Shown here: positions 1-59,733 of the stretch, piece after piece
How positions within the stretch are numbered: position 1 is the stretch's first letter
How the letters are laid out: each line of letters begins with the position of its first letter
DNA from: Cytophagaceae bacterium
Lineage (GTDB): Bacteria > Bacteroidota > Bacteroidia > Cytophagales > JAIYAX01
Direction of reading: 5' to 3'
NCBI GenBank assembly: GCA_027488815.1
Contig: JAIYAX010000022.1
Location: 1 to 59,733 of the forward strand
DNA: 59,733 nt
Translations under genes and position numbers: made by a program
Notes under the pieces: model-generated
What the model saw: only the letters and a program-made list of their open reading frames with translations
What the model was told of the DNA's origin: nothing
Database searches by the model: none

Positions 1-103
1 CCTCCGGAATACCTTCTGTATCCCCTCGATGTTTTATCCCCACCTCCTAACACTTCCAACTCATCCCTTTAACTCCCTACTAATTACCCCCCTTCTCGTT
101 AAA

Positions 104-143
104 GCGGATGCAAAGGTAAAGAACTATGTGTTTAACGAACAAA
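104..143 (-). promoter_or_regulatory. Outward (leftward) Bacteroidota-type promoter
   Basis: Read on the minus strand, TACCTTTG (plus 111-118) matches the Bacteroidota -7 consensus TAnnTTTG. TTTG (plus 140-143) sits 21 nt upstream, near the usual -33 spacing of about 19. It points to a gene beyond the left edge. The predicted leader (about 1-104) is strongly purine-rich on the minus strand with several G runs. This is a pattern match only. Confidence 0.45.
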
Positions 144-215
144 TCGTATTCAGAAAAAAAATTGGTATTGAAAGTATTTCCTTCATTTACAGCTAATTAT
201 ATAATAAAAAAATTA

Positions 216-1484
216 TCAACAGTCTTTGATAAGGGTATGTAACCGATCTGGACCTGTGCTTACCATATGAACATTTACTCCCATATTTTGCTCAATGAAA
301 CTGATATACTTTGAAAGGGCCGATGGTAAAGCGTCAAATGACTTAAGCTGACGTGTACTGCACTTCCAACCCGGGAAATGGACATAATCCGGCTCTAAAT
401 CAGAGAGATTTGTTTCAGAAGGAGGTGTGGAAGCAACTTCTCCATTGCTCAAGTAACCGGTGCAGACTTTGATTTCATCTAAATCATCAAGCACGTCAAC
501 TTTCATTAAAAAAAGTTGGGTGATGCCGCTTATCATAGAGGCATATTTTAAAGCTGGGAGGTCAAGCCATCCTGTTCTTCTGGGACGTCCGGTTGTGCTG
601 CCAAATTCATGACCCTGGGTTCTTATGTATTCCCCGATAGAGTCATTCAGCTCGGTTAAAAAAGGTCCACTACCCACCCTGGTGCTGTATGCTTTTAGTA
701 TTCCAAACACTTCACGGATATGTTTGGGGGCAACTCCAAGTCCTGTACAGGCCCCTGCAACCATTGTTGAAGATGATGTGACATAAGGATAAGACCCAAA
801 ATCGATATCGAGCATAGAGCCTTGAGCACCTTCAGCGAGTATGCTTTGCCCCTCTGCAATTGCCTGATTGATAAAATACTCCGAGTCGACCAGGTTAAAG
901 GTTTTCAACAATTCAACTGCCTCGAAGAACTCTAAATTAAGTGCTTCAAAATCGACTTCATGATTAAAATGGCCCAGGAGCTTTTTGTGCCTCTCGATCA
1001 GGGATGAATACTTTTGCCTGAAGTCTGCCTGAGTTAGGTCCCCTATTCTAAGTCCATGCCTGCCAATCTTATCTTGATAGCAAGGGCCAATTCCTTTAAG
1101 TGTTGATCCAATTTTTTTGTCTCCCATTGCTTTTTCATAAACCAGATCGAGAATGCGGTGGGTTGGAACAATCAATTGAGCCTTTTTGGATATGTATAGA
1201 TTTCGGAATGAAAGGCCATACTTTGAAAGCCCTTCGATCTCTTTCTTAAAAACGATAGGGTCAAGGACTACTCCATTGCCAATGACATTTTTTATATCCT
1301 CATGAAAAATGCCTGATGGTATCTGATGTAAGACATGCTTGATTCCATTGAATTCCAGTGTGTGACCGGCATTAGGGCCGCCTTGAAAACGAGCTATAAG
1401 CTGGTATCTGGGAGCAAGATAATCCACTACTTTCCCTTTGCCTTCGTCTCCCCATTGAAGGCCTAGCAATACATCTACCGGCAT
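216..1484 (-). CDS. purA: Adenylosuccinate synthase
   Basis: Joins IMP and aspartate using GTP to make adenylosuccinate, the first committed step from IMP to AMP; cytosolic. The 422-residue length fits bacterial PurA. The GDEGKGK phosphate-binding loop is at residues 12-18, the NAGHT motif with the catalytic His is near 39-43, and GPCYQDK near 133 and GSTTGRPRR in the C-terminal half are family signatures. It is the last gene of a minus-strand run (spoT, fur, STAS, purA) with a 10-nt gap to the STAS gene. Starting at ATG 1484 places the GDEGKGK loop where the family has it. Co-location with spoT fits the known sensitivity of PurA to (p)ppGpp, but that link is inferred. Confidence 0.97.
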   Translation of the reverse strand: MPVDVLLGLQWGDEGKGKVVDYLAPRYQLIARFQGGPNAGHTLEFNGIKHVLHQIPSGIFHEDIKNVIGNGVVLDPIVFKKEIEGLSKYGLSFRNLYISKKAQLIVPTHRILDLVYEKAMGDKKIGSTLKGIGPCYQDKIGRHGLRIGDLTQADFRQKYSSLIERHKKLLGHFNHEVDFEALNLEFFEAVELLKTFNLVDSEYFINQAIAEGQSILAEGAQGSMLDIDFGSYPYVTSSSTMVAGACTGLGVAPKHIREVFGILKAYSTRVGSGPFLTELNDSIGEYIRTQGHEFGSTTGRPRRTGWLDLPALKYASMISGITQLFLMKVDVLDDLDEIKVCTGYLSNGEVASTPPSETNLSDLEPDYVHFPGWKCSTRQLKSFDALPSALSKYISFIEQNMGVNVHMVSTGPDRLHTLIKDC

Positions 1485-1494
1485 TTTAATGAAA

Positions 1495-1839
1495 TTAGTT
1501 TATAAAAAAACGCTCTGCCTCTTCAACAGTTGAAAAGACTTTAAAAATGGAATTCAACTTGGTAATTACCAACAGTTTGCGGATTTGTTCTGAGGGATTT
1601 ATCAGCACAATATCTCCTCCTGCATTTCTAAATTTGGTTAAAATCGTGATCAATACCCCAATGCCTGAACTGTTCATGTATCTGACTTCAGATAAATCAA
1701 TCCCCAAGTTCTTTTTACCATCATTGATATGGTCATTTAACAAATCTAACAAACCTATCCCAGACTGTTCCCCAATCAAATCACCTTGTAAAGTGAGAAT
1801 GATTACTGATTTGGATGCAATGGTCACATTTACCTTCAT
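1495..1839 (-). CDS. STAS-domain anti-anti-sigma factor-like protein
   Basis: A single STAS domain of 114 residues, the size of SpoIIAA/RsbV-type anti-sigma antagonists. The motif MNSSGIGVL (about 55-63) carries the serine pair (57/58) where the partner-switch kinase phosphorylates this family. No cognate serine kinase or phosphatase is encoded nearby, so the partner must lie elsewhere or the domain works differently. It lies between fur (15 nt) and purA (10 nt) on the same strand, so it is probably cotranscribed. The domain call is firm; the role in a stress or stringent response is inferred from position. Confidence 0.88.
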   Translation of the reverse strand: MKVNVTIASKSVIILTLQGDLIGEQSGIGLLDLLNDHINDGKKNLGIDLSEVRYMNSSGIGVLITILTKFRNAGGDIVLINPSEQIRKLLVITKLNSIFKVFSTVEEAERFFIN

Positions 1840-1854
1840 AGCTTATACAATTGA

Positions 1855-2322
1855 TTAGGATTTGATCATGGGTTTGTGGGTGCACTGGGCATTTGTGCAG
1901 GAAGCAAAAAGGATCAAAGAGTGATGGCTAACGTTGAATTTTAGTAATTCTCCGACCATGTTCTGAATATTCTGTATTCTGGGGTCACAAAATTCAACTA
2001 CTTTGTTGCAATCGGTGCAGATCAGATGGTCATGTTGTCTACATCCGTAGGATTTTTCATAAAGAGCCTGGTTAGATCCAAACTGATGACGAGTAACTAA
2101 GCCACATTGAACGAGGATGTCCAAGGTGTTGTAAACGGTTGCCCTGCTCACTCTGTATTTCTTTTCCTTCATGCTTTCAAAGAGAGCTTCCACATCAAAA
2201 TGGTCATTTCGATTGTAAATTTCTTCGAGTATTGCAAATCGTTCCGGAGTTTTGCGTAAATCCCTTTGCTCCAGAAACTCTCGTAAAATTGACTTTACCT
2301 CCTCGACCTGAGCCTTTTGCAT
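1855..2322 (-). CDS. Fur-family metalloregulator
   Basis: DNA-binding metalloregulator of 155 residues. A winged helix (about 20-85) includes the recognition segment [12 protein letters not shown]. The C-terminal dimerisation and metal part has HDH at 97-99, a CxxC structural zinc site (Cys102, Cys105) and a second cysteine pair (Cys142, Cys147). Whether it senses Fe, Zn or peroxide (Fur, Zur or PerR) cannot be settled from sequence, so no symbol is given. Fur-family genes often lie between spoT and purA in Bacteroidota. It starts 38 nt after spoT ends. Plus-strand GCAAAGTA just upstream (2345-2352) resembles a -7 element (TACTTTGC) and could give it its own promoter. Confidence 0.93.
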
Positions 2323-2360
2323 TTGATGATTAATTAACAGGATGGCAAAGTAAAGGAATA

Positions 2361-4568
2361 TCAGGTGAATCTGATAACGTGGTGAACTCCTTCGATCTCT
2401 TTCAGCTTGTTCATAAGTGTATCCAGGTGAGCTGTGTCAATCACGTAAAGCATGATGGTGCCTTCAAAAAAACCGTTTTCACTCTCAATCGCTATTGAAC
2501 GTATATTTACACGCAATTCTGCCGAAATTATTCTGGAAATGTCATTAATTATTCCCACTCTATCTGTTCCGGTAACTTTAAGTCCACATAAAAACTCAAG
2601 TTCCTTTTGGCTTGTCCATTTTGCTTTTACGATACGATAGCCATAGTTGGACATAAGCTCTAAAGCATTTGGGCAAGATGTTCTGTGTATTTTGATGCCC
2701 TCGTTAACGGTCACAAATCCAAAAACATCATCTCCTGCAATAGGATTGCAGCATTTGGCAAGGGTATAGTCAATTTTATCCATGTCTTCACCGATAAGTA
2801 ACATGTCACTACCCTCTCCCTTCACTTCTTTAAGTACCTTCTCAAAGGTCTTGGCATCACTTATTTTTTGATTTTGGGATTTGTGCTTTTGCTCCTTTTC
2901 GATTTTAAACCGCTTTAGCTCTTTAGGATCAATGATGTTTTTACCAAACTTATAATAGAGTTCATTATGCGTTTTGGACGTGAAATATACCCTCAGCTCA
3001 TTAAGCACCTCATCGTTTAACTCAAGACCGAGCAACTCTGCCTTTTTATAAAGGATCTCTTTGCCCTCGAGTGCCGCTTGTCGGCGGTTTTCCTTTATGA
3101 AGTCCTTGATCTTCGATTTTGCTTTGGAACTGACTACAAACTTTAACCAGTCCTCATTTGGCTTTTGCTTTTTAGAAGTCAATATTTCGACCTGATCGCC
3201 ATTGTTGAGGATGTAACTCAATGGGACAAGTTTGTGATTGACTTTAGCGCCAATACAATGGTTTCCTATTTCAGAATGTATCTCAAAGGCAAAATCTAAG
3301 GCAGTAGACCCATTGGGTAATATTCTAAGCTCACCTTTGGGGGTGAATACGTAAACTTCTTCATTGAACAAATTGGATCTGAAATCATCTACAAACTCAA
3401 TGGCAGAAGAGTCGCTTTGGGCAAGCATGTCACGGACCTTTGAAATCCAAACATCCAGTCCGGATCGGTTTTGTTGATTGGCTTCTTTATACTTCCAATG
3501 TGCAGCATAGCCTTTTTCAGCGATATCATCCATCCTGCGGGTGCGGATTTGTACTTCTACCCATTGGCCGGTTTTGCTCATAACGGTAGTATGTAAGGAC
3601 TCATATCCGTTGGATTTAGGAGTACTTACCCAGTCTCTTAATCGATCAGGATTAGGCTTGTAAAAATCGGTCACTATCGAGTATGCTTGCCAGCAAGAGG
3701 CTTTCTCCATCTCATGTTCTACATCGATAATCACTCTGATTGCAAACAGATCATACACCTCTTCAAAAGGTATCTGCTGCTTTTTCATTTTTGAATAGAT
3801 GGAATAGATCGACTTAGGCCGGCCTTTAATTTCAAAGCTAAAGCCCTGCCTACGGAGTTCAGCCTGTATTGGTGCTGTAAAGTCTTTTATGAATTTGTTG
3901 CGAGCATCACGTGAGGAGCGAAGGTTTTCAACGATCATCCGATAGGTGTCGACATCTGTGTATTTAAGGTACAGATCCTCCATTTCGGTTTTGATGCTGT
4001 ACAAGCCTAAGCGATGTGCCAGTGGTGCATACAGGTACATGGACTCTGATGCTATCTTCAACTGCTTATCACGTGGCATGCTTTCCAGAGTTCGCATGTT
4101 GTGAAGTCGGTCAGCCAGCTTAACTAGTATCACTCTTACATCATCAGAAAGAGTAAGGAGCATTTTTCGAAAGTTCTCGGCCTGCTGCGAACTGCCATGT
4201 TCAAAGGTCCCGGAGATCTTGGTGAGGCCATCGATTATCTTGGCGACTTTAAGACCGAATACTTTTCTGATTTCATCTAGCTCAACTTCGGTATCTTCTA
4301 CCACATCATGCAGAAGCGCTGCAATGATTGACGTGGTCCCCAGACCTATTTCTTCAATTGCGATCTGAGCCACAGCAAGGGGATGATAAATGTAGGGCTC
4401 GCCTGTTTTTCGGCGCATGCCTTTGTGAGCCTCCACTGACATGTTAAATGCTTTCTTAATCAGAAGAGAGTCCCCGTCTTTTAAAACGGGTTTAGCCATT
4501 TTCAGAAGTCTGCGATACCTGCGGAGTATTTCCTTTTTTTCGTCTTCCAGGCTAGCGGTTTGCATCAT
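2361..4568 (-). CDS. spoT: Bifunctional (p)ppGpp synthetase/hydrolase (RelA/SpoT)
   Basis: Makes and degrades the alarmone (p)ppGpp; cytosolic, ribosome-linked. The 735 residues carry the full long-RSH order. The HD hydrolase has His62 and LLHDVVEDT with His87-Asp88, so the hydrolase is probably active. The synthetase follows at about 240-350 ([21 protein letters not shown]), then a TGS domain about 400-460 (VYVFTPKGE), a linker with CCNPIAGDD, and a C-terminal ACT domain. It heads a minus-strand run toward fur, the STAS gene and purA. Starts at ATG 4568; a second ATG is the next codon, so the exact start may be one residue later. It is the only RSH gene in the window. Confidence 0.96.
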
Positions 4569-4720
4569 TTCGGTTTAAACTCAAGGGCAAAAGATAGCGA
4601 ATACACAGCACAATCGGAAAAAAGTAACCGGAAGGGAACGGGTGTATGGGTATTTGAATAATAATTCTTTTCTTTGCAGTCCTTTTTTAAAGGCAACCGA
4701 AGAATGAGCTCGGTAAACCT

Positions 4721-4802
4721 GCGGATGTGGCGAAATTGGTAGACGCACTAGACTTAGGATCTAGCGCTGCGAGGCATGGGGGTTCGAGTCCCTCCATCCG
4801 CA
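4721..4802 (+). tRNA. tRNA-Leu (anticodon UAG)
   Basis: An 82-nt class II tRNA. The acceptor stem GCGGATG/CATCCGC closes it, the anticodon stem CTAGA/TCTAG holds the loop CTTAGGA with anticodon TAG at 4755-4757, a variable arm follows, and the T-loop is GGTTCGAGTCC. The discriminator is A4802, as expected for leucine. CCA is not encoded and must be added after transcription, common in this phylum. It sits between spoT (opposite strand) and tig and is followed by a strong hairpin. Confidence 0.96.
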
Positions 4803-4803
4803 C

Positions 4804-4852
4804 AAATGGCTTCATTATATGGCATCTTGTCAGATAATGAAGCCATTTTGTC
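4804..4852 (+). terminator. Hairpin terminator after tRNA-Leu
   Basis: A perfect 15-bp inverted repeat (4804-4818 with 4834-4848) around a 15-nt loop, ending in a short T-rich tail. It begins 2 nt after the mature tRNA end, so it is most likely the tRNA terminator or 3'-processing signal. Confidence 0.7.
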
Positions 4853-4916
4853 TATTTAACGAGGCATAGTCGACCTAGCATAGTAATTGAATTTAGTCCA
4901 TCAAAAGTAAACCGAA

Positions 4917-6257
4917 TTGGAGATCACATTAGAACAAAGATCCGCTGTAGAGGGCGTCATCAAGATGCAGATAACAGAACCTGATTATCAAAAAGTGCTT
5001 GATGATAAAATAAAGGAATATGGCAAGAAGGCCAGGATTAATGGTTTCAGACCCGGAAAAGTGCCAAGCCACATCATAAAGAAAATGTATGGCAAAGCCC
5101 TGAAAGTTGAAGAGATCAATCAGTTGATTTCCAGTAGCCTCAGCAACTTTATCAAAGAGAAGCAACTGCCTCTGCTTGGAGAACCCATGCCGTTGCCAAT
5201 CGCTAACGATATAGATTGGGATAGCCAGCAAAGCTTTGTTTTTGAATTCGAAGTGGGCCTTGCAGGATCATTTGAGATTAAACCTGAAAAAGTAAAAGCT
5301 GCCAAATTTGATATAAGCATTGATTCTAAGGTCGTAGAAGACACTTTGAATGAGCTTAAAGAGAGGTTTGCAGAAAATGAATACCCAGAAGAAGTGTCTG
5401 AAAAGGACATGGTTTACGGGGAGTTGAAATCCAAGCAATCAGATTATCAAACCCAAGGCCTTTTGCCCCTGAATAAGGTGGTTGCTAAAGAGCTTGCTTC
5501 GATTACAGGAAAAAAGAAAGATGACGTTTTAAACTTGTCTTTAAAGGCTCTTTTCGCAGAAGATGAGAGTACCAAATCGATGTTCACCGGCATCAACAAA
5601 GAAGAGCTATCTCAACATGGCGATGAGTTTGAGTTTAGCATCAGCAATATCTCCAGAAAGTCGGCAGCCAAAATGGATCAGAAGTTTTTCGATCATGTCT
5701 TTGGGCCGGGAGTTGTGGATACTGAAGATGCTTTTCTTGAAAAGTTGAAAGAAACGATTGCTGAAAACTACCTAAGAGAAACATCACAGTTGCTTCAACA
5801 GCAGATCAAAAAAGAAATCACTCAGTCAACAAACATATCACTGCCAGATGAGTTCTTAAAGAAGTGGTTGATCAACAAGAACAAAGGTAAAGTTGATGAA
5901 GATGCCCTTTTGAAAGAATACCCCAAGTACATTGAAAGCCTTAAATGGAATCTGATTCGAGACCAAGTAGCTAAAAAATCGGGAATTATAGTAAATGAAC
6001 AGGATGTAATCGAAAGAGCTAAATCCATCATTGAATCCCAGTTTGCGCAATACGGTATGCTGGATCAGATACGCTCTCAACTGGACACCTTCGCTTTAAA
6101 CTATCTTAAGAAGGATGATGGAGCGAATTATTCCAGAATTTATGATTTGATTGAGGATCAAAGGGTGCTTGAGAAACTTGAAGAGGAGATTGATGTAAAG
6201 GTCAAAAAGATCACTCTTGATGAGTTTAAAAAAGAAATTGAAAAATTGAACAGTTAA
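4917..6257 (+). CDS. tig: Trigger factor (ribosome-associated chaperone)
   Basis: Binds nascent chains at the ribosome exit tunnel. The N-terminal ribosome-binding domain has the signature GFRPGKVP (about 42-49). The middle FKBP-like region is very divergent, as usual in Bacteroidota, and a long helical C-terminal substrate arm follows; 446 residues is normal. The start is TTG at 4917. The in-frame stop TAA at 4908-4910 rules out anything upstream, and the next residues (EITLEQ) match the normal Tig N-terminus. It leads tig-clpP-clpX, a widely conserved proteostasis order, with 11 nt to clpP. Confidence 0.95.
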
Positions 6258-6268
6258 CGACAAAAGAA

Positions 6269-6940
6269 ATGAACTTCAAAAGCGAATTCAGGAAGTATGC
6301 CATAAAGAGCCAGGGCATGAGTAGTCTTGGAGTTGATGAGTACATCCACCAAATCGATAACATGACCCGATCGGTGATTGAGGAAAGACCCACTAATTTC
6401 CGTGAGATCGATGTATTTTCAAGGCTTATGATGGACAGGATTATCTTTTTGGGTACACCTGTGGACGATTACATATCGAATATCATCACAGCACAGATGC
6501 TCTTTTTGGAGTCGACCGATAGTAAAAAAGACATCCTGTTGTACATCAACAGCCCTGGTGGGTCAGTATATGCAGGGCTTGGCATCTATGATACTATGCA
6601 ATATGTCAATCCGGATGTAGCAACTATTTGCACCGGGCTTGCTGCCTCTATGGGAGCAGTATTGCTTGCGGGAGGAGCTAAAAATAAGCGTTCTGCCCTA
6701 CCACATTCCAGGGTTATGATTCACCAACCTTTGGGTGGGGCACAAGGCCAAGCATCGGATATCGAAATCACTGCCAGAGAAATAGCCAAAATCAAAAAGG
6801 AGTTGTATGAAATCCTGGCCGTTCACACGAACAAAGATTATGATACCATCTGGAAAGACTCGGATCGTGACTATTGGATGATCGCACAAGAAGCCAAAGA
6901 TTACGGCCTGATCGATGAGGTTTTGGTAAAGAAGAGATAG
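6269..6940 (+). CDS. clpP: ATP-dependent Clp protease proteolytic subunit
   Basis: Serine peptidase that forms the tetradecameric chamber of ClpXP. Catalytic Ser127 lies in [10 protein letters not shown], catalytic His152 in [12 protein letters not shown], and the acidic residue falls in the DSDRD segment near 197-201. INSPGGSV (about 94-101) is the usual oxyanion/substrate strand. At 223 residues it has a slightly long N-terminus, probably processed. It starts 11 nt after tig and ends 1 nt before clpX, so the three genes are almost certainly one transcript. Confidence 0.97.
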
Positions 6941-6941
6941 T

Positions 6942-8174
6942 ATGGCTCAAGTAACCTGTTCATTTTGTGGAAGAAGTAAAAAGGAAGTAACCCTGATGAT
7001 TTCAGGGATACATGCCCATATCTGTGATAAGTGTATTGAACAGGCCCATCAGATTTTGATGGAAGATCATCAAAACCGATCCAAAGACTATCAGACAAGC
7101 CAGAAAATACTGAAACCCAAAGAGGTAAAGGCCTTTTTGGACCAATATGTCGTGGGTCAGGATGATGCCAAACGAATACTTGCAGTGGCAGTTTATAATC
7201 ACTTCAAAAGACTTGACAGAAGTCAGATGAAAGACGATGTGGTCATTGAAAAGTCCAACATCATCATGGTAGGTGAAACCGGAACCGGTAAAACGTACCT
7301 TGCAAGAACACTTGCCAAAATTCTTGAAGTGCCCTTTTGCATTGCAGATGCCACTGTATTGACGGAAGCCGGTTATGTAGGAGAAGACGTTGAAAGTATC
7401 CTTACCCGATTGCTTCAATCTGCAAACTATAATGTTGAAGCAGCAGAGAAAGGCATTGTATACATTGACGAGATCGACAAAATAGCCCGCAAAAGTGCCA
7501 ACGCCTCGATTACAAGAGATGTAAGTGGGGAAGGTGTGCAACAGGCCTTGCTAAAACTGCTGGAAGGAACAGTCGTAAATGTGCCGCCACAGGGAGGTAG
7601 AAAGCATCCGGATCAAAAAATGATTTCCCTAAACACCTCAAACATCCTGTTTATTTGTGGTGGGGCCTTTGAAGGTATCGATCGAATCATCAAAAGCAGA
7701 TTAAAAAGCCGTGCGATTGGATTTGAACTCAATAAGGATGAGTCCGATAGCGGTCAAGAACACGATGTATTGCTCAAGTTTGTTTCCAGTCAGGATCTAC
7801 GGAATTTTGGGTTAATCCCTGAGCTTATCGGAAGGTTGCCAGTTGTGACCTACCTTGAGCCTCTTACCAAAGACACCCTACGGATGATCCTCACCGAACC
7901 CAAAAATGCCTTGATCAAGCAGTATGAAAGGCTATTTGAAATGGAAGGTGTAAAGCTTAGCTTTGATCATGATGCGATAGAATACATCGTTGACAAAGCC
8001 GACAGCTATGGTCTGGGCGCAAGAGGTCTCAGGGGAATTTGCGAAGCCATCATGACCGATGCAATGTTTGAGTTGCCATCGGAAACAGAAAAAATAACCG
8101 ACATGGAGGTTGGCTTAACTTATGCCCGTGAGAAGTTTGAAAAGTCAAAATTCAGCCGTTTAAAAGCAGCTTAA
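6942..8174 (+). CDS. clpX: ClpX unfoldase, ATP-binding subunit of ClpXP
   Basis: AAA+ unfoldase that feeds ClpP. The N-terminal zinc-binding domain has Cys6/Cys9 and Cys28/Cys31. Walker A GETGTGKT is at 111-118 and Walker B IVYIDEID near 172-179. The GRKHP pore loop (RKH) and the sensor-2 region GARGLR toward the C-terminus are present. Length 410 is normal. One base separates it from clpP, which implies translational coupling. A strong terminator 20 nt downstream ends the operon. Confidence 0.98.
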
Positions 8175-8194
8175 TCCTCTGTATTCTAAAACAC

Positions 8195-8220
8195 AAAAAG
8201 GCGCCCAAGGGCGCCTTTTT
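8195..8220 (+). terminator. Intrinsic terminator after clpX (bidirectional)
   Basis: An A5 tract, an 11-12 bp GC-rich stem (AAAAAGGCGCC pairing with its complement, tiny loop) and a T5 tract. It lies between the convergent clpX and the coiled-coil gene at 8240, so it can serve both strands. Confidence 0.92.
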
Positions 8221-8239
8221 GATTTGGGATAGGGTTGAT

Positions 8240-9157
8240 TTACTTTACCAACAAAGCAGCATCTCCTATTTTATGTCCTTCGCAGAAAAACTCGAAAGTA
8301 TGATTGCCTTTGATAAATGGCATTCCTTTGGAATAAATGAACTCCACTTTCTGGCCGCTGTTGTCAAACGCAACATCTTGTTTTGCGGTGTAGAACGATT
8401 TTTCACCATTGAACGTAAAGATACCTCCACCCACTGACAGGTCATAAAGCACAGTGCCGGAAGGGTCCGTCACTTTGAGAAGGATTTCCTTGACATTCTT
8501 TTCAGCCACATCATTTTTGGCAAGGTTAAACACGAGCTTTACTTTGTCGATGTTTTTGGCTTTGTGCTCATTGCCTTCTCTTTCTTTGCCTTTCTCATTA
8601 AATACAGACAGAGCTACATTCTCTGCTTTCATTCTTGAAGCAATTGCAACCTTTTCTGAAAGTTGCTTTTCAGTGCTCTTCAGGTTTTCAATTTGAGAGC
8701 CCATTTCCTGCTTTTCGGATTGCAAGGTTGTATTCTCTTTTCCTAATGAGTCTACTTGCTGACGAAGTTGTGCAATTTCTTGGTCTCTGGCTTCGATATC
8801 AGCCTTTAGCTCCTGAACCAATTTCTCAAGTTCTGCTCTCTTCTCAGCATTGAGTTTTCCGGAACGCTTAAGCTGGCGTATGGTCATGTCCAGACTAGCG
8901 ATTTGCGCATTCAGCGTGTCATTGTTCAAACCCAACTGGGTTCTCTCCTCAAGTACACGGGCATACTCCAAACGCAATCCATCCAGCTCTTTTGCCTTTT
9001 CAGTGATTTCGGCATCCTGAGTTGCAATGGTTTCGGTTTGTTGCTCGATGGTTTCTGACTGCTTGTTCTGATTAAAGATCAAGTACCCTATGACTACCAC
9101 CAAAATGGCGATAATGACCAGGTAAATGGTGCTGTTGTTTTTTCGTGGTTCGGCCAT
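8240..9157 (-). CDS. Inner-membrane anchored coiled-coil protein, unknown function
   Basis: The protein has a short cytoplasmic N-terminus, one membrane segment at about 14-33 (YLVIIAILVVVIGYLIF), a long Gln/Glu-rich coiled coil (about 35-175) and a globular C-terminal domain (about 185-305) rich in beta-type segments. ATG 9157 (MAEPRK) is preferred over ATG 9172 because a -7-like TACCTTTG box overlaps the upstream ATG. SMC/chromosome-segregation labels are often put on such proteins only because of the coiled coil; no ATPase motif is present. Function is unknown; a cell-envelope structural role is a guess. Confidence 0.75.
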   Translation of the reverse strand: MAEPRKNNSTIYLVIIAILVVVIGYLIFNQNKQSETIEQQTETIATQDAEITEKAKELDGLRLEYARVLEERTQLGLNNDTLNAQIASLDMTIRQLKRSGKLNAEKRAELEKLVQELKADIEARDQEIAQLRQQVDSLGKENTTLQSEKQEMGSQIENLKSTEKQLSEKVAIASRMKAENVALSVFNEKGKEREGNEHKAKNIDKVKLVFNLAKNDVAEKNVKEILLKVTDPSGTVLYDLSVGGGIFTFNGEKSFYTAKQDVAFDNSGQKVEFIYSKGMPFIKGNHTFEFFCEGHKIGDAALLVK

Positions 9158-9169
9158 GGTTTTTTTGTT

Positions 9170-9177
9170 CAAAGGTA
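9170..9177 (-). promoter_or_regulatory. -7 promoter element for the coiled-coil gene
   Basis: Minus-strand TACCTTTG is an exact match to TAnnTTTG, 13 nt upstream of the preferred ATG at 9157. No TTTG -33 box is visible at the usual distance. It supports the shorter start of the gene. Confidence 0.4.
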
Positions 9178-9221
9178 ATAAAATTAAAGAGTGCTAGATT
9201 GGGACTTTATTTAAGTGTGTC

Positions 9222-9476
9222 ATGAGAGTGATTGGAGAAATAGAACATCCCCGACTGAGGATCAGCTTGTTTTACTGGAACGATAAATATGTATTGAAAA
9301 TGGAGAAGGGGAACCTCGAACAAGTCTACAAAGTGTCTATCCTTGATTTGCCTCCAATTGCCGAAGCTGAAAACCTGGCTTTTTTTTCAAAATGGATTAG
9401 TCCTGACTTTCTGAAAAACATTGAAGCACGTTTCAAGGAAATGGAAAAGGAGTTCCAGGAGCTGATTGACTCCTGA
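9222..9476 (+). CDS. Small conserved-looking protein, unknown function
   Basis: An 84-residue soluble protein with no signal peptide. It opens with a beta-type stretch (IEHPRLRISLFYWNDKYVLK) and ends in a charged helix (IEARFKEMEKEFQELIDS). It is divergent to the coiled-coil gene (about 60 nt between starts) and convergent with gdhA. Codon use and composition look like a real gene. I do not recognise the family. Confidence 0.7.
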   Translation: MRVIGEIEHPRLRISLFYWNDKYVLKMEKGNLEQVYKVSILDLPPIAEAENLAFFSKWISPDFLKNIEARFKEMEKEFQELIDS

Positions 9477-9509
9477 AACTCCCTCAAATTCTTAATCGAC
9501 TAACCGGGA

Positions 9510-10871
9510 TTATACGTGCCCCTGACCCAGCATCGCCTCAGCAACTTTGATAAAGCCTGCCAGATTTGCACCTTTTACATAGTTGACGTACCCGTCTTTG
9601 TCCTTGCCCTGAGCGACACAGGCCTTATGGATACCTTCCATAATGGATTTGAGGCGCTGGTCTACTTCCTCAGCTGTCCAGGCATAGCGGAGTGAGTTTT
9701 GCGTCATCTCCAATCCAGAAGTAGCTACACCTCCGGCGTTTGAAGCTTTACCTGGTGCATAAAGTACTTTGGCTTTATGAAGCACATCAATGGCTTCAAT
9801 CGTAGTTGGCATATTCGCTCCCTCTCCCACCAGCATACAGCCGTTCTTCACCAGGGCTTTGGCATCTTTTTCATTCAATTCATTCTGAGTAGCGCAAGGC
9901 AAAGCGATATCACATTTCACATTCCAGACAGTTTGTGTTTCGACGTATTCACATTTGAATTTATCGGCATACTCTTTTATCCTTCCTCTCTTTTCATTTT
10001 TAAGCTCCATCAGGAATGCCAGTTTCGCTTTATCAAATCCTTTAGGATCATAAATGTAGCCGTTGGAGTCAGAGGCTGTTACCACTTTGGCGCCCAGTTC
10101 AAGGCACTTTTGAATGGCAAACTGGGCTACGTTTCCTGATCCTGATACTGCTACAGTCTTTCCTTTTAGGCTATCTTTTCTTTCCTTCAGCATCTCAGCT
10201 ACAAAATAAACCAAGCCATAACCCGTAGCCTCCGGACGCATGAGGCTGCCACCAAAGCTGAAGCCTTTACCTGTGAAGACACCGGTAAACTCATTTTTCA
10301 ATCTTTTGTACTGCCCAAACATAAACCCTACTTCTCTGCCCCCTACTCCGATATCTCCGGCAGGAACGTCAGTGTCAGCGGTGATATGTCGGAACAATTC
10401 ATTCATAAAACTTTGGCAAAAGCGCATCACCTCGTTATCTGATTTGCCTTTTGGATCGAAATCAGCACCACCCTTTCCTCCACCCATGGGGAGCGTTGTA
10501 AGGCTGTTCTTGAAGGTTTGTTCAAACGCCAAAAATTTTAAGATGCTCTGATTCACCGAGGGATGAAAACGAAGGCCACCCTTGTAAGGCCCAATGGCAC
10601 TGTTCATTTGAATACGGTAGCCCCGATTCATTTGAAACTGTCCTTTATCATCAACCCATGGAACTCTGAAAGAAATGACACGTTCAGGCTCACACATTCT
10701 TTCAAAAATACGTGCCTCCTTGTACCTTGGGTTTGCTTCCACTACGGGTATGATATATTCAGCCACTTCCTCCACTGCCTGTAAAAACTCCGGCTCATGG
10801 CCATTGCGAATTGATAGCTCTTCGATGAACTTTACTACAGCTTTATTCTTTGATTTGCAGGTGTATGACAT
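9510..10871 (-). CDS. gdhA: NADP-specific glutamate dehydrogenase
   Basis: Reductive amination of 2-oxoglutarate to glutamate; cytosolic hexamer. Substrate-site segments GPYKGGLRFHPSV and LPMGGGKGGADFDP are intact, as is the Rossmann region VAVSGSGNVAQFA. The start is set at ATG 10871 (MSYTCKSKN), giving 453 residues, typical of the hexameric ~450-residue family. The open frame runs upstream to 10976 but the extra 35 residues do not resemble the family. With glutamine synthetase III at 23672 it covers ammonium assimilation. Monocistronic by context. Confidence 0.96.
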   Translation of the reverse strand: MSYTCKSKNKAVVKFIEELSIRNGHEPEFLQAVEEVAEYIIPVVEANPRYKEARIFERMCEPERVISFRVPWVDDKGQFQMNRGYRIQMNSAIGPYKGGLRFHPSVNQSILKFLAFEQTFKNSLTTLPMGGGKGGADFDPKGKSDNEVMRFCQSFMNELFRHITADTDVPAGDIGVGGREVGFMFGQYKRLKNEFTGVFTGKGFSFGGSLMRPEATGYGLVYFVAEMLKERKDSLKGKTVAVSGSGNVAQFAIQKCLELGAKVVTASDSNGYIYDPKGFDKAKLAFLMELKNEKRGRIKEYADKFKCEYVETQTVWNVKCDIALPCATQNELNEKDAKALVKNGCMLVGEGANMPTTIEAIDVLHKAKVLYAPGKASNAGGVATSGLEMTQNSLRYAWTAEEVDQRLKSIMEGIHKACVAQGKDKDGYVNYVKGANLAGFIKVAEAMLGQGHV

Positions 10872-11114
10872 ACGATTTAGGGTAAGGTAATCGCCAAAGT
10901 AAAGCAAAATAAACATTGGTATTTTACAGTTTATCCAAATTTTAGATTGAAAAATCTTGGGAACGACCTTCTCCACGAAATTATTTAGCTGATTTATTGC
11001 TGGTTACACAGCCAATTTCAAGGAGAGGTTAATTTTTTAAATTAATAAGCCGGCAAAATGATAAGTCCAGTTGCTGATTTTTATTTAGGTTAGGGGAGTT
11101 TTGAGCCCCTTTCC

Positions 11115-12041
11115 ATGATTATCTACAATTCAAAAGACTGGTTTAAAGCCATCAGGCATTTTCACCAAAGCTATGTTATACGTCTTTTGGGCAGGAGAGT
11201 ACTCATCTATACCCTGTTTGCAACGGCAGTTACTACAGTCCACATGGAGGTACACCAACTTGAGTTCAATGTGGATGGGGCGTTTTTTAGTATTTTGGGT
11301 ATTCTGTTGTCTTTGCTGATGGTTTTCAGAACCAATACTGCCTATGATCGATATTGGGAAGGTCGCATACAATGGGGAAATTTGGTAAACCATAGCCGGA
11401 ATTTCGCCATCATCATGGATGCCATACTGGCTCCGGAGGATAAGGCCAACCGTCAGTTTTTCGCAAGGATGATTTCTAATTTTTCGCTTGCTCTGAAAGA
11501 TCATTTAAGAGCCGGAGTGCAGGTAGAATCTCTTTTTGAGGCAGATGAATGCTCACGTGAAGACTTGATAAGATACCAACACAAACCCGCACGGCTTTCT
11601 GCATTGATCATGAGGAGAGTAGAGTATTTTCATAAAAACAAAACCATAAGTGGAGAGGATATTTTGAACATAAAAATTCACCATCAGGGCTTTATGGACA
11701 TCTGCGGGGCTTGCGAACGAATAAGGCGAACGCCCATCCCCTTCTCCTACAGCTTTTTTATTAAGTTGTTTATCACCCTTTACGTGGTTTTTCTCCCTTT
11801 TGTGATTGTGGGGGCACTAGGTTGGGCTGCGATCCCTGCAGCAGCACTGGGTATGTATGCTCTGGTTGGTCTTGAAATGATTGCTGATGAAATCGAAGAG
11901 CCGTTTGGGATGGATTGCAATGATTTGCCACTGGGCATGTTTGCTCAAAACATTGGAGTTCAAGTGCATGAAATTCTTCAAATGCCTGCTCCAGAGGGTC
12001 AAAGCCTGATCATTGATAAAGATTATCTAAAGGTACATTAG
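11115..12041 (+). CDS. Bestrophin-family anion channel
   Basis: Bacterial bestrophin homologue of 308 residues; members form pentameric chloride/bicarbonate-type anion channels in the inner membrane. RTNTAYDRYWEGR (about 75-87) matches the family signature around the pore and lipid interface. Hydrophobic segments fall near 26-45, 55-75 and 210-245. The late acidic segment DEIEEPFG with downstream DLP is the family's conserved C-terminal motif. The next gene, a CPA2 antiporter, starts 6 nt downstream, and a carbonic anhydrase follows. That setting suggests transport of bicarbonate or a counter-anion, but the ion is not readable from sequence. Confidence 0.88.
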   Translation: MIIYNSKDWFKAIRHFHQSYVIRLLGRRVLIYTLFATAVTTVHMEVHQLEFNVDGAFFSILGILLSLLMVFRTNTAYDRYWEGRIQWGNLVNHSRNFAIIMDAILAPEDKANRQFFARMISNFSLALKDHLRAGVQVESLFEADECSREDLIRYQHKPARLSALIMRRVEYFHKNKTISGEDILNIKIHHQGFMDICGACERIRRTPIPFSYSFFIKLFITLYVVFLPFVIVGALGWAAIPAAALGMYALVGLEMIADEIEEPFGMDCNDLPLGMFAQNIGVQVHEILQMPAPEGQSLIIDKDYLKVH

Positions 12042-12047
12042 GTCGGC

Positions 12048-14063
12048 ATGCATTCTCCAGGAATAGTTTTTCTTCAGGAAATCATCATTGTTCTTGCACT
12101 GTCTGTGCTGGTCATTCTGGTTTTCCAAAGAGTAAAACTCCCCATCATCATCGGTTTTTTAATTACGGGAATCATTGCCGGGCCCACAGGCCTGTCGCTC
12201 ATCAAAGCTTCCAGTGAAGTGGAACTGCTTTCTGAGATCGGCGTTATTTTATTGCTCTTTTTAATTGGTCTGGAGTTTTCCCTTTCTTCTCTAAATGCCA
12301 TTCGCAGGACTGTTTTTCTGGGCGGAAGCATGCAGGTAGGGCTTGTAACCGTGGCTTGTGTGTTGACTTGGATCTTCTTGGGGCAAGCGACAAATGAGGG
12401 CCTTTTTTTCGGATTTCTATTTGCCCTGAGCAGCACCGCAATTGTGCTCAAGTTGTTGCAGGATAACGGGCAAATCAATAGCCCACACGGCAAAGTGGCA
12501 GTCGCTATTTTGATCTATCAGGACATCATAGTGGTTCCGATGATGCTCTTTACTCCTATGCTGGCCGGCAAAACCGATGATATGTGGGGCAGCGTTCTCA
12601 TGCTGATCCTGAAAATTGTGGCCGTGCTTGCCCTGGTGTGGTTGATGGCGAGGTATTTGGTGCCCAGGCTTTTGTACCAGGTAGCTGCAAGTAAAAGTCG
12701 GGAGTTGTTTCTGCTGACCATCCTTGGTCTGTGCTTCTCTGTTGCTTTCCTGACTTCTTATGTGGGATTGTCATTGGCTCTCGGTGCATTTCTTGCCGGG
12801 TTGATCATAGCTGAGTCAGAATACAGCCATCAGGCAACCAACAATATCTTACCCTTTAGGGAGGTGTTCACAAGCTTGTTTTTCATCTCCATTGGAATGC
12901 TTGTCGATATCCATTTCCTTATAGATCACTTCTTGGTGATTATCGGCATCACGTTGATCGTTGTGCTGGGCAAGTGGATGGCGGGAGCGGTTGCGGCCTT
13001 TTTACTTGGATACCCCAGCCGTACCACATTTATGGTTGCTTTTACCTTGTTTCAAGTCGGAGAGTTTTCTTTCATTCTTTCGAAAGTGGGACTTGAGATG
13101 CAGCTCATAAATGTTGAGCAGTATCAATACTTTCTGGCAGTAAGTGTGTTGACAATGGGCCTCACCCCTTTTGTGATGAATTCGTCTGAACGGCTCTGTA
13201 CATACCTTGGCTTGCAGGCTATTTCCAAGCACATGGACAAGCGTCGCTTTGCGTCCAAAGCGGTTGAAGCAATTGGTGAGCCCGGTAAGGAAACTGACCT
13301 TAAAGACCATTTGGTGATCATCGGCTTTGGTGTCAATGGTCAAAACATGGCAAAAGCAGCCAAAGTCTCCGGTATACCCTATGTGATCATCGAACTCAAT
13401 GCCGAACGGGTAAAGAAATTCAAAAAATCAGGAGAGCCCATACTATTTGGTGATGCTGTACATATTCATATCCTCGAGCATGTGAAAGTGTACGCTGCAC
13501 GAGTTGCCGTCATCGCCATATCTGACCCTGAAGCAACCAAAAAAATCATCTCATCCATCAGGGAGATATGCCGTACCGTATACATCATCAGCCGTACCCG
13601 ATTTGTAAAAGAAGTAGAAGAGAACCTAAGGCTGGGAGCAAATGAAGTGGTACCGGAAGAACTTGAAACCAGCGTGGAAGTCTTCAGCAGGGTTTTGTAC
13701 AAATACCTGATCCCGGCAAATGAAATTGAAAAAGTGGTTTACCATATCCGTTCTGAGGGCTTGTCAATGGTAAGGCCTTTACAAAAGCGAGATGCCCATC
13801 AGAAACCACTTGACATACCTGATGTAACTACCTTGAGTCTGTCGGTAGCAGATGATATACCCTGGGCAAGCCACCAAACGCTTGAGCAACTCCGCCTCAG
13901 AGAACGGTTTGGCCTCACCGTTCTGGCCATTGGGCGGCAAAATGAATACCTGACCAATTTGAACAAAGACACTAAATTGATGCCTGAAGATTTGGTTTAT
14001 CTCTTTGGCAAGCAACAAGATATGATCAAACTCAATCAATTCATCACATCCAAAGGAACATGA
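12048..14063 (+). CDS. CPA2-family K+/H+ antiporter with RCK (TrkA) domains (Kef-like)
   Basis: 671-residue Kef-type protein. About 12 membrane helices span 1-385, including the GLEFSL and GAFLAG regions of the family. An RCK/TrkA-N Rossmann domain begins near 418 (DHLVIIGFGVNGQNMA), and a TrkA-C-like region follows near 585-671. Such proteins export K+ or Na+ in exchange for protons under nucleotide, thiol-adduct or pH control. It starts 6 nt after the bestrophin gene, and its stop overlaps the carbonic anhydrase start by 4 nt (ATGA). That coupling suggests joint control of pH, K+ and bicarbonate. The cation is not determined. Confidence 0.92.
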   Translation: MHSPGIVFLQEIIIVLALSVLVILVFQRVKLPIIIGFLITGIIAGPTGLSLIKASSEVELLSEIGVILLLFLIGLEFSLSSLNAIRRTVFLGGSMQVGLVTVACVLTWIFLGQATNEGLFFGFLFALSSTAIVLKLLQDNGQINSPHGKVAVAILIYQDIIVVPMMLFTPMLAGKTDDMWGSVLMLILKIVAVLALVWLMARYLVPRLLYQVAASKSRELFLLTILGLCFSVAFLTSYVGLSLALGAFLAGLIIAESEYSHQATNNILPFREVFTSLFFISIGMLVDIHFLIDHFLVIIGITLIVVLGKWMAGAVAAFLLGYPSRTTFMVAFTLFQVGEFSFILSKVGLEMQLINVEQYQYFLAVSVLTMGLTPFVMNSSERLCTYLGLQAISKHMDKRRFASKAVEAIGEPGKETDLKDHLVIIGFGVNGQNMAKAAKVSGIPYVIIELNAERVKKFKKSGEPILFGDAVHIHILEHVKVYAARVAVIAISDPEATKKIISSIREICRTVYIISRTRFVKEVEENLRLGANEVVPEELETSVEVFSRVLYKYLIPANEIEKVVYHIRSEGLSMVRPLQKRDAHQKPLDIPDVTTLSLSVADDIPWASHQTLEQLRLRERFGLTVLAIGRQNEYLTNLNKDTKLMPEDLVYLFGKQQDMIKLNQFITSKGT

Positions 14064-14722
14064 AAGAAAGTATCAAACAATTGCTGGCAGGCAACCAACA
14101 TTGGTCTGAAGTAAAAGTAAAACAGGATCCCGAATTTTTCAGACGCTCGGCATTGGGTCAGTCTCCTAAGTTTTTATGGATAGGCTGCTCTGATAGCCGG
14201 GTTTCTCCCAACGATATAACCGAAACCGATGTCGGCGAACTTTTTATCCATCGTAACATCGCCAACCTGGTGGTTAAAGATGACCTCAATTTGCTATCAG
14301 TGTTACAATATGCGGTCGAAGTGCTTAAAGTAGAGGATGTTATCGTTTGCGGTCACTATGGTTGTGGAGGGGTGAATGCTGCTTTGAAAAATCAGAAACT
14401 GGGGTTGATCGACCGTTGGCTTGAGAATATCAAGGAGGCTTATGACTATTATCAATGGGAAATGGCTGACATCACTGATCTGGAAGAGCGATCAAAACGA
14501 CTGGTTGAACTAAATGTGTTGGAGCAAGTGAACAATTTAGGCAAGACAGAAATCATCCAGAACGCCTGGACTAAAGGAAACCGCCCCTCTTTAAATGGTT
14601 GGGTGTATGAATTGGAAACCGGGCAAATCAGAATCCTTCATGAAGAAATCACCAACAATACCGATCTGGCAATTGCATGTAAATATGAAAGGAAGAAAGC
14701 GTATGAAATGGCTCGTCAATAG
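14060..14722 (+). CDS. Beta-carbonic anhydrase
   Basis: Interconverts CO2 and bicarbonate; cytosolic zinc enzyme. Zinc ligands are Cys43 (in GCSDSR), His99 and Cys102 (GHYGCGG), and the catalytic dyad is Asp45-Arg47. The 220-residue length is normal and all key residues are present. There is no signal peptide, so it acts inside the cell. It overlaps the upstream antiporter by 4 nt and the next gene by 20 nt, which ties it to a bestrophin-antiporter-anhydrase group. Confidence 0.96.
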   Translation: MKESIKQLLAGNQHWSEVKVKQDPEFFRRSALGQSPKFLWIGCSDSRVSPNDITETDVGELFIHRNIANLVVKDDLNLLSVLQYAVEVLKVEDVIVCGHYGCGGVNAALKNQKLGLIDRWLENIKEAYDYYQWEMADITDLEERSKRLVELNVLEQVNNLGKTEIIQNAWTKGNRPSLNGWVYELETGQIRILHEEITNNTDLAIACKYERKKAYEMARQ

Positions 14723-15335
14723 TTACTTCATCCTGGCCCTGCTTGCCTGGAATTCACTGGTAAATGCGCAAACCTGGCCTCCGGCCGACTGGGAGCAAAA
14801 TGCCTTGAAAGCGCAAGAGGAGCTAAATGACTTTTACAAAAATGCACCCGGCAGTCCTCTTGATCCTAAACAAAAGAAGAAGTTTAAAAAGCACGATTTC
14901 TATCCGGTATCAGATAAATATGTCGTCAATGCAAGGCTTGAAAAGGACAGCAGCCATCAAATATTCAAACTCAAAACGACCACTTCACGCCTTCCGGAAT
15001 ACAGAGTGTATGCGGTCGCTCATTTTGAACTGAATGGGAATCCGTGCAAGCTTGCCTTGTATCAAATGGTTCAGACAGTGGCCAAACCCGGCTACAACGG
15101 ATTGTTTTTACCCTTCAAAGACCTAAGCAACGGCGAAAGCACTTATGATTTGGGCAGATACATCAATCTGGAGATTCCTTCGGGCGACCAAATCACCATT
15201 GACTTTAATCAAAGCTATTACCCTTACTGTGCCTATTCCGACAAGTTCTCATGCCCTTTGGTTCCTTTGGCGAACCATTTGGAGGTCATAATTGAAGCGG
15301 GTATTAAAGGTATCCCTAAAAAGCTGAAGCATTAA
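14703..15335 (+). CDS. Exported DUF1684-family protein
   Basis: 211 residues with an N-terminal signal peptide (MKWLVNSYFILALLAWNSLVNAQ). The body matches DUF1684: LFLPFKDLSNGESTY, a GRYINL segment, then FNQSYYPYCAYSDKFSCP with its conserved cysteines near the C-terminus. The start at ATG 14703 puts the signal peptide at the N-terminus; the open frame begins earlier, inside the carbonic anhydrase. It overlaps that gene by 20 nt, and its stop overlaps the next start by one base. Function unknown; periplasmic or secreted. Confidence 0.85.
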   Translation: MKWLVNSYFILALLAWNSLVNAQTWPPADWEQNALKAQEELNDFYKNAPGSPLDPKQKKKFKKHDFYPVSDKYVVNARLEKDSSHQIFKLKTTTSRLPEYRVYAVAHFELNGNPCKLALYQMVQTVAKPGYNGLFLPFKDLSNGESTYDLGRYINLEIPSGDQITIDFNQSYYPYCAYSDKFSCPLVPLANHLEVIIEAGIKGIPKKLKH

Positions 15336-16057
15336 TGGATTTGTTTTCAAACCTTTCTGTGGCATACGCCTCTTACAGGCCGCTTTACCCCCAAACCATC
15401 TATCAGGAGCTTTTCCGGCTATGCCCAGTGAAAGAAGCAGCCTATGATGCCGGCACCGGTAATGGTCAGGTAGCAACCGTACTTGCTGATGTGTTTGATC
15501 AAGTGGTAGCTTCAGACATCAGTGAAAACCAAATGGCACAAGCGGTACCAAAACAAAACATTGTTTACCAAAAGTCCCTTGCGCACGAAAGCGGTCTCAA
15601 GCCTAAAAGTCAGAACCTGATCACAGCAGCACAAGCAGCACATTGGTTTGATATGGACTTGTTTTGGCAAGAAGTGAATAGGATCGCCGCCCCCGGATGC
15701 ATTGTGGCACTATGGGGATATGGTCTGATAAAGCTACCTACCGCATGCCAAGGTCCTGTCGATGATTTGTACTTTAAGATACTTCAGGGATATTGGGAAC
15801 CGGAAAGGTCGCATATTGATACCCATTATCAGGACATTAAGTTCCCACTTAACCCTATCGCTTTTGGAAACCATACGATCCATTGTGCCTGGCAAATCCA
15901 ACATTTGATCGGATATCTGGGGACCTGGTCAGCTGTTGATACCTTTAAAAAGAAAAACGGACAAGACCCTTTAACCGGAATTTTTGAAGGAATTGCTTCA
16001 ACTACTGAAACAATCTCTGTAGAATTCCCCTTATTCTTTAAAGTCGGAATGGTATGA
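15335..16057 (+). CDS. Class I SAM-dependent methyltransferase
   Basis: 240-residue cytosolic methyltransferase. Motif I is YDAGTGNGQVA (about 36-46) and an acidic residue after the second strand occurs in VVASDIS. The overall layout matches the UbiE/trans-aconitate methyltransferase type. Substrate is unknown. It is coupled to both neighbours, by 1 nt upstream and 4 nt downstream. Confidence 0.88.
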   Translation: MDLFSNLSVAYASYRPLYPQTIYQELFRLCPVKEAAYDAGTGNGQVATVLADVFDQVVASDISENQMAQAVPKQNIVYQKSLAHESGLKPKSQNLITAAQAAHWFDMDLFWQEVNRIAAPGCIVALWGYGLIKLPTACQGPVDDLYFKILQGYWEPERSHIDTHYQDIKFPLNPIAFGNHTIHCAWQIQHLIGYLGTWSAVDTFKKKNGQDPLTGIFEGIASTTETISVEFPLFFKVGMV

Positions 16058-16782
16058 TCAAATCTTGCCTGATGCTTGCCTTATGGCTCCTTTTGCTGAG
16101 TCCATCTAAGGCCCAAATGTCAACTCTGCCCACCAAAATGAAAACTGATCAACCTACTCTGGTTTATTTTTATGATGCCCTATGCGGATGGTGCTATGGC
16201 TTTAGTCCTGTGATGACCCAAATTCATCAGGAGTTTAAATCTCAACTGCGTTTTGAAGTGATTTCCGGTGGAATGATCACCGGCAACAGACAAGGACCCA
16301 TTGGAGAAGTAGCTCCTTACATCAAATCTGCCTACAAAACAGTCGAAGATCATACAGGGGTGAAATTTGGTGAAGGCTTTTTGAAAGGTATTTTAGAACC
16401 TGGTACGGCCTATTTCAGCTCAGTGAAGCCTTCCATCGCCCTGACTATTTTTAAACAATTGAAGCCCACAGAGGCAGTTGCATTTGCTTCTGCATTGCAA
16501 AAAGCCATTTATTTCGATGGGATCGCCCCACATGAAGACGAAGCCTACGGCAGATTGGCTGAACAATTTGGGATTTCAGGAGAGGAGTTTGTCCAAAAGA
16601 TGAAAGACCCAAAAGCCCTTGAAGCTGCTAAAGAAGATTTTAGCCTGAGTGCTTCCGCAGGAGTTCGGAGTTTTCCGACCGTCGTGTTGATTCAAGGGGA
16701 CAAAGCCACACTTGTTACCAATGGCTATGACTCTTTTGCCTCAGTTGAAAAGAAACTCAACAAACTGTTGAAAGATCAGTAA
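16054..16782 (+). CDS. Exported DsbA/FrnE-like thiol oxidoreductase
   Basis: Thioredoxin-fold protein with signal peptide (MIKSCLMLALWLLLLSPSKAQ) and the active-site pair Cys44-Gly-Trp-Cys47. The large helical insertion and the late cis-Pro segment RSFPTV fit the DsbA/FrnE family. It probably acts on periplasmic thiols. It overlaps the methyltransferase by 4 nt and precedes egtB by 55 nt, so it bridges the ion/carbonate genes and the antioxidant genes. Whether it oxidises, reduces or isomerises is not known. Confidence 0.87.
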   Translation: MIKSCLMLALWLLLLSPSKAQMSTLPTKMKTDQPTLVYFYDALCGWCYGFSPVMTQIHQEFKSQLRFEVISGGMITGNRQGPIGEVAPYIKSAYKTVEDHTGVKFGEGFLKGILEPGTAYFSSVKPSIALTIFKQLKPTEAVAFASALQKAIYFDGIAPHEDEAYGRLAEQFGISGEEFVQKMKDPKALEAAKEDFSLSASAGVRSFPTVVLIQGDKATLVTNGYDSFASVEKKLNKLLKDQ

Positions 16783-16837
16783 CTGAATTGTAAGCTAAAT
16801 GACAAATGGCAAGGTCCGGGATGCTTAATTTCAACTT

Positions 16838-18004
16838 ATGAACAGCGAACATTTAAAAGCCCGATACAGCAGCATAAGAGCCAAATCGCTGGACTTGGTG
16901 AGGCCGCTCAAGGCGGAGGACTATGTTGTTCAACCTATCGTGGATATAAGCCCCCCCAAATGGCATTTAGGACATACGACCTGGTTTTTTGAAACCTTTA
17001 TCCTGCTTCCTCACCTTTCCTCCTATCAGGTGTTTTATGAGCAATACCTTTTTGTATTCAACAGCTATTATGAAACGCTTGGTGCACGAGTGATCCGCAC
17101 CGATCGGGGCAATCTTTCAAGGCCAACCGTAGAAGAGGTAATGAATTACCGCCATCATGTAGACCAGTTCATGATGGAATTGATGGCATCGAGCCAGGCC
17201 GAAAAGCTCAGTCAATTGATTGAACTTGGGCTGCAACATGAGCAGCAGCATCAGGAATTGTTGTTAACCGACATCAAATACATTCTGGGCCACAACCCCT
17301 TATTCCCGGCCTATGACCCATCATTTAAGGAGAATTTACAGCACGACGCTTCAACCAAAGAAAGCATTAACCTAAAGGAAGGTCTTTATTGGATTGGTTT
17401 TGAAGGTGATGGCTTTTCATTTGATAATGAGCATGGGCGTCATCAGGTGTATTTGGCCTCGGCTCAACTAGATCAGCAATATGTCACTTGCGGGGAATGG
17501 CTGGCATTTATGGAGTCAGGAGGCTATCGGTCATTTAAGTTTTGGCTGAGTGAAGGTTGGGACTGGGTAAAAAGCAACGGCGTGCATGCTCCGCTGTACT
17601 GGCATCAAATCGAAGGAGAATGGTGGCGATATACACTTGCAGGACTTCAAAAAGTAGAAACACAGGAACCAGTCTGTCACATCTCCTACTACGAAGCAGA
17701 TGCCTTTGCCCGATGGAGTGGGAAACGGCTTCCAACCGAGGCCGAATGGGAAGTTTGTGCCGGGCAAAGACCCTGGGGAGCACTTTGGGAATGGACAGGC
17801 TCAGCCTATCTGCCATACCCGTATTTTAAACTTGCGGAAGGGGCCATCGGTGAGTATAACGGCAAGTTCATGGTCAATCAAATGGTGCTCAGGGGTTCGT
17901 CCATCGCCACACCTTTAGGACAAAGCAGACCCAGTTACCGCAATTTCTTCCATGCGCCTTTGCGTTGGCAGTTTACCGGTTTACGATTAGCCAACTATTT
18001 GTAG
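16838..18004 (+). CDS. egtB: Ergothioneine biosynthesis sulfoxide synthase EgtB
   Basis: Non-heme iron enzyme that forms the C-S bond between hercynine and cysteine or gamma-glutamylcysteine. An N-terminal DinB-like domain (about 1-150) supplies the iron ligands: His46 in HLGHT and His134/His138 in HEQQHQE. A C-terminal FGE-sulfatase domain (about 170-388) follows, ending with WEWTGS, RGSS and FTGLRLA. Length 388 is usual. egtD follows after 2 nt. No EgtA, EgtC or EgtE homologue is seen here, so the sulfur donor and the lyase are undetermined. Confidence 0.93.
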   Translation: MNSEHLKARYSSIRAKSLDLVRPLKAEDYVVQPIVDISPPKWHLGHTTWFFETFILLPHLSSYQVFYEQYLFVFNSYYETLGARVIRTDRGNLSRPTVEEVMNYRHHVDQFMMELMASSQAEKLSQLIELGLQHEQQHQELLLTDIKYILGHNPLFPAYDPSFKENLQHDASTKESINLKEGLYWIGFEGDGFSFDNEHGRHQVYLASAQLDQQYVTCGEWLAFMESGGYRSFKFWLSEGWDWVKSNGVHAPLYWHQIEGEWWRYTLAGLQKVETQEPVCHISYYEADAFARWSGKRLPTEAEWEVCAGQRPWGALWEWTGSAYLPYPYFKLAEGAIGEYNGKFMVNQMVLRGSSIATPLGQSRPSYRNFFHAPLRWQFTGLRLANYL

Positions 18005-18006
18005 GT

Positions 18007-18960
18007 ATGCTGAATTCTTCCGATTCATTTGCTCAGGATATCCTGCAGGGCTTAAGTCAAAACCCAAGAAGACTGAGCAGCACGTATTTCTATGATGACT
18101 TAGGTAGTGCTTTGTTTAGTGAAATCATGAACCTCCCGGAGTACTACCTGTCCCGGTCAGAGTATGAAATTTTAAGTCAGCAAACCGATGCTATTTTTCA
18201 ATGGCTTCCATCAGGTCAGAGGCTGGAGTTGATGGAGTTGGGTGCAGGAGATGGCACAAAAACACTGGCTCTGCTCAACTATTTGATGCAAAAAGGAATT
18301 GATTTCAGGTACATCCCGATCGATATTTCTTCAGCTGCCTTGGAAAAGCTTAGCAGTTATATCCATGAGCAGCTGCCTGCTGCGCCAGTATTTCCTCAAA
18401 CCGGGAATTATTTTGAGCTTCTGGGCAAGCAAAAATCATCTGACCAACCCAGATTGATCCTCTTTTTGGGCAGTAACATTGGCAACTTCAGTCATCAGCA
18501 GGCCATTTCGTTTATCAGGCAAATCAAGGACACCATGCAAAGTCATGATCGTCTGTTAGTTGGGTTTGATCTGGTAAAGCATCCTAAAATGATACGGGAA
18601 GCCTACAATGACAGCTCCGGACTTACCAAAGCCTTTAACCTCAACCTTCTTAAACGCATCAATCAGGAATTCAACGGAGATTTTGATCTCTTACAATTCG
18701 ACCATTATGAAAGCTATGACCCTGAATTATCGGAGGCAAGAAGCTATCTGATTTCCCTTAAACCCCAGATAGTTACCTTAAGAGACTTACAGTTTAGCGT
18801 AAAGTTTGAGACCTGGGATTATATTCACGTGGAAGTATCCCGCAAGTATAAACCGAGTACCTTGCAACAACTGGCCGCTCAGTCAGGTTTTGAAATTGAA
18901 ACAGCGCTTTACGACTGCAAGCACTATTTTACTGATCAGCTTTGGAAACCCATAGCATAA
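18007..18960 (+). CDS. egtD: L-histidine N-alpha-methyltransferase EgtD
   Basis: Trimethylates histidine to hercynine, the first step of ergothioneine synthesis. SAM-binding motif ELGAGDGTKT is at about 77-86, the N-terminal signature YFYDDLGSALF and LPEYYLSRSE match the family (SAM_MT/DUF2260-type), and GSNIGNF lies in the middle. Start chosen at ATG 18007, giving 317 residues and a 2-nt gap to egtB; the frame opens earlier inside egtB. With egtB it provides the core two-step pathway. Confidence 0.94.
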   Translation: MLNSSDSFAQDILQGLSQNPRRLSSTYFYDDLGSALFSEIMNLPEYYLSRSEYEILSQQTDAIFQWLPSGQRLELMELGAGDGTKTLALLNYLMQKGIDFRYIPIDISSAALEKLSSYIHEQLPAAPVFPQTGNYFELLGKQKSSDQPRLILFLGSNIGNFSHQQAISFIRQIKDTMQSHDRLLVGFDLVKHPKMIREAYNDSSGLTKAFNLNLLKRINQEFNGDFDLLQFDHYESYDPELSEARSYLISLKPQIVTLRDLQFSVKFETWDYIHVEVSRKYKPSTLQQLAAQSGFEIETALYDCKHYFTDQLWKPIA

Positions 18961-18966
18961 GATAAC

Positions 18967-19248
18967 ATGAAAGCGATTTGGAATGATACCGTGATTGCAG
19001 AAAGCAATGACACCATAGTGGTAGAAGGAAATCATTATTTCCCTCCAGCATCAATTCACAAAGATTACTTTGTTGAAAGTGATACCCATACGGTATGTGG
19101 ATGGAAAGGAACGGCCAGTTATTTTCATGTGCAAGTCGGTGGAACACAAAACAAAGATGCTGCCTGGTATTATCCTCAAACCAGTGACATGGCCAAAAAG
19201 ATTGAGGGGTATGTCGCCTTTTGGAAAGGGGTTAAAGTTCAAGCCTAA
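18967..19248 (+). CDS. DUF427-family small protein
   Basis: 93-residue single-domain protein. It has the family's pattern of ES.DT, a segment ending YFPPAS, CGWKGTASYF and a late AWYYP. Cytosolic, no signal peptide. It lies 6 nt after egtD and 7 nt before the SOD gene, so it is almost certainly cotranscribed. Function in the family is not established; a link to ergothioneine or superoxide stress is inferred only from position. Confidence 0.88.
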   Translation: MKAIWNDTVIAESNDTIVVEGNHYFPPASIHKDYFVESDTHTVCGWKGTASYFHVQVGGTQNKDAAWYYPQTSDMAKKIEGYVAFWKGVKVQA

Positions 19249-19255
19249 AGAAATC

Positions 19256-19969
19256 ATGAAACAGCATCGTCGTACATTCATCAAAGCCGTTGGGATCGTC
19301 ACTGGAGGCGTTATTCTTGCACCCGGCCTTGCCGGTCAATCCGCCTTCGCAGGCCCGGTAGAATTTAGCCTGCCACCACTGCCCTACAAAACAAATGCCC
19401 TCGAGCCTGCCATCGACATGAAAACCATGGAGATACACCATAGTAAACATCATCAGGCCTATGTGAATAACCTCAACAAAGCTGTGGCCGAAAGCCCCGC
19501 TGCTCAAGGGAAAAGCCTCGAACAATTGCTTGCAGGAGTTTCCGCCTTCTCACCTGCCCTTAGAAACAATGCCGGCGGGCATTGGAATCACACTTTCTTT
19601 TGGAAAAGCATGAAACCGGGGGGATCCATGCCCGCAAAAGACTTTGCTAACGCTATTGAGTCCGGCTTCAGATCTATGGATGAGCTGAAAAAAGCCTTTG
19701 GCGAAGCAGCCAAAAGTCGATTTGGTTCCGGCTGGGCCTGGCTGATTTTAAAACAAGGTGGTTTGGAAATCTGCAGCAGTCCCAATCAGGATAATCCTTT
19801 GATGGATCTGGCTGAAGTAAAAGGAACACCGCTTCTGGGTCTTGATGTTTGGGAGCATGCCTATTACCTCAAATACCAAAACCGAAGGGCTGAATACATC
19901 GATGCTTGGTGGAGCATTGTAGATTGGGAAGAGGTAAGCCGTCGCTATGACCTGGCGATGAAAGGCTGA
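19256..19969 (+). CDS. Exported Fe/Mn-family superoxide dismutase (Mn-type residues)
   Basis: Dismutates superoxide. The N-terminus has a twin-arginine signal (HRRTFIK, then a hydrophobic core ending near SAFA, about residue 32), so it is predicted to cross the membrane folded, perhaps with metal loaded. Metal ligands are a His in the EIHHSKHH segment, then His112, Asp197 and His201. Gly107-108 before HWNH and the Gln of NQD (178) are positions more typical of Mn enzymes. Start at ATG 19256 gives 238 residues; the longer open frame overlaps DUF427. Last gene of the ten-gene run. Confidence 0.94.
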   Translation: MKQHRRTFIKAVGIVTGGVILAPGLAGQSAFAGPVEFSLPPLPYKTNALEPAIDMKTMEIHHSKHHQAYVNNLNKAVAESPAAQGKSLEQLLAGVSAFSPALRNNAGGHWNHTFFWKSMKPGGSMPAKDFANAIESGFRSMDELKKAFGEAAKSRFGSGWAWLILKQGGLEICSSPNQDNPLMDLAEVKGTPLLGLDVWEHAYYLKYQNRRAEYIDAWWSIVDWEEVSRRYDLAMKG

Positions 19970-19985
19970 TTTAGACTTGTCTAAA
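19970..19985. promoter_or_regulatory. Perfect palindrome after the SOD gene, operator-like
   Basis: TTTAGAC-TT-GTCTAAA, a 7+7 bp perfect inverted repeat, begins one base after the SOD stop and lies 58 nt before the TTG start at 20044. The symmetrical TTTAG...CTAAA form resembles operators of DtxR/MntR-type metalloregulators. It has no T-tract and the 2-nt loop is too tight for a good terminator hairpin. No regulator gene is nearby, so this is an inference from shape. Confidence 0.35.
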
Positions 19986-20043
19986 TAATTATACCTATCT
20001 GTCATTTATTCAGCTATTTAACAAGTCCTATCTCTAGTAACAG

Positions 20044-21021
20044 TTGAACAATATAGCTGATTTAGAACTGCCCTTCAGCAAGCCGTTTTGGCTGAAGAAT
20101 GCACATGCACAAACCATCGTTCCGGCCCTGTACAGGAGAATTCGCTTTGACTATCAGGAGCGATTTCAAATAGTAACTCCTGATGATGATGTCCTGTGGG
20201 CGGACTATTTTCCGGCTGGCGGGGATACACTCGCCATTATTTCTCATGGTCTTGAGGGAAGTTCTGAGCGGCATTATGTGCTGGGCTTAGCGAAAGCGTT
20301 GGCTAGAGAAGGCATCAGTAGCCTGGCCTGGAATTACCGGGGCTGCCTGAATGGACCGAATAAACAACTCAGATTCTACCATTCAGGAGCAACAGAAGAC
20401 CTTCATACCGTGATCGGGTGGGCAGTAAGGCAATTCCCTGTTTATAAGGAATTCGTTCTGGCAGGTTTCTCTCTCGGTGGGAACTTAACCCTCAAATACC
20501 TTGGTGAAGGCAGGTTCAGCTTCCCAAAGCCCATCCTTTGCAGTATTGCAGTCTCTGTTCCACTTGATCTTTCCAGCGGTTGTGACAAACTGTCTATAGG
20601 AATCAATAAAGTATATGAAAATCGCTTTTTGAGGCATCTTGGAGCAAAGGTTAAAGCCAAAGCGGCCATTTTCCCGGAACTTGATACCAGACCACTCAAG
20701 AGATTGACAAGTTTAAGATCATTTGATGAGGCTTACACCGCCCCTATTCATGGATTTCAGCATGCCGAGCATTATTATCAAATGAATTCCTCTCTCTATT
20801 TTCTGGAAGGTATTGCTGTTCCAACCCTGATCATTCAATCCGCTGATGATCCCATGCTTTCAGAGCGATGTTTTCCCCACAGGCAAATGGAAGGCCACCC
20901 AACTATTCGGATGATTGTCACCTCCGGAGGTGGCCATGTCGGATTTGTCACCCCCGAAGGACTACATGCTGAAAGCCATGCTGAAAAACTCAGCCGTCTG
21001 TGGGTCAGGAAGTTCAGATAA
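20044..21021 (+). CDS. YheT-family alpha/beta hydrolase
   Basis: 325-residue YheT/ABHD1-3 type hydrolase, cytosolic or peripheral. The family entry motif is PFWLKNAHAQTI near 14-25, the oxyanion region SHGLEGSS near 67-74, the nucleophile Ser143 in GFSLGGN, an acid in SADDP, and His in GGGHVGF near the C-terminus. The start is TTG 20044; an in-frame stop at 20038-20040 excludes anything further upstream. Substrate unknown; relatives act on lipids or esters. Confidence 0.88.
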   Translation: MNNIADLELPFSKPFWLKNAHAQTIVPALYRRIRFDYQERFQIVTPDDDVLWADYFPAGGDTLAIISHGLEGSSERHYVLGLAKALAREGISSLAWNYRGCLNGPNKQLRFYHSGATEDLHTVIGWAVRQFPVYKEFVLAGFSLGGNLTLKYLGEGRFSFPKPILCSIAVSVPLDLSSGCDKLSIGINKVYENRFLRHLGAKVKAKAAIFPELDTRPLKRLTSLRSFDEAYTAPIHGFQHAEHYYQMNSSLYFLEGIAVPTLIIQSADDPMLSERCFPHRQMEGHPTIRMIVTSGGGHVGFVTPEGLHAESHAEKLSRLWVRKFR

Positions 21022-21103
21022 TTTGTGGATATTTTTTGAAGGCAGCTGAGTAGGGCTCTACAAAATTCCTGTATCTTGTGGATACAAACCAATCAACACC
21101 AAT

Positions 21104-21880
21104 TTGAACTTACTCATTGTACCCGGCATAGGGATGGATAAGTATCTTTGGAATCCTGTCGTTCAGGAGCTCCAACAGATCAATTCCGACCTTGACATCA
21201 TCGTAGCTGAGTTGAGTGGAATGGCCAATAGCAGCAACCTAAGTGCTCAGGTACTGGATCAACTCATCGAAGAGTTGTATGGCTTTGTCAAAGGAAAAGA
21301 ATATGAGCCCTGGATCATTTATGGACAGGGTGCAGGAGCAGCTTTGTTGCTTGAACTGGCCGCCCGATCTTTTGAGTTCAAAAACGGGCAATTGATCATG
21401 CCCGATAAAGTTATTTTACATGGGGCTATCGGTGCACAGTTTCACCTGGGTCCTTTTATCGGGGTCTCAAGCCTTTATCGCTCTGGCAGTGGGTTATTGG
21501 GCAAATTCCTAAACCAAAAACTCATCAACAATGCTTTTGTCCATCCTCAAAATGTGGAGGATCAGGTAAAGCAACATTTTGTGCAACGTTGCAAAAGCAA
21601 CACCTTCATGGCGAGTTCAGATGAACTGTTCAGCAAGAAATGGTATGACTCAGTGAAGTATAGAGTGGAGACCAATCGCTGTTGTTTCTTGTCCGGAGAA
21701 TTTGAGCCAGAGGTGAATTCCAAAACCATAATCAAAACCAAAGGAGATTTTCCGGGTTCAGAAGTGAGGCTCATCAAAGGATGGAAGCAATACCCGATGC
21801 TCGAGCAACCTACAGCTTTTGCAGACTATCTGGTGAATCAAGTCATCTTTGCCGAAAAGGAGAAGAACGCACTTTCCTAA
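21104..21880 (+). CDS. Alpha/beta-hydrolase-fold protein lacking the usual nucleophile
   Basis: 258 residues with a hydrolase-like opening (LLIVPGIGMDKYLW) and alternating strand/helix pattern. At the nucleophile elbow the sequence is YGQGAGAALLLEL (about 73-85), so Gly76 stands where Ser/Asp/Cys is expected. No Ser lies adjacent in the elbow. It may be a non-catalytic member or use another centre. The start is TTG 21104, which places the first beta strand at the N-terminus; no ATG lies nearby. It follows the YheT gene by 82 nt. Fold assignment is moderate and function unknown. Confidence 0.65.
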   Translation: MNLLIVPGIGMDKYLWNPVVQELQQINSDLDIIVAELSGMANSSNLSAQVLDQLIEELYGFVKGKEYEPWIIYGQGAGAALLLELAARSFEFKNGQLIMPDKVILHGAIGAQFHLGPFIGVSSLYRSGSGLLGKFLNQKLINNAFVHPQNVEDQVKQHFVQRCKSNTFMASSDELFSKKWYDSVKYRVETNRCCFLSGEFEPEVNSKTIIKTKGDFPGSEVRLIKGWKQYPMLEQPTAFADYLVNQVIFAEKEKNALS

Positions 21881-22038
21881 ACAGGTCTGTTAGCCTTAAT
21901 CGCAATTTTTTCAAACTGTCTTGTTGGCTCATCAGGCCACTGTGAACTTTAAACTCCACCTAAGTTTCTGGTTTATAACAAAGGAAAAACTGAACCTTTT
22001 CCTGAAGCCCTTGTTCATCCTACATAAACCCGGATCAC

Positions 22039-22206
22039 ATGTTTTCCCTATTCAAGAAAAAAACCGAAGCTGAAAAACTACAAGAGCAGTACAAAAAACT
22101 GCTCAGTGAGGCTCACCGACTCTCCACTATTGACAGGAAAGCCTCAGATCTCAAAATGGCTGAAGCCGATGAGATCAGCAAAAAGATCGATTCATTAAAG
22201 CCCTGA
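22039..22206 (+). CDS. Lacal_2735-family small protein
   Basis: A 55-residue protein starting MFSLFKKKTEAEKLQ and ending KKIDSLKP. It is charged and helical, matching the Lacal_2735 family found in Bacteroidota. ATG is at 22039 and the TGA stop at 22204-22206. Function is unknown. Its stop directly abuts the stop of a convergent 41-residue gene, the two sharing the palindrome TGATCA. Confidence 0.8.
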   Translation: MFSLFKKKTEAEKLQEQYKKLLSEAHRLSTIDRKASDLKMAEADEISKKIDSLKP

Positions 22207-22332
22207 TCAGGGTCTTTGCTCCTGCGATGCTTTCCTGGTTTTGTAGGATTTGAAAAACCATATCCCGCCCAAGACAAATACCAGCGCCGGAATGATAAGA
22301 AACAAGATTAGAAAGATACGTTTTGAATTCAT
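22207..22332 (-). CDS. 41-residue single-span membrane peptide
   Basis: ATG at 22332 to TGA at 22207. Residues 5-26 form one hydrophobic span (RIFLILFLIIPALVFVLGG), followed by a basic tail (KSYKTRKASQEQ). It has the look of a small membrane protein: positive-out/in ends, no internal stop, no other feature in the gap. It lies back to back with the Lacal_2735 gene with no bases between the stops. No family recognised. Confidence 0.5.
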   Translation of the reverse strand: MNSKRIFLILFLIIPALVFVLGGIWFFKSYKTRKASQEQRP

Positions 22333-22370
22333 AGGCCCTTTTTAATGGTTCGTCATATCTTGCAGCAAAG

Positions 22371-23615
22371 ATGCAGGATCAGCAACAAATATTTCATGCG
22401 GACTTAGTGGTGGTTGGTGGCGGTGCCGCAGGTTTTTTCGCTGCTATCCATTTTGCTGAGGCAAGGCCGGGCAGTAAAGTGATTATTCTTGAAAAAACAC
22501 CCAAGTTTCTTTCTAAAGTAGCGATCTCAGGAGGTGGACGATGCAATGTCACCCATGATTGTCGCTCACTAAGCCGCTTGCTGGAGGCGTACCCCAGAGG
22601 AGGCAAGAAACTTAAATCACTTTTTCAAGCCTTTGGGGTGGAAGACACTATAAAATGGTTTGAAAGCAGAGGGGTTCGACTCAAGACAGAAGAGGATGGG
22701 CGTATGTTTCCGGTGACGGACAAAAGCACCAGTATCACCGACTGTCTGATAATTGAAAGTGAACAAATGGGCATCGAGCGTATCCCCTATTGCGAAGTGG
22801 GTCAGATTGTTCCTGTTGTCAAAGGATATGAACTAAGGCTGGAGCGCAAGGCCATCACCTGGCAAAGCCCAAAAGTAATCCTTGCCACGGGTGGACATCC
22901 TAAGTCCGACCAATATGGTTTTCTATCAACTATGGATCTGAACATCGTCGACCCTGTCCCTTCCCTGTTCACTTTTAATATGCCCTTGCATCCATTTGAG
23001 AACTTACCCGGCGTATCGGTGCCGGATGCCGAAGTTATTATTTGCGGCACAGATTTCAGGCATAGAGGGCCATTGCTGATCACCCATTGGGGCATCTCAG
23101 GGCCTGCCGTTATTGTACTTTCTTCATTGGCAGCAAGAGACTTATTTGACAGGCATTATGATTTCGAGGTCATGATCAACTGGGTGGCAGATAGCCAGGA
23201 AGCGGTTATTCGGGCATGGATGGAGGATCAGATACAACAACATGGCTCCAAAAAGGTGGGAAATTCAAGTTTTGCAAATTTGCCTGATCGACTATGGAAA
23301 AGCCTATGCCAGAGGAGTGGTTTAGAAGAAGATGAACGATGGTCAACGCTGGAGCGGAAAAAGAAAAACCGGCTCCTGGAGCAAATCTACCGATGTAGCA
23401 TGAAGGTCAGCGGCAAAACCACTTTCAAAGAGGAATTTGTCACCAGCGGAGGCATCAGTCTGGAAGAACTCAGGCTTCCGGACATGGAGCTCAAGAAATG
23501 GCCCGGGTTGTATGCAGTTGGTGAACTAACCGACGTAGACGGCATCACCGGAGGCTACAATTTCCAATACGCCTGGAGCTCAGGGTTTATGGCAGGGAGG
23601 CATGCTGCGAAATGA
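22371..23615 (+). CDS. HI0933/YhiN-family NAD(P)/FAD-dependent oxidoreductase
   Basis: Flavoprotein of 414 residues. The FAD Rossmann motif VVGGGAAGFFAAIHFAE is at about 14-30, GGGRCNVTHD near 54-63 and ATGGHPKS near 175 are family hallmarks, and ITGGYNFQYAWSSG at the C-terminus closes the FAD site. Cytosolic. Substrate is unknown for the family. Convergent with glnN and separated from it by a bidirectional terminator. Confidence 0.9.
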   Translation: MQDQQQIFHADLVVVGGGAAGFFAAIHFAEARPGSKVIILEKTPKFLSKVAISGGGRCNVTHDCRSLSRLLEAYPRGGKKLKSLFQAFGVEDTIKWFESRGVRLKTEEDGRMFPVTDKSTSITDCLIIESEQMGIERIPYCEVGQIVPVVKGYELRLERKAITWQSPKVILATGGHPKSDQYGFLSTMDLNIVDPVPSLFTFNMPLHPFENLPGVSVPDAEVIICGTDFRHRGPLLITHWGISGPAVIVLSSLAARDLFDRHYDFEVMINWVADSQEAVIRAWMEDQIQQHGSKKVGNSSFANLPDRLWKSLCQRSGLEEDERWSTLERKKKNRLLEQIYRCSMKVSGKTTFKEEFVTSGGISLEELRLPDMELKKWPGLYAVGELTDVDGITGGYNFQYAWSSGFMAGRHAAK

Positions 23616-23619
23616 AAAA

Positions 23620-23649
23620 AAGAAAAAGGCAGTTATGAACTGCCCTTTT
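23620..23649. terminator. Bidirectional terminator between the flavoprotein gene and glnN
   Basis: An A-rich tract, the stem GGCAGTT/AACTGCC (23628-23634 with 23638-23644) with loop ATG, then CTTTT. It lies in the gap between two convergent genes and is oriented to work on both strands. Confidence 0.75.
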
Positions 23650-23671
23650 CAACCTTTAACCTAAACCTATA

Positions 23672-25858
23672 TTATTTCAAAAAAAGCAACTCTCTGTACT
23701 TCACCAGTGGCCAGGCTTCATCGTCGATGAGCAACTCCAGCTTGTCCACATGGTATCGAATGGTGTCAAAAAAGGGCCTTACTTTATCGCAATAGATATG
23801 AGCAGATTGCTCAGTGTTAGAAGCATTGTTGGCTTCTTTTCGGGCTTCCACCATTTCATCGGTACCTTGCTTAATGGCCTCAATGTGTTCAGCGATCTGG
23901 GCGATGGTGGCCTTTACTGCCTTGCCGGAAGCCTCCATTCCGATCTCCTTAAGCCCTTTTACATTTTCGATCAGTAAGTTCTGGTATTTAATGGCCGTTG
24001 GGATGATCTGGTTGTTTGCCAACTGCTCGATGATCCTGCCTTCAATCTGTATTTTCTTGATGTAGTTCTCCAGCCTGATGTCATGCCGGGCATGCAACTC
24101 TGCTTTGGTGAAAATATGGTGCTTCACGAACAGTTGCTCTGTCTTTTTAGATACATAAGCATCTAAGGCCTTGGGGGTGGTCTTGATATTGTTCAGGCCT
24201 CTTTTGGCAGCTTCCTCTACCCACTCCTCACTGTACCCATTGCCTTCAAATCGTATGGCCCTGGACTCCTTCACATATTGACGGAGCACCTGAATAATGG
24301 CCAATTCCTTCTTGGTGCCTTTGTCAATCAGCTTATCGACTTTGTCTTTGAAATCGAGGAGTTGATCGGTAACAATGGTATTTAGAACCGTCAATGCCGG
24401 AGAATTATTTGCACTTGAGCCTACCGCTCTGAACTCAAATTTGTTACCGGTAAAAGCAAAAGGCGAGGTTCTGTTTCGATCGGTATTATCGAGTAAAATA
24501 GCCGGTATCTTGTTGATTCCCAGTTTTAAATAAACATTATCTCCCTTCCCTACTGATATTTTGGCATTCTTCTCCAGTTCATCCAATACCTGAGTAAGGG
24601 TCGAGCCAATAAATACCGACATGATGGCTGGCGGAGCCTCGTTAGCACCTAAGCGATGGTCATTGCTGGCGGAGGCAATAGAAGCCCTCATAAGGTCTGC
24701 ATGCTCATGTACTGCCTTGATAGTGCACACAAAAAAGGTCAGAAACTGTAGGTTCTCTTTGGGTCTGGAGCTGGGAGAAAGAAGGTTCACTCCGGTATTG
24801 GTGCTTAGTGACCAGTTGTTATGCTTGCCGCTTCCATTTACTCCGGCAAAAGGTTTTTCATGAAGCAATGCTTTTAAGTTGTGTCTCAGAGCCACTTTTT
24901 CAATGACGTCCATCAACAGCTGGTTGTGATCGACCGACAGGTTGATTTCCTCAAAAGTAGGGGCACACTCAAACTGTCCGGGAGCTACCTCGTTATGCCT
25001 GGTACGGATAGGTATTCCCAGCTTATGGCATTCGGTTTCAAAATCCACCATAAAATTCATCACCCTCGCCGGAATGGAACCAAAATAATGATCTTCCAAT
25101 TGCTGGCCTTTGGCAGCAGCCATGCCAAACACGGTACGGCCTGTCATCAACAAATCCGGACGGGCATCGTGCAAGGCCTTGTCGACCAAAAAGTACTCCT
25201 GCTCAGGGCCAAGCGTAGGATGAACTTTGTTTACATCCTTGTCAAAATACTGGCAAACGGCTGTCGCTGCCTTGTCAATCACAGAGAGCGACTTTAAGAG
25301 CGGGGTCTTGTAGTCCAGTGCTTCACCAGTGTAGGAAACAAATACAGAAGGAATGCAAAGCGTGGAGGCAGTCTCACTTTCAATGATAAAAGCAGGTGAG
25401 GTGGGATCCCATGCGGTATAACCTCTAGCTTCAAAAGTATTTCTCAAGCCTCCGCTGGGGAAAGAGGAAGCATCTGGCTCCTGCTGTACAAGGGCTGTTC
25501 CTTTAAATTTTTCGATGGCCTGTCCGCTTCCGGTGAGGTCAAAAAAGGAGTCATGCTTTTCAGCCGTAGCGCCGGTCAAAGGCTGGAACCAGTGGGTATA
25601 ATGCGTCACACCTCTGGCGATCGCCCAGGTTTTCATCGCTGTAGCAACTGCGTCTGCTACGTCCTTATCCATTTTCTCTCCTTTGTCGACTGCATTAATA
25701 AAGCGGGTATACATATCGGAAGTGAGGCTATGCTGCATCTTCTCACGGGTGAATACATGTGAGGCAAAGAAGTCAGAAACATGAACCGAAGGCTTTTCAA
25801 CGGTTACTATTTCACGGTTTTGAACCATTTCAAGTGCTCTGAAGCGGGAAAGTGCCAT
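23672..25858 (-). CDS. glnN: Glutamine synthetase, type III
   Basis: ATP-dependent synthesis of glutamine from glutamate and ammonium; large cytosolic ring enzyme. The 728 residues match GSIII, which is much longer than GSI (~450). The GSIII N-terminal extension (about 1-90) is followed by core segments LGPEQEYF, HEKPFAGVNGSGKHNNWS, and EAPPAIMS; NRTSPFAFTGNKFEFR is the ATP/glutamate region. It is typical of Bacteroidetes. Divergent to mtaB. No PII or amt gene adjoins it. Confidence 0.97.
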   Translation of the reverse strand: MALSRFRALEMVQNREIVTVEKPSVHVSDFFASHVFTREKMQHSLTSDMYTRFINAVDKGEKMDKDVADAVATAMKTWAIARGVTHYTHWFQPLTGATAEKHDSFFDLTGSGQAIEKFKGTALVQQEPDASSFPSGGLRNTFEARGYTAWDPTSPAFIIESETASTLCIPSVFVSYTGEALDYKTPLLKSLSVIDKAATAVCQYFDKDVNKVHPTLGPEQEYFLVDKALHDARPDLLMTGRTVFGMAAAKGQQLEDHYFGSIPARVMNFMVDFETECHKLGIPIRTRHNEVAPGQFECAPTFEEINLSVDHNQLLMDVIEKVALRHNLKALLHEKPFAGVNGSGKHNNWSLSTNTGVNLLSPSSRPKENLQFLTFFVCTIKAVHEHADLMRASIASASNDHRLGANEAPPAIMSVFIGSTLTQVLDELEKNAKISVGKGDNVYLKLGINKIPAILLDNTDRNRTSPFAFTGNKFEFRAVGSSANNSPALTVLNTIVTDQLLDFKDKVDKLIDKGTKKELAIIQVLRQYVKESRAIRFEGNGYSEEWVEEAAKRGLNNIKTTPKALDAYVSKKTEQLFVKHHIFTKAELHARHDIRLENYIKKIQIEGRIIEQLANNQIIPTAIKYQNLLIENVKGLKEIGMEASGKAVKATIAQIAEHIEAIKQGTDEMVEARKEANNASNTEQSAHIYCDKVRPFFDTIRYHVDKLELLIDDEAWPLVKYRELLFLK

Positions 25859-26051
25859 AGTTGAGGATGATGAGGTTTAATTTTGAAGTACAAAGGAAAC
25901 AAATTAGGCACTATATGGCAATATGACCTTCAATTTAAAAGGTAATTCTGATATAAACACCTGTATTATGTGAACTCAACTCACACAATTGATAGGCATT
26001 TTAAAAATGTTGAAAAATCAAATTCAAGAATTGGCTGTAAATTGCGGAGCA

Positions 26052-27371
26052 ATGAAGAAAGTGGCGTTTTACACCTTGGGTTGCAAGCTCAACTATGCAG
26101 AGACTTCCTCCATCTCGAGAAACTTTGAATCTCATGGTTTCAAAAAGGTCGAGTTCACGGACAAGCCTGACATATTTGTGATCAATACCTGCTCAGTGAC
26201 CGATCATGCTGATAAAAAGTGTAGAAAAATTGTCAAAGAGGCCCGTAAAATTTCCCCTGACGCTTTTGTAGCGATAGTTGGCTGCTATGCCCAGTTGAAA
26301 CCTCAGGAAATCGCTTCGATCCCCGGTGTGGATGCTGTGTTGGGGGCAGCTGAGAAATTCAGGTTGGTCGAAACACTTAAAACATTTGAACGACCTGCTT
26401 CAACGGTAGTATTTCAGGGTTCTGTACATGAGGTCAAAAACTTTCATGAGGCCTATTCCTTCCAGGACCGCACCCGCACCTTTCTGAAAGTGCAGGATGG
26501 CTGCAACTACAACTGTTCTTTTTGCACCATTCCCTTAGCTAGAGGCAGCAGCAGAAGCAGCAGCATCGAAGAAGTGTTGCATCAGGCAAGGCAAATCGCT
26601 GCTACAGATGTGAAAGAAGTCGTGCTCACAGGGGTAAACATTGGAGACTTTGGCATCATCGAAGGGCGTCGCAAAGAACGTTTTTTTGACCTGGTCAAAG
26701 CTTTGGATGAAATCGGAGGAATTGAGCGCTTCCGTATCTCCTCCATAGAACCCAATTTGCTTCAGGAACCCATGATTGAGTTCATTTCGGGCGCAAAGAA
26801 ATTCGTCCCTCACTTTCACTTGCCTTTGCAAAGTGGAAGCGACACTTTGCTCAAGGCGATGCGACGTCGTTATGATACTGCTCTGTATGCCTCAAGAGTA
26901 CAGCTTATCCGCTCTATTATGCCTGATGCCTGCATCGGCGTGGACGTGATTACAGGATTCCCGGGAGAAAGTGATGAGTTATTCAGCGAAACCTACCAGT
27001 TTCTTAACGAGCTCGAAGTCAGCTACCTACACGTGTTTACTTACTCTGAGAGAGCCAATACCCATGCCATGGAATTGCCAGGGGTTGTTCCTCAAAAAAC
27101 AAGGAATGAACGAACCGCCATGCTGCGTATCCTGTCTGAGAAAAAGAGAAGGCTATTTTATGAAAGCCAAATGGGCAAAGTAGTTCCTGTCCTATTCGAA
27201 CATGAAAGAGAAGGTGATCTGATGTTCGGCTTTAGTCACAACTACGTAAGAGTGGAGGCGAAGTATGACCCTCTTTTGGTGAATACCATAAAGTCTGTGA
27301 GGCTGTGTGCCTTTGCAGCTTCAGGTCATTTATTGGTAGAGGAACCCCAAGAAGAGCTACTCAGTCATTAA
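26052..27371 (+). CDS. mtaB: tRNA t6A37 methylthiotransferase MtaB
   Basis: Radical SAM enzyme that adds a methylthio group to t6A37 of tRNAs. The N-terminal UPF0004 cluster ligands are Cys11, Cys47 and Cys78. The radical SAM motif is Cys151-x3-Cys155-x2-Cys158, in the segment CNYNCSFCTIPLARG. A TRAM-like C-terminal region follows at about 380-435. Start at ATG 26052 (MKKVAFYTLGCK) is the typical family N-terminus; the open frame extends to a TTG at 25989 and an ATG at 26007 upstream. Length 439. Oxygen-sensitive 4Fe-4S clusters are expected. Confidence 0.94.
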   Translation: MKKVAFYTLGCKLNYAETSSISRNFESHGFKKVEFTDKPDIFVINTCSVTDHADKKCRKIVKEARKISPDAFVAIVGCYAQLKPQEIASIPGVDAVLGAAEKFRLVETLKTFERPASTVVFQGSVHEVKNFHEAYSFQDRTRTFLKVQDGCNYNCSFCTIPLARGSSRSSSIEEVLHQARQIAATDVKEVVLTGVNIGDFGIIEGRRKERFFDLVKALDEIGGIERFRISSIEPNLLQEPMIEFISGAKKFVPHFHLPLQSGSDTLLKAMRRRYDTALYASRVQLIRSIMPDACIGVDVITGFPGESDELFSETYQFLNELEVSYLHVFTYSERANTHAMELPGVVPQKTRNERTAMLRILSEKKRRLFYESQMGKVVPVLFEHEREGDLMFGFSHNYVRVEAKYDPLLVNTIKSVRLCAFAASGHLLVEEPQEELLSH

Positions 27372-27384
27372 GAACTAATCGGCT

Positions 27385-28191
27385 TTACTTTTTGAGGAAC
27401 TTCTCGGTCTTATTGTCGAAGTTCACGTAGTATACGCCACCAGATTTGAGGTCAGCGCAGGAAACTTCAGTTCCAATTCCTTTTTTCACGGAGAGGCCGT
27501 AGGCATCGAGAATTTCAAACTCTACGCTAGCCGAAAATACAATCTTATCAGAAACACGCTTCGGATAAAAGGTTACCGGAGCTTTATCGGACGTGTACTC
27601 AGCTACATTGGTGTAAAAGCTGTTTCCTCCTCTTTCCTGATATTTAATTTTGTACTTATTCACACCGGAATGGTGTGTCACTGGAAATTCATAGGTGTTC
27701 TTGCCTTGTGAACTGGCTTTGGGTTTCATTTCTTTCATGATCACCCAGTTGTTGTTGGTAAACTGCTCGATATAATAATTGCCTGCGGGTTGATCATGAT
27801 TTGCCGACCATCTCAACACTTTATCAGTGGCCTCCAGATCTCCGAACTTAAAGGTCGAAGAGGATTTGATCACATTGGCATTCAAAACGGCAGGCTTACA
27901 ATCATCTTTGTGAAAGATCTTAACAACCACTTCCGCACCGGATTTAAGAGCGCTCAAATCGATCTCAAACGCACTGTTTGCGATGGCTTTCGCCTCAAGC
28001 GCTGTTCCGTTCACGGTAACCTTTGTAATGCAATAGCTTACATTGTCGCCCGAAAAAGGATTTTGAACATAAAGGCTTTTACCCTGATATACTCCCACAA
28101 GAGTGAGCTCCCCGGCATAGGCAAAAGATAGGCTCATACATAGAGACACAAACCCTGCAAACAATCTACTTAACGACATAGTATCCATCAT
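27385..28191 (-). CDS. Exported protein with a T9SS-like C-terminal tail
   Basis: 268 residues. A signal peptide (LSRLFAGFVSLCMSLSFAYA) is followed by two apparent beta-sandwich modules (about 30-115 and 120-205) and a C-terminal segment (about 215-268). The end, FEILDAYGLSVKKG...GGVYYVNFDN...EKFLKK, has the order seen in type A T9SS sorting tails, though divergent. A second ATG (28179) is also possible. Function unknown. Convergent with mtaB (13 nt). Confidence 0.7.
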   Translation of the reverse strand: MMDTMSLSRLFAGFVSLCMSLSFAYAGELTLVGVYQGKSLYVQNPFSGDNVSYCITKVTVNGTALEAKAIANSAFEIDLSALKSGAEVVVKIFHKDDCKPAVLNANVIKSSSTFKFGDLEATDKVLRWSANHDQPAGNYYIEQFTNNNWVIMKEMKPKASSQGKNTYEFPVTHHSGVNKYKIKYQERGGNSFYTNVAEYTSDKAPVTFYPKRVSDKIVFSASVEFEILDAYGLSVKKGIGTEVSCADLKSGGVYYVNFDNKTEKFLKK

Positions 28192-28277
28192 GACTGACGA
28201 GCAATATTAGCGATTTTCGGCCAAAAATAACAAAAGCCATACATCAAAGAAAAAAACATCAAGAAGCTAAACAATTA

Positions 28278-29516
28278 TTACTCAAATCGTAATGATTCGA
28301 TAGGGTCAAGTCGGCTTGCTTTGTAGGCCGGGTAGAATCCTGACAAAATACCTACCACAATACATACAATGAGTCCAAGCAGCATCCATGCCCAAGGCAC
28401 AAGAAATGTCTTTGAACCGATAAACGAGGCCACCACATTACCGATCGCTATACCTAAAATAATCCCGGCAATACCCCCCAATACACAGATAACGATGGCC
28501 TCCATGAGAAACTGAAGCCTGATTTTGAAAGGTGTAGCCCCAAGAGCTTTGCGTATTCCGATCTCATGGGTACGTTCCGTCACGGATACCAGCATGATAT
28601 TCACCAGCCCAATAGCTGCTCCCAAAAGGGTAATGAAGCCAAACAAAAACCCTCCTACCCTCAGGTTACCGGTGATGCCGTCCAATGATTCTGCAAGAGT
28701 TTCGGATCTTTCCAATTGAAAAGAGTCGGGGTCACCCGGCCGGTCTTTACGAATCATGCGCATCACTCCACGGGCTTCATCCATATAGGCACTTAGTTCG
28801 GTGGGGTTATTGACCATCACTTTCACATCGAAATCCAATGCTTTTCGGCCTGAATATTGAATTCCGTTGTAGAAAGGAATAATAACCAGGCGGTCTGCGC
28901 TGCCTCCTCCAAATCCGCTTCCGGTTTTGTTCAGAATACCTATCACCAGGTATCTCTGTCCAAAAAGCTGAATGTACTCCCCTACTGCCTTGTTTTTCTC
29001 AAAAAGCGTTTTCTTGATTTCTTCTCCGATAATGGCTACCGGCCGACCGCCCTGTATCTCATTGTAGGAAAAATCCCTGCCTTCACCCAGGTTGTATCCA
29101 ACGTTGATCAGGTAATTTTCATCCGCTGCCACTACCCTTGAGTTAGGGTTGGTTTTTTTTGAGCCATACTTGAGCTCTCCCATATAGGTGACATCTGTCG
29201 AAAGGCTGGTTCTCAATGCTCCTGACAAAGTGGCCTTAAAGCGCTCTACTTCTTCTCTCTTTAAGTTAGGAGTACTTCTGTCTTTCTTTCCACCCAGTGT
29301 GGTTCTGGAGGTATTCATTTTGCGGTAAATGTCAAAGGTATTAGCCCCTAAAGAGGAAAAACTTGAGTCCACAGATGATTTGATACCATCGATTGCGGTC
29401 AGGATGCCCACCAAAGCGGTAATGCCAATGGCAATGATGCATGCAGTCAGGATCGTCCGTAGTAAGTTAGATTTGATCGACCTGATGCCTTCTTTGACGT
29501 TTTCCTGAAAGTTCAT
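28278..29516 (-). CDS. FtsX/MacB-type ABC transporter permease
   Basis: 412-residue permease: an N-terminal cytoplasmic-to-membrane helix (LRTILTACIIAIGITALVGIL, about 19-39), a large periplasmic MacB-type domain (about 45-275), then three further helices near 285-400 around the FtsX core (ERTHEIGIRKALGA). No ABC ATPase or partner permease adjoins it, so the ATPase must be encoded elsewhere. Possible roles are lipoprotein or peptide export; none is shown by the sequence. Confidence 0.88.
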   Translation of the reverse strand: MNFQENVKEGIRSIKSNLLRTILTACIIAIGITALVGILTAIDGIKSSVDSSFSSLGANTFDIYRKMNTSRTTLGGKKDRSTPNLKREEVERFKATLSGALRTSLSTDVTYMGELKYGSKKTNPNSRVVAADENYLINVGYNLGEGRDFSYNEIQGGRPVAIIGEEIKKTLFEKNKAVGEYIQLFGQRYLVIGILNKTGSGFGGGSADRLVIIPFYNGIQYSGRKALDFDVKVMVNNPTELSAYMDEARGVMRMIRKDRPGDPDSFQLERSETLAESLDGITGNLRVGGFLFGFITLLGAAIGLVNIMLVSVTERTHEIGIRKALGATPFKIRLQFLMEAIVICVLGGIAGIILGIAIGNVVASFIGSKTFLVPWAWMLLGLIVCIVVGILSGFYPAYKASRLDPIESLRFE

Positions 29517-29572
29517 AAATCCGGTATTGGCTGCAAAGTATTAAATTTGAGAAATTGAAGATAAGCTATTTC

Positions 29573-30844
29573 ATGAGAAGCGTCCCAGGTCTATCAGCGG
29601 TCATTTATGTATGTATGTGTTTTTCCGGCTTTGTCCAGGCCTCCTCTTTACTCCTGCCCATGGACGCCTCACAAAAAAACCACCTCAAAGCCTATGGCCT
29701 GGCTTACTGGACCTTAGGAAAGGGAGTGGAAGTAAATTGGCTGCTAAACTACCGTGGAGGCAGTTTTATGACCGATTACCGGAAAGAGATCGAAACCGAA
29801 TGCATGATCCGGGGGATCAGCTATGAGGTGATCTCCGATGCCGAATCCATGAGTATACTGGAAGAAATAGCCCGCCCCGATGTGAATATGGATGCCGTGA
29901 AACTGGAAGTGCCACCCAAAATCGCAGTATACAGCCCCAAATCCAAGATGCCTTGGGATGATGCCGTCACGATGGTGCTGACCTATGCAGAAATCCCCTA
30001 TACCGTCATATACGACGATGAGATTTTATTTGGGGAAATGCCCAAGTACGACTGGTTGCACTTGCATCATGAAGATTTTACAGGACAATATGGAAAGTTT
30101 TATGCCTCTTACTTCAACATGCCCTGGTACAAAGCTCAGGTAAGCGAATATGAGGCGACAGCAGCAAGGCATGGGTTTTCAAAAGTGTCTCAGTTAAAAT
30201 TAGCCGTTGCCAAAAAAATCAAGGAATACGTTATAGGTGGTGGCTTTTTGTTTGCGATGTGCTCTGCAACAGATAGTTATGACATCGCTTTGGCAGCCGA
30301 AGGTGTGGATATTTGTGAGTCAATGTATGATGGAGACCCGGCAGACCGCTCCATGCAGTCAAAACTTGATTTCAAAAAGACATTTGCTTTCCATCAGTTT
30401 GCGTTAGTGGCTAATCCCTATGAGTATGAGTACTCCAACATCGACAATGATCCCCGAAGCCGGCCGATCACAGAAAACGATGATTTCTTTACGGTATTCC
30501 AGTTCTCTGCCAAGTGGGACCCGATCCCTACCATGCTCACTCAAAACCATGAGACCACTATCAAAAATTTCCTGGGGCAAACCACCTGTTACAAAAAACC
30601 ACTTGTGAAGCCGGAGGTGCTGATCATGGGGCAGCAAAAGAGCCTACAGGAGGCTAAATACATCCATGGGACTCAGGGCAAAGGTACCTGGACATTTTAT
30701 GGAGGGCATGACCCAGAAGATTACCAGCATATAGTAGGTGAAGATCCAACCGACCTTAACCTGCACCCCAACTCCCCTGGATACCGCCTTATTTTGAATA
30801 ACATTCTCTTCCCGGCTGCAAAAAAGAAGAAGCAGAAGACCTGA
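29573..30844 (+). CDS. Exported protein of the group labelled 'asparagine synthetase B' in Bacteroidota
   Basis: Starts at ATG 29573 (MRSVPGLS), 423 residues, with a signal peptide cleaved near SGFVQA. The body begins LLLPMDASQKNHLKAYGLAYW and includes NYRGGSF, LHLHHEDFTGQYG and GGGFLFAMCSATDSYD. I recall close relatives annotated as asparagine synthetase B, but no N-terminal glutaminase Cys and no synthetase P-loop is visible. The FAMCSAT turn resembles the nucleophile elbow of class I glutamine-amidotransferase-like folds. Function unknown. Confidence 0.6.
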   Translation: MRSVPGLSAVIYVCMCFSGFVQASSLLLPMDASQKNHLKAYGLAYWTLGKGVEVNWLLNYRGGSFMTDYRKEIETECMIRGISYEVISDAESMSILEEIARPDVNMDAVKLEVPPKIAVYSPKSKMPWDDAVTMVLTYAEIPYTVIYDDEILFGEMPKYDWLHLHHEDFTGQYGKFYASYFNMPWYKAQVSEYEATAARHGFSKVSQLKLAVAKKIKEYVIGGGFLFAMCSATDSYDIALAAEGVDICESMYDGDPADRSMQSKLDFKKTFAFHQFALVANPYEYEYSNIDNDPRSRPITENDDFFTVFQFSAKWDPIPTMLTQNHETTIKNFLGQTTCYKKPLVKPEVLIMGQQKSLQEAKYIHGTQGKGTWTFYGGHDPEDYQHIVGEDPTDLNLHPNSPGYRLILNNILFPAAKKKKQKT

Positions 30845-31197
30845 GATCTTATATTCCTCCATCTTTTCAACTCTAATTAGGTGCTATGAAATTGGTATGC
30901 ACTGTCACCATGAACAAAAGGACATAGTTCTTCTTCTTAGACTCTATCGCAATACCTTCTGAAGACTGAAACCAAACTGTATCACAGAAAAGAATTTTGC
31001 GATCCTTATATCAAAGGAAATTCAGAAAGTGTTTAACATTTTCGTCATAGGATTGCCCGGCCCGGAGGTATAGAGCATCAGGCTAGGTTTCATCCGGCTA
31101 CTCGATTGTAATATGACATTTAATATTAGAGAGGCGTTGATTAAGCAGCTGTTCGATAAAGGTCGTTAAAAGATGAATCTTATTTATTCTTCTCAGG
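30845..31197. other. Intergenic region without recognisable gene
   Basis: About 350 nt between the exported protein at 29573 and the FAH-family gene. No ORF of note, hairpin, tRNA or repeat. It may hold the 3' end of the upstream transcript. Confidence 0.6.
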
Positions 31198-31230
31198 TTT
31201 GTAAAAACGTATAGGAGCTAGCTAATTTTA
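31198..31230 (+). promoter_or_regulatory. Candidate promoter of the FAH-family gene
   Basis: TTTG (31198-31201) and TAATTTTA (31223-31230) with a 21-nt spacer resemble the Bacteroidota -33/-7 pair. The -7 box has one mismatch. The start codon lies 15 nt downstream. Confidence 0.3.
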
Positions 31231-31245
31231 CCAAAAACAAAACCC

Positions 31246-31857
31246 ATGAAGTGTATTTGTATAGGAAGGAACTATGTGGATCATGTCCATGAATTAAACA
31301 ATCAGGTGCCGGACGAACCAGTCGTATTTCTCAAGCCCGACACGGCTGTTCTTCAAAACAATGCACCATTTTACCATCCTGAGTTTTCCAGCGATATCCA
31401 CCACGAAATTGAGTTGATCTTCAGGGTTTGCAAAGAAGGTAAGTACATCGACGAAGCCTTTGCAATGGACTATGTGGATAAAATCGGCATCGGCATAGAT
31501 TTTACAGCCAGAGACTTGCAGCAACAGCTCAAGGAAAAAGGGCTTCCCTGGGAAAAATCAAAAGCGTTCAACCAATCGGCAGTACTCTCCAACTGGCTGC
31601 CCATCGCCCAGTTTCCTGACCTGAATCAAATCGGTTTTGAGTTGAATGTGAACGGAATCCTCCGACAAAAGGGTCATAGTAGCCTGATGATGTTTCGTTT
31701 GCCACAGATCATTGCACATGTGTCGAGGTATTTCACTCTCAAAGTCGGGGACGTTATTTTCACCGGTACGCCCAAAGGAGTAGCAGCAGTGAGCATTGGT
31801 GATCAATTGGAAGGGTTTTTGGAGGGCCAAAAACTGCTTGACTTCCCAATAAAGTAG
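31246..31857 (+). CDS. Fumarylacetoacetate hydrolase-family protein
   Basis: 203-residue FAH-domain protein, cytosolic. It starts MKCICIGRNYVDH, with the metal-binding EIELIF (the family's E-x-E) near 60-65, a further acidic ligand in the GIGIDFTARDLQ segment, and the C-terminal loop GDVIFTGTPKGV. The length suits the small, single-domain FAH hydrolases/decarboxylases (YcgM-like) that act on acylpyruvates or oxaloacetate. The stop overlaps the GTG start of the next gene by one base. Confidence 0.9.
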   Translation: MKCICIGRNYVDHVHELNNQVPDEPVVFLKPDTAVLQNNAPFYHPEFSSDIHHEIELIFRVCKEGKYIDEAFAMDYVDKIGIGIDFTARDLQQQLKEKGLPWEKSKAFNQSAVLSNWLPIAQFPDLNQIGFELNVNGILRQKGHSSLMMFRLPQIIAHVSRYFTLKVGDVIFTGTPKGVAAVSIGDQLEGFLEGQKLLDFPIK

Positions 31858-33785
31858 TGAACCCCTCTCATTCTATCATCAGATTTCTGCTGCCGATTTG
31901 CTTGCTTTTCATTGGGGCAAGCTATACTTCGGTATATTCCCAGAGCTATGTTTTTGACTATTTCGTTTCTCCCATACGTCCAGGTGAGCCAGGTAGCCTT
32001 GCCGGTACGATGGGTGAGCTCCGGCCCAACCATTTTCATGGCGGACTTGACATAAAAACGGATAAAAAGGTAGGATTTCCTGTGTTTGCAGCGGCAGAAG
32101 GCTATGTATCCCGCTTAAAGGTATCCACTTCAGGCTATGGTAATGTGCTTTACCTTAGCCATCCTAATGGTTATACCACTGTTTATGCCCATCTGGAAAG
32201 ATTCTTTGGCCCGCTGGCAGAGTTTGTGCGCACGCAGCGTTATCAGCAAAAAACCAGTGAGATAGAATTGTTTCCGGAGCCGGGTCAATTTTATTTTTAC
32301 CAATGCGACACCATTGCCTTTTCAGGCAATTCGGGTGGCTCATCTGGTCCGCACCTGCACTTTGAAATAAGAGACTTTAACGAACATGTGCTCAACCCCC
32401 TCAAATTCAAGTTTATCGAGTTTGCTGATACGATCCCTCCTGTCATTCAAAAAATTGCTCTGCATACCACTAACCTACAGTCCAGAGTTGATGGAGAGTT
32501 CGGAACCCAAACCTACCGCCTGTCATCAGCGACCGACAGCCTGAGACCTTATCACTACCTGCTGGATACACCCGAGGTATGGGGAAACATACGTCTTTCA
32601 GTGCTGGCTTTCGATCTGGCCAATCAGGCCTCCAACCGAAATGGGATCTATAAAGTGGAAGCTTACGTGGATGGCCGCTTACTTTACCTGAACAACCTGG
32701 AGAGCTTTGCCTTTGATGACACCCGATACATCAATGTGCACAAAGACTTTGTTCATGCCAAGCAGTTTGGGGAGCGTTTCCAGCGTTGCTATGTAGCCGA
32801 TGGCAATCAACTGAATCTCTATGCCGACCGGGAATGTCTGAATGATTTTATCGATGTTTACGATACCCTCCTGCACGAAATCAGGCTGAAAGTTTGGGAT
32901 GCCTTTGACCAAACTGCCGAAGCCCTGGTTTACCTCAGAGGTGTTCCCATCAAAGAGAAACTGGAGCCTCCCGACATCAGAAGGATTACAGGCAGCATCA
33001 AGGTTGAGATCATCGAAAACACCTTAAAGACCACACTGCTCAAAAGCACCCTGACTCCTGAGATCACCTATTTTGCAGGACAAAGCAGAACATCCAGACC
33101 GCCGAATTACCTTAAAAATGAGCGCATCACTTACCTCTGGGACCTGAGAAGTGGATTGCCGGATAGCCTGAGAATTCTGGAATTTGCTTATCCCTTGCAT
33201 TTTTTAACGGCCATCAGTCCTGGCAAGGAGATCCGACTGCATACGGAGTCGTTCAGCTTACAGGTACCAGCCGATGCCCTTTATGATACCTTATACCTAA
33301 GAGCCTACCCCAGCACTGGGAAGGCGGGAGGCTACAGCATCGGAGATCAGGATATCCCCCTTCATGAGCCCCTGTTGATCAGCTTAAAAAATTTACCACT
33401 GCCTACTGACACCTCGAAAACAAAAGTTTACCTGAACAATGGTCGATACCTCGCCTATATCGGCGGACTGTGGGAAGGAAATGAAGTCAGGTTCAGTACT
33501 AAAACCCTTGGGGAATTTGTGCTCGCCACCGACAGCATAGCACCACAAGTTTTAATCCGTAAAAAGAATGAAGAGCAATTGGTCTGCTCCATCAGCGATA
33601 ACCTGTCCGGTATCGATCGATTTGATGTATGGATCAATGGCCAATGGTTGTTGATGAATTACGACCATAAGACCAAACTGATCTGGTCAGAGAAAAAAAA
33701 TGAAACAGAAAAGCTGTCTGGTACGTTAATCATACATGTGACCGATAAGGCCCAAAACAAAAGGATCCTTAAATCAACTATTTGA
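31857..33785 (+). CDS. Exported M23-family metallopeptidase (putative peptidoglycan hydrolase)
   Basis: GTG start at 31857, overlapping the upstream stop by one base. Signal peptide about 1-29. The LytM/M23 domain carries the zinc ligands His61 and Asp65 in HGGLDIKT, and HxH at 166-168 in GPHLHFE. The long C-terminal part (about 180-642) is beta-rich with repeated Tyr/Asp-rich segments and may anchor or regulate. It probably cuts cell-wall peptide bridges in the periplasm. bcp starts 2 nt downstream. Confidence 0.9.
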   Translation: MNPSHSIIRFLLPICLLFIGASYTSVYSQSYVFDYFVSPIRPGEPGSLAGTMGELRPNHFHGGLDIKTDKKVGFPVFAAAEGYVSRLKVSTSGYGNVLYLSHPNGYTTVYAHLERFFGPLAEFVRTQRYQQKTSEIELFPEPGQFYFYQCDTIAFSGNSGGSSGPHLHFEIRDFNEHVLNPLKFKFIEFADTIPPVIQKIALHTTNLQSRVDGEFGTQTYRLSSATDSLRPYHYLLDTPEVWGNIRLSVLAFDLANQASNRNGIYKVEAYVDGRLLYLNNLESFAFDDTRYINVHKDFVHAKQFGERFQRCYVADGNQLNLYADRECLNDFIDVYDTLLHEIRLKVWDAFDQTAEALVYLRGVPIKEKLEPPDIRRITGSIKVEIIENTLKTTLLKSTLTPEITYFAGQSRTSRPPNYLKNERITYLWDLRSGLPDSLRILEFAYPLHFLTAISPGKEIRLHTESFSLQVPADALYDTLYLRAYPSTGKAGGYSIGDQDIPLHEPLLISLKNLPLPTDTSKTKVYLNNGRYLAYIGGLWEGNEVRFSTKTLGEFVLATDSIAPQVLIRKKNEEQLVCSISDNLSGIDRFDVWINGQWLLMNYDHKTKLIWSEKKNETEKLSGTLIIHVTDKAQNKRILKSTI

Positions 33786-33787
33786 CC

Positions 33788-34237
33788 ATGAAACCTACTG
33801 TAGGAGAGCAAGCGCCAATATTCCAAAGCAATGACCAGAACGGACAACCGGTAAGCCTCGAACAATACAAAGGAAAAAAAGTAGTACTTTACTTTTATCC
33901 AAAAGATGATACCCCCGGCTGTACCGCCGAAGCCTGTAACTTCAGAGACAACTACAGTGTTTTGCAAGCCAAAGGTTATGAGGTCATAGGAGTAAGCACA
34001 GATGATGAAAAATCGCATACCAAGTTTGTAACCAAGTATAGTCTGCCGTTTACCCTCGTGGCTGACCCTGAGCAAAAGATCGTAAATCAATACGGTGTGT
34101 GGGTAGAAAAAAGCATGTACGGCAAGAAGTACATGGGTACTGCCCGAACCACTTTTGTGATCAACGAAACAGGCATCATAGAAGAGATCATCGACAAGGT
34201 AGACACCAAAAACCCAACAACCCAGATTTTAAAGTAA
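33788..34237 (+). CDS. bcp: Thiol peroxidase Bcp (AhpC/TSA family)
   Basis: Thioredoxin-dependent peroxiredoxin of 149 residues, cytosolic. The peroxidatic Cys45 and the resolving Cys50 sit in DTPGCTAEACNFRD, the BCP-type spacing. Start set at ATG 33788 rather than the TTG two codons upstream. It lies 2 nt after the M23 gene, and an intrinsic terminator follows. Confidence 0.95.
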   Translation: MKPTVGEQAPIFQSNDQNGQPVSLEQYKGKKVVLYFYPKDDTPGCTAEACNFRDNYSVLQAKGYEVIGVSTDDEKSHTKFVTKYSLPFTLVADPEQKIVNQYGVWVEKSMYGKKYMGTARTTFVINETGIIEEIIDKVDTKNPTTQILK

Positions 34238-34263
34238 ACCCGGACTTACATCCGGCATAAAGC

Positions 34264-34301
34264 CCCTGCTCACAAAGTACCATTGAGCAGGGTTTTTTTT
34301 T
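34264..34301 (+). terminator. Intrinsic terminator after bcp
   Basis: A 9-bp stem CCCTGCTCA/TGAGCAGGG (34264-34272 with 34284-34292), followed by a run of nine T. It is a clear rho-independent signal ending the M23-bcp unit. Confidence 0.9.
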
Positions 34302-34412
34302 GGTCTGGACAGCTTGCCAAATGCGTAAATTTCAACAGGTATGGGTTGTCGATAATCCGCCGAGCGGGTAGGATAAAGATTTCTATTTTTACCTTTTGAA
34401 CCCCATCGGCCT

Positions 34413-35267
34413 ATGAGCATAAGTGCTACCAATCTCCAAACGCTACAGGATATGGCCACCCAGGTCAGGAGAGACATTTTACGCATGACGCATGGGGCCA
34501 AATCAGGGCATCCTGGAGGCTCTCTGGGCTGTGCGGAGCTGTTTGTGGCTCTTTACTTTCATGTGCTCAGGCACAACAACCGCTTTGATATGGATGGCAA
34601 AGGAGAGGATCTCTTTTTTCTCTCCAATGGGCATATTTCCCCGGTTTGGTATAGCACTCTTGCCCGGGCTGGGTACTTTCCTCTGGAGGAATTAGCTACA
34701 TTCAGGCACATCAACAGCCGTTTGCAGGGGCATCCTGCCACACATGAACACCTGGAGGGTATTCGAATTGCTTCCGGTTCCCTCGGGCAGGGACTTTCCG
34801 TAGCGATCGGTGCTGCTCAGGCTAAAAAAATGAACCAGGACTCTCATTTGGTCTATGTGCTGATGGGTGACGGTGAGCAACAGGAAGGGCAAATCTGGGA
34901 GGCAGCCATGTACGCTCCCCACCACCAGGTCGACAACCTTATCGCCCTGATTGATGTAAACAACCGTCAGATCGATGGTGATGTGGATCAGGTGATGAAC
35001 CTGCGCTCCCTGGAGCAGAAATACCGGAGTTTTGGCTGGAATGTGCTGAATACCGATGGCAACCATCTGGAAGATCTCATCCTTAGCCTGGAAGAAGCAG
35101 CCGGGCTTTGCGGAAAGGGCCAGCCTACGTTGATCCTGATGAAAACCGAAATGGGCCAGGGAGTTGATTTTATGATGGGAACTCATAAATGGCATGGCGT
35201 CGCCCCCAACGATGAACAATTGCAAACCGCCCTTGCCCAACTCCCATCCACCTTAACTGACTACTGA
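34413..35267 (+). CDS. Transketolase, N-terminal (ThDP-binding) subunit
   Basis: 284 residues covering the pyrophosphate-binding half. The signature SGSLGQGLSVAIG is at 116-128, and the ThDP motif GDGEQQEG...NN runs at about 150-180. The partner gene follows by 4 nt and supplies the pyrimidine-binding and C-terminal domains, so the enzyme is made from two chains. Role: transfer of two-carbon units in the non-oxidative pentose phosphate pathway. TACCTTTTG at 34390-34398 is a -7-like sequence before the start. Confidence 0.94.
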   Translation: MSISATNLQTLQDMATQVRRDILRMTHGAKSGHPGGSLGCAELFVALYFHVLRHNNRFDMDGKGEDLFFLSNGHISPVWYSTLARAGYFPLEELATFRHINSRLQGHPATHEHLEGIRIASGSLGQGLSVAIGAAQAKKMNQDSHLVYVLMGDGEQQEGQIWEAAMYAPHHQVDNLIALIDVNNRQIDGDVDQVMNLRSLEQKYRSFGWNVLNTDGNHLEDLILSLEEAAGLCGKGQPTLILMKTEMGQGVDFMMGTHKWHGVAPNDEQLQTALAQLPSTLTDY

Positions 35268-35271
35268 TCCG

Positions 35272-36225
35272 ATGAGCTATTTCCCCATATTAAACCAAAA
35301 AGACACACGCTCAGGCTTTGGTGCCGGATTGCTTGAACTTGGTAAAGAGCATTCAAACGTAGTGGCACTGTGTGCAGACCTCACCGGATCACTTAAGATG
35401 GATGCTTTCCAGAAAGCATACCCCAATCGTTTTTTTCAGGTAGGGATCGCTGAAGCAAATATGATGGGCCTTGCTGCAGGGATGACCATAGGTGGACTCA
35501 TTCCTTACACGGGCACCTTTGCCAATTTCTCCACCGGCAGGGTCTATGATCAGATCAGGCAGTCGATCGCTTATTCCGGCAAAAACGTGAAAATCTGTGC
35601 TTCTCACGCAGGCCTTACCCTGGGCGAAGATGGCGCTACCCACCAGATACTGGAAGATATCGGGCTCATGAAAATGCTGCCCGGCATGACCGTGATCAAC
35701 CCTTGTGATTACAACCAGACCCTAGCTGCTACCAAGGCGATTGCCGTTCTCAAAGGCCCTGTTTATCTACGCTTTGGCCGACCTGTGGTTCCCAATTTCA
35801 CTCCTGAAAATCAGGAATTTATCCCCGGAAAAGCCCTTATTCTGAAAGAAGGAAAAGACCTGACCCTTGTGGCCACCGGACATCTGGTCTGGGAAGCCTT
35901 GCAGGCTGCAAAAGAACTTGAAAATCAAGGTATTGATGCTGAAGTGATTAACATACACACCATTAAACCCCTGGATACTACGGCCATTTTACTATCGGTA
36001 AAGAAAACCGGCCGTATCCTTACCGCTGAGGAGCATCAGCAAGCCGGAGGACTGGGTGAAAGCATTGCGGCCTTTTTAGCCGGCATATATCCTGTCCCTC
36101 AGGCCTTTGTTGCGGTTCAGGATAGCTTTGGAGAAAGCGGAACCCCTGAGGCGCTTATGGAAAAGTACGGGCTGAAAGCAGCCCATATCGTGGCCAAAAG
36201 CAAGCTATTGCTGGATCGTCGCTAA
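35272..36225 (+). CDS. Transketolase, C-terminal subunit
   Basis: 317 residues carrying the pyrimidine-binding domain (FQVGIAEANMMGLAAGM, about 57-73) and the C-terminal transketolase domain (about 195-305). The Glu in GIAEAN activates ThDP. It pairs with the upstream N-terminal gene, 4 nt away. Such split transketolases are common in Bacteroidota and archaea; a 1-deoxyxylulose synthase identity is unlikely given the two-gene layout. Confidence 0.94.
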   Translation: MSYFPILNQKDTRSGFGAGLLELGKEHSNVVALCADLTGSLKMDAFQKAYPNRFFQVGIAEANMMGLAAGMTIGGLIPYTGTFANFSTGRVYDQIRQSIAYSGKNVKICASHAGLTLGEDGATHQILEDIGLMKMLPGMTVINPCDYNQTLAATKAIAVLKGPVYLRFGRPVVPNFTPENQEFIPGKALILKEGKDLTLVATGHLVWEALQAAKELENQGIDAEVINIHTIKPLDTTAILLSVKKTGRILTAEEHQQAGGLGESIAAFLAGIYPVPQAFVAVQDSFGESGTPEALMEKYGLKAAHIVAKSKLLLDRR

Positions 36226-36230
36226 ACCAA

Positions 36231-36785
36231 GTGGATGATAAGACCCTCATAGAACGCCTCAAGTCGGAGCAAACCCGAAACCTGGCCTTTCATGAGCTGG
36301 TCAAACGCTATGAAAAGCGGGTGTACCACCATATCCGTAAAATGGTGATCGATCATGACGATACCGATGACCTGGTTCAGGAAACGTTTGTCAAAGTATT
36401 TGAACATCTGGATCATTTCAGGGAAGAGTCCGGACTGTACACCTGGATCTACCGGATCGCTACCAATGAAGCGCTTAGCTTTTTAAGTAAAAAAAAGAGG
36501 AGAGCCTGGCTCTTGCTTCAAAATTACAGCTCGCAACTCAGCCAGAAGGCGGAAGCCCATGTGCTGCTGGACGGAGATGCCATGCAAGCCTTGCTTCAAA
36601 AAGCTCTGCTCAGCCTTCCTGATAAACAAAGGCTGGTCTTCAACATGAAATACTACGACGATATGACGTACGAGGAAATCTCATCTGTATTGGGTACCAG
36701 CGTAGGTGCCCTGAAGGCTTCCTTTCATCATGCTGTTAAAAAAATAGAAGCTCATTTAGGCAGCTCATTAAACCAAACCCCCTGA
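36231..36785 (+). CDS. ECF-type RNA polymerase sigma factor
   Basis: 184 residues with region 2 (DDTDDLVQETFVKVF, about 43-57; region 2.3-2.4 LYTWIYRIATNEAL) and region 4 (LPDKQRLVFNMKYYDDMTYEEIS, with helix-turn-helix to about 165). GTG start at 36231, 5 nt after the transketolase gene. The ATG at 36235 is out of frame. It is followed 18 nt later by a one-span protein of anti-sigma shape. Confidence 0.92.
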   Translation: MDDKTLIERLKSEQTRNLAFHELVKRYEKRVYHHIRKMVIDHDDTDDLVQETFVKVFEHLDHFREESGLYTWIYRIATNEALSFLSKKKRRAWLLLQNYSSQLSQKAEAHVLLDGDAMQALLQKALLSLPDKQRLVFNMKYYDDMTYEEISSVLGTSVGALKASFHHAVKKIEAHLGSSLNQTP

Positions 36786-36803
36786 AAATCATCAAAGACC
36801 CGC

Positions 36804-37226
36804 ATGCAACATAAAACCCCAATACAACCTTTTAAAGAGCCGGAAGGATATTTCGATGACCTGAGTATCCGTATTCAGCAAAGGATTCAGCAAAAAAATG
36901 CTTCTGTTCAGGCTCCCGAGCCGGGCACATCCGCCTGGTATTGGCGCCTTACCCTTCCTTCAATTGCACTTTGCAGCCTTATTATCGCTCTGGTGTTCAG
37001 GCCTCAGGCTCCAACAAGCATTTCAGGCACTCAATGGAACGAACTGGCCCAATCAAACCTGATCGAATGGGTAGAACAAGAAAATCTGTACGATGAGTTT
37101 ACCCAATTGGCCGGAAAACAAGAGTTGGAGCAAAGCTTAAGCTTTGTTTTGTTTGAACATTCCCAGCCAGAAGACAATATGCAATACCTTGAAGATGAAC
37201 TTGAACATGAAGATTATAGCCTTTAG
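36804..37226 (+). CDS. Single-span membrane protein, putative anti-sigma factor
   Basis: 140 residues: an N-terminal cytoplasmic part of about 45 residues, one membrane segment near 50-66 (LTLPSIALCSLIIALVF) and an acidic C-terminal part. No zinc (HxxxCxxC) anti-sigma motif is visible, so the assignment rests on position directly after the ECF gene and on topology. Overlaps the next gene by 20 nt. Confidence 0.55.
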   Translation: MQHKTPIQPFKEPEGYFDDLSIRIQQRIQQKNASVQAPEPGTSAWYWRLTLPSIALCSLIIALVFRPQAPTSISGTQWNELAQSNLIEWVEQENLYDEFTQLAGKQELEQSLSFVLFEHSQPEDNMQYLEDELEHEDYSL

Positions 37227-37665
37227 TTGTCTGATTTTCCTTTTTGCGCTTTGCCCGATGAGCTTTGTTAAGGCTCAGGCCACTGACCGTCAGGAGCAAG
37301 TGGAGTCTGCCAAAGTAGCCTACATCACCAAAAGCCTGAACCTCAGTGTGGAGCAGTCCCAAAAGTTCTGGCCTGTGTATAACGAGTTTAAGGCTGAGCA
37401 GCAAAAAATCCGCAAGCAACTGCGGAATGTATTTGTCAGTCAGGCCATGGCCGGGGAGCAGGAAGCGGAAAGCAAGGCCAATTTTGATAAGCTATTTGCG
37501 CTACGGCAACAGGAGGTAGACCTGGAAAAAACGTACTATCAGCGTTTTGCCTCGGTCATCGGCTATTCCAAAACCGCTAAATACCTACGAGCCGACAAGG
37601 AGTTTAACCGTATGCTGCTCCGTAGGCTTCAGAACTTTAAAGGCAGCGATTTGCCCGATGAATGA
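37207..37665 (+). CDS. Exported Spy/CpxP-like small helical protein
   Basis: 152 residues with signal peptide (MKIIAFSCLIFLFALCPMSFVKAQ) and a helical body rich in Gln, Lys and Glu. The LSVEQSQKFWPVYNEFKAEQQKIRKQL segment and YYQRFASVIGYSKTAKYLRADKEF resemble Bacteroidota Spy/CpxP-like envelope-stress chaperones, though LTxxQ motifs are partial. ATG 37207 was preferred over 37195. It lies in the ECF run and so may be a target or a sensor input. Confidence 0.65.
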   Translation: MKIIAFSCLIFLFALCPMSFVKAQATDRQEQVESAKVAYITKSLNLSVEQSQKFWPVYNEFKAEQQKIRKQLRNVFVSQAMAGEQEAESKANFDKLFALRQQEVDLEKTYYQRFASVIGYSKTAKYLRADKEFNRMLLRRLQNFKGSDLPDE

Positions 37666-38839
37666 GCGAAGCCTCTTCCTTCGCTATTTAGCACAGACCT
37701 CTGCCACACCCATAGCATTGGAAATAGTTCAGGCCAATGGGAGTTGGCTGACCGATCGTGATGGGAAGTCATACCTTGACCTGATTTCCGGTATTTCAGT
37801 TAGCTCTCTTGGACATGGGCAGCCCCGCATTGTTGAAGCCATTAAAACCCAGTCGGAGCGCTACCTGCACCTCATGGTGTACGGAGAACTCATCCAAAGC
37901 CCGCAGGTGAGGCTGGCAGAAAAGCTGTTAGCTACCTTACCGCCGAAGCTGGACAATATTTTTTTCCTTAATTCAGGCTCAGAGGCTATTGAAGGAGCCA
38001 TGAAACTGGCGAAACGGTATACAGGCCGACCCCATCTGATTTCTTGCCACAAGGCCTATCATGGCTCAAGCCACGGCGCCCTAAGCCTCGGAGGGACAGA
38101 AGCTCAAAAACAAGCCTTCCGCCCTCTGTTGCCGGGAATCATGCAAATCCATTATGGAAGTTTTTCTGATCTCCGACTGATCGATGAGCAGGTAGCAGCG
38201 GTGTTTGTGGAAACCATACAAGGTGAGGCTGGCATTGTGGCCGCTTGCCCAAGCTATTTCAAGGCCCTGCGAGAGGCTTGTGACCGGGCAGGAGCATTAT
38301 TGGTACTGGATGAAATACAATGTGGCATGGGCCGTTCGGGAACGTTCTGGGCATTTGAACAGATGGGTATCTTGCCCGATGTGCTGGTGACGGCCAAAGC
38401 CTTAGGCGCAGGGCTGCCGTTGGGAGCCTTTATTGCTCCTAAAGCCATCATGCAATGCCTGAGCCATGATCCTATCCTGGGTCATATCAGTACATTTGGT
38501 GGACATCCCTTAAGCTGTGCTGCGGCCCTTGCCGGGCTGGAGCTTATGCTGGAAGAACAAGTGGTAGAACAAGTGGCCATGAAAGCTGAAAAGTTCAGGA
38601 AAGGCTTGGAAGGCATCAGGGAAAGCCATTTGCGACAGCAGGGATTGCTGATGGCATTGGAACTGGGCAGCTTTGAACGGGTGCAGCAGGTGATCCAAAA
38701 GCTGTTGGCACAAGGCGTTTTTATGGACTGGTTCCTGAACTGCGATACCGCTCTTCGTCTGGCCCCGGCACTCACCATCAACAATGAAGACATCGACTGG
38801 GCCTGCGAGCAGATACGAGAGGCAGCAGGTTTCGATTGA
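37658..38839 (+). CDS. Class III PLP-dependent aminotransferase
   Basis: 393 residues, fold type I. LNSGSEAIEGAMKLA (about 104-118) and AYHGSSHG are the phosphate and substrate regions. Asp218 (LVLDEIQCGMGRSG) binds the PLP pyridine nitrogen, and Lys247 (VTAKALGAG) forms the Schiff base. The type fits ornithine/acetylornithine-like or other omega-aminotransferases; the substrate is not set. The start at ATG 37658 overlaps the Spy-like gene's stop by 8 nt; the open frame begins earlier. Confidence 0.9.
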   Translation: MNERSLFLRYLAQTSATPIALEIVQANGSWLTDRDGKSYLDLISGISVSSLGHGQPRIVEAIKTQSERYLHLMVYGELIQSPQVRLAEKLLATLPPKLDNIFFLNSGSEAIEGAMKLAKRYTGRPHLISCHKAYHGSSHGALSLGGTEAQKQAFRPLLPGIMQIHYGSFSDLRLIDEQVAAVFVETIQGEAGIVAACPSYFKALREACDRAGALLVLDEIQCGMGRSGTFWAFEQMGILPDVLVTAKALGAGLPLGAFIAPKAIMQCLSHDPILGHISTFGGHPLSCAAALAGLELMLEEQVVEQVAMKAEKFRKGLEGIRESHLRQQGLLMALELGSFERVQQVIQKLLAQGVFMDWFLNCDTALRLAPALTINNEDIDWACEQIREAAGFD

Positions 38840-39198
38840 TATCTTGGTCACGAACATTGCATTTTTATGCACATGTTTTAGAATAGAAGCTATACGGAAC
38901 GGGGAATTTTCTGTCAGCCCACAGCGATCAACCTGTTTCGCAATTGAGTATTCGCATTGATGGAGTCAGTCTTCGACAGGCTCAGACTGACAAGGGGAGG
39001 TATGAACTGCAAGCTCGCATTAGCGGGGACAGGGGGTTGTCGATACGAGACTAATGTTAAATGCCCTAATCCTTTATCATGGAGTGCCGATATTTCTGGT
39101 GCTTGTCGCAAGGCAACAGTTCAGGATAGATGGGGCAATGGTTTGCGTTTTCAATTCATAATCAATAACTTGCTCATGCCAACTAAACTATGCTTACG
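38840..39198. other. Intergenic region with a palindrome, no supported gene
   Basis: About 360 nt between the aminotransferase and the T9SS-tailed gene. An 81-codon frame (38957-39202) exists but has no start context or family likeness. The base composition here is GC-richer than the adjoining intergenic DNA, and it includes an inverted repeat at 38965-38991. It could be a decayed or inserted repeat block. Confidence 0.45.
38965..38991. repeat. REP-like inverted repeat
   Basis: GTCAGTCT (38965-38972) and AGACTGAC (38984-38991) around an 11-nt loop TTCGACAGGCT-type core. The same kind of sequence, with TTCGACAGGCTCAG, is a frequent intergenic motif in bacterial genomes. Copy number cannot be seen in one window. 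Confidence 0.5.
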
Positions 39199-41001
39199 AT
39201 GAGAAAGATTATACTGCTTTTTATTGCCCTCGCCCTACACGTTGAAGGATGGGCTCAATTGACTTCCTCTTCCTGGGGGCCAGATGTTTTTGGATATACG
39301 GCCAATGTAGTGCCCTATGCCTGGGTGGACATCAGCAGCCGCCCAGGGGTCGTGACGGTTTCAAACATGGGAGACGACGACTCCAAAGGACCATTTTTCA
39401 TTGGTTTTCCTTTTCATTACTATTGGACTGACTATACCCAAATACGAATTGGCTCCAACGGCTGGATCGGTTTTGGAAACACCTCTAATATAGCATCCTG
39501 TTTCCCAACCATTCCCGGTGCGGGAGGTGTGGCTGACAATTACCTGGCTCCTTTTATGGTGGATCTTAATCCGGCGGGTATTCCTGTGACCGGAAGTATA
39601 CAATACTGGAGCAATTTTTTCGACTCATTTGTGGTCACCTACAACAATATCCCTTACTGGACGAATAATGCGGGTCAACAAATCGGAAGTAACTCGTTCC
39701 AGGTGGTATTTAATTCCTTGGACAGCTCCATTCGCTATCAATACAATAGCATGACCAACAACTATTTTCAGGGATGTGCCTCTGATCTGGTGATTGGTTT
39801 TGAGAATGTGACCGGTGCCATCGGATTGCAGTTTGGTGTAGAGCAAGTTCCCACCAATAACACAGCTATTCGGATCAGAAGGCCTGTAAGTACCAGTTTT
39901 TCTGTTCCAGATGTGACACCTTTATGGGTGGGTAATACAGAAAGTGGGGGTAAAATCTATAAAACCGGTATACTGCCCCTTTTAACCGCCAATGTCAAAA
40001 ATGTGGGTAATACCGCAATCACCCAGACCATCACAGTGACAGGGAGGATACGAAATGCCAATCAATCCATCGTTTGGACAGAAAATACCCAGCTTTTTGG
40101 ATTACCAGCAGGCAGTGATCAACTCATCAATTTCACAACCCCGGCCACTTTGAATACTCCAGGCATCTACACTTATGAGGTTAGCACTTCCAGTTCTCAG
40201 GACATTAACCCCGGGAATGATCTTCGTACTGCCAAAATAGTCATGGTTCAGGCTCAGGGCGATAGTGTACGTTTGAGTTATGCCACTCAAAACCCTCCTT
40301 CTGGAAATCAAAGTTGGTCGGGGGGAGCATTTGATGATGGTATTGGTATTTATTACGAGCCTCCTTATTACCCTGCAAAAATCAACAGCATTCAAGCTTA
40401 CATCAGGGGTTTGGGTTCGGTTGACACCTTCTGGCTCAAAGTCTACAACGACATTGGCACCCCTGGAACTTTGCTTGATTCGATACAGGTAAATCCGGGT
40501 AGCTACACCTCTGAGAGTTGGGTAACCAGATCGCTGAGTACCCCTCAATTTATCTTCTCAGGTGGCTTTTATGTTGCCTGGATACAAGGTGGGGCGGTCA
40601 ACAGCTTAGGTTCTGAGACCACCATTAATCCTTCCAGAAGATCATATGAAATCCTGAGCGGAAGCTGGGCAGAGTTCAGAAGCAATACCACTCTGGAGTT
40701 ATTGATGAATGTATTCATTGAGTCCGACCTTATCACCGGACTAGATCCTTTAACAGGTATTGACCAGAACCAATGGCAAGTGTATCCTAACCCTGCGGGA
40801 GATGAAGTCGTAATATCGCTACATGATAAAAGTGAGCGATTGGTGCTGTATGATATGCAAGGCCGTGAAGTATTCGACGGCGAAACAGCAGATTTGAAAG
40901 GATCGATCAGGCTTACTTTAGAAAAGTTGTCGTCAGGTATTTATATGTTGACTGAGCAGTATTCAGGCGGGGTACGTAAGACGAAAGTGGTTAAGGAATA
41001 A
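39199..41001 (+). CDS. Secreted protein with T9SS C-terminal sorting domain
   Basis: 600 residues from ATG 39199. A signal peptide (about 1-20, ending GWAQ) is followed by a beta-rich N-terminal region with Trp/Tyr repeats, a CARDB-like immunoglobulin-type segment (about 255-350, ending NPGNDLRTAKI), and a further beta domain. The last ~75 residues (QVYPNPAGDEVVISL..., ending GVRKTKVVKE) are a classical T9SS type A tail. Exported through T9SS and probably attached to or released from the surface. Function unknown. Confidence 0.85.
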   Translation: MRKIILLFIALALHVEGWAQLTSSSWGPDVFGYTANVVPYAWVDISSRPGVVTVSNMGDDDSKGPFFIGFPFHYYWTDYTQIRIGSNGWIGFGNTSNIASCFPTIPGAGGVADNYLAPFMVDLNPAGIPVTGSIQYWSNFFDSFVVTYNNIPYWTNNAGQQIGSNSFQVVFNSLDSSIRYQYNSMTNNYFQGCASDLVIGFENVTGAIGLQFGVEQVPTNNTAIRIRRPVSTSFSVPDVTPLWVGNTESGGKIYKTGILPLLTANVKNVGNTAITQTITVTGRIRNANQSIVWTENTQLFGLPAGSDQLINFTTPATLNTPGIYTYEVSTSSSQDINPGNDLRTAKIVMVQAQGDSVRLSYATQNPPSGNQSWSGGAFDDGIGIYYEPPYYPAKINSIQAYIRGLGSVDTFWLKVYNDIGTPGTLLDSIQVNPGSYTSESWVTRSLSTPQFIFSGGFYVAWIQGGAVNSLGSETTINPSRRSYEILSGSWAEFRSNTTLELLMNVFIESDLITGLDPLTGIDQNQWQVYPNPAGDEVVISLHDKSERLVLYDMQGREVFDGETADLKGSIRLTLEKLSSGIYMLTEQYSGGVRKTKVVKE

Positions 41002-41004
41002 TAT

Positions 41005-41035
41005 GTTGCGGGTCGGGCTGCGCCCGACCCGCAAC
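41005..41035. repeat. Perfect 14-bp GC-rich palindrome
   Basis: 41005-41018 pairs perfectly with 41022-41035 across the triloop TGC. It lies in the 42-nt gap between convergent genes, so it may terminate both transcripts. There is no T-tract on either side, which is atypical for an intrinsic terminator and more like an interspersed palindromic repeat. Confidence 0.65.
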
Positions 41036-41043
41036 ACTTAAAC

Positions 41044-41763
41044 CTATCTTCCCCTCTGCAGCAGGTTGGTTTCTGAAACTACCTGACCGTCCATTTTCAT
41101 CACTTTCCATCCCATAAAAGTGGAGTCATTGCCCATCATGCTATTGGGTGGATTGGCAAGAAAATAAAGCATCTGATCCCCCTGAACCATTCGGATCATC
41201 TTGGAGCCATCTTCTAAGATGGCGAAATGTAGCCCCTCTCCCATTTTATCATCAAATCCTAAGATGTTTCGGTATTCCCCGCCCTCCTTCAACTGACCCA
41301 GGCCTAATCCTCCCCGTTCAAAGCCTTCTTCATCATTCCAGGTTAGTCCGGTAGGTATGGTAATTCGTTGACCCGTATTGGGGTCTGGGAGCTGGTCACC
41401 AACAGCCAATTTATCAAAACCTTCCTCGTTCAACAGCAGGATGCCATTCATGCTATGGTGGTAATCTTTATACCATTTCATATATTCTTCACCACCGATA
41501 TCTTTTGCCCACTTCTCACGAACAGCAAGAGTATCCGTTCGCACTCTATCCGCTGAGAAGGGAATCGGCGCTCCAATTAAAATTCGGTCACGTCCAGCAC
41601 TATCTGTAATGATAATCGCACGGGCTCTTATCAGATCAGTTGAGCCCTGAGGAACAAGGCTTTTAACTACCAGATAAAGTAAAACCAAGCTGCTGATTAT
41701 TGAATATCCTAAGAGAAGCCTGACTTGTTTTTTCAGGCCATTGTTATCTTGTTCCATGTTCAT
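41044..41763 (-). CDS. Single-span membrane protein, unknown function
   Basis: 239 residues with one N-terminal membrane segment (about 14-34, LLLGYSIISSLVLLYLVV) and an exported or periplasmic C-terminal domain. It has beta-type motifs IIITDSAGRDRILIGAP and GILLLNEEGFDKL, and a Gly-rich GGLGLGQL. These strands recur with small spacing, so the fold is probably beta-repeat. It lies 17 nt upstream-side of (and on the same strand as) the histidine kinase at 41781. I do not recognise it. Confidence 0.65.
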   Translation of the reverse strand: MNMEQDNNGLKKQVRLLLGYSIISSLVLLYLVVKSLVPQGSTDLIRARAIIITDSAGRDRILIGAPIPFSADRVRTDTLAVREKWAKDIGGEEYMKWYKDYHHSMNGILLLNEEGFDKLAVGDQLPDPNTGQRITIPTGLTWNDEEGFERGGLGLGQLKEGGEYRNILGFDDKMGEGLHFAILEDGSKMIRMVQGDQMLYFLANPPNSMMGNDSTFMGWKVMKMDGQVVSETNLLQRGR

Positions 41764-41780
41764 TAGTTAAAGTTGAGCAA

Positions 41781-44051
41781 TCAGGAATTATGTTTAACCG
41801 GCAAGATAACAGAGAATAAAGTACCTTGGTTTTCTTCCGATTGCAACTCAATTTTTCCCTGCAAACTTTTCACCATGTCCCTGACAATCAGAAGCCCCAG
41901 TCCCACTCCTGCTTCCATTGCGGTACCCGGACTTGTGGTGCTGATGCCACTTTGAACCCGCTGAAGGGTATGCAGTGACATTCCTACTCCATAATCCTGT
42001 ATTTGTATGACGGCCTCATCCTGTCTGGGAAGGAACCGAATTTCTATTTGCCCCTGAGGCTTACTGAATTTGATCGCATTGCCCAATAAGTTCCTGACGA
42101 TAATGCTTAGTCGGCCCTCGTCTGACCATAACTGATCGCCAGGTCGTATAGAATTAATCACTTCGATTTGCTTCTGACTAATCTGTGGACTTACCAAATG
42201 AACTTCCTCTTCTACCAACTTAAAGATGTCAACTTGTGCTAATTGAGGTTGGTCTCCGCTGAACTGTATACTGGACCAATTAAGTAATTGTTGAGTGATA
42301 TGGTTTGCTTTTGCCACTCCTGCCTCGAGTTGGGGCAAAAATGAACGGAATTCACTCTCAGTGACAGACTCGGTTGACATCAACTGTATCAGGGAGTGAA
42401 GGGAACCCAAAGGGCTTCTCAAATCATGTGCGATCACTGAAAATAGTCGGTCTTTGATTTCATTGCTTGCATTTAGCTCTTCTGTCTGGGCTGCTAACAG
42501 TTCTTTTTGAATTTGAAGCTCAGAAAAAGCTCTTTTCTTCAACCGGAGGGTATTAAAATACCAGGCAAATGCCATGCTTAGAATTAAAAAAGCCCCGGCC
42601 ATTAAATAGAAAGTGGTTTTTTGATTGGAAAGCTGTTCATTCAATTGATACTCTTTTTCTCTCTGCTCAGCTTCCATTAATTTAAGTTGCTCCTTCAGGC
42701 TAAAATCAGCCAATAACTGATTGGTTTCTTTCCAGTCATTGGCTTTCTGCAAGCTATCCTTCACTTGCAAAAGAGCCTCAAAAGCAGCGGATAGCTCAGC
42801 GCTGTTGCCTATGACTTTATAGTATTTGGTCAATTGACTTAGAATTTCAGCCTGTTCTTCCCAACTATTCAGGCGAATGGCCATCTGATAAGCACTAACA
42901 GCACTTTGTATCGCCTGAACCCGCTGGTTTAGTGCCCATTGAGCTTTAGCAATTCCGCTGCTTGATCTGATGACTCCAAGGCTATCTCCTATAGATTGGT
43001 AAATGGCCACAGACTTTTGAAACTGCTTTAAGGTCAAAGAAAAGTTAAGTTGTTGATACGCCATATCCGCCATAGAACTGGCTACCATTGCCTTAGCCAC
43101 CGGATGTCCGGATTGATCGGCCAGTTCCTCTGAGCGTCTGAAAAACACCCTGGCTGAATCTATTTCTCCTAAACTGAGGTAATTGGTGGCAATGTTTCCA
43201 TACGCTTCTGATAATGCTCCTGGTTCTGCTATCTTCATGCTGTAAAACAGTGCTTTTTGCATGTACTTCAGCGAATTGGCATAATCTTGCTGCTTCTGGT
43301 AAACAGAGGCTATGAGGTTGTAGGCATTGGCCAGATTTTGAAGGTTATTGTATCTAGAGGCATAGTCCACAGCAGCTTGAAAGTAACTGATCGCCTTGCT
43401 GTATTGGCCGATCTCCATGTAGGCACGGCCCATGTTGGCATTCAGGTAAATCAATGAAAACGTATGACCATAAGTATTGGAAAGATCAATGGCTTTTTGC
43501 CCTTCGATAATCCCACCTGCATAGTCACCTTTCATACATTTGTAAACCAGCAACAAACTTCTCAATCTAACGTGCTGCCCAGATCCTAGCAGATGTTCTG
43601 AGGCGAGCAATTTTGCCTTATTAAGGTAATAGAGGCCTGTATCAAGCCGGTAGGTAATACGGTATAGCTCACCCAAATTCACATAAGTGGTCAGCACATC
43701 ATTGGAAACATTTTGTTCTGAGGCCAAAGTCAGGTTTGACTGAAAATAGAACTCTGACTGCTTGAAATCGCCTTTGATGGCGTAAATCTGCCCTTTGACA
43801 TTGTTTAGTTTCAAAAGCAACTTTTCATCCTTCAGATACTCCGCTTGTTGCTCTATTTCTTTAACAATCATTAAACTACTGTCAGGGTTGCTTATTACCA
43901 ACCGGTTGGCGACTTCTGTGAGTGTATAAACTCTGTTTAAACCTTTGGATGAAGATTTCTTAAGCTCAGAGAAAAGGCTGTCCAATTGCTTGTCCTGGGC
44001 AAATGAACAAAGACTTAGAACGATTAGCAGTAAAGAAATCTGTGCTCTCAT
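41781..44051 (-). CDS. TPR-containing sensor histidine kinase (no receiver domain)
   Basis: 756 residues: signal/anchor at the N-terminus, TPR-type helical repeats (about 30-440), a single membrane segment near 478-500, a coiled linker, a HisKA domain with His542 (VIAHDLRSPLG), and an HATPase domain with the N box NLLGNAIKFS and G boxes near 660-740. The sensing part is therefore periplasmic TPR. No response regulator gene is next to it. It is divergent (404 nt apart) from a second kinase of the same layout. Confidence 0.9.
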   Translation of the reverse strand: MRAQISLLLIVLSLCSFAQDKQLDSLFSELKKSSSKGLNRVYTLTEVANRLVISNPDSSLMIVKEIEQQAEYLKDEKLLLKLNNVKGQIYAIKGDFKQSEFYFQSNLTLASEQNVSNDVLTTYVNLGELYRITYRLDTGLYYLNKAKLLASEHLLGSGQHVRLRSLLLVYKCMKGDYAGGIIEGQKAIDLSNTYGHTFSLIYLNANMGRAYMEIGQYSKAISYFQAAVDYASRYNNLQNLANAYNLIASVYQKQQDYANSLKYMQKALFYSMKIAEPGALSEAYGNIATNYLSLGEIDSARVFFRRSEELADQSGHPVAKAMVASSMADMAYQQLNFSLTLKQFQKSVAIYQSIGDSLGVIRSSSGIAKAQWALNQRVQAIQSAVSAYQMAIRLNSWEEQAEILSQLTKYYKVIGNSAELSAAFEALLQVKDSLQKANDWKETNQLLADFSLKEQLKLMEAEQREKEYQLNEQLSNQKTTFYLMAGAFLILSMAFAWYFNTLRLKKRAFSELQIQKELLAAQTEELNASNEIKDRLFSVIAHDLRSPLGSLHSLIQLMSTESVTESEFRSFLPQLEAGVAKANHITQQLLNWSSIQFSGDQPQLAQVDIFKLVEEEVHLVSPQISQKQIEVINSIRPGDQLWSDEGRLSIIVRNLLGNAIKFSKPQGQIEIRFLPRQDEAVIQIQDYGVGMSLHTLQRVQSGISTTSPGTAMEAGVGLGLLIVRDMVKSLQGKIELQSEENQGTLFSVILPVKHNS

Positions 44052-44455
44052 GGCTCAGGTGCAGGTTCGAAATAGCAAAGGCATTAATATGCCTCCAAAA
44101 TAACAGGATAATTGCTTGCCAATACCTCTAAATTAAAAATGGGTAGATAAGGATGAAGTAGTTTTTCTATGGGTTTATACTGAGAATCAAAATCACAGAG
44201 TGAGAAGTTCGATCAATTAGCAAGCCATTTACATTGTTTATTGTTATCATTTATACAACATATTAACCTATATATTAATTTATAGTGTTTATTTGAAGTA
44301 TATTTATGATCGAATATAACATTCAAATTCCTACTCCGATGTTTTACTATCCATACTCGTCAGGCATTACAGGAAGTAAGAAAAAGTAAATCTTAGCATG
44401 GTTTGAATGAATGCCAGACTGTTTATTGCCATACTAAAAAACTATCTCTACTGAA
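44052..44455. promoter_or_regulatory. Shared upstream region of two divergent kinases
   Basis: 404 nt, strongly AT-rich in the middle (44225-44330 with few G/C), consistent with two divergent promoters. I see no clean TAnnTTTG/TTTG pair or long inverted repeat. A 16-codon frame at 44339-44389 is too short to judge. Confidence 0.4.
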
Positions 44456-46543
44456 TTGAGCTTAAATAAGCATGCCTTGAGACCTTTTGTAACATACAGG
44501 GTAATTGATGCTGCCAAAAGGCTGTTTTTATGCCTGCTGGGACTTGTATGCTTTTGTGAGATTGGCAGCAAGGCCAAAGCAACAGGTAAATCCCCTGATG
44601 CAGATAGCCTGTTAAAGTTTGCTATTGATTGCAAAGTAGACACCACTAAAAGTCTTTTGCTGGGAGAAGCAAGCTATCAGTTCAGAAGCCGAAGTCAGGA
44701 TACATCAATGATGCTAGCCAGGCAGGGATTCGGTCTTGCAAATGAACTGGGTTATGCAAAAGGCAAAGCCATCAACCTGAGATGTATTGCCATTCAACTT
44801 TTCAATAGGGGCTATATTGACAGTTCTTATATAGCTTTTCAGCAAGCAGAAGAGTTTGCAAAAGAGGCCAACTGGGACAAAGACAGAGCCATATCGCTCA
44901 ACTACCTTGCAGAAATTTTGAAGCTAAAAGGGATGTATACCCGATCAGCAGAAAATTACTTTCTCTCTCTTCGCATCTTAGAAAGTCTGCAGGATACTGC
45001 CGGTATTTGCTCTGCATTAAGTGGATTGAGCGAGGTATTTTATTTGCAGAAAAGCTATGAAGAGGCCGAACAATACCTCAAAAGGGCTGAGGCACTGATC
45101 CCCTATTTGGAAAGCCCGATAACTGCCATTCAGATTTATCAGAATTTAGCCAAGGTATCACTGACAAAAAAAGGGAACTACACAGCTGAAAAATATGCGA
45201 GACTATCTCTGTTTCTTGCCCAAAGGCACAAACTCAGCACTCAAGAAAGCTTTGCCTACAATTTATTGGGGGAGTCATATCTACAACAAAAGAAACTCAA
45301 GAAGGCTTTAGACCAGTTTCATCTTGCCTTGAAAAATGCCGCTTCTCATTATCAAATGAATGTGCTCAACAACCTCGCTCGAACACAACTTGACTTGAAT
45401 CAACCGGACTCAGCTATTTTCAATGCCAGAAAGAGCTTGGATTTAAGTTTGCAATTCAAAACAACCGAGTCTCAGCTAAAAGCGACAGAAGTACTCATTG
45501 ATGCCCATCAAACCCTAGGAAAATATCAATCGGCTTTAGCTTATTATGCACTGCATGACAGCCTTTCAAAAGTCCAGTTTGATGAAGATAAGACCAAAGT
45601 CATCAACCGGTTGGCCTTTGAGTATGAGACCGAAAGACGTAAAGAAAGAATTCAGCTACTGGAAAAAGAAAAAAGCTGGCAGGTCGAACAGGTCAAGATA
45701 GAGAAACGAAATACAATACTAACTCTGATAGGAGCTGTAGTTCTGGCCATCGTCTCGGTTTCGTTGGTCTGGATATTGATCAAGTATAAGGAAACGAACA
45801 TGGCTTTGATTTCACAAAAACAGGCCGCCGAAAAGCAATCTGAGGCCTTGCAGCTTTCCAATGCAACCAAAGACCGACTGTTTTCGATTATTGGACATGA
45901 TGTGCTGGGCCCGATCAACCGATTGAAAGGGGTTATGAAACTGGTAAACCAATCGGTCATCAATAAGGAAGAGTTTAGTGGCATGTTCCCCCAGTTGCAC
46001 CAAAGTGTTGATCATGTTCAAGGTACGCTAGAAAACCTACTGCATTGGTCAAGCCAGCAGTTAAGAGGTCAGAAAGTTCAGCCCAGTGTGGTGCAGGTCA
46101 GAAATATTGTTCAAGGTGTGGAGGCATTGCTTAGCGACCTGGCAAAAGAAAAAAAGATCATGCTGGTTAACGAAGTCCCTTCTGACCTACAGCTGTTCAC
46201 TGATGAAAATCACCTGAAAATCATATTACGAAACCTCATGACCAACGCTCTGAAGTTTACCGAACCCAAAGGAGTGGTTTCGGTCAGAAGCAAGTCCGGA
46301 GAAGATAACGTAACAATTGAAGTGGTTGACACAGGAAAAGGGATAGCAGCCAAGCAAATGGAAAACATTTTTAAAATGGAGAACTTTCAAAGCACGAGGG
46401 GCACCGCAGGAGAGAAAGGCACAGGACTTGGGCTGATCCTTTGCAAAGAGCTGACGGAGGCGAATCAGGGAAGTATTTCTATCATGAGCAATAAAGGAAA
46501 AGGAACAACAGTCTCTGTTTCCTTTCCTGCCTTCACTTCATGA
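44456..46543 (+). CDS. TPR-containing sensor histidine kinase (no receiver domain)
   Basis: 695 residues from TTG 44456. An in-frame stop at 44435 and the absence of an ATG before about residue 80 make TTG the only start that keeps the signal sequence. TPR repeats occupy about 70-390, a membrane segment lies near 418-440, and His481 sits in the H box IIGHDVLGPINR. The HATPase has N box NLMTNALKFT and GTGLGLILCKEL. The H box differs from the usual HDLRSP of the sister kinase. No adjoining response regulator. Confidence 0.9.
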   Translation: MSLNKHALRPFVTYRVIDAAKRLFLCLLGLVCFCEIGSKAKATGKSPDADSLLKFAIDCKVDTTKSLLLGEASYQFRSRSQDTSMMLARQGFGLANELGYAKGKAINLRCIAIQLFNRGYIDSSYIAFQQAEEFAKEANWDKDRAISLNYLAEILKLKGMYTRSAENYFLSLRILESLQDTAGICSALSGLSEVFYLQKSYEEAEQYLKRAEALIPYLESPITAIQIYQNLAKVSLTKKGNYTAEKYARLSLFLAQRHKLSTQESFAYNLLGESYLQQKKLKKALDQFHLALKNAASHYQMNVLNNLARTQLDLNQPDSAIFNARKSLDLSLQFKTTESQLKATEVLIDAHQTLGKYQSALAYYALHDSLSKVQFDEDKTKVINRLAFEYETERRKERIQLLEKEKSWQVEQVKIEKRNTILTLIGAVVLAIVSVSLVWILIKYKETNMALISQKQAAEKQSEALQLSNATKDRLFSIIGHDVLGPINRLKGVMKLVNQSVINKEEFSGMFPQLHQSVDHVQGTLENLLHWSSQQLRGQKVQPSVVQVRNIVQGVEALLSDLAKEKKIMLVNEVPSDLQLFTDENHLKIILRNLMTNALKFTEPKGVVSVRSKSGEDNVTIEVVDTGKGIAAKQMENIFKMENFQSTRGTAGEKGTGLGLILCKELTEANQGSISIMSNKGKGTTVSVSFPAFTS

Positions 46544-46611
46544 TCCTAGTCTTCGAAGTGTTTCCACAGAGTATTATTCTTTGTCGAAATACCTAACTTG
46601 CCGCTGTATTT

Positions 46612-47913
46612 ATGGCCGAAATATTGCCCTTTAGAGGCTGGAGATATAACCCTGATCGGTTTCCCTCCATTGACGAGCTAAGCTCACCCTTGTTTGATGT
46701 CGTTTCGCAAGAGCAGCGTGAGGCTTTGTATAAAAATACATTCAACAGCATTCACCTATCCGTCCCAACAGGCTCCAAACCAGCAGAGGAGGCTGCGATC
46801 CGGCTCAATCAATGGAAAAAGGAAGGCGTGCTCCTTCAGGACCCCTTGCCAGCCATCTATCCCTATTACCAATACTTCAATTTGCCAGGAAGCAAGGGGG
46901 AACTGGTTCGAAGGGGATTTATCTGTATGATCAAAGCGTATGACTGGTCCGAAGAAGTTGTTCTCAGGCATGAAAACACCATTCCTGATGCGGTAAATGA
47001 CCGTATTGAACTGCTCCAGGAAACCCTTCTCAACGTAAGCGCAACACATGGTTTGTACACCGACGCCATGTTTGAGCTTGAGGCCTACATGGATGAAGCG
47101 CTTCAACGCCCGATCTACGTTTCTGAAGATTATCAGGGGGTTAAGGAAGTGCTTGGCTGCATACAAGATGCGGTTGTCATCAAAAAGTTTATCCAAAAGC
47201 TAAAAGGCCAGCAAATCATTTTGGCCGACGGACATCACCGATACGAAGGCTCATTGGTCTATCGAAAACAGTCCAGACTGGCCAATAATGCTCATAATGG
47301 AACTGAGGCGTACAACTACCATATGATGTATTTAACCAATATGGAGTCGCAGGATCTTCGGATATTACCCACCCACAGGCTGATTGATGGGCTGCAAGAT
47401 TTTAATCCGGATGAGTTCATCCGTAAGGCAGAGGAGTATTTTCAGGTCATACCCCAGGAAAATCCCTACGATGTGCCCGAAATCATCTTAGGAAAGACCT
47501 GGGCATTTGGAGTGCTGATTGGAGAAAAGGCGTACAAACTACGACTCAAGCCTGAGGTACATGCTCAGATCAGTTGGCAGTTTCCGGAGGTGGTAAAGGC
47601 GCTGGATCTGACGGTGATGCACTATTTTATCATCGAGAAAATCCTGGGAATACCCGGAAAGTCGCAAAGAAGCAGCTCTCATATTCGTTTTAACCGCAAC
47701 TTTTCTCAATGCCTGGATCAGGTGCACAAAGGCCAGGCTCAGTTGGCATTGATCACCAATGAGGTAAGTATTGAAGAAGTAAAAGGGGTATGTGCCAGTG
47801 GATTTACCATGCCTCAAAAAAGTACCTATTTTTATCCCAAAACCATTTGCGGATTTGTCTTTGCCAGCATTCAGGAAAATGAATTTACGCTACCCTTTGA
47901 TTTTAGCCTCTAA
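46612..47913 (+). CDS. DUF1015-family protein
   Basis: 433 residues, cytosolic, start at ATG 46612. It shows the family's PFRGWRYNPDR at the N-terminus, then the central LADGHHRYEGSLVY (about 204-217). Known relatives are SerK-like free-serine kinases or unassigned; no catalytic role is proven from this sequence. Overlaps the Maf gene by 35 nt. Confidence 0.9.
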   Translation: MAEILPFRGWRYNPDRFPSIDELSSPLFDVVSQEQREALYKNTFNSIHLSVPTGSKPAEEAAIRLNQWKKEGVLLQDPLPAIYPYYQYFNLPGSKGELVRRGFICMIKAYDWSEEVVLRHENTIPDAVNDRIELLQETLLNVSATHGLYTDAMFELEAYMDEALQRPIYVSEDYQGVKEVLGCIQDAVVIKKFIQKLKGQQIILADGHHRYEGSLVYRKQSRLANNAHNGTEAYNYHMMYLTNMESQDLRILPTHRLIDGLQDFNPDEFIRKAEEYFQVIPQENPYDVPEIILGKTWAFGVLIGEKAYKLRLKPEVHAQISWQFPEVVKALDLTVMHYFIIEKILGIPGKSQRSSSHIRFNRNFSQCLDQVHKGQAQLALITNEVSIEEVKGVCASGFTMPQKSTYFYPKTICGFVFASIQENEFTLPFDFSL

Positions 47914-48448
47914 GTCACCAAGACGAAGGCAAATTCTTGCTGACGCTGGCTTTCAGTTCACCCTTAAGATCAAAGAGGTTGATGAAAGCCACCCTCCTAT
48001 GGCGCCGGAATTGGTGCCCACCTGGCTGGCTGAAAAAAAGGCTTGGGAAACCGGTCGTGAACTACAGGAGACATTGGTGCTCTGCGCTGATACCATTGTG
48101 CTGCTCGATAACGAGATATTGGGTAAGCCTTCCTCTTTTGATGAGGCGGAAGATATGTTAGGCAAACTAAGTGGCCGCAGCCATGAAGTAATAACAGGTG
48201 TATGCGTCCTGTTGAATGATGAGCGATATATGTTCAGTGACCTTAGCCTGGTTTACTTCCGGAATCTACATACCTACGAAATCAAACAATACGTAACGTC
48301 CGGACTGGCTGATGACAAAGCCGGCGCCTACGGTGTGCAAGACTGGCTTGGCATGGTAGCTGTTGAGAAAATCGTTGGCTCCTATTTCAATGTGATGGGC
48401 TTGCCCATTCACAAGGTGTACGCCTACCTGAGCAGGTTTGCTATGTAA
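47879..48448 (+). CDS. Maf-family nucleoside triphosphate pyrophosphatase
   Basis: 189 residues from ATG 47879. The opening LILASKSPRRRQIL is the Maf signature; the catalytic Asp region is LCADTIVLLDNEIL, and the late GAYGVQDW segment closes the fold. It probably hydrolyses dTTP/UTP or modified NTPs to monophosphates. The frame opens at 47792 inside DUF1015; the Maf signature fixes the true N-terminus. Convergent with gpsA. Confidence 0.92.
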   Translation: MNLRYPLILASKSPRRRQILADAGFQFTLKIKEVDESHPPMAPELVPTWLAEKKAWETGRELQETLVLCADTIVLLDNEILGKPSSFDEAEDMLGKLSGRSHEVITGVCVLLNDERYMFSDLSLVYFRNLHTYEIKQYVTSGLADDKAGAYGVQDWLGMVAVEKIVGSYFNVMGLPIHKVYAYLSRFAM

Positions 48449-48449
48449 T

Positions 48450-48522
48450 TTGTGAAGAAAATACGTCAATGTTGGTTGGTCTTATCTCAAAAGCTTTCAA
48501 GTCAACATTACCTTGTTCACAA
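48450..48522. repeat. Nested inverted repeats between convergent genes
   Basis: TTGTGAA (48450-48456) pairs with TTCACAA (48516-48522), and inside them AATGTTG (48468-48474) pairs with CAACATT (48503-48509). The unpaired stretches differ in length on the two sides. It could be a weak transcript end between maf and gpsA. Confidence 0.35.
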
Positions 48523-48581
48523 TTACTGCTAAGGCATGCCATTTAATAAATCACTCTTGATCTATCACTAAATAATGCGAT

Positions 48582-49640
48582 TTACCTCAGAAGTGCCTGA
48601 ATAATTTTCATCTCCACCATTGGAGCGATTCGCTCATAGAGCACATGGTACACCATGTTGGTAATAGGCATGTTTACCCCAAGTACTTTGTTGATTTCGT
48701 AGATACTTTTTACGGCATAATAGCCCTCTGCTACCATGTTCATTTCCAGTTGAGCTGCTTTCACAGAGTAACCACGCCCGATCATGTTGCCAAAGGTGCG
48801 GTTGCGGCTATACTGCGAATAGCAGGTCACCAATAGGTCACCGAGGTAAGGGGAGGCATGCATGTCCCTGTCCAGGGGATGAATGGCCTCCAAAAAGCGG
48901 TCAATCTCTTCCATGGCGTTAGCCACCAGCACCGCCTGAAAATTGTCTCCATAGTTGGTGCCCCGAGCGATCCCGCAGGCAATGGCGATGATGTTTTTTA
49001 ACACAGCGCAATATTCAACCCCTGTGAGATCATCCATCGAACTGGCTTTGACAAAGCGGCATGTCATCAGAGCAGCAAATCGCTCTGCCTCTGCGGTACT
49101 GTGAGAGGCAATGGTGAGGTAGCTTTGTTTCTCCAAGGCTACTTCCTCAGCATGGCAGGGCCCGGTGATGGCAACGAGTCTGTCGGCGGGCACTTGCAAA
49201 TGTTTGGTCAGGTATTCGGTGATCAGAATGTTTTCGTTGGGGATCATTCCCTTGATGGCCGAAACGACCGTTTTCCCTACTAGCTGTTCCGGCTCAAGTT
49301 GTTCCAAAACTTCAAGAAGAAAAGCTGCCGGTACTGCAAAAACCACAAAATCAGCATCATGAATAGCTTTGCGTAGTTTTTTCTGAGGCTTTACTTTCCT
49401 CAGGTTGACCTGTATGTCGGAAAGGTATTTTGGATTGTGCCCATAGGTTTTCACATACCGCACATCATCCGGATTGCGAAGCCACCAACGTAGTTTAACC
49501 TTGGCATTTTCCGACAGGATTTTTACAATGGCGGTGGCCCAACTCCCACCTCCGATCACCGCTACACGGACATAGACCGGCTTATCCGCTGTTGGATGTT
49601 GCTCAGGGTTTGGGCTTATCAGTAGGTTTTCCGGATTCAC
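48582..49640 (-). CDS. gpsA: NAD(P)H-dependent glycerol-3-phosphate dehydrogenase
   Basis: 352 residues; reduces dihydroxyacetone phosphate to sn-glycerol-3-phosphate for phospholipid synthesis. The Rossmann motif VAVIGGGSWATAIVK is at about 27-41, with catalytic Lys region AIKGM, GPCHAEEV and the late NYGDNFQAVLVANAMEE. The start is GTG 49640, overlapping the upstream adaptor gene by 38 nt; no in-frame ATG precedes the Rossmann motif, so the exact start is uncertain. Confidence 0.93.
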   Translation of the reverse strand: MNPENLLISPNPEQHPTADKPVYVRVAVIGGGSWATAIVKILSENAKVKLRWWLRNPDDVRYVKTYGHNPKYLSDIQVNLRKVKPQKKLRKAIHDADFVVFAVPAAFLLEVLEQLEPEQLVGKTVVSAIKGMIPNENILITEYLTKHLQVPADRLVAITGPCHAEEVALEKQSYLTIASHSTAEAERFAALMTCRFVKASSMDDLTGVEYCAVLKNIIAIACGIARGTNYGDNFQAVLVANAMEEIDRFLEAIHPLDRDMHASPYLGDLLVTCYSQYSRNRTFGNMIGRGYSVKAAQLEMNMVAEGYYAVKSIYEINKVLGVNMPITNMVYHVLYERIAPMVEMKIIQALLR

Positions 49641-51015
49641 GCTTTTTCTCGGTCTTCACCAAAGCTCCATTTTTAAGTGTTTTTGAAACAGCTAAAAACG
49701 GCCCCGAAACTACTTCATCTCCTTCATTTATCCCACTGATGATCTCTATATGTTCAAAATCGCTGATGCCGGTTTTAACCTCTTTGATCTCCGCTTTGTC
49801 TTTGTTCTCTCCGCTTAGCACAAATACAATCTCCTTCAGTTCCTCTTCCTTTGGCTTCGCTTTGTCATTGATCACTTCAGAGTCCTCATTGCTTTCACCA
49901 TTGACCACTACTTTTACGGCAGGGCCATCTTTTTCTTTCATCTGAGAAGTCGTACGGGTCGTAACTGATGCAAGAGGCACCGCCAGGGCTTTATCTTTAC
50001 GCTCGGTGATGATATCCACGCTGGCTGTCATACCCGGCCTGAATGGCGAAACACCAGATTTCTCGGGCTTCAAATGTGCGTAAGACTCATTGAGCAATCT
50101 CACCCTCACTTCAAACTCAGTGACAGCGTCCATCGAGATGGCTTCTTTGGCTGTGTTGGCGATTTCAGTTACCACCCCTTTGAATTTATCGTCTTTGCTG
50201 GAGTAGGCATCAACCTCAATCTCTGCTGTATCCCCCAACTGAACTCGTACTATATCATTCTCATTTACATTCACTCTCACTTCCATGATGTTTAGGTTGG
50301 CTATGCGCAACATTTCGGTTCCTGTCATTTGAATGGTTCCTACTACACGCTCACCCAACTCAACACTTTGTTTTGAGACCACTCCTGACATAGGGGCATA
50401 GATAGAGGTACGGCGAAGGTTTTCTTTGGCTTCACGAACCCGTGCCGCTGAACTTTCGACTGAAAACCGTGCTGCATCTACACTTTCCTTTGCACTTACC
50501 AAATCTTGCTTCACAACCTCAAAATTGGTTGTAGCCAGCTCAAAATCAGCGTCAGAGATCACTTTCTGGTTGTAAAGTTTCTTTTGCCTGTCGTTCTCCA
50601 ACTTGCCCCTTACAAACTGGGCCTCTACTTGTGCCAGCCTTGACTTAGCTTGCGCCTCTTGTGCTTTTGAGGTATTGAGTGCTGCTATCATTTGATCCAA
50701 CATCGAGATGTAGTTGTCCGGACGAATTTTGAGCAAAAGTTGTCCTTTCTTTACGGAGTCTCCTTCATTGACCTTAAGCTCAACGATCTCACCCGATACA
50801 TCTGAGCTGATCTTCACTTCGGTAACAGGTTGAATCTTTCCACTGGCACTTACTTTTTCAACAATGCTTAGTCGGGTAGCTTTGAAGGTCTCAACGGTCA
50901 AACCCTCCTCTTTACCCATCCAGCCGGCCTTTTTAGCCACTACCAAGAAGGCGATCAAAGCGATCAGAATACCACCCAGGATGAATAAAAGGCGGTTCTT
51001 TTTAGTTATTTTCAT
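49603..51015 (-). CDS. Efflux RND/MacA-type periplasmic adaptor (HlyD-like)
   Basis: 470 residues. An N-terminal membrane anchor (LLFILGGILIALIAFLVVA, about 9-27) is followed by a lipoyl half-motif (VSGEIVELKVNEGDSV), a long coiled-coil hairpin (about 108-205), a second lipoyl half and beta-barrel. The C-terminus is Lys/Glu-rich. It follows a TolC-like gene by 9 nt. No RND pump or ABC permease adjoins them; a MacB-like permease might complete the tripartite pump. Confidence 0.9.
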   Translation of the reverse strand: MKITKKNRLLFILGGILIALIAFLVVAKKAGWMGKEEGLTVETFKATRLSIVEKVSASGKIQPVTEVKISSDVSGEIVELKVNEGDSVKKGQLLLKIRPDNYISMLDQMIAALNTSKAQEAQAKSRLAQVEAQFVRGKLENDRQKKLYNQKVISDADFELATTNFEVVKQDLVSAKESVDAARFSVESSAARVREAKENLRRTSIYAPMSGVVSKQSVELGERVVGTIQMTGTEMLRIANLNIMEVRVNVNENDIVRVQLGDTAEIEVDAYSSKDDKFKGVVTEIANTAKEAISMDAVTEFEVRVRLLNESYAHLKPEKSGVSPFRPGMTASVDIITERKDKALAVPLASVTTRTTSQMKEKDGPAVKVVVNGESNEDSEVINDKAKPKEEELKEIVFVLSGENKDKAEIKEVKTGISDFEHIEIISGINEGDEVVSGPFLAVSKTLKNGALVKTEKKRESGKPTDKPKP

Positions 51016-51024
51016 ACTAACTGA

Positions 51025-52473
51025 TTAAAATTCAAGAGGTTTGTTAAGGTAAAAATCCAAAATCTTGGATTTGAAAATGTAGTCAAATTTAGATTGCAGG
51101 TTTTCAGAACGAGCCCGGTTCAGGTTATTTTGGGCAAGCAGATAGTCAACTGAGTTGAGCAATCCTACATTGAAGCGTTGCTCCGCAGTACGGAAAGCCT
51201 CTTCACGAGCTTCAAGCTGTTTTTTAGAGCCGATAAACCTTCTTGAGGCAGCCGACACATCGTTATGAGCCCGCTCGATGGTTTGACGGAGTTGGTTTTT
51301 AGCAATCATCTCATTGTACTCAGCATTCTTGAGGGCAATCTTGGCATTGCTTCGGTTGGTGTAGTTTTGAAAACGGCTAAAAATTGGAATTCTTAAACTT
51401 ACCCCCAGGTTTTCTCTACGGTTGAACTCCAGTTGGGAATTAAAGCTCTTCTCCCGAAAAACAGTAGAAAACAAGGGCTGTGAAAACGACAACACCGTAT
51501 CTCCTCCATTTGTAACCCCAATTTGTTGAGGTGGTGAAAAGCCATTGAAGTTAACCGAACGCTCACCACCCACGCTTGAGTAAAAAGTGTTACTTGATGC
51601 AAAGGCTGAAAGCGTTGGCATAAAACCTCCATTAGCTAGTTTTATTCCGATTTGGGCACTTTTGATGTTTTCTGAAGCGCTCTTGATCTCAGGCATATGA
51701 CCTAATGCGGACAAATAAATATCCTCTGCAGAAACCGGATAAATGGTATCTGTTGGATCGCTTAAAGGCGGAATGATAGGTTGCAAACTTTCCGTGCTGG
51801 GCATGTTGAGCAATTGCTTGAGGTTAAGTATGGCCAGGTCATAGGCATTTTTTGCATTGACCATGTTTAGCTCATCCGTAGCTTGTTGTGCCTTCAGATC
51901 GTAGAAATTGCCAACGGGAAGAGATCCGGCATCTACCAGCTTGCGGGTGCGATCAGCCTGCTCAGTACTACCTTTAAGCTGGAGCTCTGAGTTGTTCAGG
52001 TTTTCTTTATTAAAAATCACCTGTGTATAAGCTGTGACTACACTTAGAACAATGTCATTCTTAGCCTTTTGATAATTGTACACATTGGCTTCGTTGAGCG
52101 CTTTGTTCTGTTTGATCTGATTTTGAGCCTGAAATCCGCTGAATAAATTAACGCCGGCTGATAGAGACAAGCTATTGTTTCTCACCGGATCGCTTGTGAA
52201 TTGGTTGGTGAAAGGATCAATGGATCGACCAAAGTTATAGTTCTGATTTCCACTGAATTCCAAATTAGGCAAAAGGTCAAACCGGGATTGCTTAAGGTTG
52301 TTTTTACCTCTCAGCACGTTGAGCTCTGCCTGCTTAACATTGAGATTGTTTTTAAGTGCCATGTCTATACAATCTCTGAGATTCATTTCGCCTCCTGGCT
52401 GAGCATATGCCGACCAGGGGATAAAAAACAAAATCAGGACGTAGCGGCAGATGAATGATGCTTTGTTCATCAT
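51025..52473 (-). CDS. TolC-family outer-membrane efflux protein
   Basis: 482 residues with signal peptide (about 1-24, ending AYAQ), two alpha-helical tunnel repeats (about 30-235 and 255-470), and a GLLNSVDYLLAQNNLNRARS segment typical of TolC-like channels. The start overlaps sdaAB by 4 nt. It forms the channel for the HlyD-like adaptor downstream. Confidence 0.9.
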   Translation of the reverse strand: MMNKASFICRYVLILFFIPWSAYAQPGGEMNLRDCIDMALKNNLNVKQAELNVLRGKNNLKQSRFDLLPNLEFSGNQNYNFGRSIDPFTNQFTSDPVRNNSLSLSAGVNLFSGFQAQNQIKQNKALNEANVYNYQKAKNDIVLSVVTAYTQVIFNKENLNNSELQLKGSTEQADRTRKLVDAGSLPVGNFYDLKAQQATDELNMVNAKNAYDLAILNLKQLLNMPSTESLQPIIPPLSDPTDTIYPVSAEDIYLSALGHMPEIKSASENIKSAQIGIKLANGGFMPTLSAFASSNTFYSSVGGERSVNFNGFSPPQQIGVTNGGDTVLSFSQPLFSTVFREKSFNSQLEFNRRENLGVSLRIPIFSRFQNYTNRSNAKIALKNAEYNEMIAKNQLRQTIERAHNDVSAASRRFIGSKKQLEAREEAFRTAEQRFNVGLLNSVDYLLAQNNLNRARSENLQSKFDYIFKSKILDFYLNKPLEF

Positions 52474-53150
52474 AAGTCGATGTTGGGTATAAAAGTTAAT
52501 TCCCTAATCCAGGTTAGGCTATTGAGATACTCGATGGTAAGCGGCTTTAATCCGGTGTCCATTTCTATGACCTGACAAGCCAGGTCGTTCTTTCCTTTTC
52601 TTGAAACGACCATATTAGCGATGTTGCAATCGTCATGGGCAATGACTGATGAAATGAAAGCGATGCTGCCTTTCACGTCTTCAGCAAGGATGATCATGGT
52701 GTGCAAGCTTGCATTGAAACCTGCAGCAAAACCATTTACCTCTGAAATATTGATGACCCCTCCTCCAAGGCTTTGACCAACAATATTGACCGATCTGGAG
52801 GGGCCTTTCAATTCCAATCGAATGGTATTGGGGTGCATGGTGCTTGCATTTCCAATTGAGCGCATGCTGTAAGTCAAACCGGCTTTTTCTGCATGTGCAA
52901 ATGAGTCACGAATTCTCACATCATCTGTTTTGAAGTCAAGCAAACCAGCGATTATCGCCCTGTCACTGCCATGTCCTTCGTAAGTACGTGCAAAGCTATT
53001 GTAAAAGGTAATAACGGCTTCCTGGAGGGGCTCAGCCAGAATACGAATGGCAACTCGTGCGATTCTCACCACTCCAGCAGTATGCGAACTGGAGGGGCCA
53101 ATCATCACCGGACCAATCATATCAAAAATAGAGCTGCGCTCGGGAGGCAT
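52470..53150 (-). CDS. sdaAB: L-serine dehydratase, iron-sulfur-dependent, beta subunit
   Basis: 226 residues. The opening MIGPVMIGPSSSHTAG is the beta-subunit signature; an ACT-like domain follows at about 150-220. The enzyme converts L-serine to pyruvate and ammonium and needs an alpha subunit that is not in this window. It precedes tolC with a 4-nt overlap, an unusual neighbour. Confidence 0.93.
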   Translation of the reverse strand: MPPERSSIFDMIGPVMIGPSSSHTAGVVRIARVAIRILAEPLQEAVITFYNSFARTYEGHGSDRAIIAGLLDFKTDDVRIRDSFAHAEKAGLTYSMRSIGNASTMHPNTIRLELKGPSRSVNIVGQSLGGGVINISEVNGFAAGFNASLHTMIILAEDVKGSIAFISSVIAHDDCNIANMVVSRKGKNDLACQVIEMDTGLKPLTIEYLNSLTWIRELTFIPNIDL

Positions 53151-53172
53151 AATTTATTTGTAAGTACTTGTT

Positions 53173-53180
53173 CAAAAGTA
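53173..53180 (-). promoter_or_regulatory. -7-like element of sdaAB
   Basis: Minus-strand TACTTTTG matches TAnnTTTG and lies 22 nt upstream of the sdaAB start. A -33 TTTG is not seen. Confidence 0.3.
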
Positions 53181-53246
53181 CATATTTGATCGATTTAGGA
53201 CGTTCTGAGGATGGCAAGTTCATCCAGCGGTGCATTACTTCTTTGA

Positions 53247-54053
53247 ATGGCAGAATTTAGACTTATAGACAGCTCAGTTTTTCAGTATCAAATTCTCGAC
53301 CTGATTTTAAGCCGGGGATTTCAATACGGGGATGGCTTTTTTGAAAGTATGCTCTATAGTGACGGAAAAGTTCGGCTAGCTGGGTTTCATCAAGAGCGAA
53401 TGAATGAAGCTCTTGAACTATTGGGGCTTTCCTCACCATTTCATGATAGCCTTACAGACTATTTAACTAGTAAAATACCTGCGCTACAGAATACGGAAAG
53501 CTGCCGGCTGAAACTCATGATCTGGAGAAAAGGGCAAGGCAAGTACTCCCCAACCGGATCAGAAGCTGATTTTGTTTTGATCGCTTCCCCTTATGAAGAA
53601 CAACATGCCCCGATCTCAACTATCCGGGTTTCCAATAAGTATTTTCTTGATCAACATCCTACCTCTGGTTTCAAAACGATGAGTAGCCTGGCATACGTTA
53701 TGGCAGGAAAAGAAGCAGCCGAACAAGGAAATGAACTTATCTTGCTCAGCAATAAGAATGGCTTTCTTGCCGAGGGACTTAGTTCCAATCTGTTCCTCTT
53801 CAGAAAAGGCCAGCTTTATACTCCTCCCTTAACTTCAGGATGCATAAACGGGGTTGTTCGAAGGTGGATGCTAAGCAATAACGACCCTATGTTGAATGAC
53901 CTTTGGTTTAAAGCCGATGACCTTAAGCCTGAAGATCAGTTATTCCTGGCAAATGCATCGGGGCTCAGAGTAATTCAACAATTGGAGCAAATAAAACTGA
54001 ATGTTCAGGAGGACTTTGCTGAACAACTAAGAGAAAAGATCTACGGGTCCTGA
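53247..54053 (+). CDS. Class IV PLP aminotransferase / aminodeoxychorismate lyase-like
   Basis: 268 residues, fold type IV. SRGFQYGDGFFESM (about 22-35) is the entry motif, Lys143 in SGFKTMSSLAY is the likely PLP Lys, and GLSSNLFLF and LTSGCINGVVRR follow. The type covers 4-amino-4-deoxychorismate lyase (PabC, folate synthesis) and branched-chain or D-amino-acid aminotransferases. The short length and the convergent thyA favour PabC slightly, but that is inference. Confidence 0.86.
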   Translation: MAEFRLIDSSVFQYQILDLILSRGFQYGDGFFESMLYSDGKVRLAGFHQERMNEALELLGLSSPFHDSLTDYLTSKIPALQNTESCRLKLMIWRKGQGKYSPTGSEADFVLIASPYEEQHAPISTIRVSNKYFLDQHPTSGFKTMSSLAYVMAGKEAAEQGNELILLSNKNGFLAEGLSSNLFLFRKGQLYTPPLTSGCINGVVRRWMLSNNDPMLNDLWFKADDLKPEDQLFLANASGLRVIQQLEQIKLNVQEDFAEQLREKIYGS

Positions 54054-54056
54054 ACC

Positions 54057-54851
54057 CTACACGGCAACAGGAGCTTTTATCGCAGGGTGAGGATGGTAGT
54101 CTTCAATGGAGATGTCCTCAAATGTAAAATCAAAAACATCCTTTATTTCTGGATTAAGCCTTAAGGTGGGTAACTCCTTTGGGGTCCTGCCTAGCTGCAA
54201 CTGAACTTGCTCCATATGATTCAGGTAAATATGCGTATCTCCGAACGTGTGCACAAAGTCACCTGCTTTCAATCCGCAAGCCTGGGCCATCATGTGGGTG
54301 AGCAAGGCATAGGAAGCGATATTAAATGGAACACCTAAAAACACATCTGCACTTCGCTGATATAACTGGCAGGACAACTTGCCGTCAGCAACATAAAACT
54401 GAAATAAAGCATGGCATGGTGGCAACGCCATATGAGGAATATCAGCTACGTTCCAGGCGCTCACGATAAGCCTACGGCTGTCCGGATTTTTACGTATCTG
54501 ATCCTGTACCTGTGTAATCTGATCAATGGTTTCTCCATTTGCACCAGCCCATGAGCGCCATTGCGATCCATATACCGGCCCTAATTCTCCTTTTTCATCA
54601 GCCCATTCATCCCAGATACTTACCCCATGTTCTTTTAAATACGCAATGTTAGTTGAGCCTTTCAAAAACCACAGCAATTCATGAACCACTGATTTGATAT
54701 GCACTTTTTTTGTGGTAACCAAAGGGAAGCCTTTGCTCAAATCAAATCTCATTTGGTATCCAAACACACTGATCGTGCCTGTACCTGTGCGATCTGTTTT
54801 TTGAGTGCCATTTGTCAAAATGTGCCTAAGCAACTGATGGTATTCTTCCAT
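54057..54851 (-). CDS. thyA: Thymidylate synthase
   Basis: Folate-dependent methylation of dUMP to dTMP. Catalytic Cys146 lies in [11 protein letters not shown]. Folate and dUMP sites include RTGTGT (21-26), GPVYGSQWR (91-99) and [15 protein letters not shown]. The 264-residue length is the standard ThyA size. It ends 3 nt from the convergent aminotransferase. A -7-like TATTTTTG is 26 nt upstream of ATG 54851. Confidence 0.98.
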
Positions 54852-54876
54852 TTTAAATCAGGTTCCAGCGTTTGCA

Positions 54877-54884
54877 CAAAAATA
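54877..54884 (-). promoter_or_regulatory. -7-like element of thyA
   Basis: Minus-strand TATTTTTG fits TAnnTTTG exactly; no TTTG lies at the usual -33 spacing. Confidence 0.35.
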
Positions 54885-55092
54885 GTCTTGAATCAGTATG
54901 AATGAGGGCAGGACAAAAGGGCTGTTGATAAGTGAATGGATTGCATGAAGCTCGGCCAGCAGCTTAACTTCCTCAGATATATTGTTTCCTCGATGTTTAC
55001 GATTTCATTGATCAGGTAATATATCAGCATAAAAACACCCATTTACTTTTTTTTGCGTACTGTACTTTTACATCGACCAAGCAACCAAAATC

Positions 55093-58000
55093 TTGACACT
55101 AGCTAATTCTGCCTTAACCTATTCAAAGGGAAAAGGCGCTTTCTATTTTTTAATTGGAGCAAAAACAAAACAACACCTTAAACTTGTTTCTGCCTTTCTA
55201 TTTATCGTGCTGTTAATGATGCAATTAGGCTCTAAAGCCTATGCTCAAAATACACTTGATCAGCTAGGGCTAAGTGCCGCTACTCCATCATTAGGTGCTT
55301 ACAGTTTAAGAAGACTAAGCAGTACTTATGTGGGGCCGGCCATTGCCGTTCTGAGGAGTTCAGACCTTAGTGTCTCAAACATTGGCTTCCTCCCTTCCGG
55401 TGTATTAGACACAGCCACACTCTTTTCTTTTATAGGTTCAGGAAACGGGACAGTGCAAGTTTGGTACGATCAGAGCGGATTTGGCAGAAATCTTACACAG
55501 GCAACAGCCACTTTGCAACCCCGCATAGTAAGTTCAGGAGAGCCACTGCGTGATCTGAATGGAAATATTACTCTCCGCTTTGACGGCATAGATGACCATA
55601 TGACAGGCACCATGAGCACTGGCCTTTTAAATGTTTCTCTAAACATGGTAGCCAGATTTAACAGCGGTGGAAACTCAGAAGACCTACCCTTTGTGATTGG
55701 ACAGGGAGGAACTGCACGTACTCTAAGGGCTTTTTACAGAACTAATAATGGCCCTAGCCTAGGTTATGCCACCTGGTCAAACGATGCCCCTACTAGTGCT
55801 CACAGATTATTCACGGATTCTGAACCTCATATTTTTTCAGTCTTGCAGAATGGTACATCCATCACTTTATCAAAAAATGGTGCTAACGATATCCGAACCG
55901 TTCCCTTGGCTCCCTTGGCAACAACTTCTGCTTTGATCCAAATAGGCTCGATCAGCAGTAATGTGGCACAGTATGCCTCAGGTGTTTCTTATTCTGAAGC
56001 CCTTGCATTTGGTTCAGTATTAAGTGTAGCTGACAAAAATATAGTAGAGTGCAACCAATCAGCGTTTTACAAAATTCCTCTCAGACCACTTGGCTTTGAA
56101 TACTTTGCTCAGGCAAGATCAAACGAAAGTGCCTGTCTTCTGGCAACTCAGTTTGTTACATGGCGAGCAGCCGACTTGGTTAACATGCAAGCAACTGGCA
56201 ATAGTGTTACCAAAATCCAATCTGACGCTAATTGGGATGGAGGTTTTGCTTCCTGGGACACTGTTTACAATCAGGGCTATTTGCAATTCATCGCCAGGGA
56301 AACCAACACCTTCAGAATGTGTGGCCTTAGCTCCACTAACATCAATACTAACTTCAATACCATACAATTTGCAGTTTACCTGCTGAATAACAGTACTTTT
56401 AGTGTGTATGAGTCAGGGGCTAACAGGGGTAGTTTTGGTACCTATTCCATAAATGATACTTTCCGGGTGGCAATTGAAAACAATGTGGTGAAATACTTCC
56501 GCAACAGTCAGTTGTTTTATATCTCAAACGTTGCCCCAACATTACCTTTGATTGTTGATGGTTCTGTTTACAGTATCAACGGAACGATTTCAGATGCCCT
56601 GGTAGTCAATAGAACCACAGGTCAATTTGTAGCCTATCCGATAAACGGAGGCGCATCTCCAACCTTTCTATGGCAGAGGAATGCAGCATCGACAGCAAGC
56701 ACTCAAATTTACAATGAACCCATTGTTTCAGCAGGTGATCTGATCAATGTAAGGTATGGGTTTACAGGCACCTGTGGGGCCACCAACGTCAATTCCCGAA
56801 ATATCAATATCAGTTCATCTCCCATACCCGGGTTCGATCTAAACGTTTCATCTTCGGTGCTGACGGATGGTTGTTTTTTGATTGAACAAGATGTCGTTTG
56901 GCAGCCTTCTTCGTTTACCAATGTGGACTTAAGTCAAGGCCTGATTAGGAAAATACAATTCGATAACAATTGGAACGGTGCAGGTTTTAGCCTCTCTTCC
57001 GTTTCAAACGACGGCTACTTACAGTTCAGAGCGACTGAAACCAACCGTGACCGTATGGTGGGATTAAGCAATACCAATGTGAACACCAGTTTCACCAGCA
57101 TTCAATTTGCTTTCTTCCTGGTGAGCAATGGAACCCTGAGAATATATGAGAGTGGCATCGACCGTGGGCAGTTCAGTACATTTGTAAACGGTGATATTCT
57201 TCAAATCAGAGTGGATGGGCAGATTGTTAAGTACATTCAAAACGGAAACATCATATACGTCAGCACAGTAAGCCCTACGCTACCTTTGTTTGTTGATTTT
57301 TCTATTGAAGACATAGGAGGCACTATAGCTGATGTAAAAACGGCAAGCTTCAGCAATGGAACATTTACGGCATCGGTATCCTCTGGTATACCCTCTCCCA
57401 GTTATCAATGGTTTTTAAATGGCTCCCCTACCGGCTTAAATAGTCCAACTTATAATCTCCCTTCATTTAACATTGGAGATAGCGTCTATGTAGTTGTAAC
57501 CCCTAATTTGCCGGGTTGCGGTTCTTCCACGATTAGCAGTGGTGTATCCTATGTTCGAAATACATTAAATGCTACCTCAATTGATTTTACCATTTCCGGT
57601 CAGCCTGTTTCATTCAGTTGCCAGCTTTCAGAGGAACCGGTCATTTGGCAAAGGAGCCAATTGGCCAATGTTCATGCCGATGGCAATCGATTGGTAAAAG
57701 TCCAATTCAACAATAACTGGAATGGAGGAGCCTTTTCACTGAACAGAGTTTCGAACGAAGGATATTTGCAATTCATAGCAACTGAAACCAACCGTGATCG
57801 GATGGTAGGCCTGAGCAACACCAATATAAACAGTAGTTTCAACTCTATACAGTATGCCTTTTTCTTAGTGAGCAATGGAATTTTGAACATCCATGAAACA
57901 GGAATAAACAGAGGCAACTTCGGCACATATGCCTCTGGAGATACTCTCAAAATAATGGTTGAAGGTAATGTGATTAAATATTTCAGGAATGGAAGCATTG

Positions 58001-59733
58001 TTTACATCAGTACTATAGCTCCTACCTTGCCACTGTTTGCAGATGTTTCGATTGAGGATGTTGGAGGTACAGTAGATCATCTGGTGCTTGCAAACTATAA
58101 TACCGGTACTTTTTTAGCCTCAGTTGGATCTGGAGTTTCCGGTCCATCGTATCAGTGGTTCTTAAATGGCAGCCCAGTTGGTACAAATAGCTCAAGCTAT
58201 GCCAATTCCGCCCTTCAAAACGGTGATCAGATTTATGCACAGCTAAGCCCGGGACTAGTTGGCTGCGGAACCAGAATTTACCGTTCTGACACCATCAATT
58301 ATAGAGACCTTCCCAGTCCAAGTACTATTGATTTTTTTGTCACTGGAGTGGACACCTTATCTGCTTGTTTGACGCTTGAGGAGCAAGTAAAATGGAGTTT
58401 GTCGGACATGGTGAATGTGCATGCGGATCAGAACAGCCTGGTAAAATCCAATGTCAATGGATGGAATGGAGGAGCGGCTAGTTGGAATACGGTTAAGAAC
58501 AATGGCTATTTTGAATTTACCGCATCGGAAACCAACCGAAACCGAATGGCTGGCTTAAGTAACACCAATGCCAATGCCAACTTCACCAGCATTCAATATG
58601 CGATTTACCTGGTAAATAATTCAACTGTTCAAGTATTTGAATCCGGGGCAGCGAGAGGTACTCTTACTTCATATGCTTCTGGAGATAAGTTCAAAGTCGC
58701 AGTGGATGCAGGGCAAGTAAAATACCTGAAAAATGACACGGTATTCTACATCTCTACCCTAGCTCCTACCCTTCCTTTGCTAGTAGATGTTTCTTTGGAT
58801 CAAATAGGAGCTACGATTACCAACGCAGTAGTATCCAATTATAATTCCGGTACTTTCATTGCCCAATCTGTGAATGCAGGCAGCCTTCCACAATTTACCT
58901 GGAGACGCAATGGGGTCGTTGTTCAAACCGGTACAAGCAATACATATTTTAACTCGTCAATTGTTAACGGAGATATCATCACCTGCACTCTTACTCCTGA
59001 TACCATTGGTTGTAGTGTTTCAGCTATAGTCTCAAATGCTTTAACTGCAAGAAATATCGTTGCTCCCTCAGGTATCGATTTCTTCATCCGAGGAACGGCA
59101 ACGGCATCAGCTTGTCTTACCGCTGAGGAACAAGTTCGTTGGAGACTAACCGACCAGGTGAATGTGCAAGCCAGCAACAACAACCTTCAAAAGTTTACCT
59201 CCAATGGATGGAACGGTGGGGCAGCAAGTTGGAACACCGTAAGCAACAACGGATACTTTCAGTTTGTTGCTTCTGAAACGAATCGGGATCGAATGGCTGG
59301 CTTGAGTACAACGAATGCTGATGCCAATTTCACCAGCATTCGGTATGCTTTTTATCTGGTAAGTAACAGTACCTTAAGGATATATGAAGCAGGAATTGAC
59401 CGGGGTCAATTTAGCACCTATATAACCGGCGACCGATTACGCATTACGATTGATGGAGGTCAAGTTAAATACCTAAAAAATGATACCCTTCTCTACATTT
59501 CTACTTTAGCACCAACCCTTCCGTTATTGGTTGATGTTTCATTATTTACTATTGGAAGTACCATCAACCAAGCAGTTGTCTCTAATTACAATACAGGCAC
59601 CTTTGTGGCAACTACTACCAATGCCGGCACTAATCCCAATTTTGTTTGGAGAGTGAATGGTACCGTGGTTCAATCCGGTCTAAGCAATACGTACACCAAT
59701 GCAACTTTAGCCAACAACGATACAATCTCCTGC
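55093..59733 (+). CDS. Giant secreted repeat protein (partial, runs off right edge)
   Basis: Open frame from TTG 55093 to the window end, 1547 residues without a stop. The start is TTG because an upstream in-frame stop lies at 55030 and the first ATG (55216) would cut into the signal peptide. A ~30-residue N-terminal extension precedes the signal core (LVSAFLFIVLLMMQL, ending AYAQ). Residues about 52-330 form an arabinofuranosidase-B/LamG-like domain (YSLRRLSS, VRSSD-like, WYDQSGFGRN). Five ~249-residue repeats follow from residue 357. C-terminal sorting signal, if any, lies beyond the edge. Probable surface adhesin or lectin; not an enzyme by any visible catalytic motif. Confidence 0.85.
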   Translation, partial: MTLANSALTYSKGKGAFYFLIGAKTKQHLKLVSAFLFIVLLMMQLGSKAYAQNTLDQLGLSAATPSLGAYSLRRLSSTYVGPAIAVLRSSDLSVSNIGFLPSGVLDTATLFSFIGSGNGTVQVWYDQSGFGRNLTQATATLQPRIVSSGEPLRDLNGNITLRFDGIDDHMTGTMSTGLLNVSLNMVARFNSGGNSEDLPFVIGQGGTARTLRAFYRTNNGPSLGYATWSNDAPTSAHRLFTDSEPHIFSVLQNGTSITLSKNGANDIRTVPLAPLATTSALIQIGSISSNVAQYASGVSYSEALAFGSVLSVADKNIVECNQSAFYKIPLRPLGFEYFAQARSNESACLLATQFVTWRAADLVNMQATGNSVTKIQSDANWDGGFASWDTVYNQGYLQFIARETNTFRMCGLSSTNINTNFNTIQFAVYLLNNSTFSVYESGANRGSFGTYSINDTFRVAIENNVVKYFRNSQLFYISNVAPTLPLIVDGSVYSINGTISDALVVNRTTGQFVAYPINGGASPTFLWQRNAASTASTQIYNEPIVSAGDLINVRYGFTGTCGATNVNSRNINISSSPIPGFDLNVSSSVLTDGCFLIEQDVVWQPSSFTNVDLSQGLIRKIQFDNNWNGAGFSLSSVSNDGYLQFRATETNRDRMVGLSNTNVNTSFTSIQFAFFLVSNGTLRIYESGIDRGQFSTFVNGDILQIRVDGQIVKYIQNGNIIYVSTVSPTLPLFVDFSIEDIGGTIADVKTASFSNGTFTASVSSGIPSPSYQWFLNGSPTGLNSPTYNLPSFNIGDSVYVVVTPNLPGCGSSTISSGVSYVRNTLNATSIDFTISGQPVSFSCQLSEEPVIWQRSQLANVHADGNRLVKVQFNNNWNGGAFSLNRVSNEGYLQFIATETNRDRMVGLSNTNINSSFNSIQYAFFLVSNGILNIHETGINRGNFGTYASGDTLKIMVEGNVIKYFRNGSIVYISTIAPTLPLFADVSIEDVGGTVDHLVLANYNTGTFLASVGSGVSGPSYQWFLNGSPVGTNSSSYANSALQNGDQIYAQLSPGLVGCGTRIYRSDTINYRDLPSPSTIDFFVTGVDTLSACLTLEEQVKWSLSDMVNVHADQNSLVKSNVNGWNGGAASWNTVKNNGYFEFTASETNRNRMAGLSNTNANANFTSIQYAIYLVNNSTVQVFESGAARGTLTSYASGDKFKVAVDAGQVKYLKNDTVFYISTLAPTLPLLVDVSLDQIGATITNAVVSNYNSGTFIAQSVNAGSLPQFTWRRNGVVVQTGTSNTYFNSSIVNGDIITCTLTPDTIGCSVSAIVSNALTARNIVAPSGIDFFIRGTATASACLTAEEQVRWRLTDQVNVQASNNNLQKFTSNGWNGGAASWNTVSNNGYFQFVASETNRDRMAGLSTTNADANFTSIRYAFYLVSNSTLRIYEAGIDRGQFSTYITGDRLRITIDGGQVKYLKNDTLLYISTLAPTLPLLVDVSLFTIGSTINQAVVSNYNTGTFVATTTNAGTNPNFVWRVNGTVVQSGLSNTYTNATLANNDTISC
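56161..59733 (+). repeat. Five ~249-residue tandem protein repeats
   Basis: Unit starts (a conserved Trp) are at 56161, 56899, 57646, 58393 and 59140, so spacing is 738, then 747, 747, 747 nt. The last is cut by the edge. Each unit has a lectin-like half with WNGG, GYLQF, ETNRDRM, GLSNTN, VKY, APTLPL and VDVS, then an immunoglobulin-like half with W...NG and a Cys-containing GCG/GCS. Units 2-3 and 4-5 resemble each other as pairs. Confidence 0.88.

Follow-up and report, generated by a model that had tools for sequence, protein, structure and literature searches.

A putative giant surface rod of SPRY-Ig repeats encoded across a contig end in a Cytophagaceae genome

The last reading frame of the window, by which we mean the whole stretch of 59,733 nucleotides that was analysed, runs off the end of its contig in the middle of a long protein repeat. 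What does such a gene encode, and what might so many copies of one module do for the cell? Giant surface proteins exported by the T9SS are common in Bacteroidota, and giant T9SS adhesins are already known; to our knowledge, few of these proteins have a known architecture. The account that we favour, with a probability of roughly 60%, is that the gene encodes a giant T9SS-exported surface rod that acts as an adhesin, with an adhesive head carried on a stapled stalk. Within this account, we infer the adhesion itself, the orientation with the head distal, and the disulfides.

The gene at the contig end and its likely continuation

Contig C30, which the window spans in full, belongs to a genome of 3.37 Mb and 30 contigs. 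A single open frame on the plus strand extends from a TTG codon at 55093 to the contig end (ORF 55093-59733), which truncates it after 1547 codons. It contains five units with anchor motifs at residues 421, 667, 916, 1164, and 1413, giving anchor-to-anchor distances of 246, 249, 248, and 249 residues (738, 747, 744, and 747 nt). The sequence-only reading had described a very large repeat protein with units recurring every 747 nt at almost constant length; both descriptions hold, the second to within 9 nt. When the protein is compared with itself without gaps, identity peaks at an offset of 249 residues (370 of 1298 positions, 28.5%); in the list of the 12 best offsets, identity is about 12-13% at those not near a multiple of the unit length. 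From a profile of the first (SPRY-like) part of the unit together with the unit boundaries, we placed unit 1, an SPRY-like plus Ig-like unit of 246 residues, at 56086..56823, and units 2, 3, and 4, of 249 residues each, at 56824..57570, 57571..58317, and 58318..59064. The same profile and a two-unit structure model place unit 5 at 59065..59733, its Ig part truncated by the contig end; all five lie on the plus strand.

A protein search of the genome finds the module only at the end of C30 and at the start of contig C17, with the two ends facing each other. From its first base, C17 is in frame inside a unit and continues for 933 codons, covering the greater part of a unit, a complete further unit, and then a C-terminal region. 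This region comprises a stem-like part (WNGS...NW...) and an LPVEF part, both named by sequence appearance without a family match, and closes with a T9SS type A sorting domain. An exact copy of the first 20 bases of C17 occurs in unit 5, although C30 and C17 share no overlap at their ends. The C30 and C17 frames are probably one gene. If the contigs adjoin with a single stretch missing, simple arithmetic puts the gap at about 81 residues (about 243 nt) and the protein would have seven units and about 2,560 residues, although the gap could hide further units. One check proposed earlier was to extend the frame toward its stop and count the repeats: provided that C17 continues the gene, it adds two units for a total of at least seven, and the repeats persist beyond the window. 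The gene cut at the contig end thus has a likely assembly neighbour that can now be named. In a relative of the same order (G027), the module again lies at a contig end (L081, G027:C46:9000-13276), and such arrays therefore seem to break assemblies.

Both ends of the joined frame carry signals for export. A predicted signal peptide occupies 55093..55245 on the plus strand (KTKQHLKLVSAFLFIVLLMMQLGSKAYA followed by QNTLDQ in translation), with cleavage expected between AYA and Q. Its start codon is uncertain, given that the frame opens with the TTG at 55093 and no ATG precedes the hydrophobic core. Cleavage before Q agrees with the 'Q-rule' of Bacteroidetes (PMC5837995), and the mature N-termini of relatives likewise begin with QNTL or QC. 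At the other end, the C terminus of the C17 frame matches Por_Secre_tail with 35 bits (cut-off 27) and TIGR04183 with 25.8 bits (cut-off 23). The same genome encodes SprA (2611 bits) and the sortase PorU (1164.6 bits) and has 101 places that match Por_Secre_tail. Type A T9SS proteins are covalently anchored at the surface, according to PMC9143113. Display of the protein on the cell surface is likely on the basis of its type A sorting domain, SprA, the sortase, and the 101 Por_Secre_tail places, in keeping with the surface role first suggested for it. The window also encodes a second predicted T9SS substrate at 39190-41001 on the plus strand, with Por_Secre_tail at 40780-40974 (42.6 bits).

The SprB-type gliding adhesins of Flavobacterium johnsoniae are likewise very large, T9SS-exported surface proteins of Bacteroidota, and SprB is large and repetitive. 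SprB belongs to the type B substrates and depends on SprF for its anchoring (PMC12635249), whereas the continuation of the window's gene carries a type A domain; the distinction drawn here is one of sorting-domain type.

The repeat unit and its junctions

A model of units 4 and 5, built with 49 sequences, has a pLDDT of 94.7 and a pTM of 0.84. It divides unit 4 into a SPRY fold at about residues 1-178 and an Ig-like domain at about residues 179-249. SPRY beta-sandwich folds occupy the top rows of the structural comparison for the first domain, led by the SPRY domain of RanBP10 (5jia; Z 16.9, rmsd 2.3, 146 residues aligned) and followed by RanBP9 (16.7), TRIM9 (16.3), and Ash2L (about 16). Sequence profiles capture little of this. 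The first part of the unit has no Pfam or NCBIfam family match; against the Pfam SPRY family PF00622, neither the SPRY part of the window's protein (E threshold 10) nor the complete protein (E threshold 1) gives a match, and just one of the 49 alignment members matches it, with an E of 0.02. Searches of PDB sequences with the module returned weak matches only. On the whole protein, the Pfam Ig families stay below their cut-offs (Ig_3, 26.2 bits against 30; Ig_2, 21.7 against 27), as does Ig_2 on the Ig part of unit 4 (18.7 bits against 27), so the assignment of the second domain as Ig-like is suggestive. Taken as described, the repeat and its folds are very probably right, each unit being a SPRY/B30.2-fold domain followed by an Ig-like domain; this makes more exact the earlier description of lectin/Ig modules, lectin-like being read here as concanavalin-type.

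SPRY domains are best known as binders of peptides and proteins in eukaryotes. The first domain of the unit has its fold in common with the SPRY/B30.2 domains of RanBP9/10, Ash2L, TRIM, and SPSB proteins, and differs from them in being secreted, in alternating with Ig-like domains in tandem, and in escaping the Pfam SPRY model. Given that its closest solved folds belong to a family generally known for protein binding, the rod could instead be a scaffold whose SPRY domains bind peptides or proteins, linking cells in cell-cell recognition or capturing secreted proteins. We consider this unlikely. The general fold is also that of a sugar-binding module, CBM66 of Bacillus subtilis (4azz, Z 14.0), although it scores below the SPRY domains and is 8% identical; the link to SPRY at the sequence level is confined to the single alignment member above; and the loops are not diversified. 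Paralogue/orthologue divergence is 1.69 in the strands of the SPRY domain and 1.61 in its loops, about equal, so this comparison gives no signal of binding surfaces diversified between units. A stalk or a uniform binder would fit such equal divergence better than diversified recognition.

The units appear to be joined by more than peptide linkers. Over 123 units, the exact alignment columns hold Cys 17 in 98%, Cys 232 in 98%, and Cys 223 in 93%; with a tolerance of two columns either way, 113 units have all three, 6 lack only Cys 223 (the window's units 1-3 among them), 2 lack only Cys 17, and 2 lack all three. Cys 232 lies at the Ig end of a unit and Cys 17 at the SPRY start; wherever two retained units adjoin, Cys 232 of the first and Cys 17 of the second are both present (93 of 93 junctions). 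In the window, cysteine conservation points to Cys 232 of unit 4 (codon 59011..59013, plus strand) and Cys 17 of unit 5 (codon 59113..59115, plus strand) as one such proposed disulfide pair.

The beginnings of the arrays fit the same scheme. A cysteine lies no more than 60 residues upstream of Cys 17 in 20 of 20 uncut first units, counted by hand with each locus taken once and with L050 (masked) and L061 and L063 (single modules without Cys 17) excluded. In arrays with a head before them, this is the cysteine of an ECNQ-like motif or one four residues further along (L046, L062); in arrays with nothing before them, it is residue 2 after the predicted signal cleavage (L057, L059, L074, L075, L076). 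There is a counter-example in L060, where Cys 17 is missing and the preceding Ig domain keeps both of its cysteines; this junction is not among the 93. From this pattern of conservation, Cys 17 would bond to the preceding domain and so staple each junction by a disulfide, with Cys 223 presumably a replaceable residue of the core.

Relatives and the history of the arrays

Scanning species genomes yielded 30 loci (83 stretches matched the search pattern and 34 were confirmed), most of them from draft MAGs and most from Bacteroidota by record title, including Chitinophagaceae, Flammeovirgaceae, Cytophagaceae, Flavobacterium, and others. At an E of 1e-10 the module occurs in 3 of 395 genomes of the phylum, the window's own included, and the family is therefore scattered. 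Of the genomes that carry the 30 loci, we searched 12: in 8, every match falls within a single frame, G448 combines a nine-unit frame with a weaker match at another place, and the arrays of G445, G452, and G453 are each spread over two contigs. Nine long frames, of 1,808-5,429 residues, contain 4, 5, 7, 9, 9, 9, 10, 18, and 19 units. The typical architecture is a signal peptide, zero to three GH54-like heads, 4-19 units, and further C-terminal regions; the arrays L074, L075, and L076 are headless. Whole neighbouring units follow each other at steps of 246-256 residues, and shorter steps correspond to cut or masked units.

Several individual records stand somewhat apart. Single SPRY-like modules, without an array and without Cys 17, occur at L061:5947-6693 (record: Chloracidobacterium) and L063:5938-6684 (Candidatus Giovannonibacteria). 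L055, an array contig of 5.6 kb, is filed under an alphaproteobacterial MAG, and misbinning seems likely. In Flavobacterium cyanobacteriorum, the frame changes within the array (L048:6803-6897), reflecting either a sequencing error or a broken gene. The genes next to the window's frame and its C17 continuation, which we named from reading their sequences (thymidylate synthase, an aminotransferase, an MMPL-type exporter), are absent beside the arrays elsewhere within the short flanks available; the sole exception is a 25% aminotransferase match near L039/L082.

Protein identity among the units of the window's gene and its continuation ranges from 34 to 66%: 54% between units 2 and 3, 66% between units 4 and 5, 66% between unit 5 and unit 6 on C17, and 34-50% for the remaining pairs. 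The sequence-only reading had paired units 2+3 and 4+5 and proposed growth by duplication of two-unit blocks. The pairs themselves are real, although unit 5 is equally close to unit 6. Growth by blocks, under which units 2 and 4 and units 3 and 5 should be closest, does not stand: these pairs are 40% and 49% identical compared with 54-66% for neighbours, and the unit tree (97 units from 10 genes) also argues against it. In this tree, units 2-6 cluster together as a lineage-specific group, ((2,3),(6,(4,5))), with units 1 and 7 apart. On these comparisons, the window's array is best read as having grown by copying of single units. True two-unit blocks do exist in L041/L076 (L041:4372-12498), where identity is 79-93% among units 3, 5, and 7 and likewise among units 4, 6, and 8; in the middle of this array, identity is 85-93% at an offset of two units compared with 67-71% between neighbours. 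First and last units do not form common groups of 'caps' across the tree, except for the first units of L074, L075, and L076.

Between species, the arrays are colinear. All 18 units of L074 find their best matches in L075 in the same order, and L075 has one extra unit, number 3; this unit is 57-66% alike to its own neighbours (43% to the first), which argues that it is not a recent copy. Likewise, 9 of 9 units pair in order between L078 and L079. For orthologous units, dN is 0.149 against a dS of 1.64 in L078/L079, and 0.156 against 2.95, a nearly saturated value, in L074/L075. The colinearity in two species pairs and the dN well below dS indicate arrays that are old, kept by purifying selection, and slow to change length. 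Periscope arrays change length rapidly and differ in this from the colinear arrays described here.

The repeat could alternatively be an inert spacer that sets length, with function residing only in the head or in the stem. The range of 4 to 19 units across genomes at a constant spacing of 246-256 residues where both units are whole would suit a spacer, as would loops without diversification of their own. The headless arrays L074, L075, and L076 speak against it, however, and the conservation of order, unit by unit, exceeds what a spacer seems to need. We think it doubtful, too, that the stalk does nothing but provide length.

The head, its phage relatives, and what the rod may mean

The head domain lies at 55246..56076 on the plus strand and was assigned from PF09206 and from a structure model. 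The PF09206 match reaches 33.9 bits (cut-off 25) and spans only profile positions 7-87 of 315; the model is of middling confidence (pLDDT 68.7, pTM 0.73). It aligns with the GH54 structure 6sxt with a Z of 22.2 (rmsd 3.1, 255 residues aligned), the next different family reaching 15.5, and Foldseek matches it to 2d43 with a TM of 0.68. A motif in the head sequence matches residues 12-87 of the AbfB chain with an E of 2.9e-9. The likeness to arabinofuranosidase B that had been noted at the N terminus is therefore borne out, partially by the family profile and more broadly by the fold. The sugar binding that this likeness had suggested may hold, given the sugar-enzyme fold of the head, although the units carry SPRY domains, a family best known for protein partners. 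The head has in common with the GH54 alpha-L-arabinofuranosidase B (1wd3, 6sxt) the fold of the catalytic domain; it differs in that only its first quarter is recognisable by sequence and in that it heads an adhesin-like array.

The catalytic residues were located by structural correspondence. The match ends at model residue 277, equivalent to AbfB 334, and E308 of AbfB corresponds to model E251, both 26 residues before this end; the position holds Glu in 17 of 18 family members and Asp in one. AbfB D297, the acid/base residue, lies 11 residues before E308 (the fragment checked is chain residues 274-316, numbered 17 below the usual scheme). In the window's protein, residues 230-250, around the position expected for D297, contain no Asp or Glu. 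Among 18 family members, the same stretch is free of acidic residues in 10 and has at least one in 8, and its absence speaks for the window's protein only. For the nucleophile E221 (the mutant named in the title of 6sxr), AbfB fragments placed by HMM or MAFFT scored below zero and were misplaced to the wrong end of the domain, and the head region expected to hold it has a pLDDT of about 45-50. In the phylum, PF09206 occurs in 5 of 247 genomes, each match covering 78-105 of 315 positions and all lying within profile positions 7-112. The lack of an acidic residue at 230-250 and the partial matches across the phylum suggest that the head is probably non-catalytic, binding being the likelier role.

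These data bear directly on the idea that the protein is a surface enzyme, with an active GH54 arabinofuranosidase as its head and the SPRY-Ig units as carbohydrate-binding modules on hemicellulose or pectin. The margin of the GH54 fold over the next family and the PF09206 score above cut-off would support it, as would the resemblance of the SPRY-like domain to CBM66. Against these stand the match limited to the start of the PF09206 profile, here and across the phylum, the stretch around D297 without acidic residues, and the three headless arrays. We set the active arabinofuranosidase aside on the first two of these grounds and regard the enzyme as improbable.

Both recognition domains also have relatives in phages. 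The head matches phrog_10356 over residues 16-283 (E 3.2e-22), and more generally phage tail, minor tail, and structural proteins; the SPRY part matches phrog_19691 (E 1.7e-11). Over query residues 15-130, the SPRY part is 31.9% identical (E 2e-6) to gp015 of Cellulophaga phage phi13:1 (and of phiST), a structural protein found in the virion by MS/MS. This gp015 is a relative at the sequence level, with a single match and no array found in phi13:1. The recurrence of both domains in phage virions would favour binding over catalysis. In PMC8195603, the origin of SPRY domains is placed in phage tail proteins, and none is reported from prokaryotic conflict systems. Separately, the beginning of the head (within 55246-56076) shows 48-51% identity with Gordonia phage proteins across some 100 residues, and its phage matches are annotated variously as alpha-L-arabinofuranosidase, minor tail protein, or virion structural protein. 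That the rod is itself a receptor or decoy for phages with these domains in their structural proteins, as the matches of SPRY part and head might suggest, is very improbable, since a common stock of binding domains accounts more simply for the sharing and a strict pattern scan of viral contigs matched 48 stretches and confirmed none as the module.

In the adhesin account, the signal peptide would direct the protein to the periplasm, and the C-terminal type A domain would bring it across the T9SS translocon and lead to its covalent anchoring. The long rod would project from the outer membrane on a stalk of at least seven SPRY-Ig units, each probably stapled to its neighbour by a disulfide. At the tip, away from the anchor, the GH54-like head would be the first part to touch a glycan or glycoprotein, and the SPRY domains may add numerous weak interactions over the length of the stalk.

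Periscope proteins and RTX adhesins (PMC9704523, PMC6650083) are likewise long adhesins of the cell surface that contain repeats or a binding domain, but their secretion and anchoring systems and their domains differ. Our literature search, which covered titles and the beginnings of abstracts, found no paper on SPRY-Ig arrays of this kind. What seems new is the SPRY-Ig unit with its fixed length and junction cysteines, undescribed in the family libraries and literature searched. Beyond this, we propose tentatively, at somewhat less than even odds, a new family of giant Bacteroidota rods, usually one per genome, with 4-19 fixed-length SPRY-Ig units locked at their junctions by disulfides. Such a rod would be a force-bearing chain in which each unit keeps its place across species, with binding domains drawn from the stock found in phage virions. 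The 249-residue unit, which has no Pfam or NCBIfam model, offers a handle for annotating giant T9SS surface proteins and places a SPRY-fold domain in bacterial surface arrays. It also makes testable the idea that long adhesins can bear force because their domains are covalently stapled to one another.
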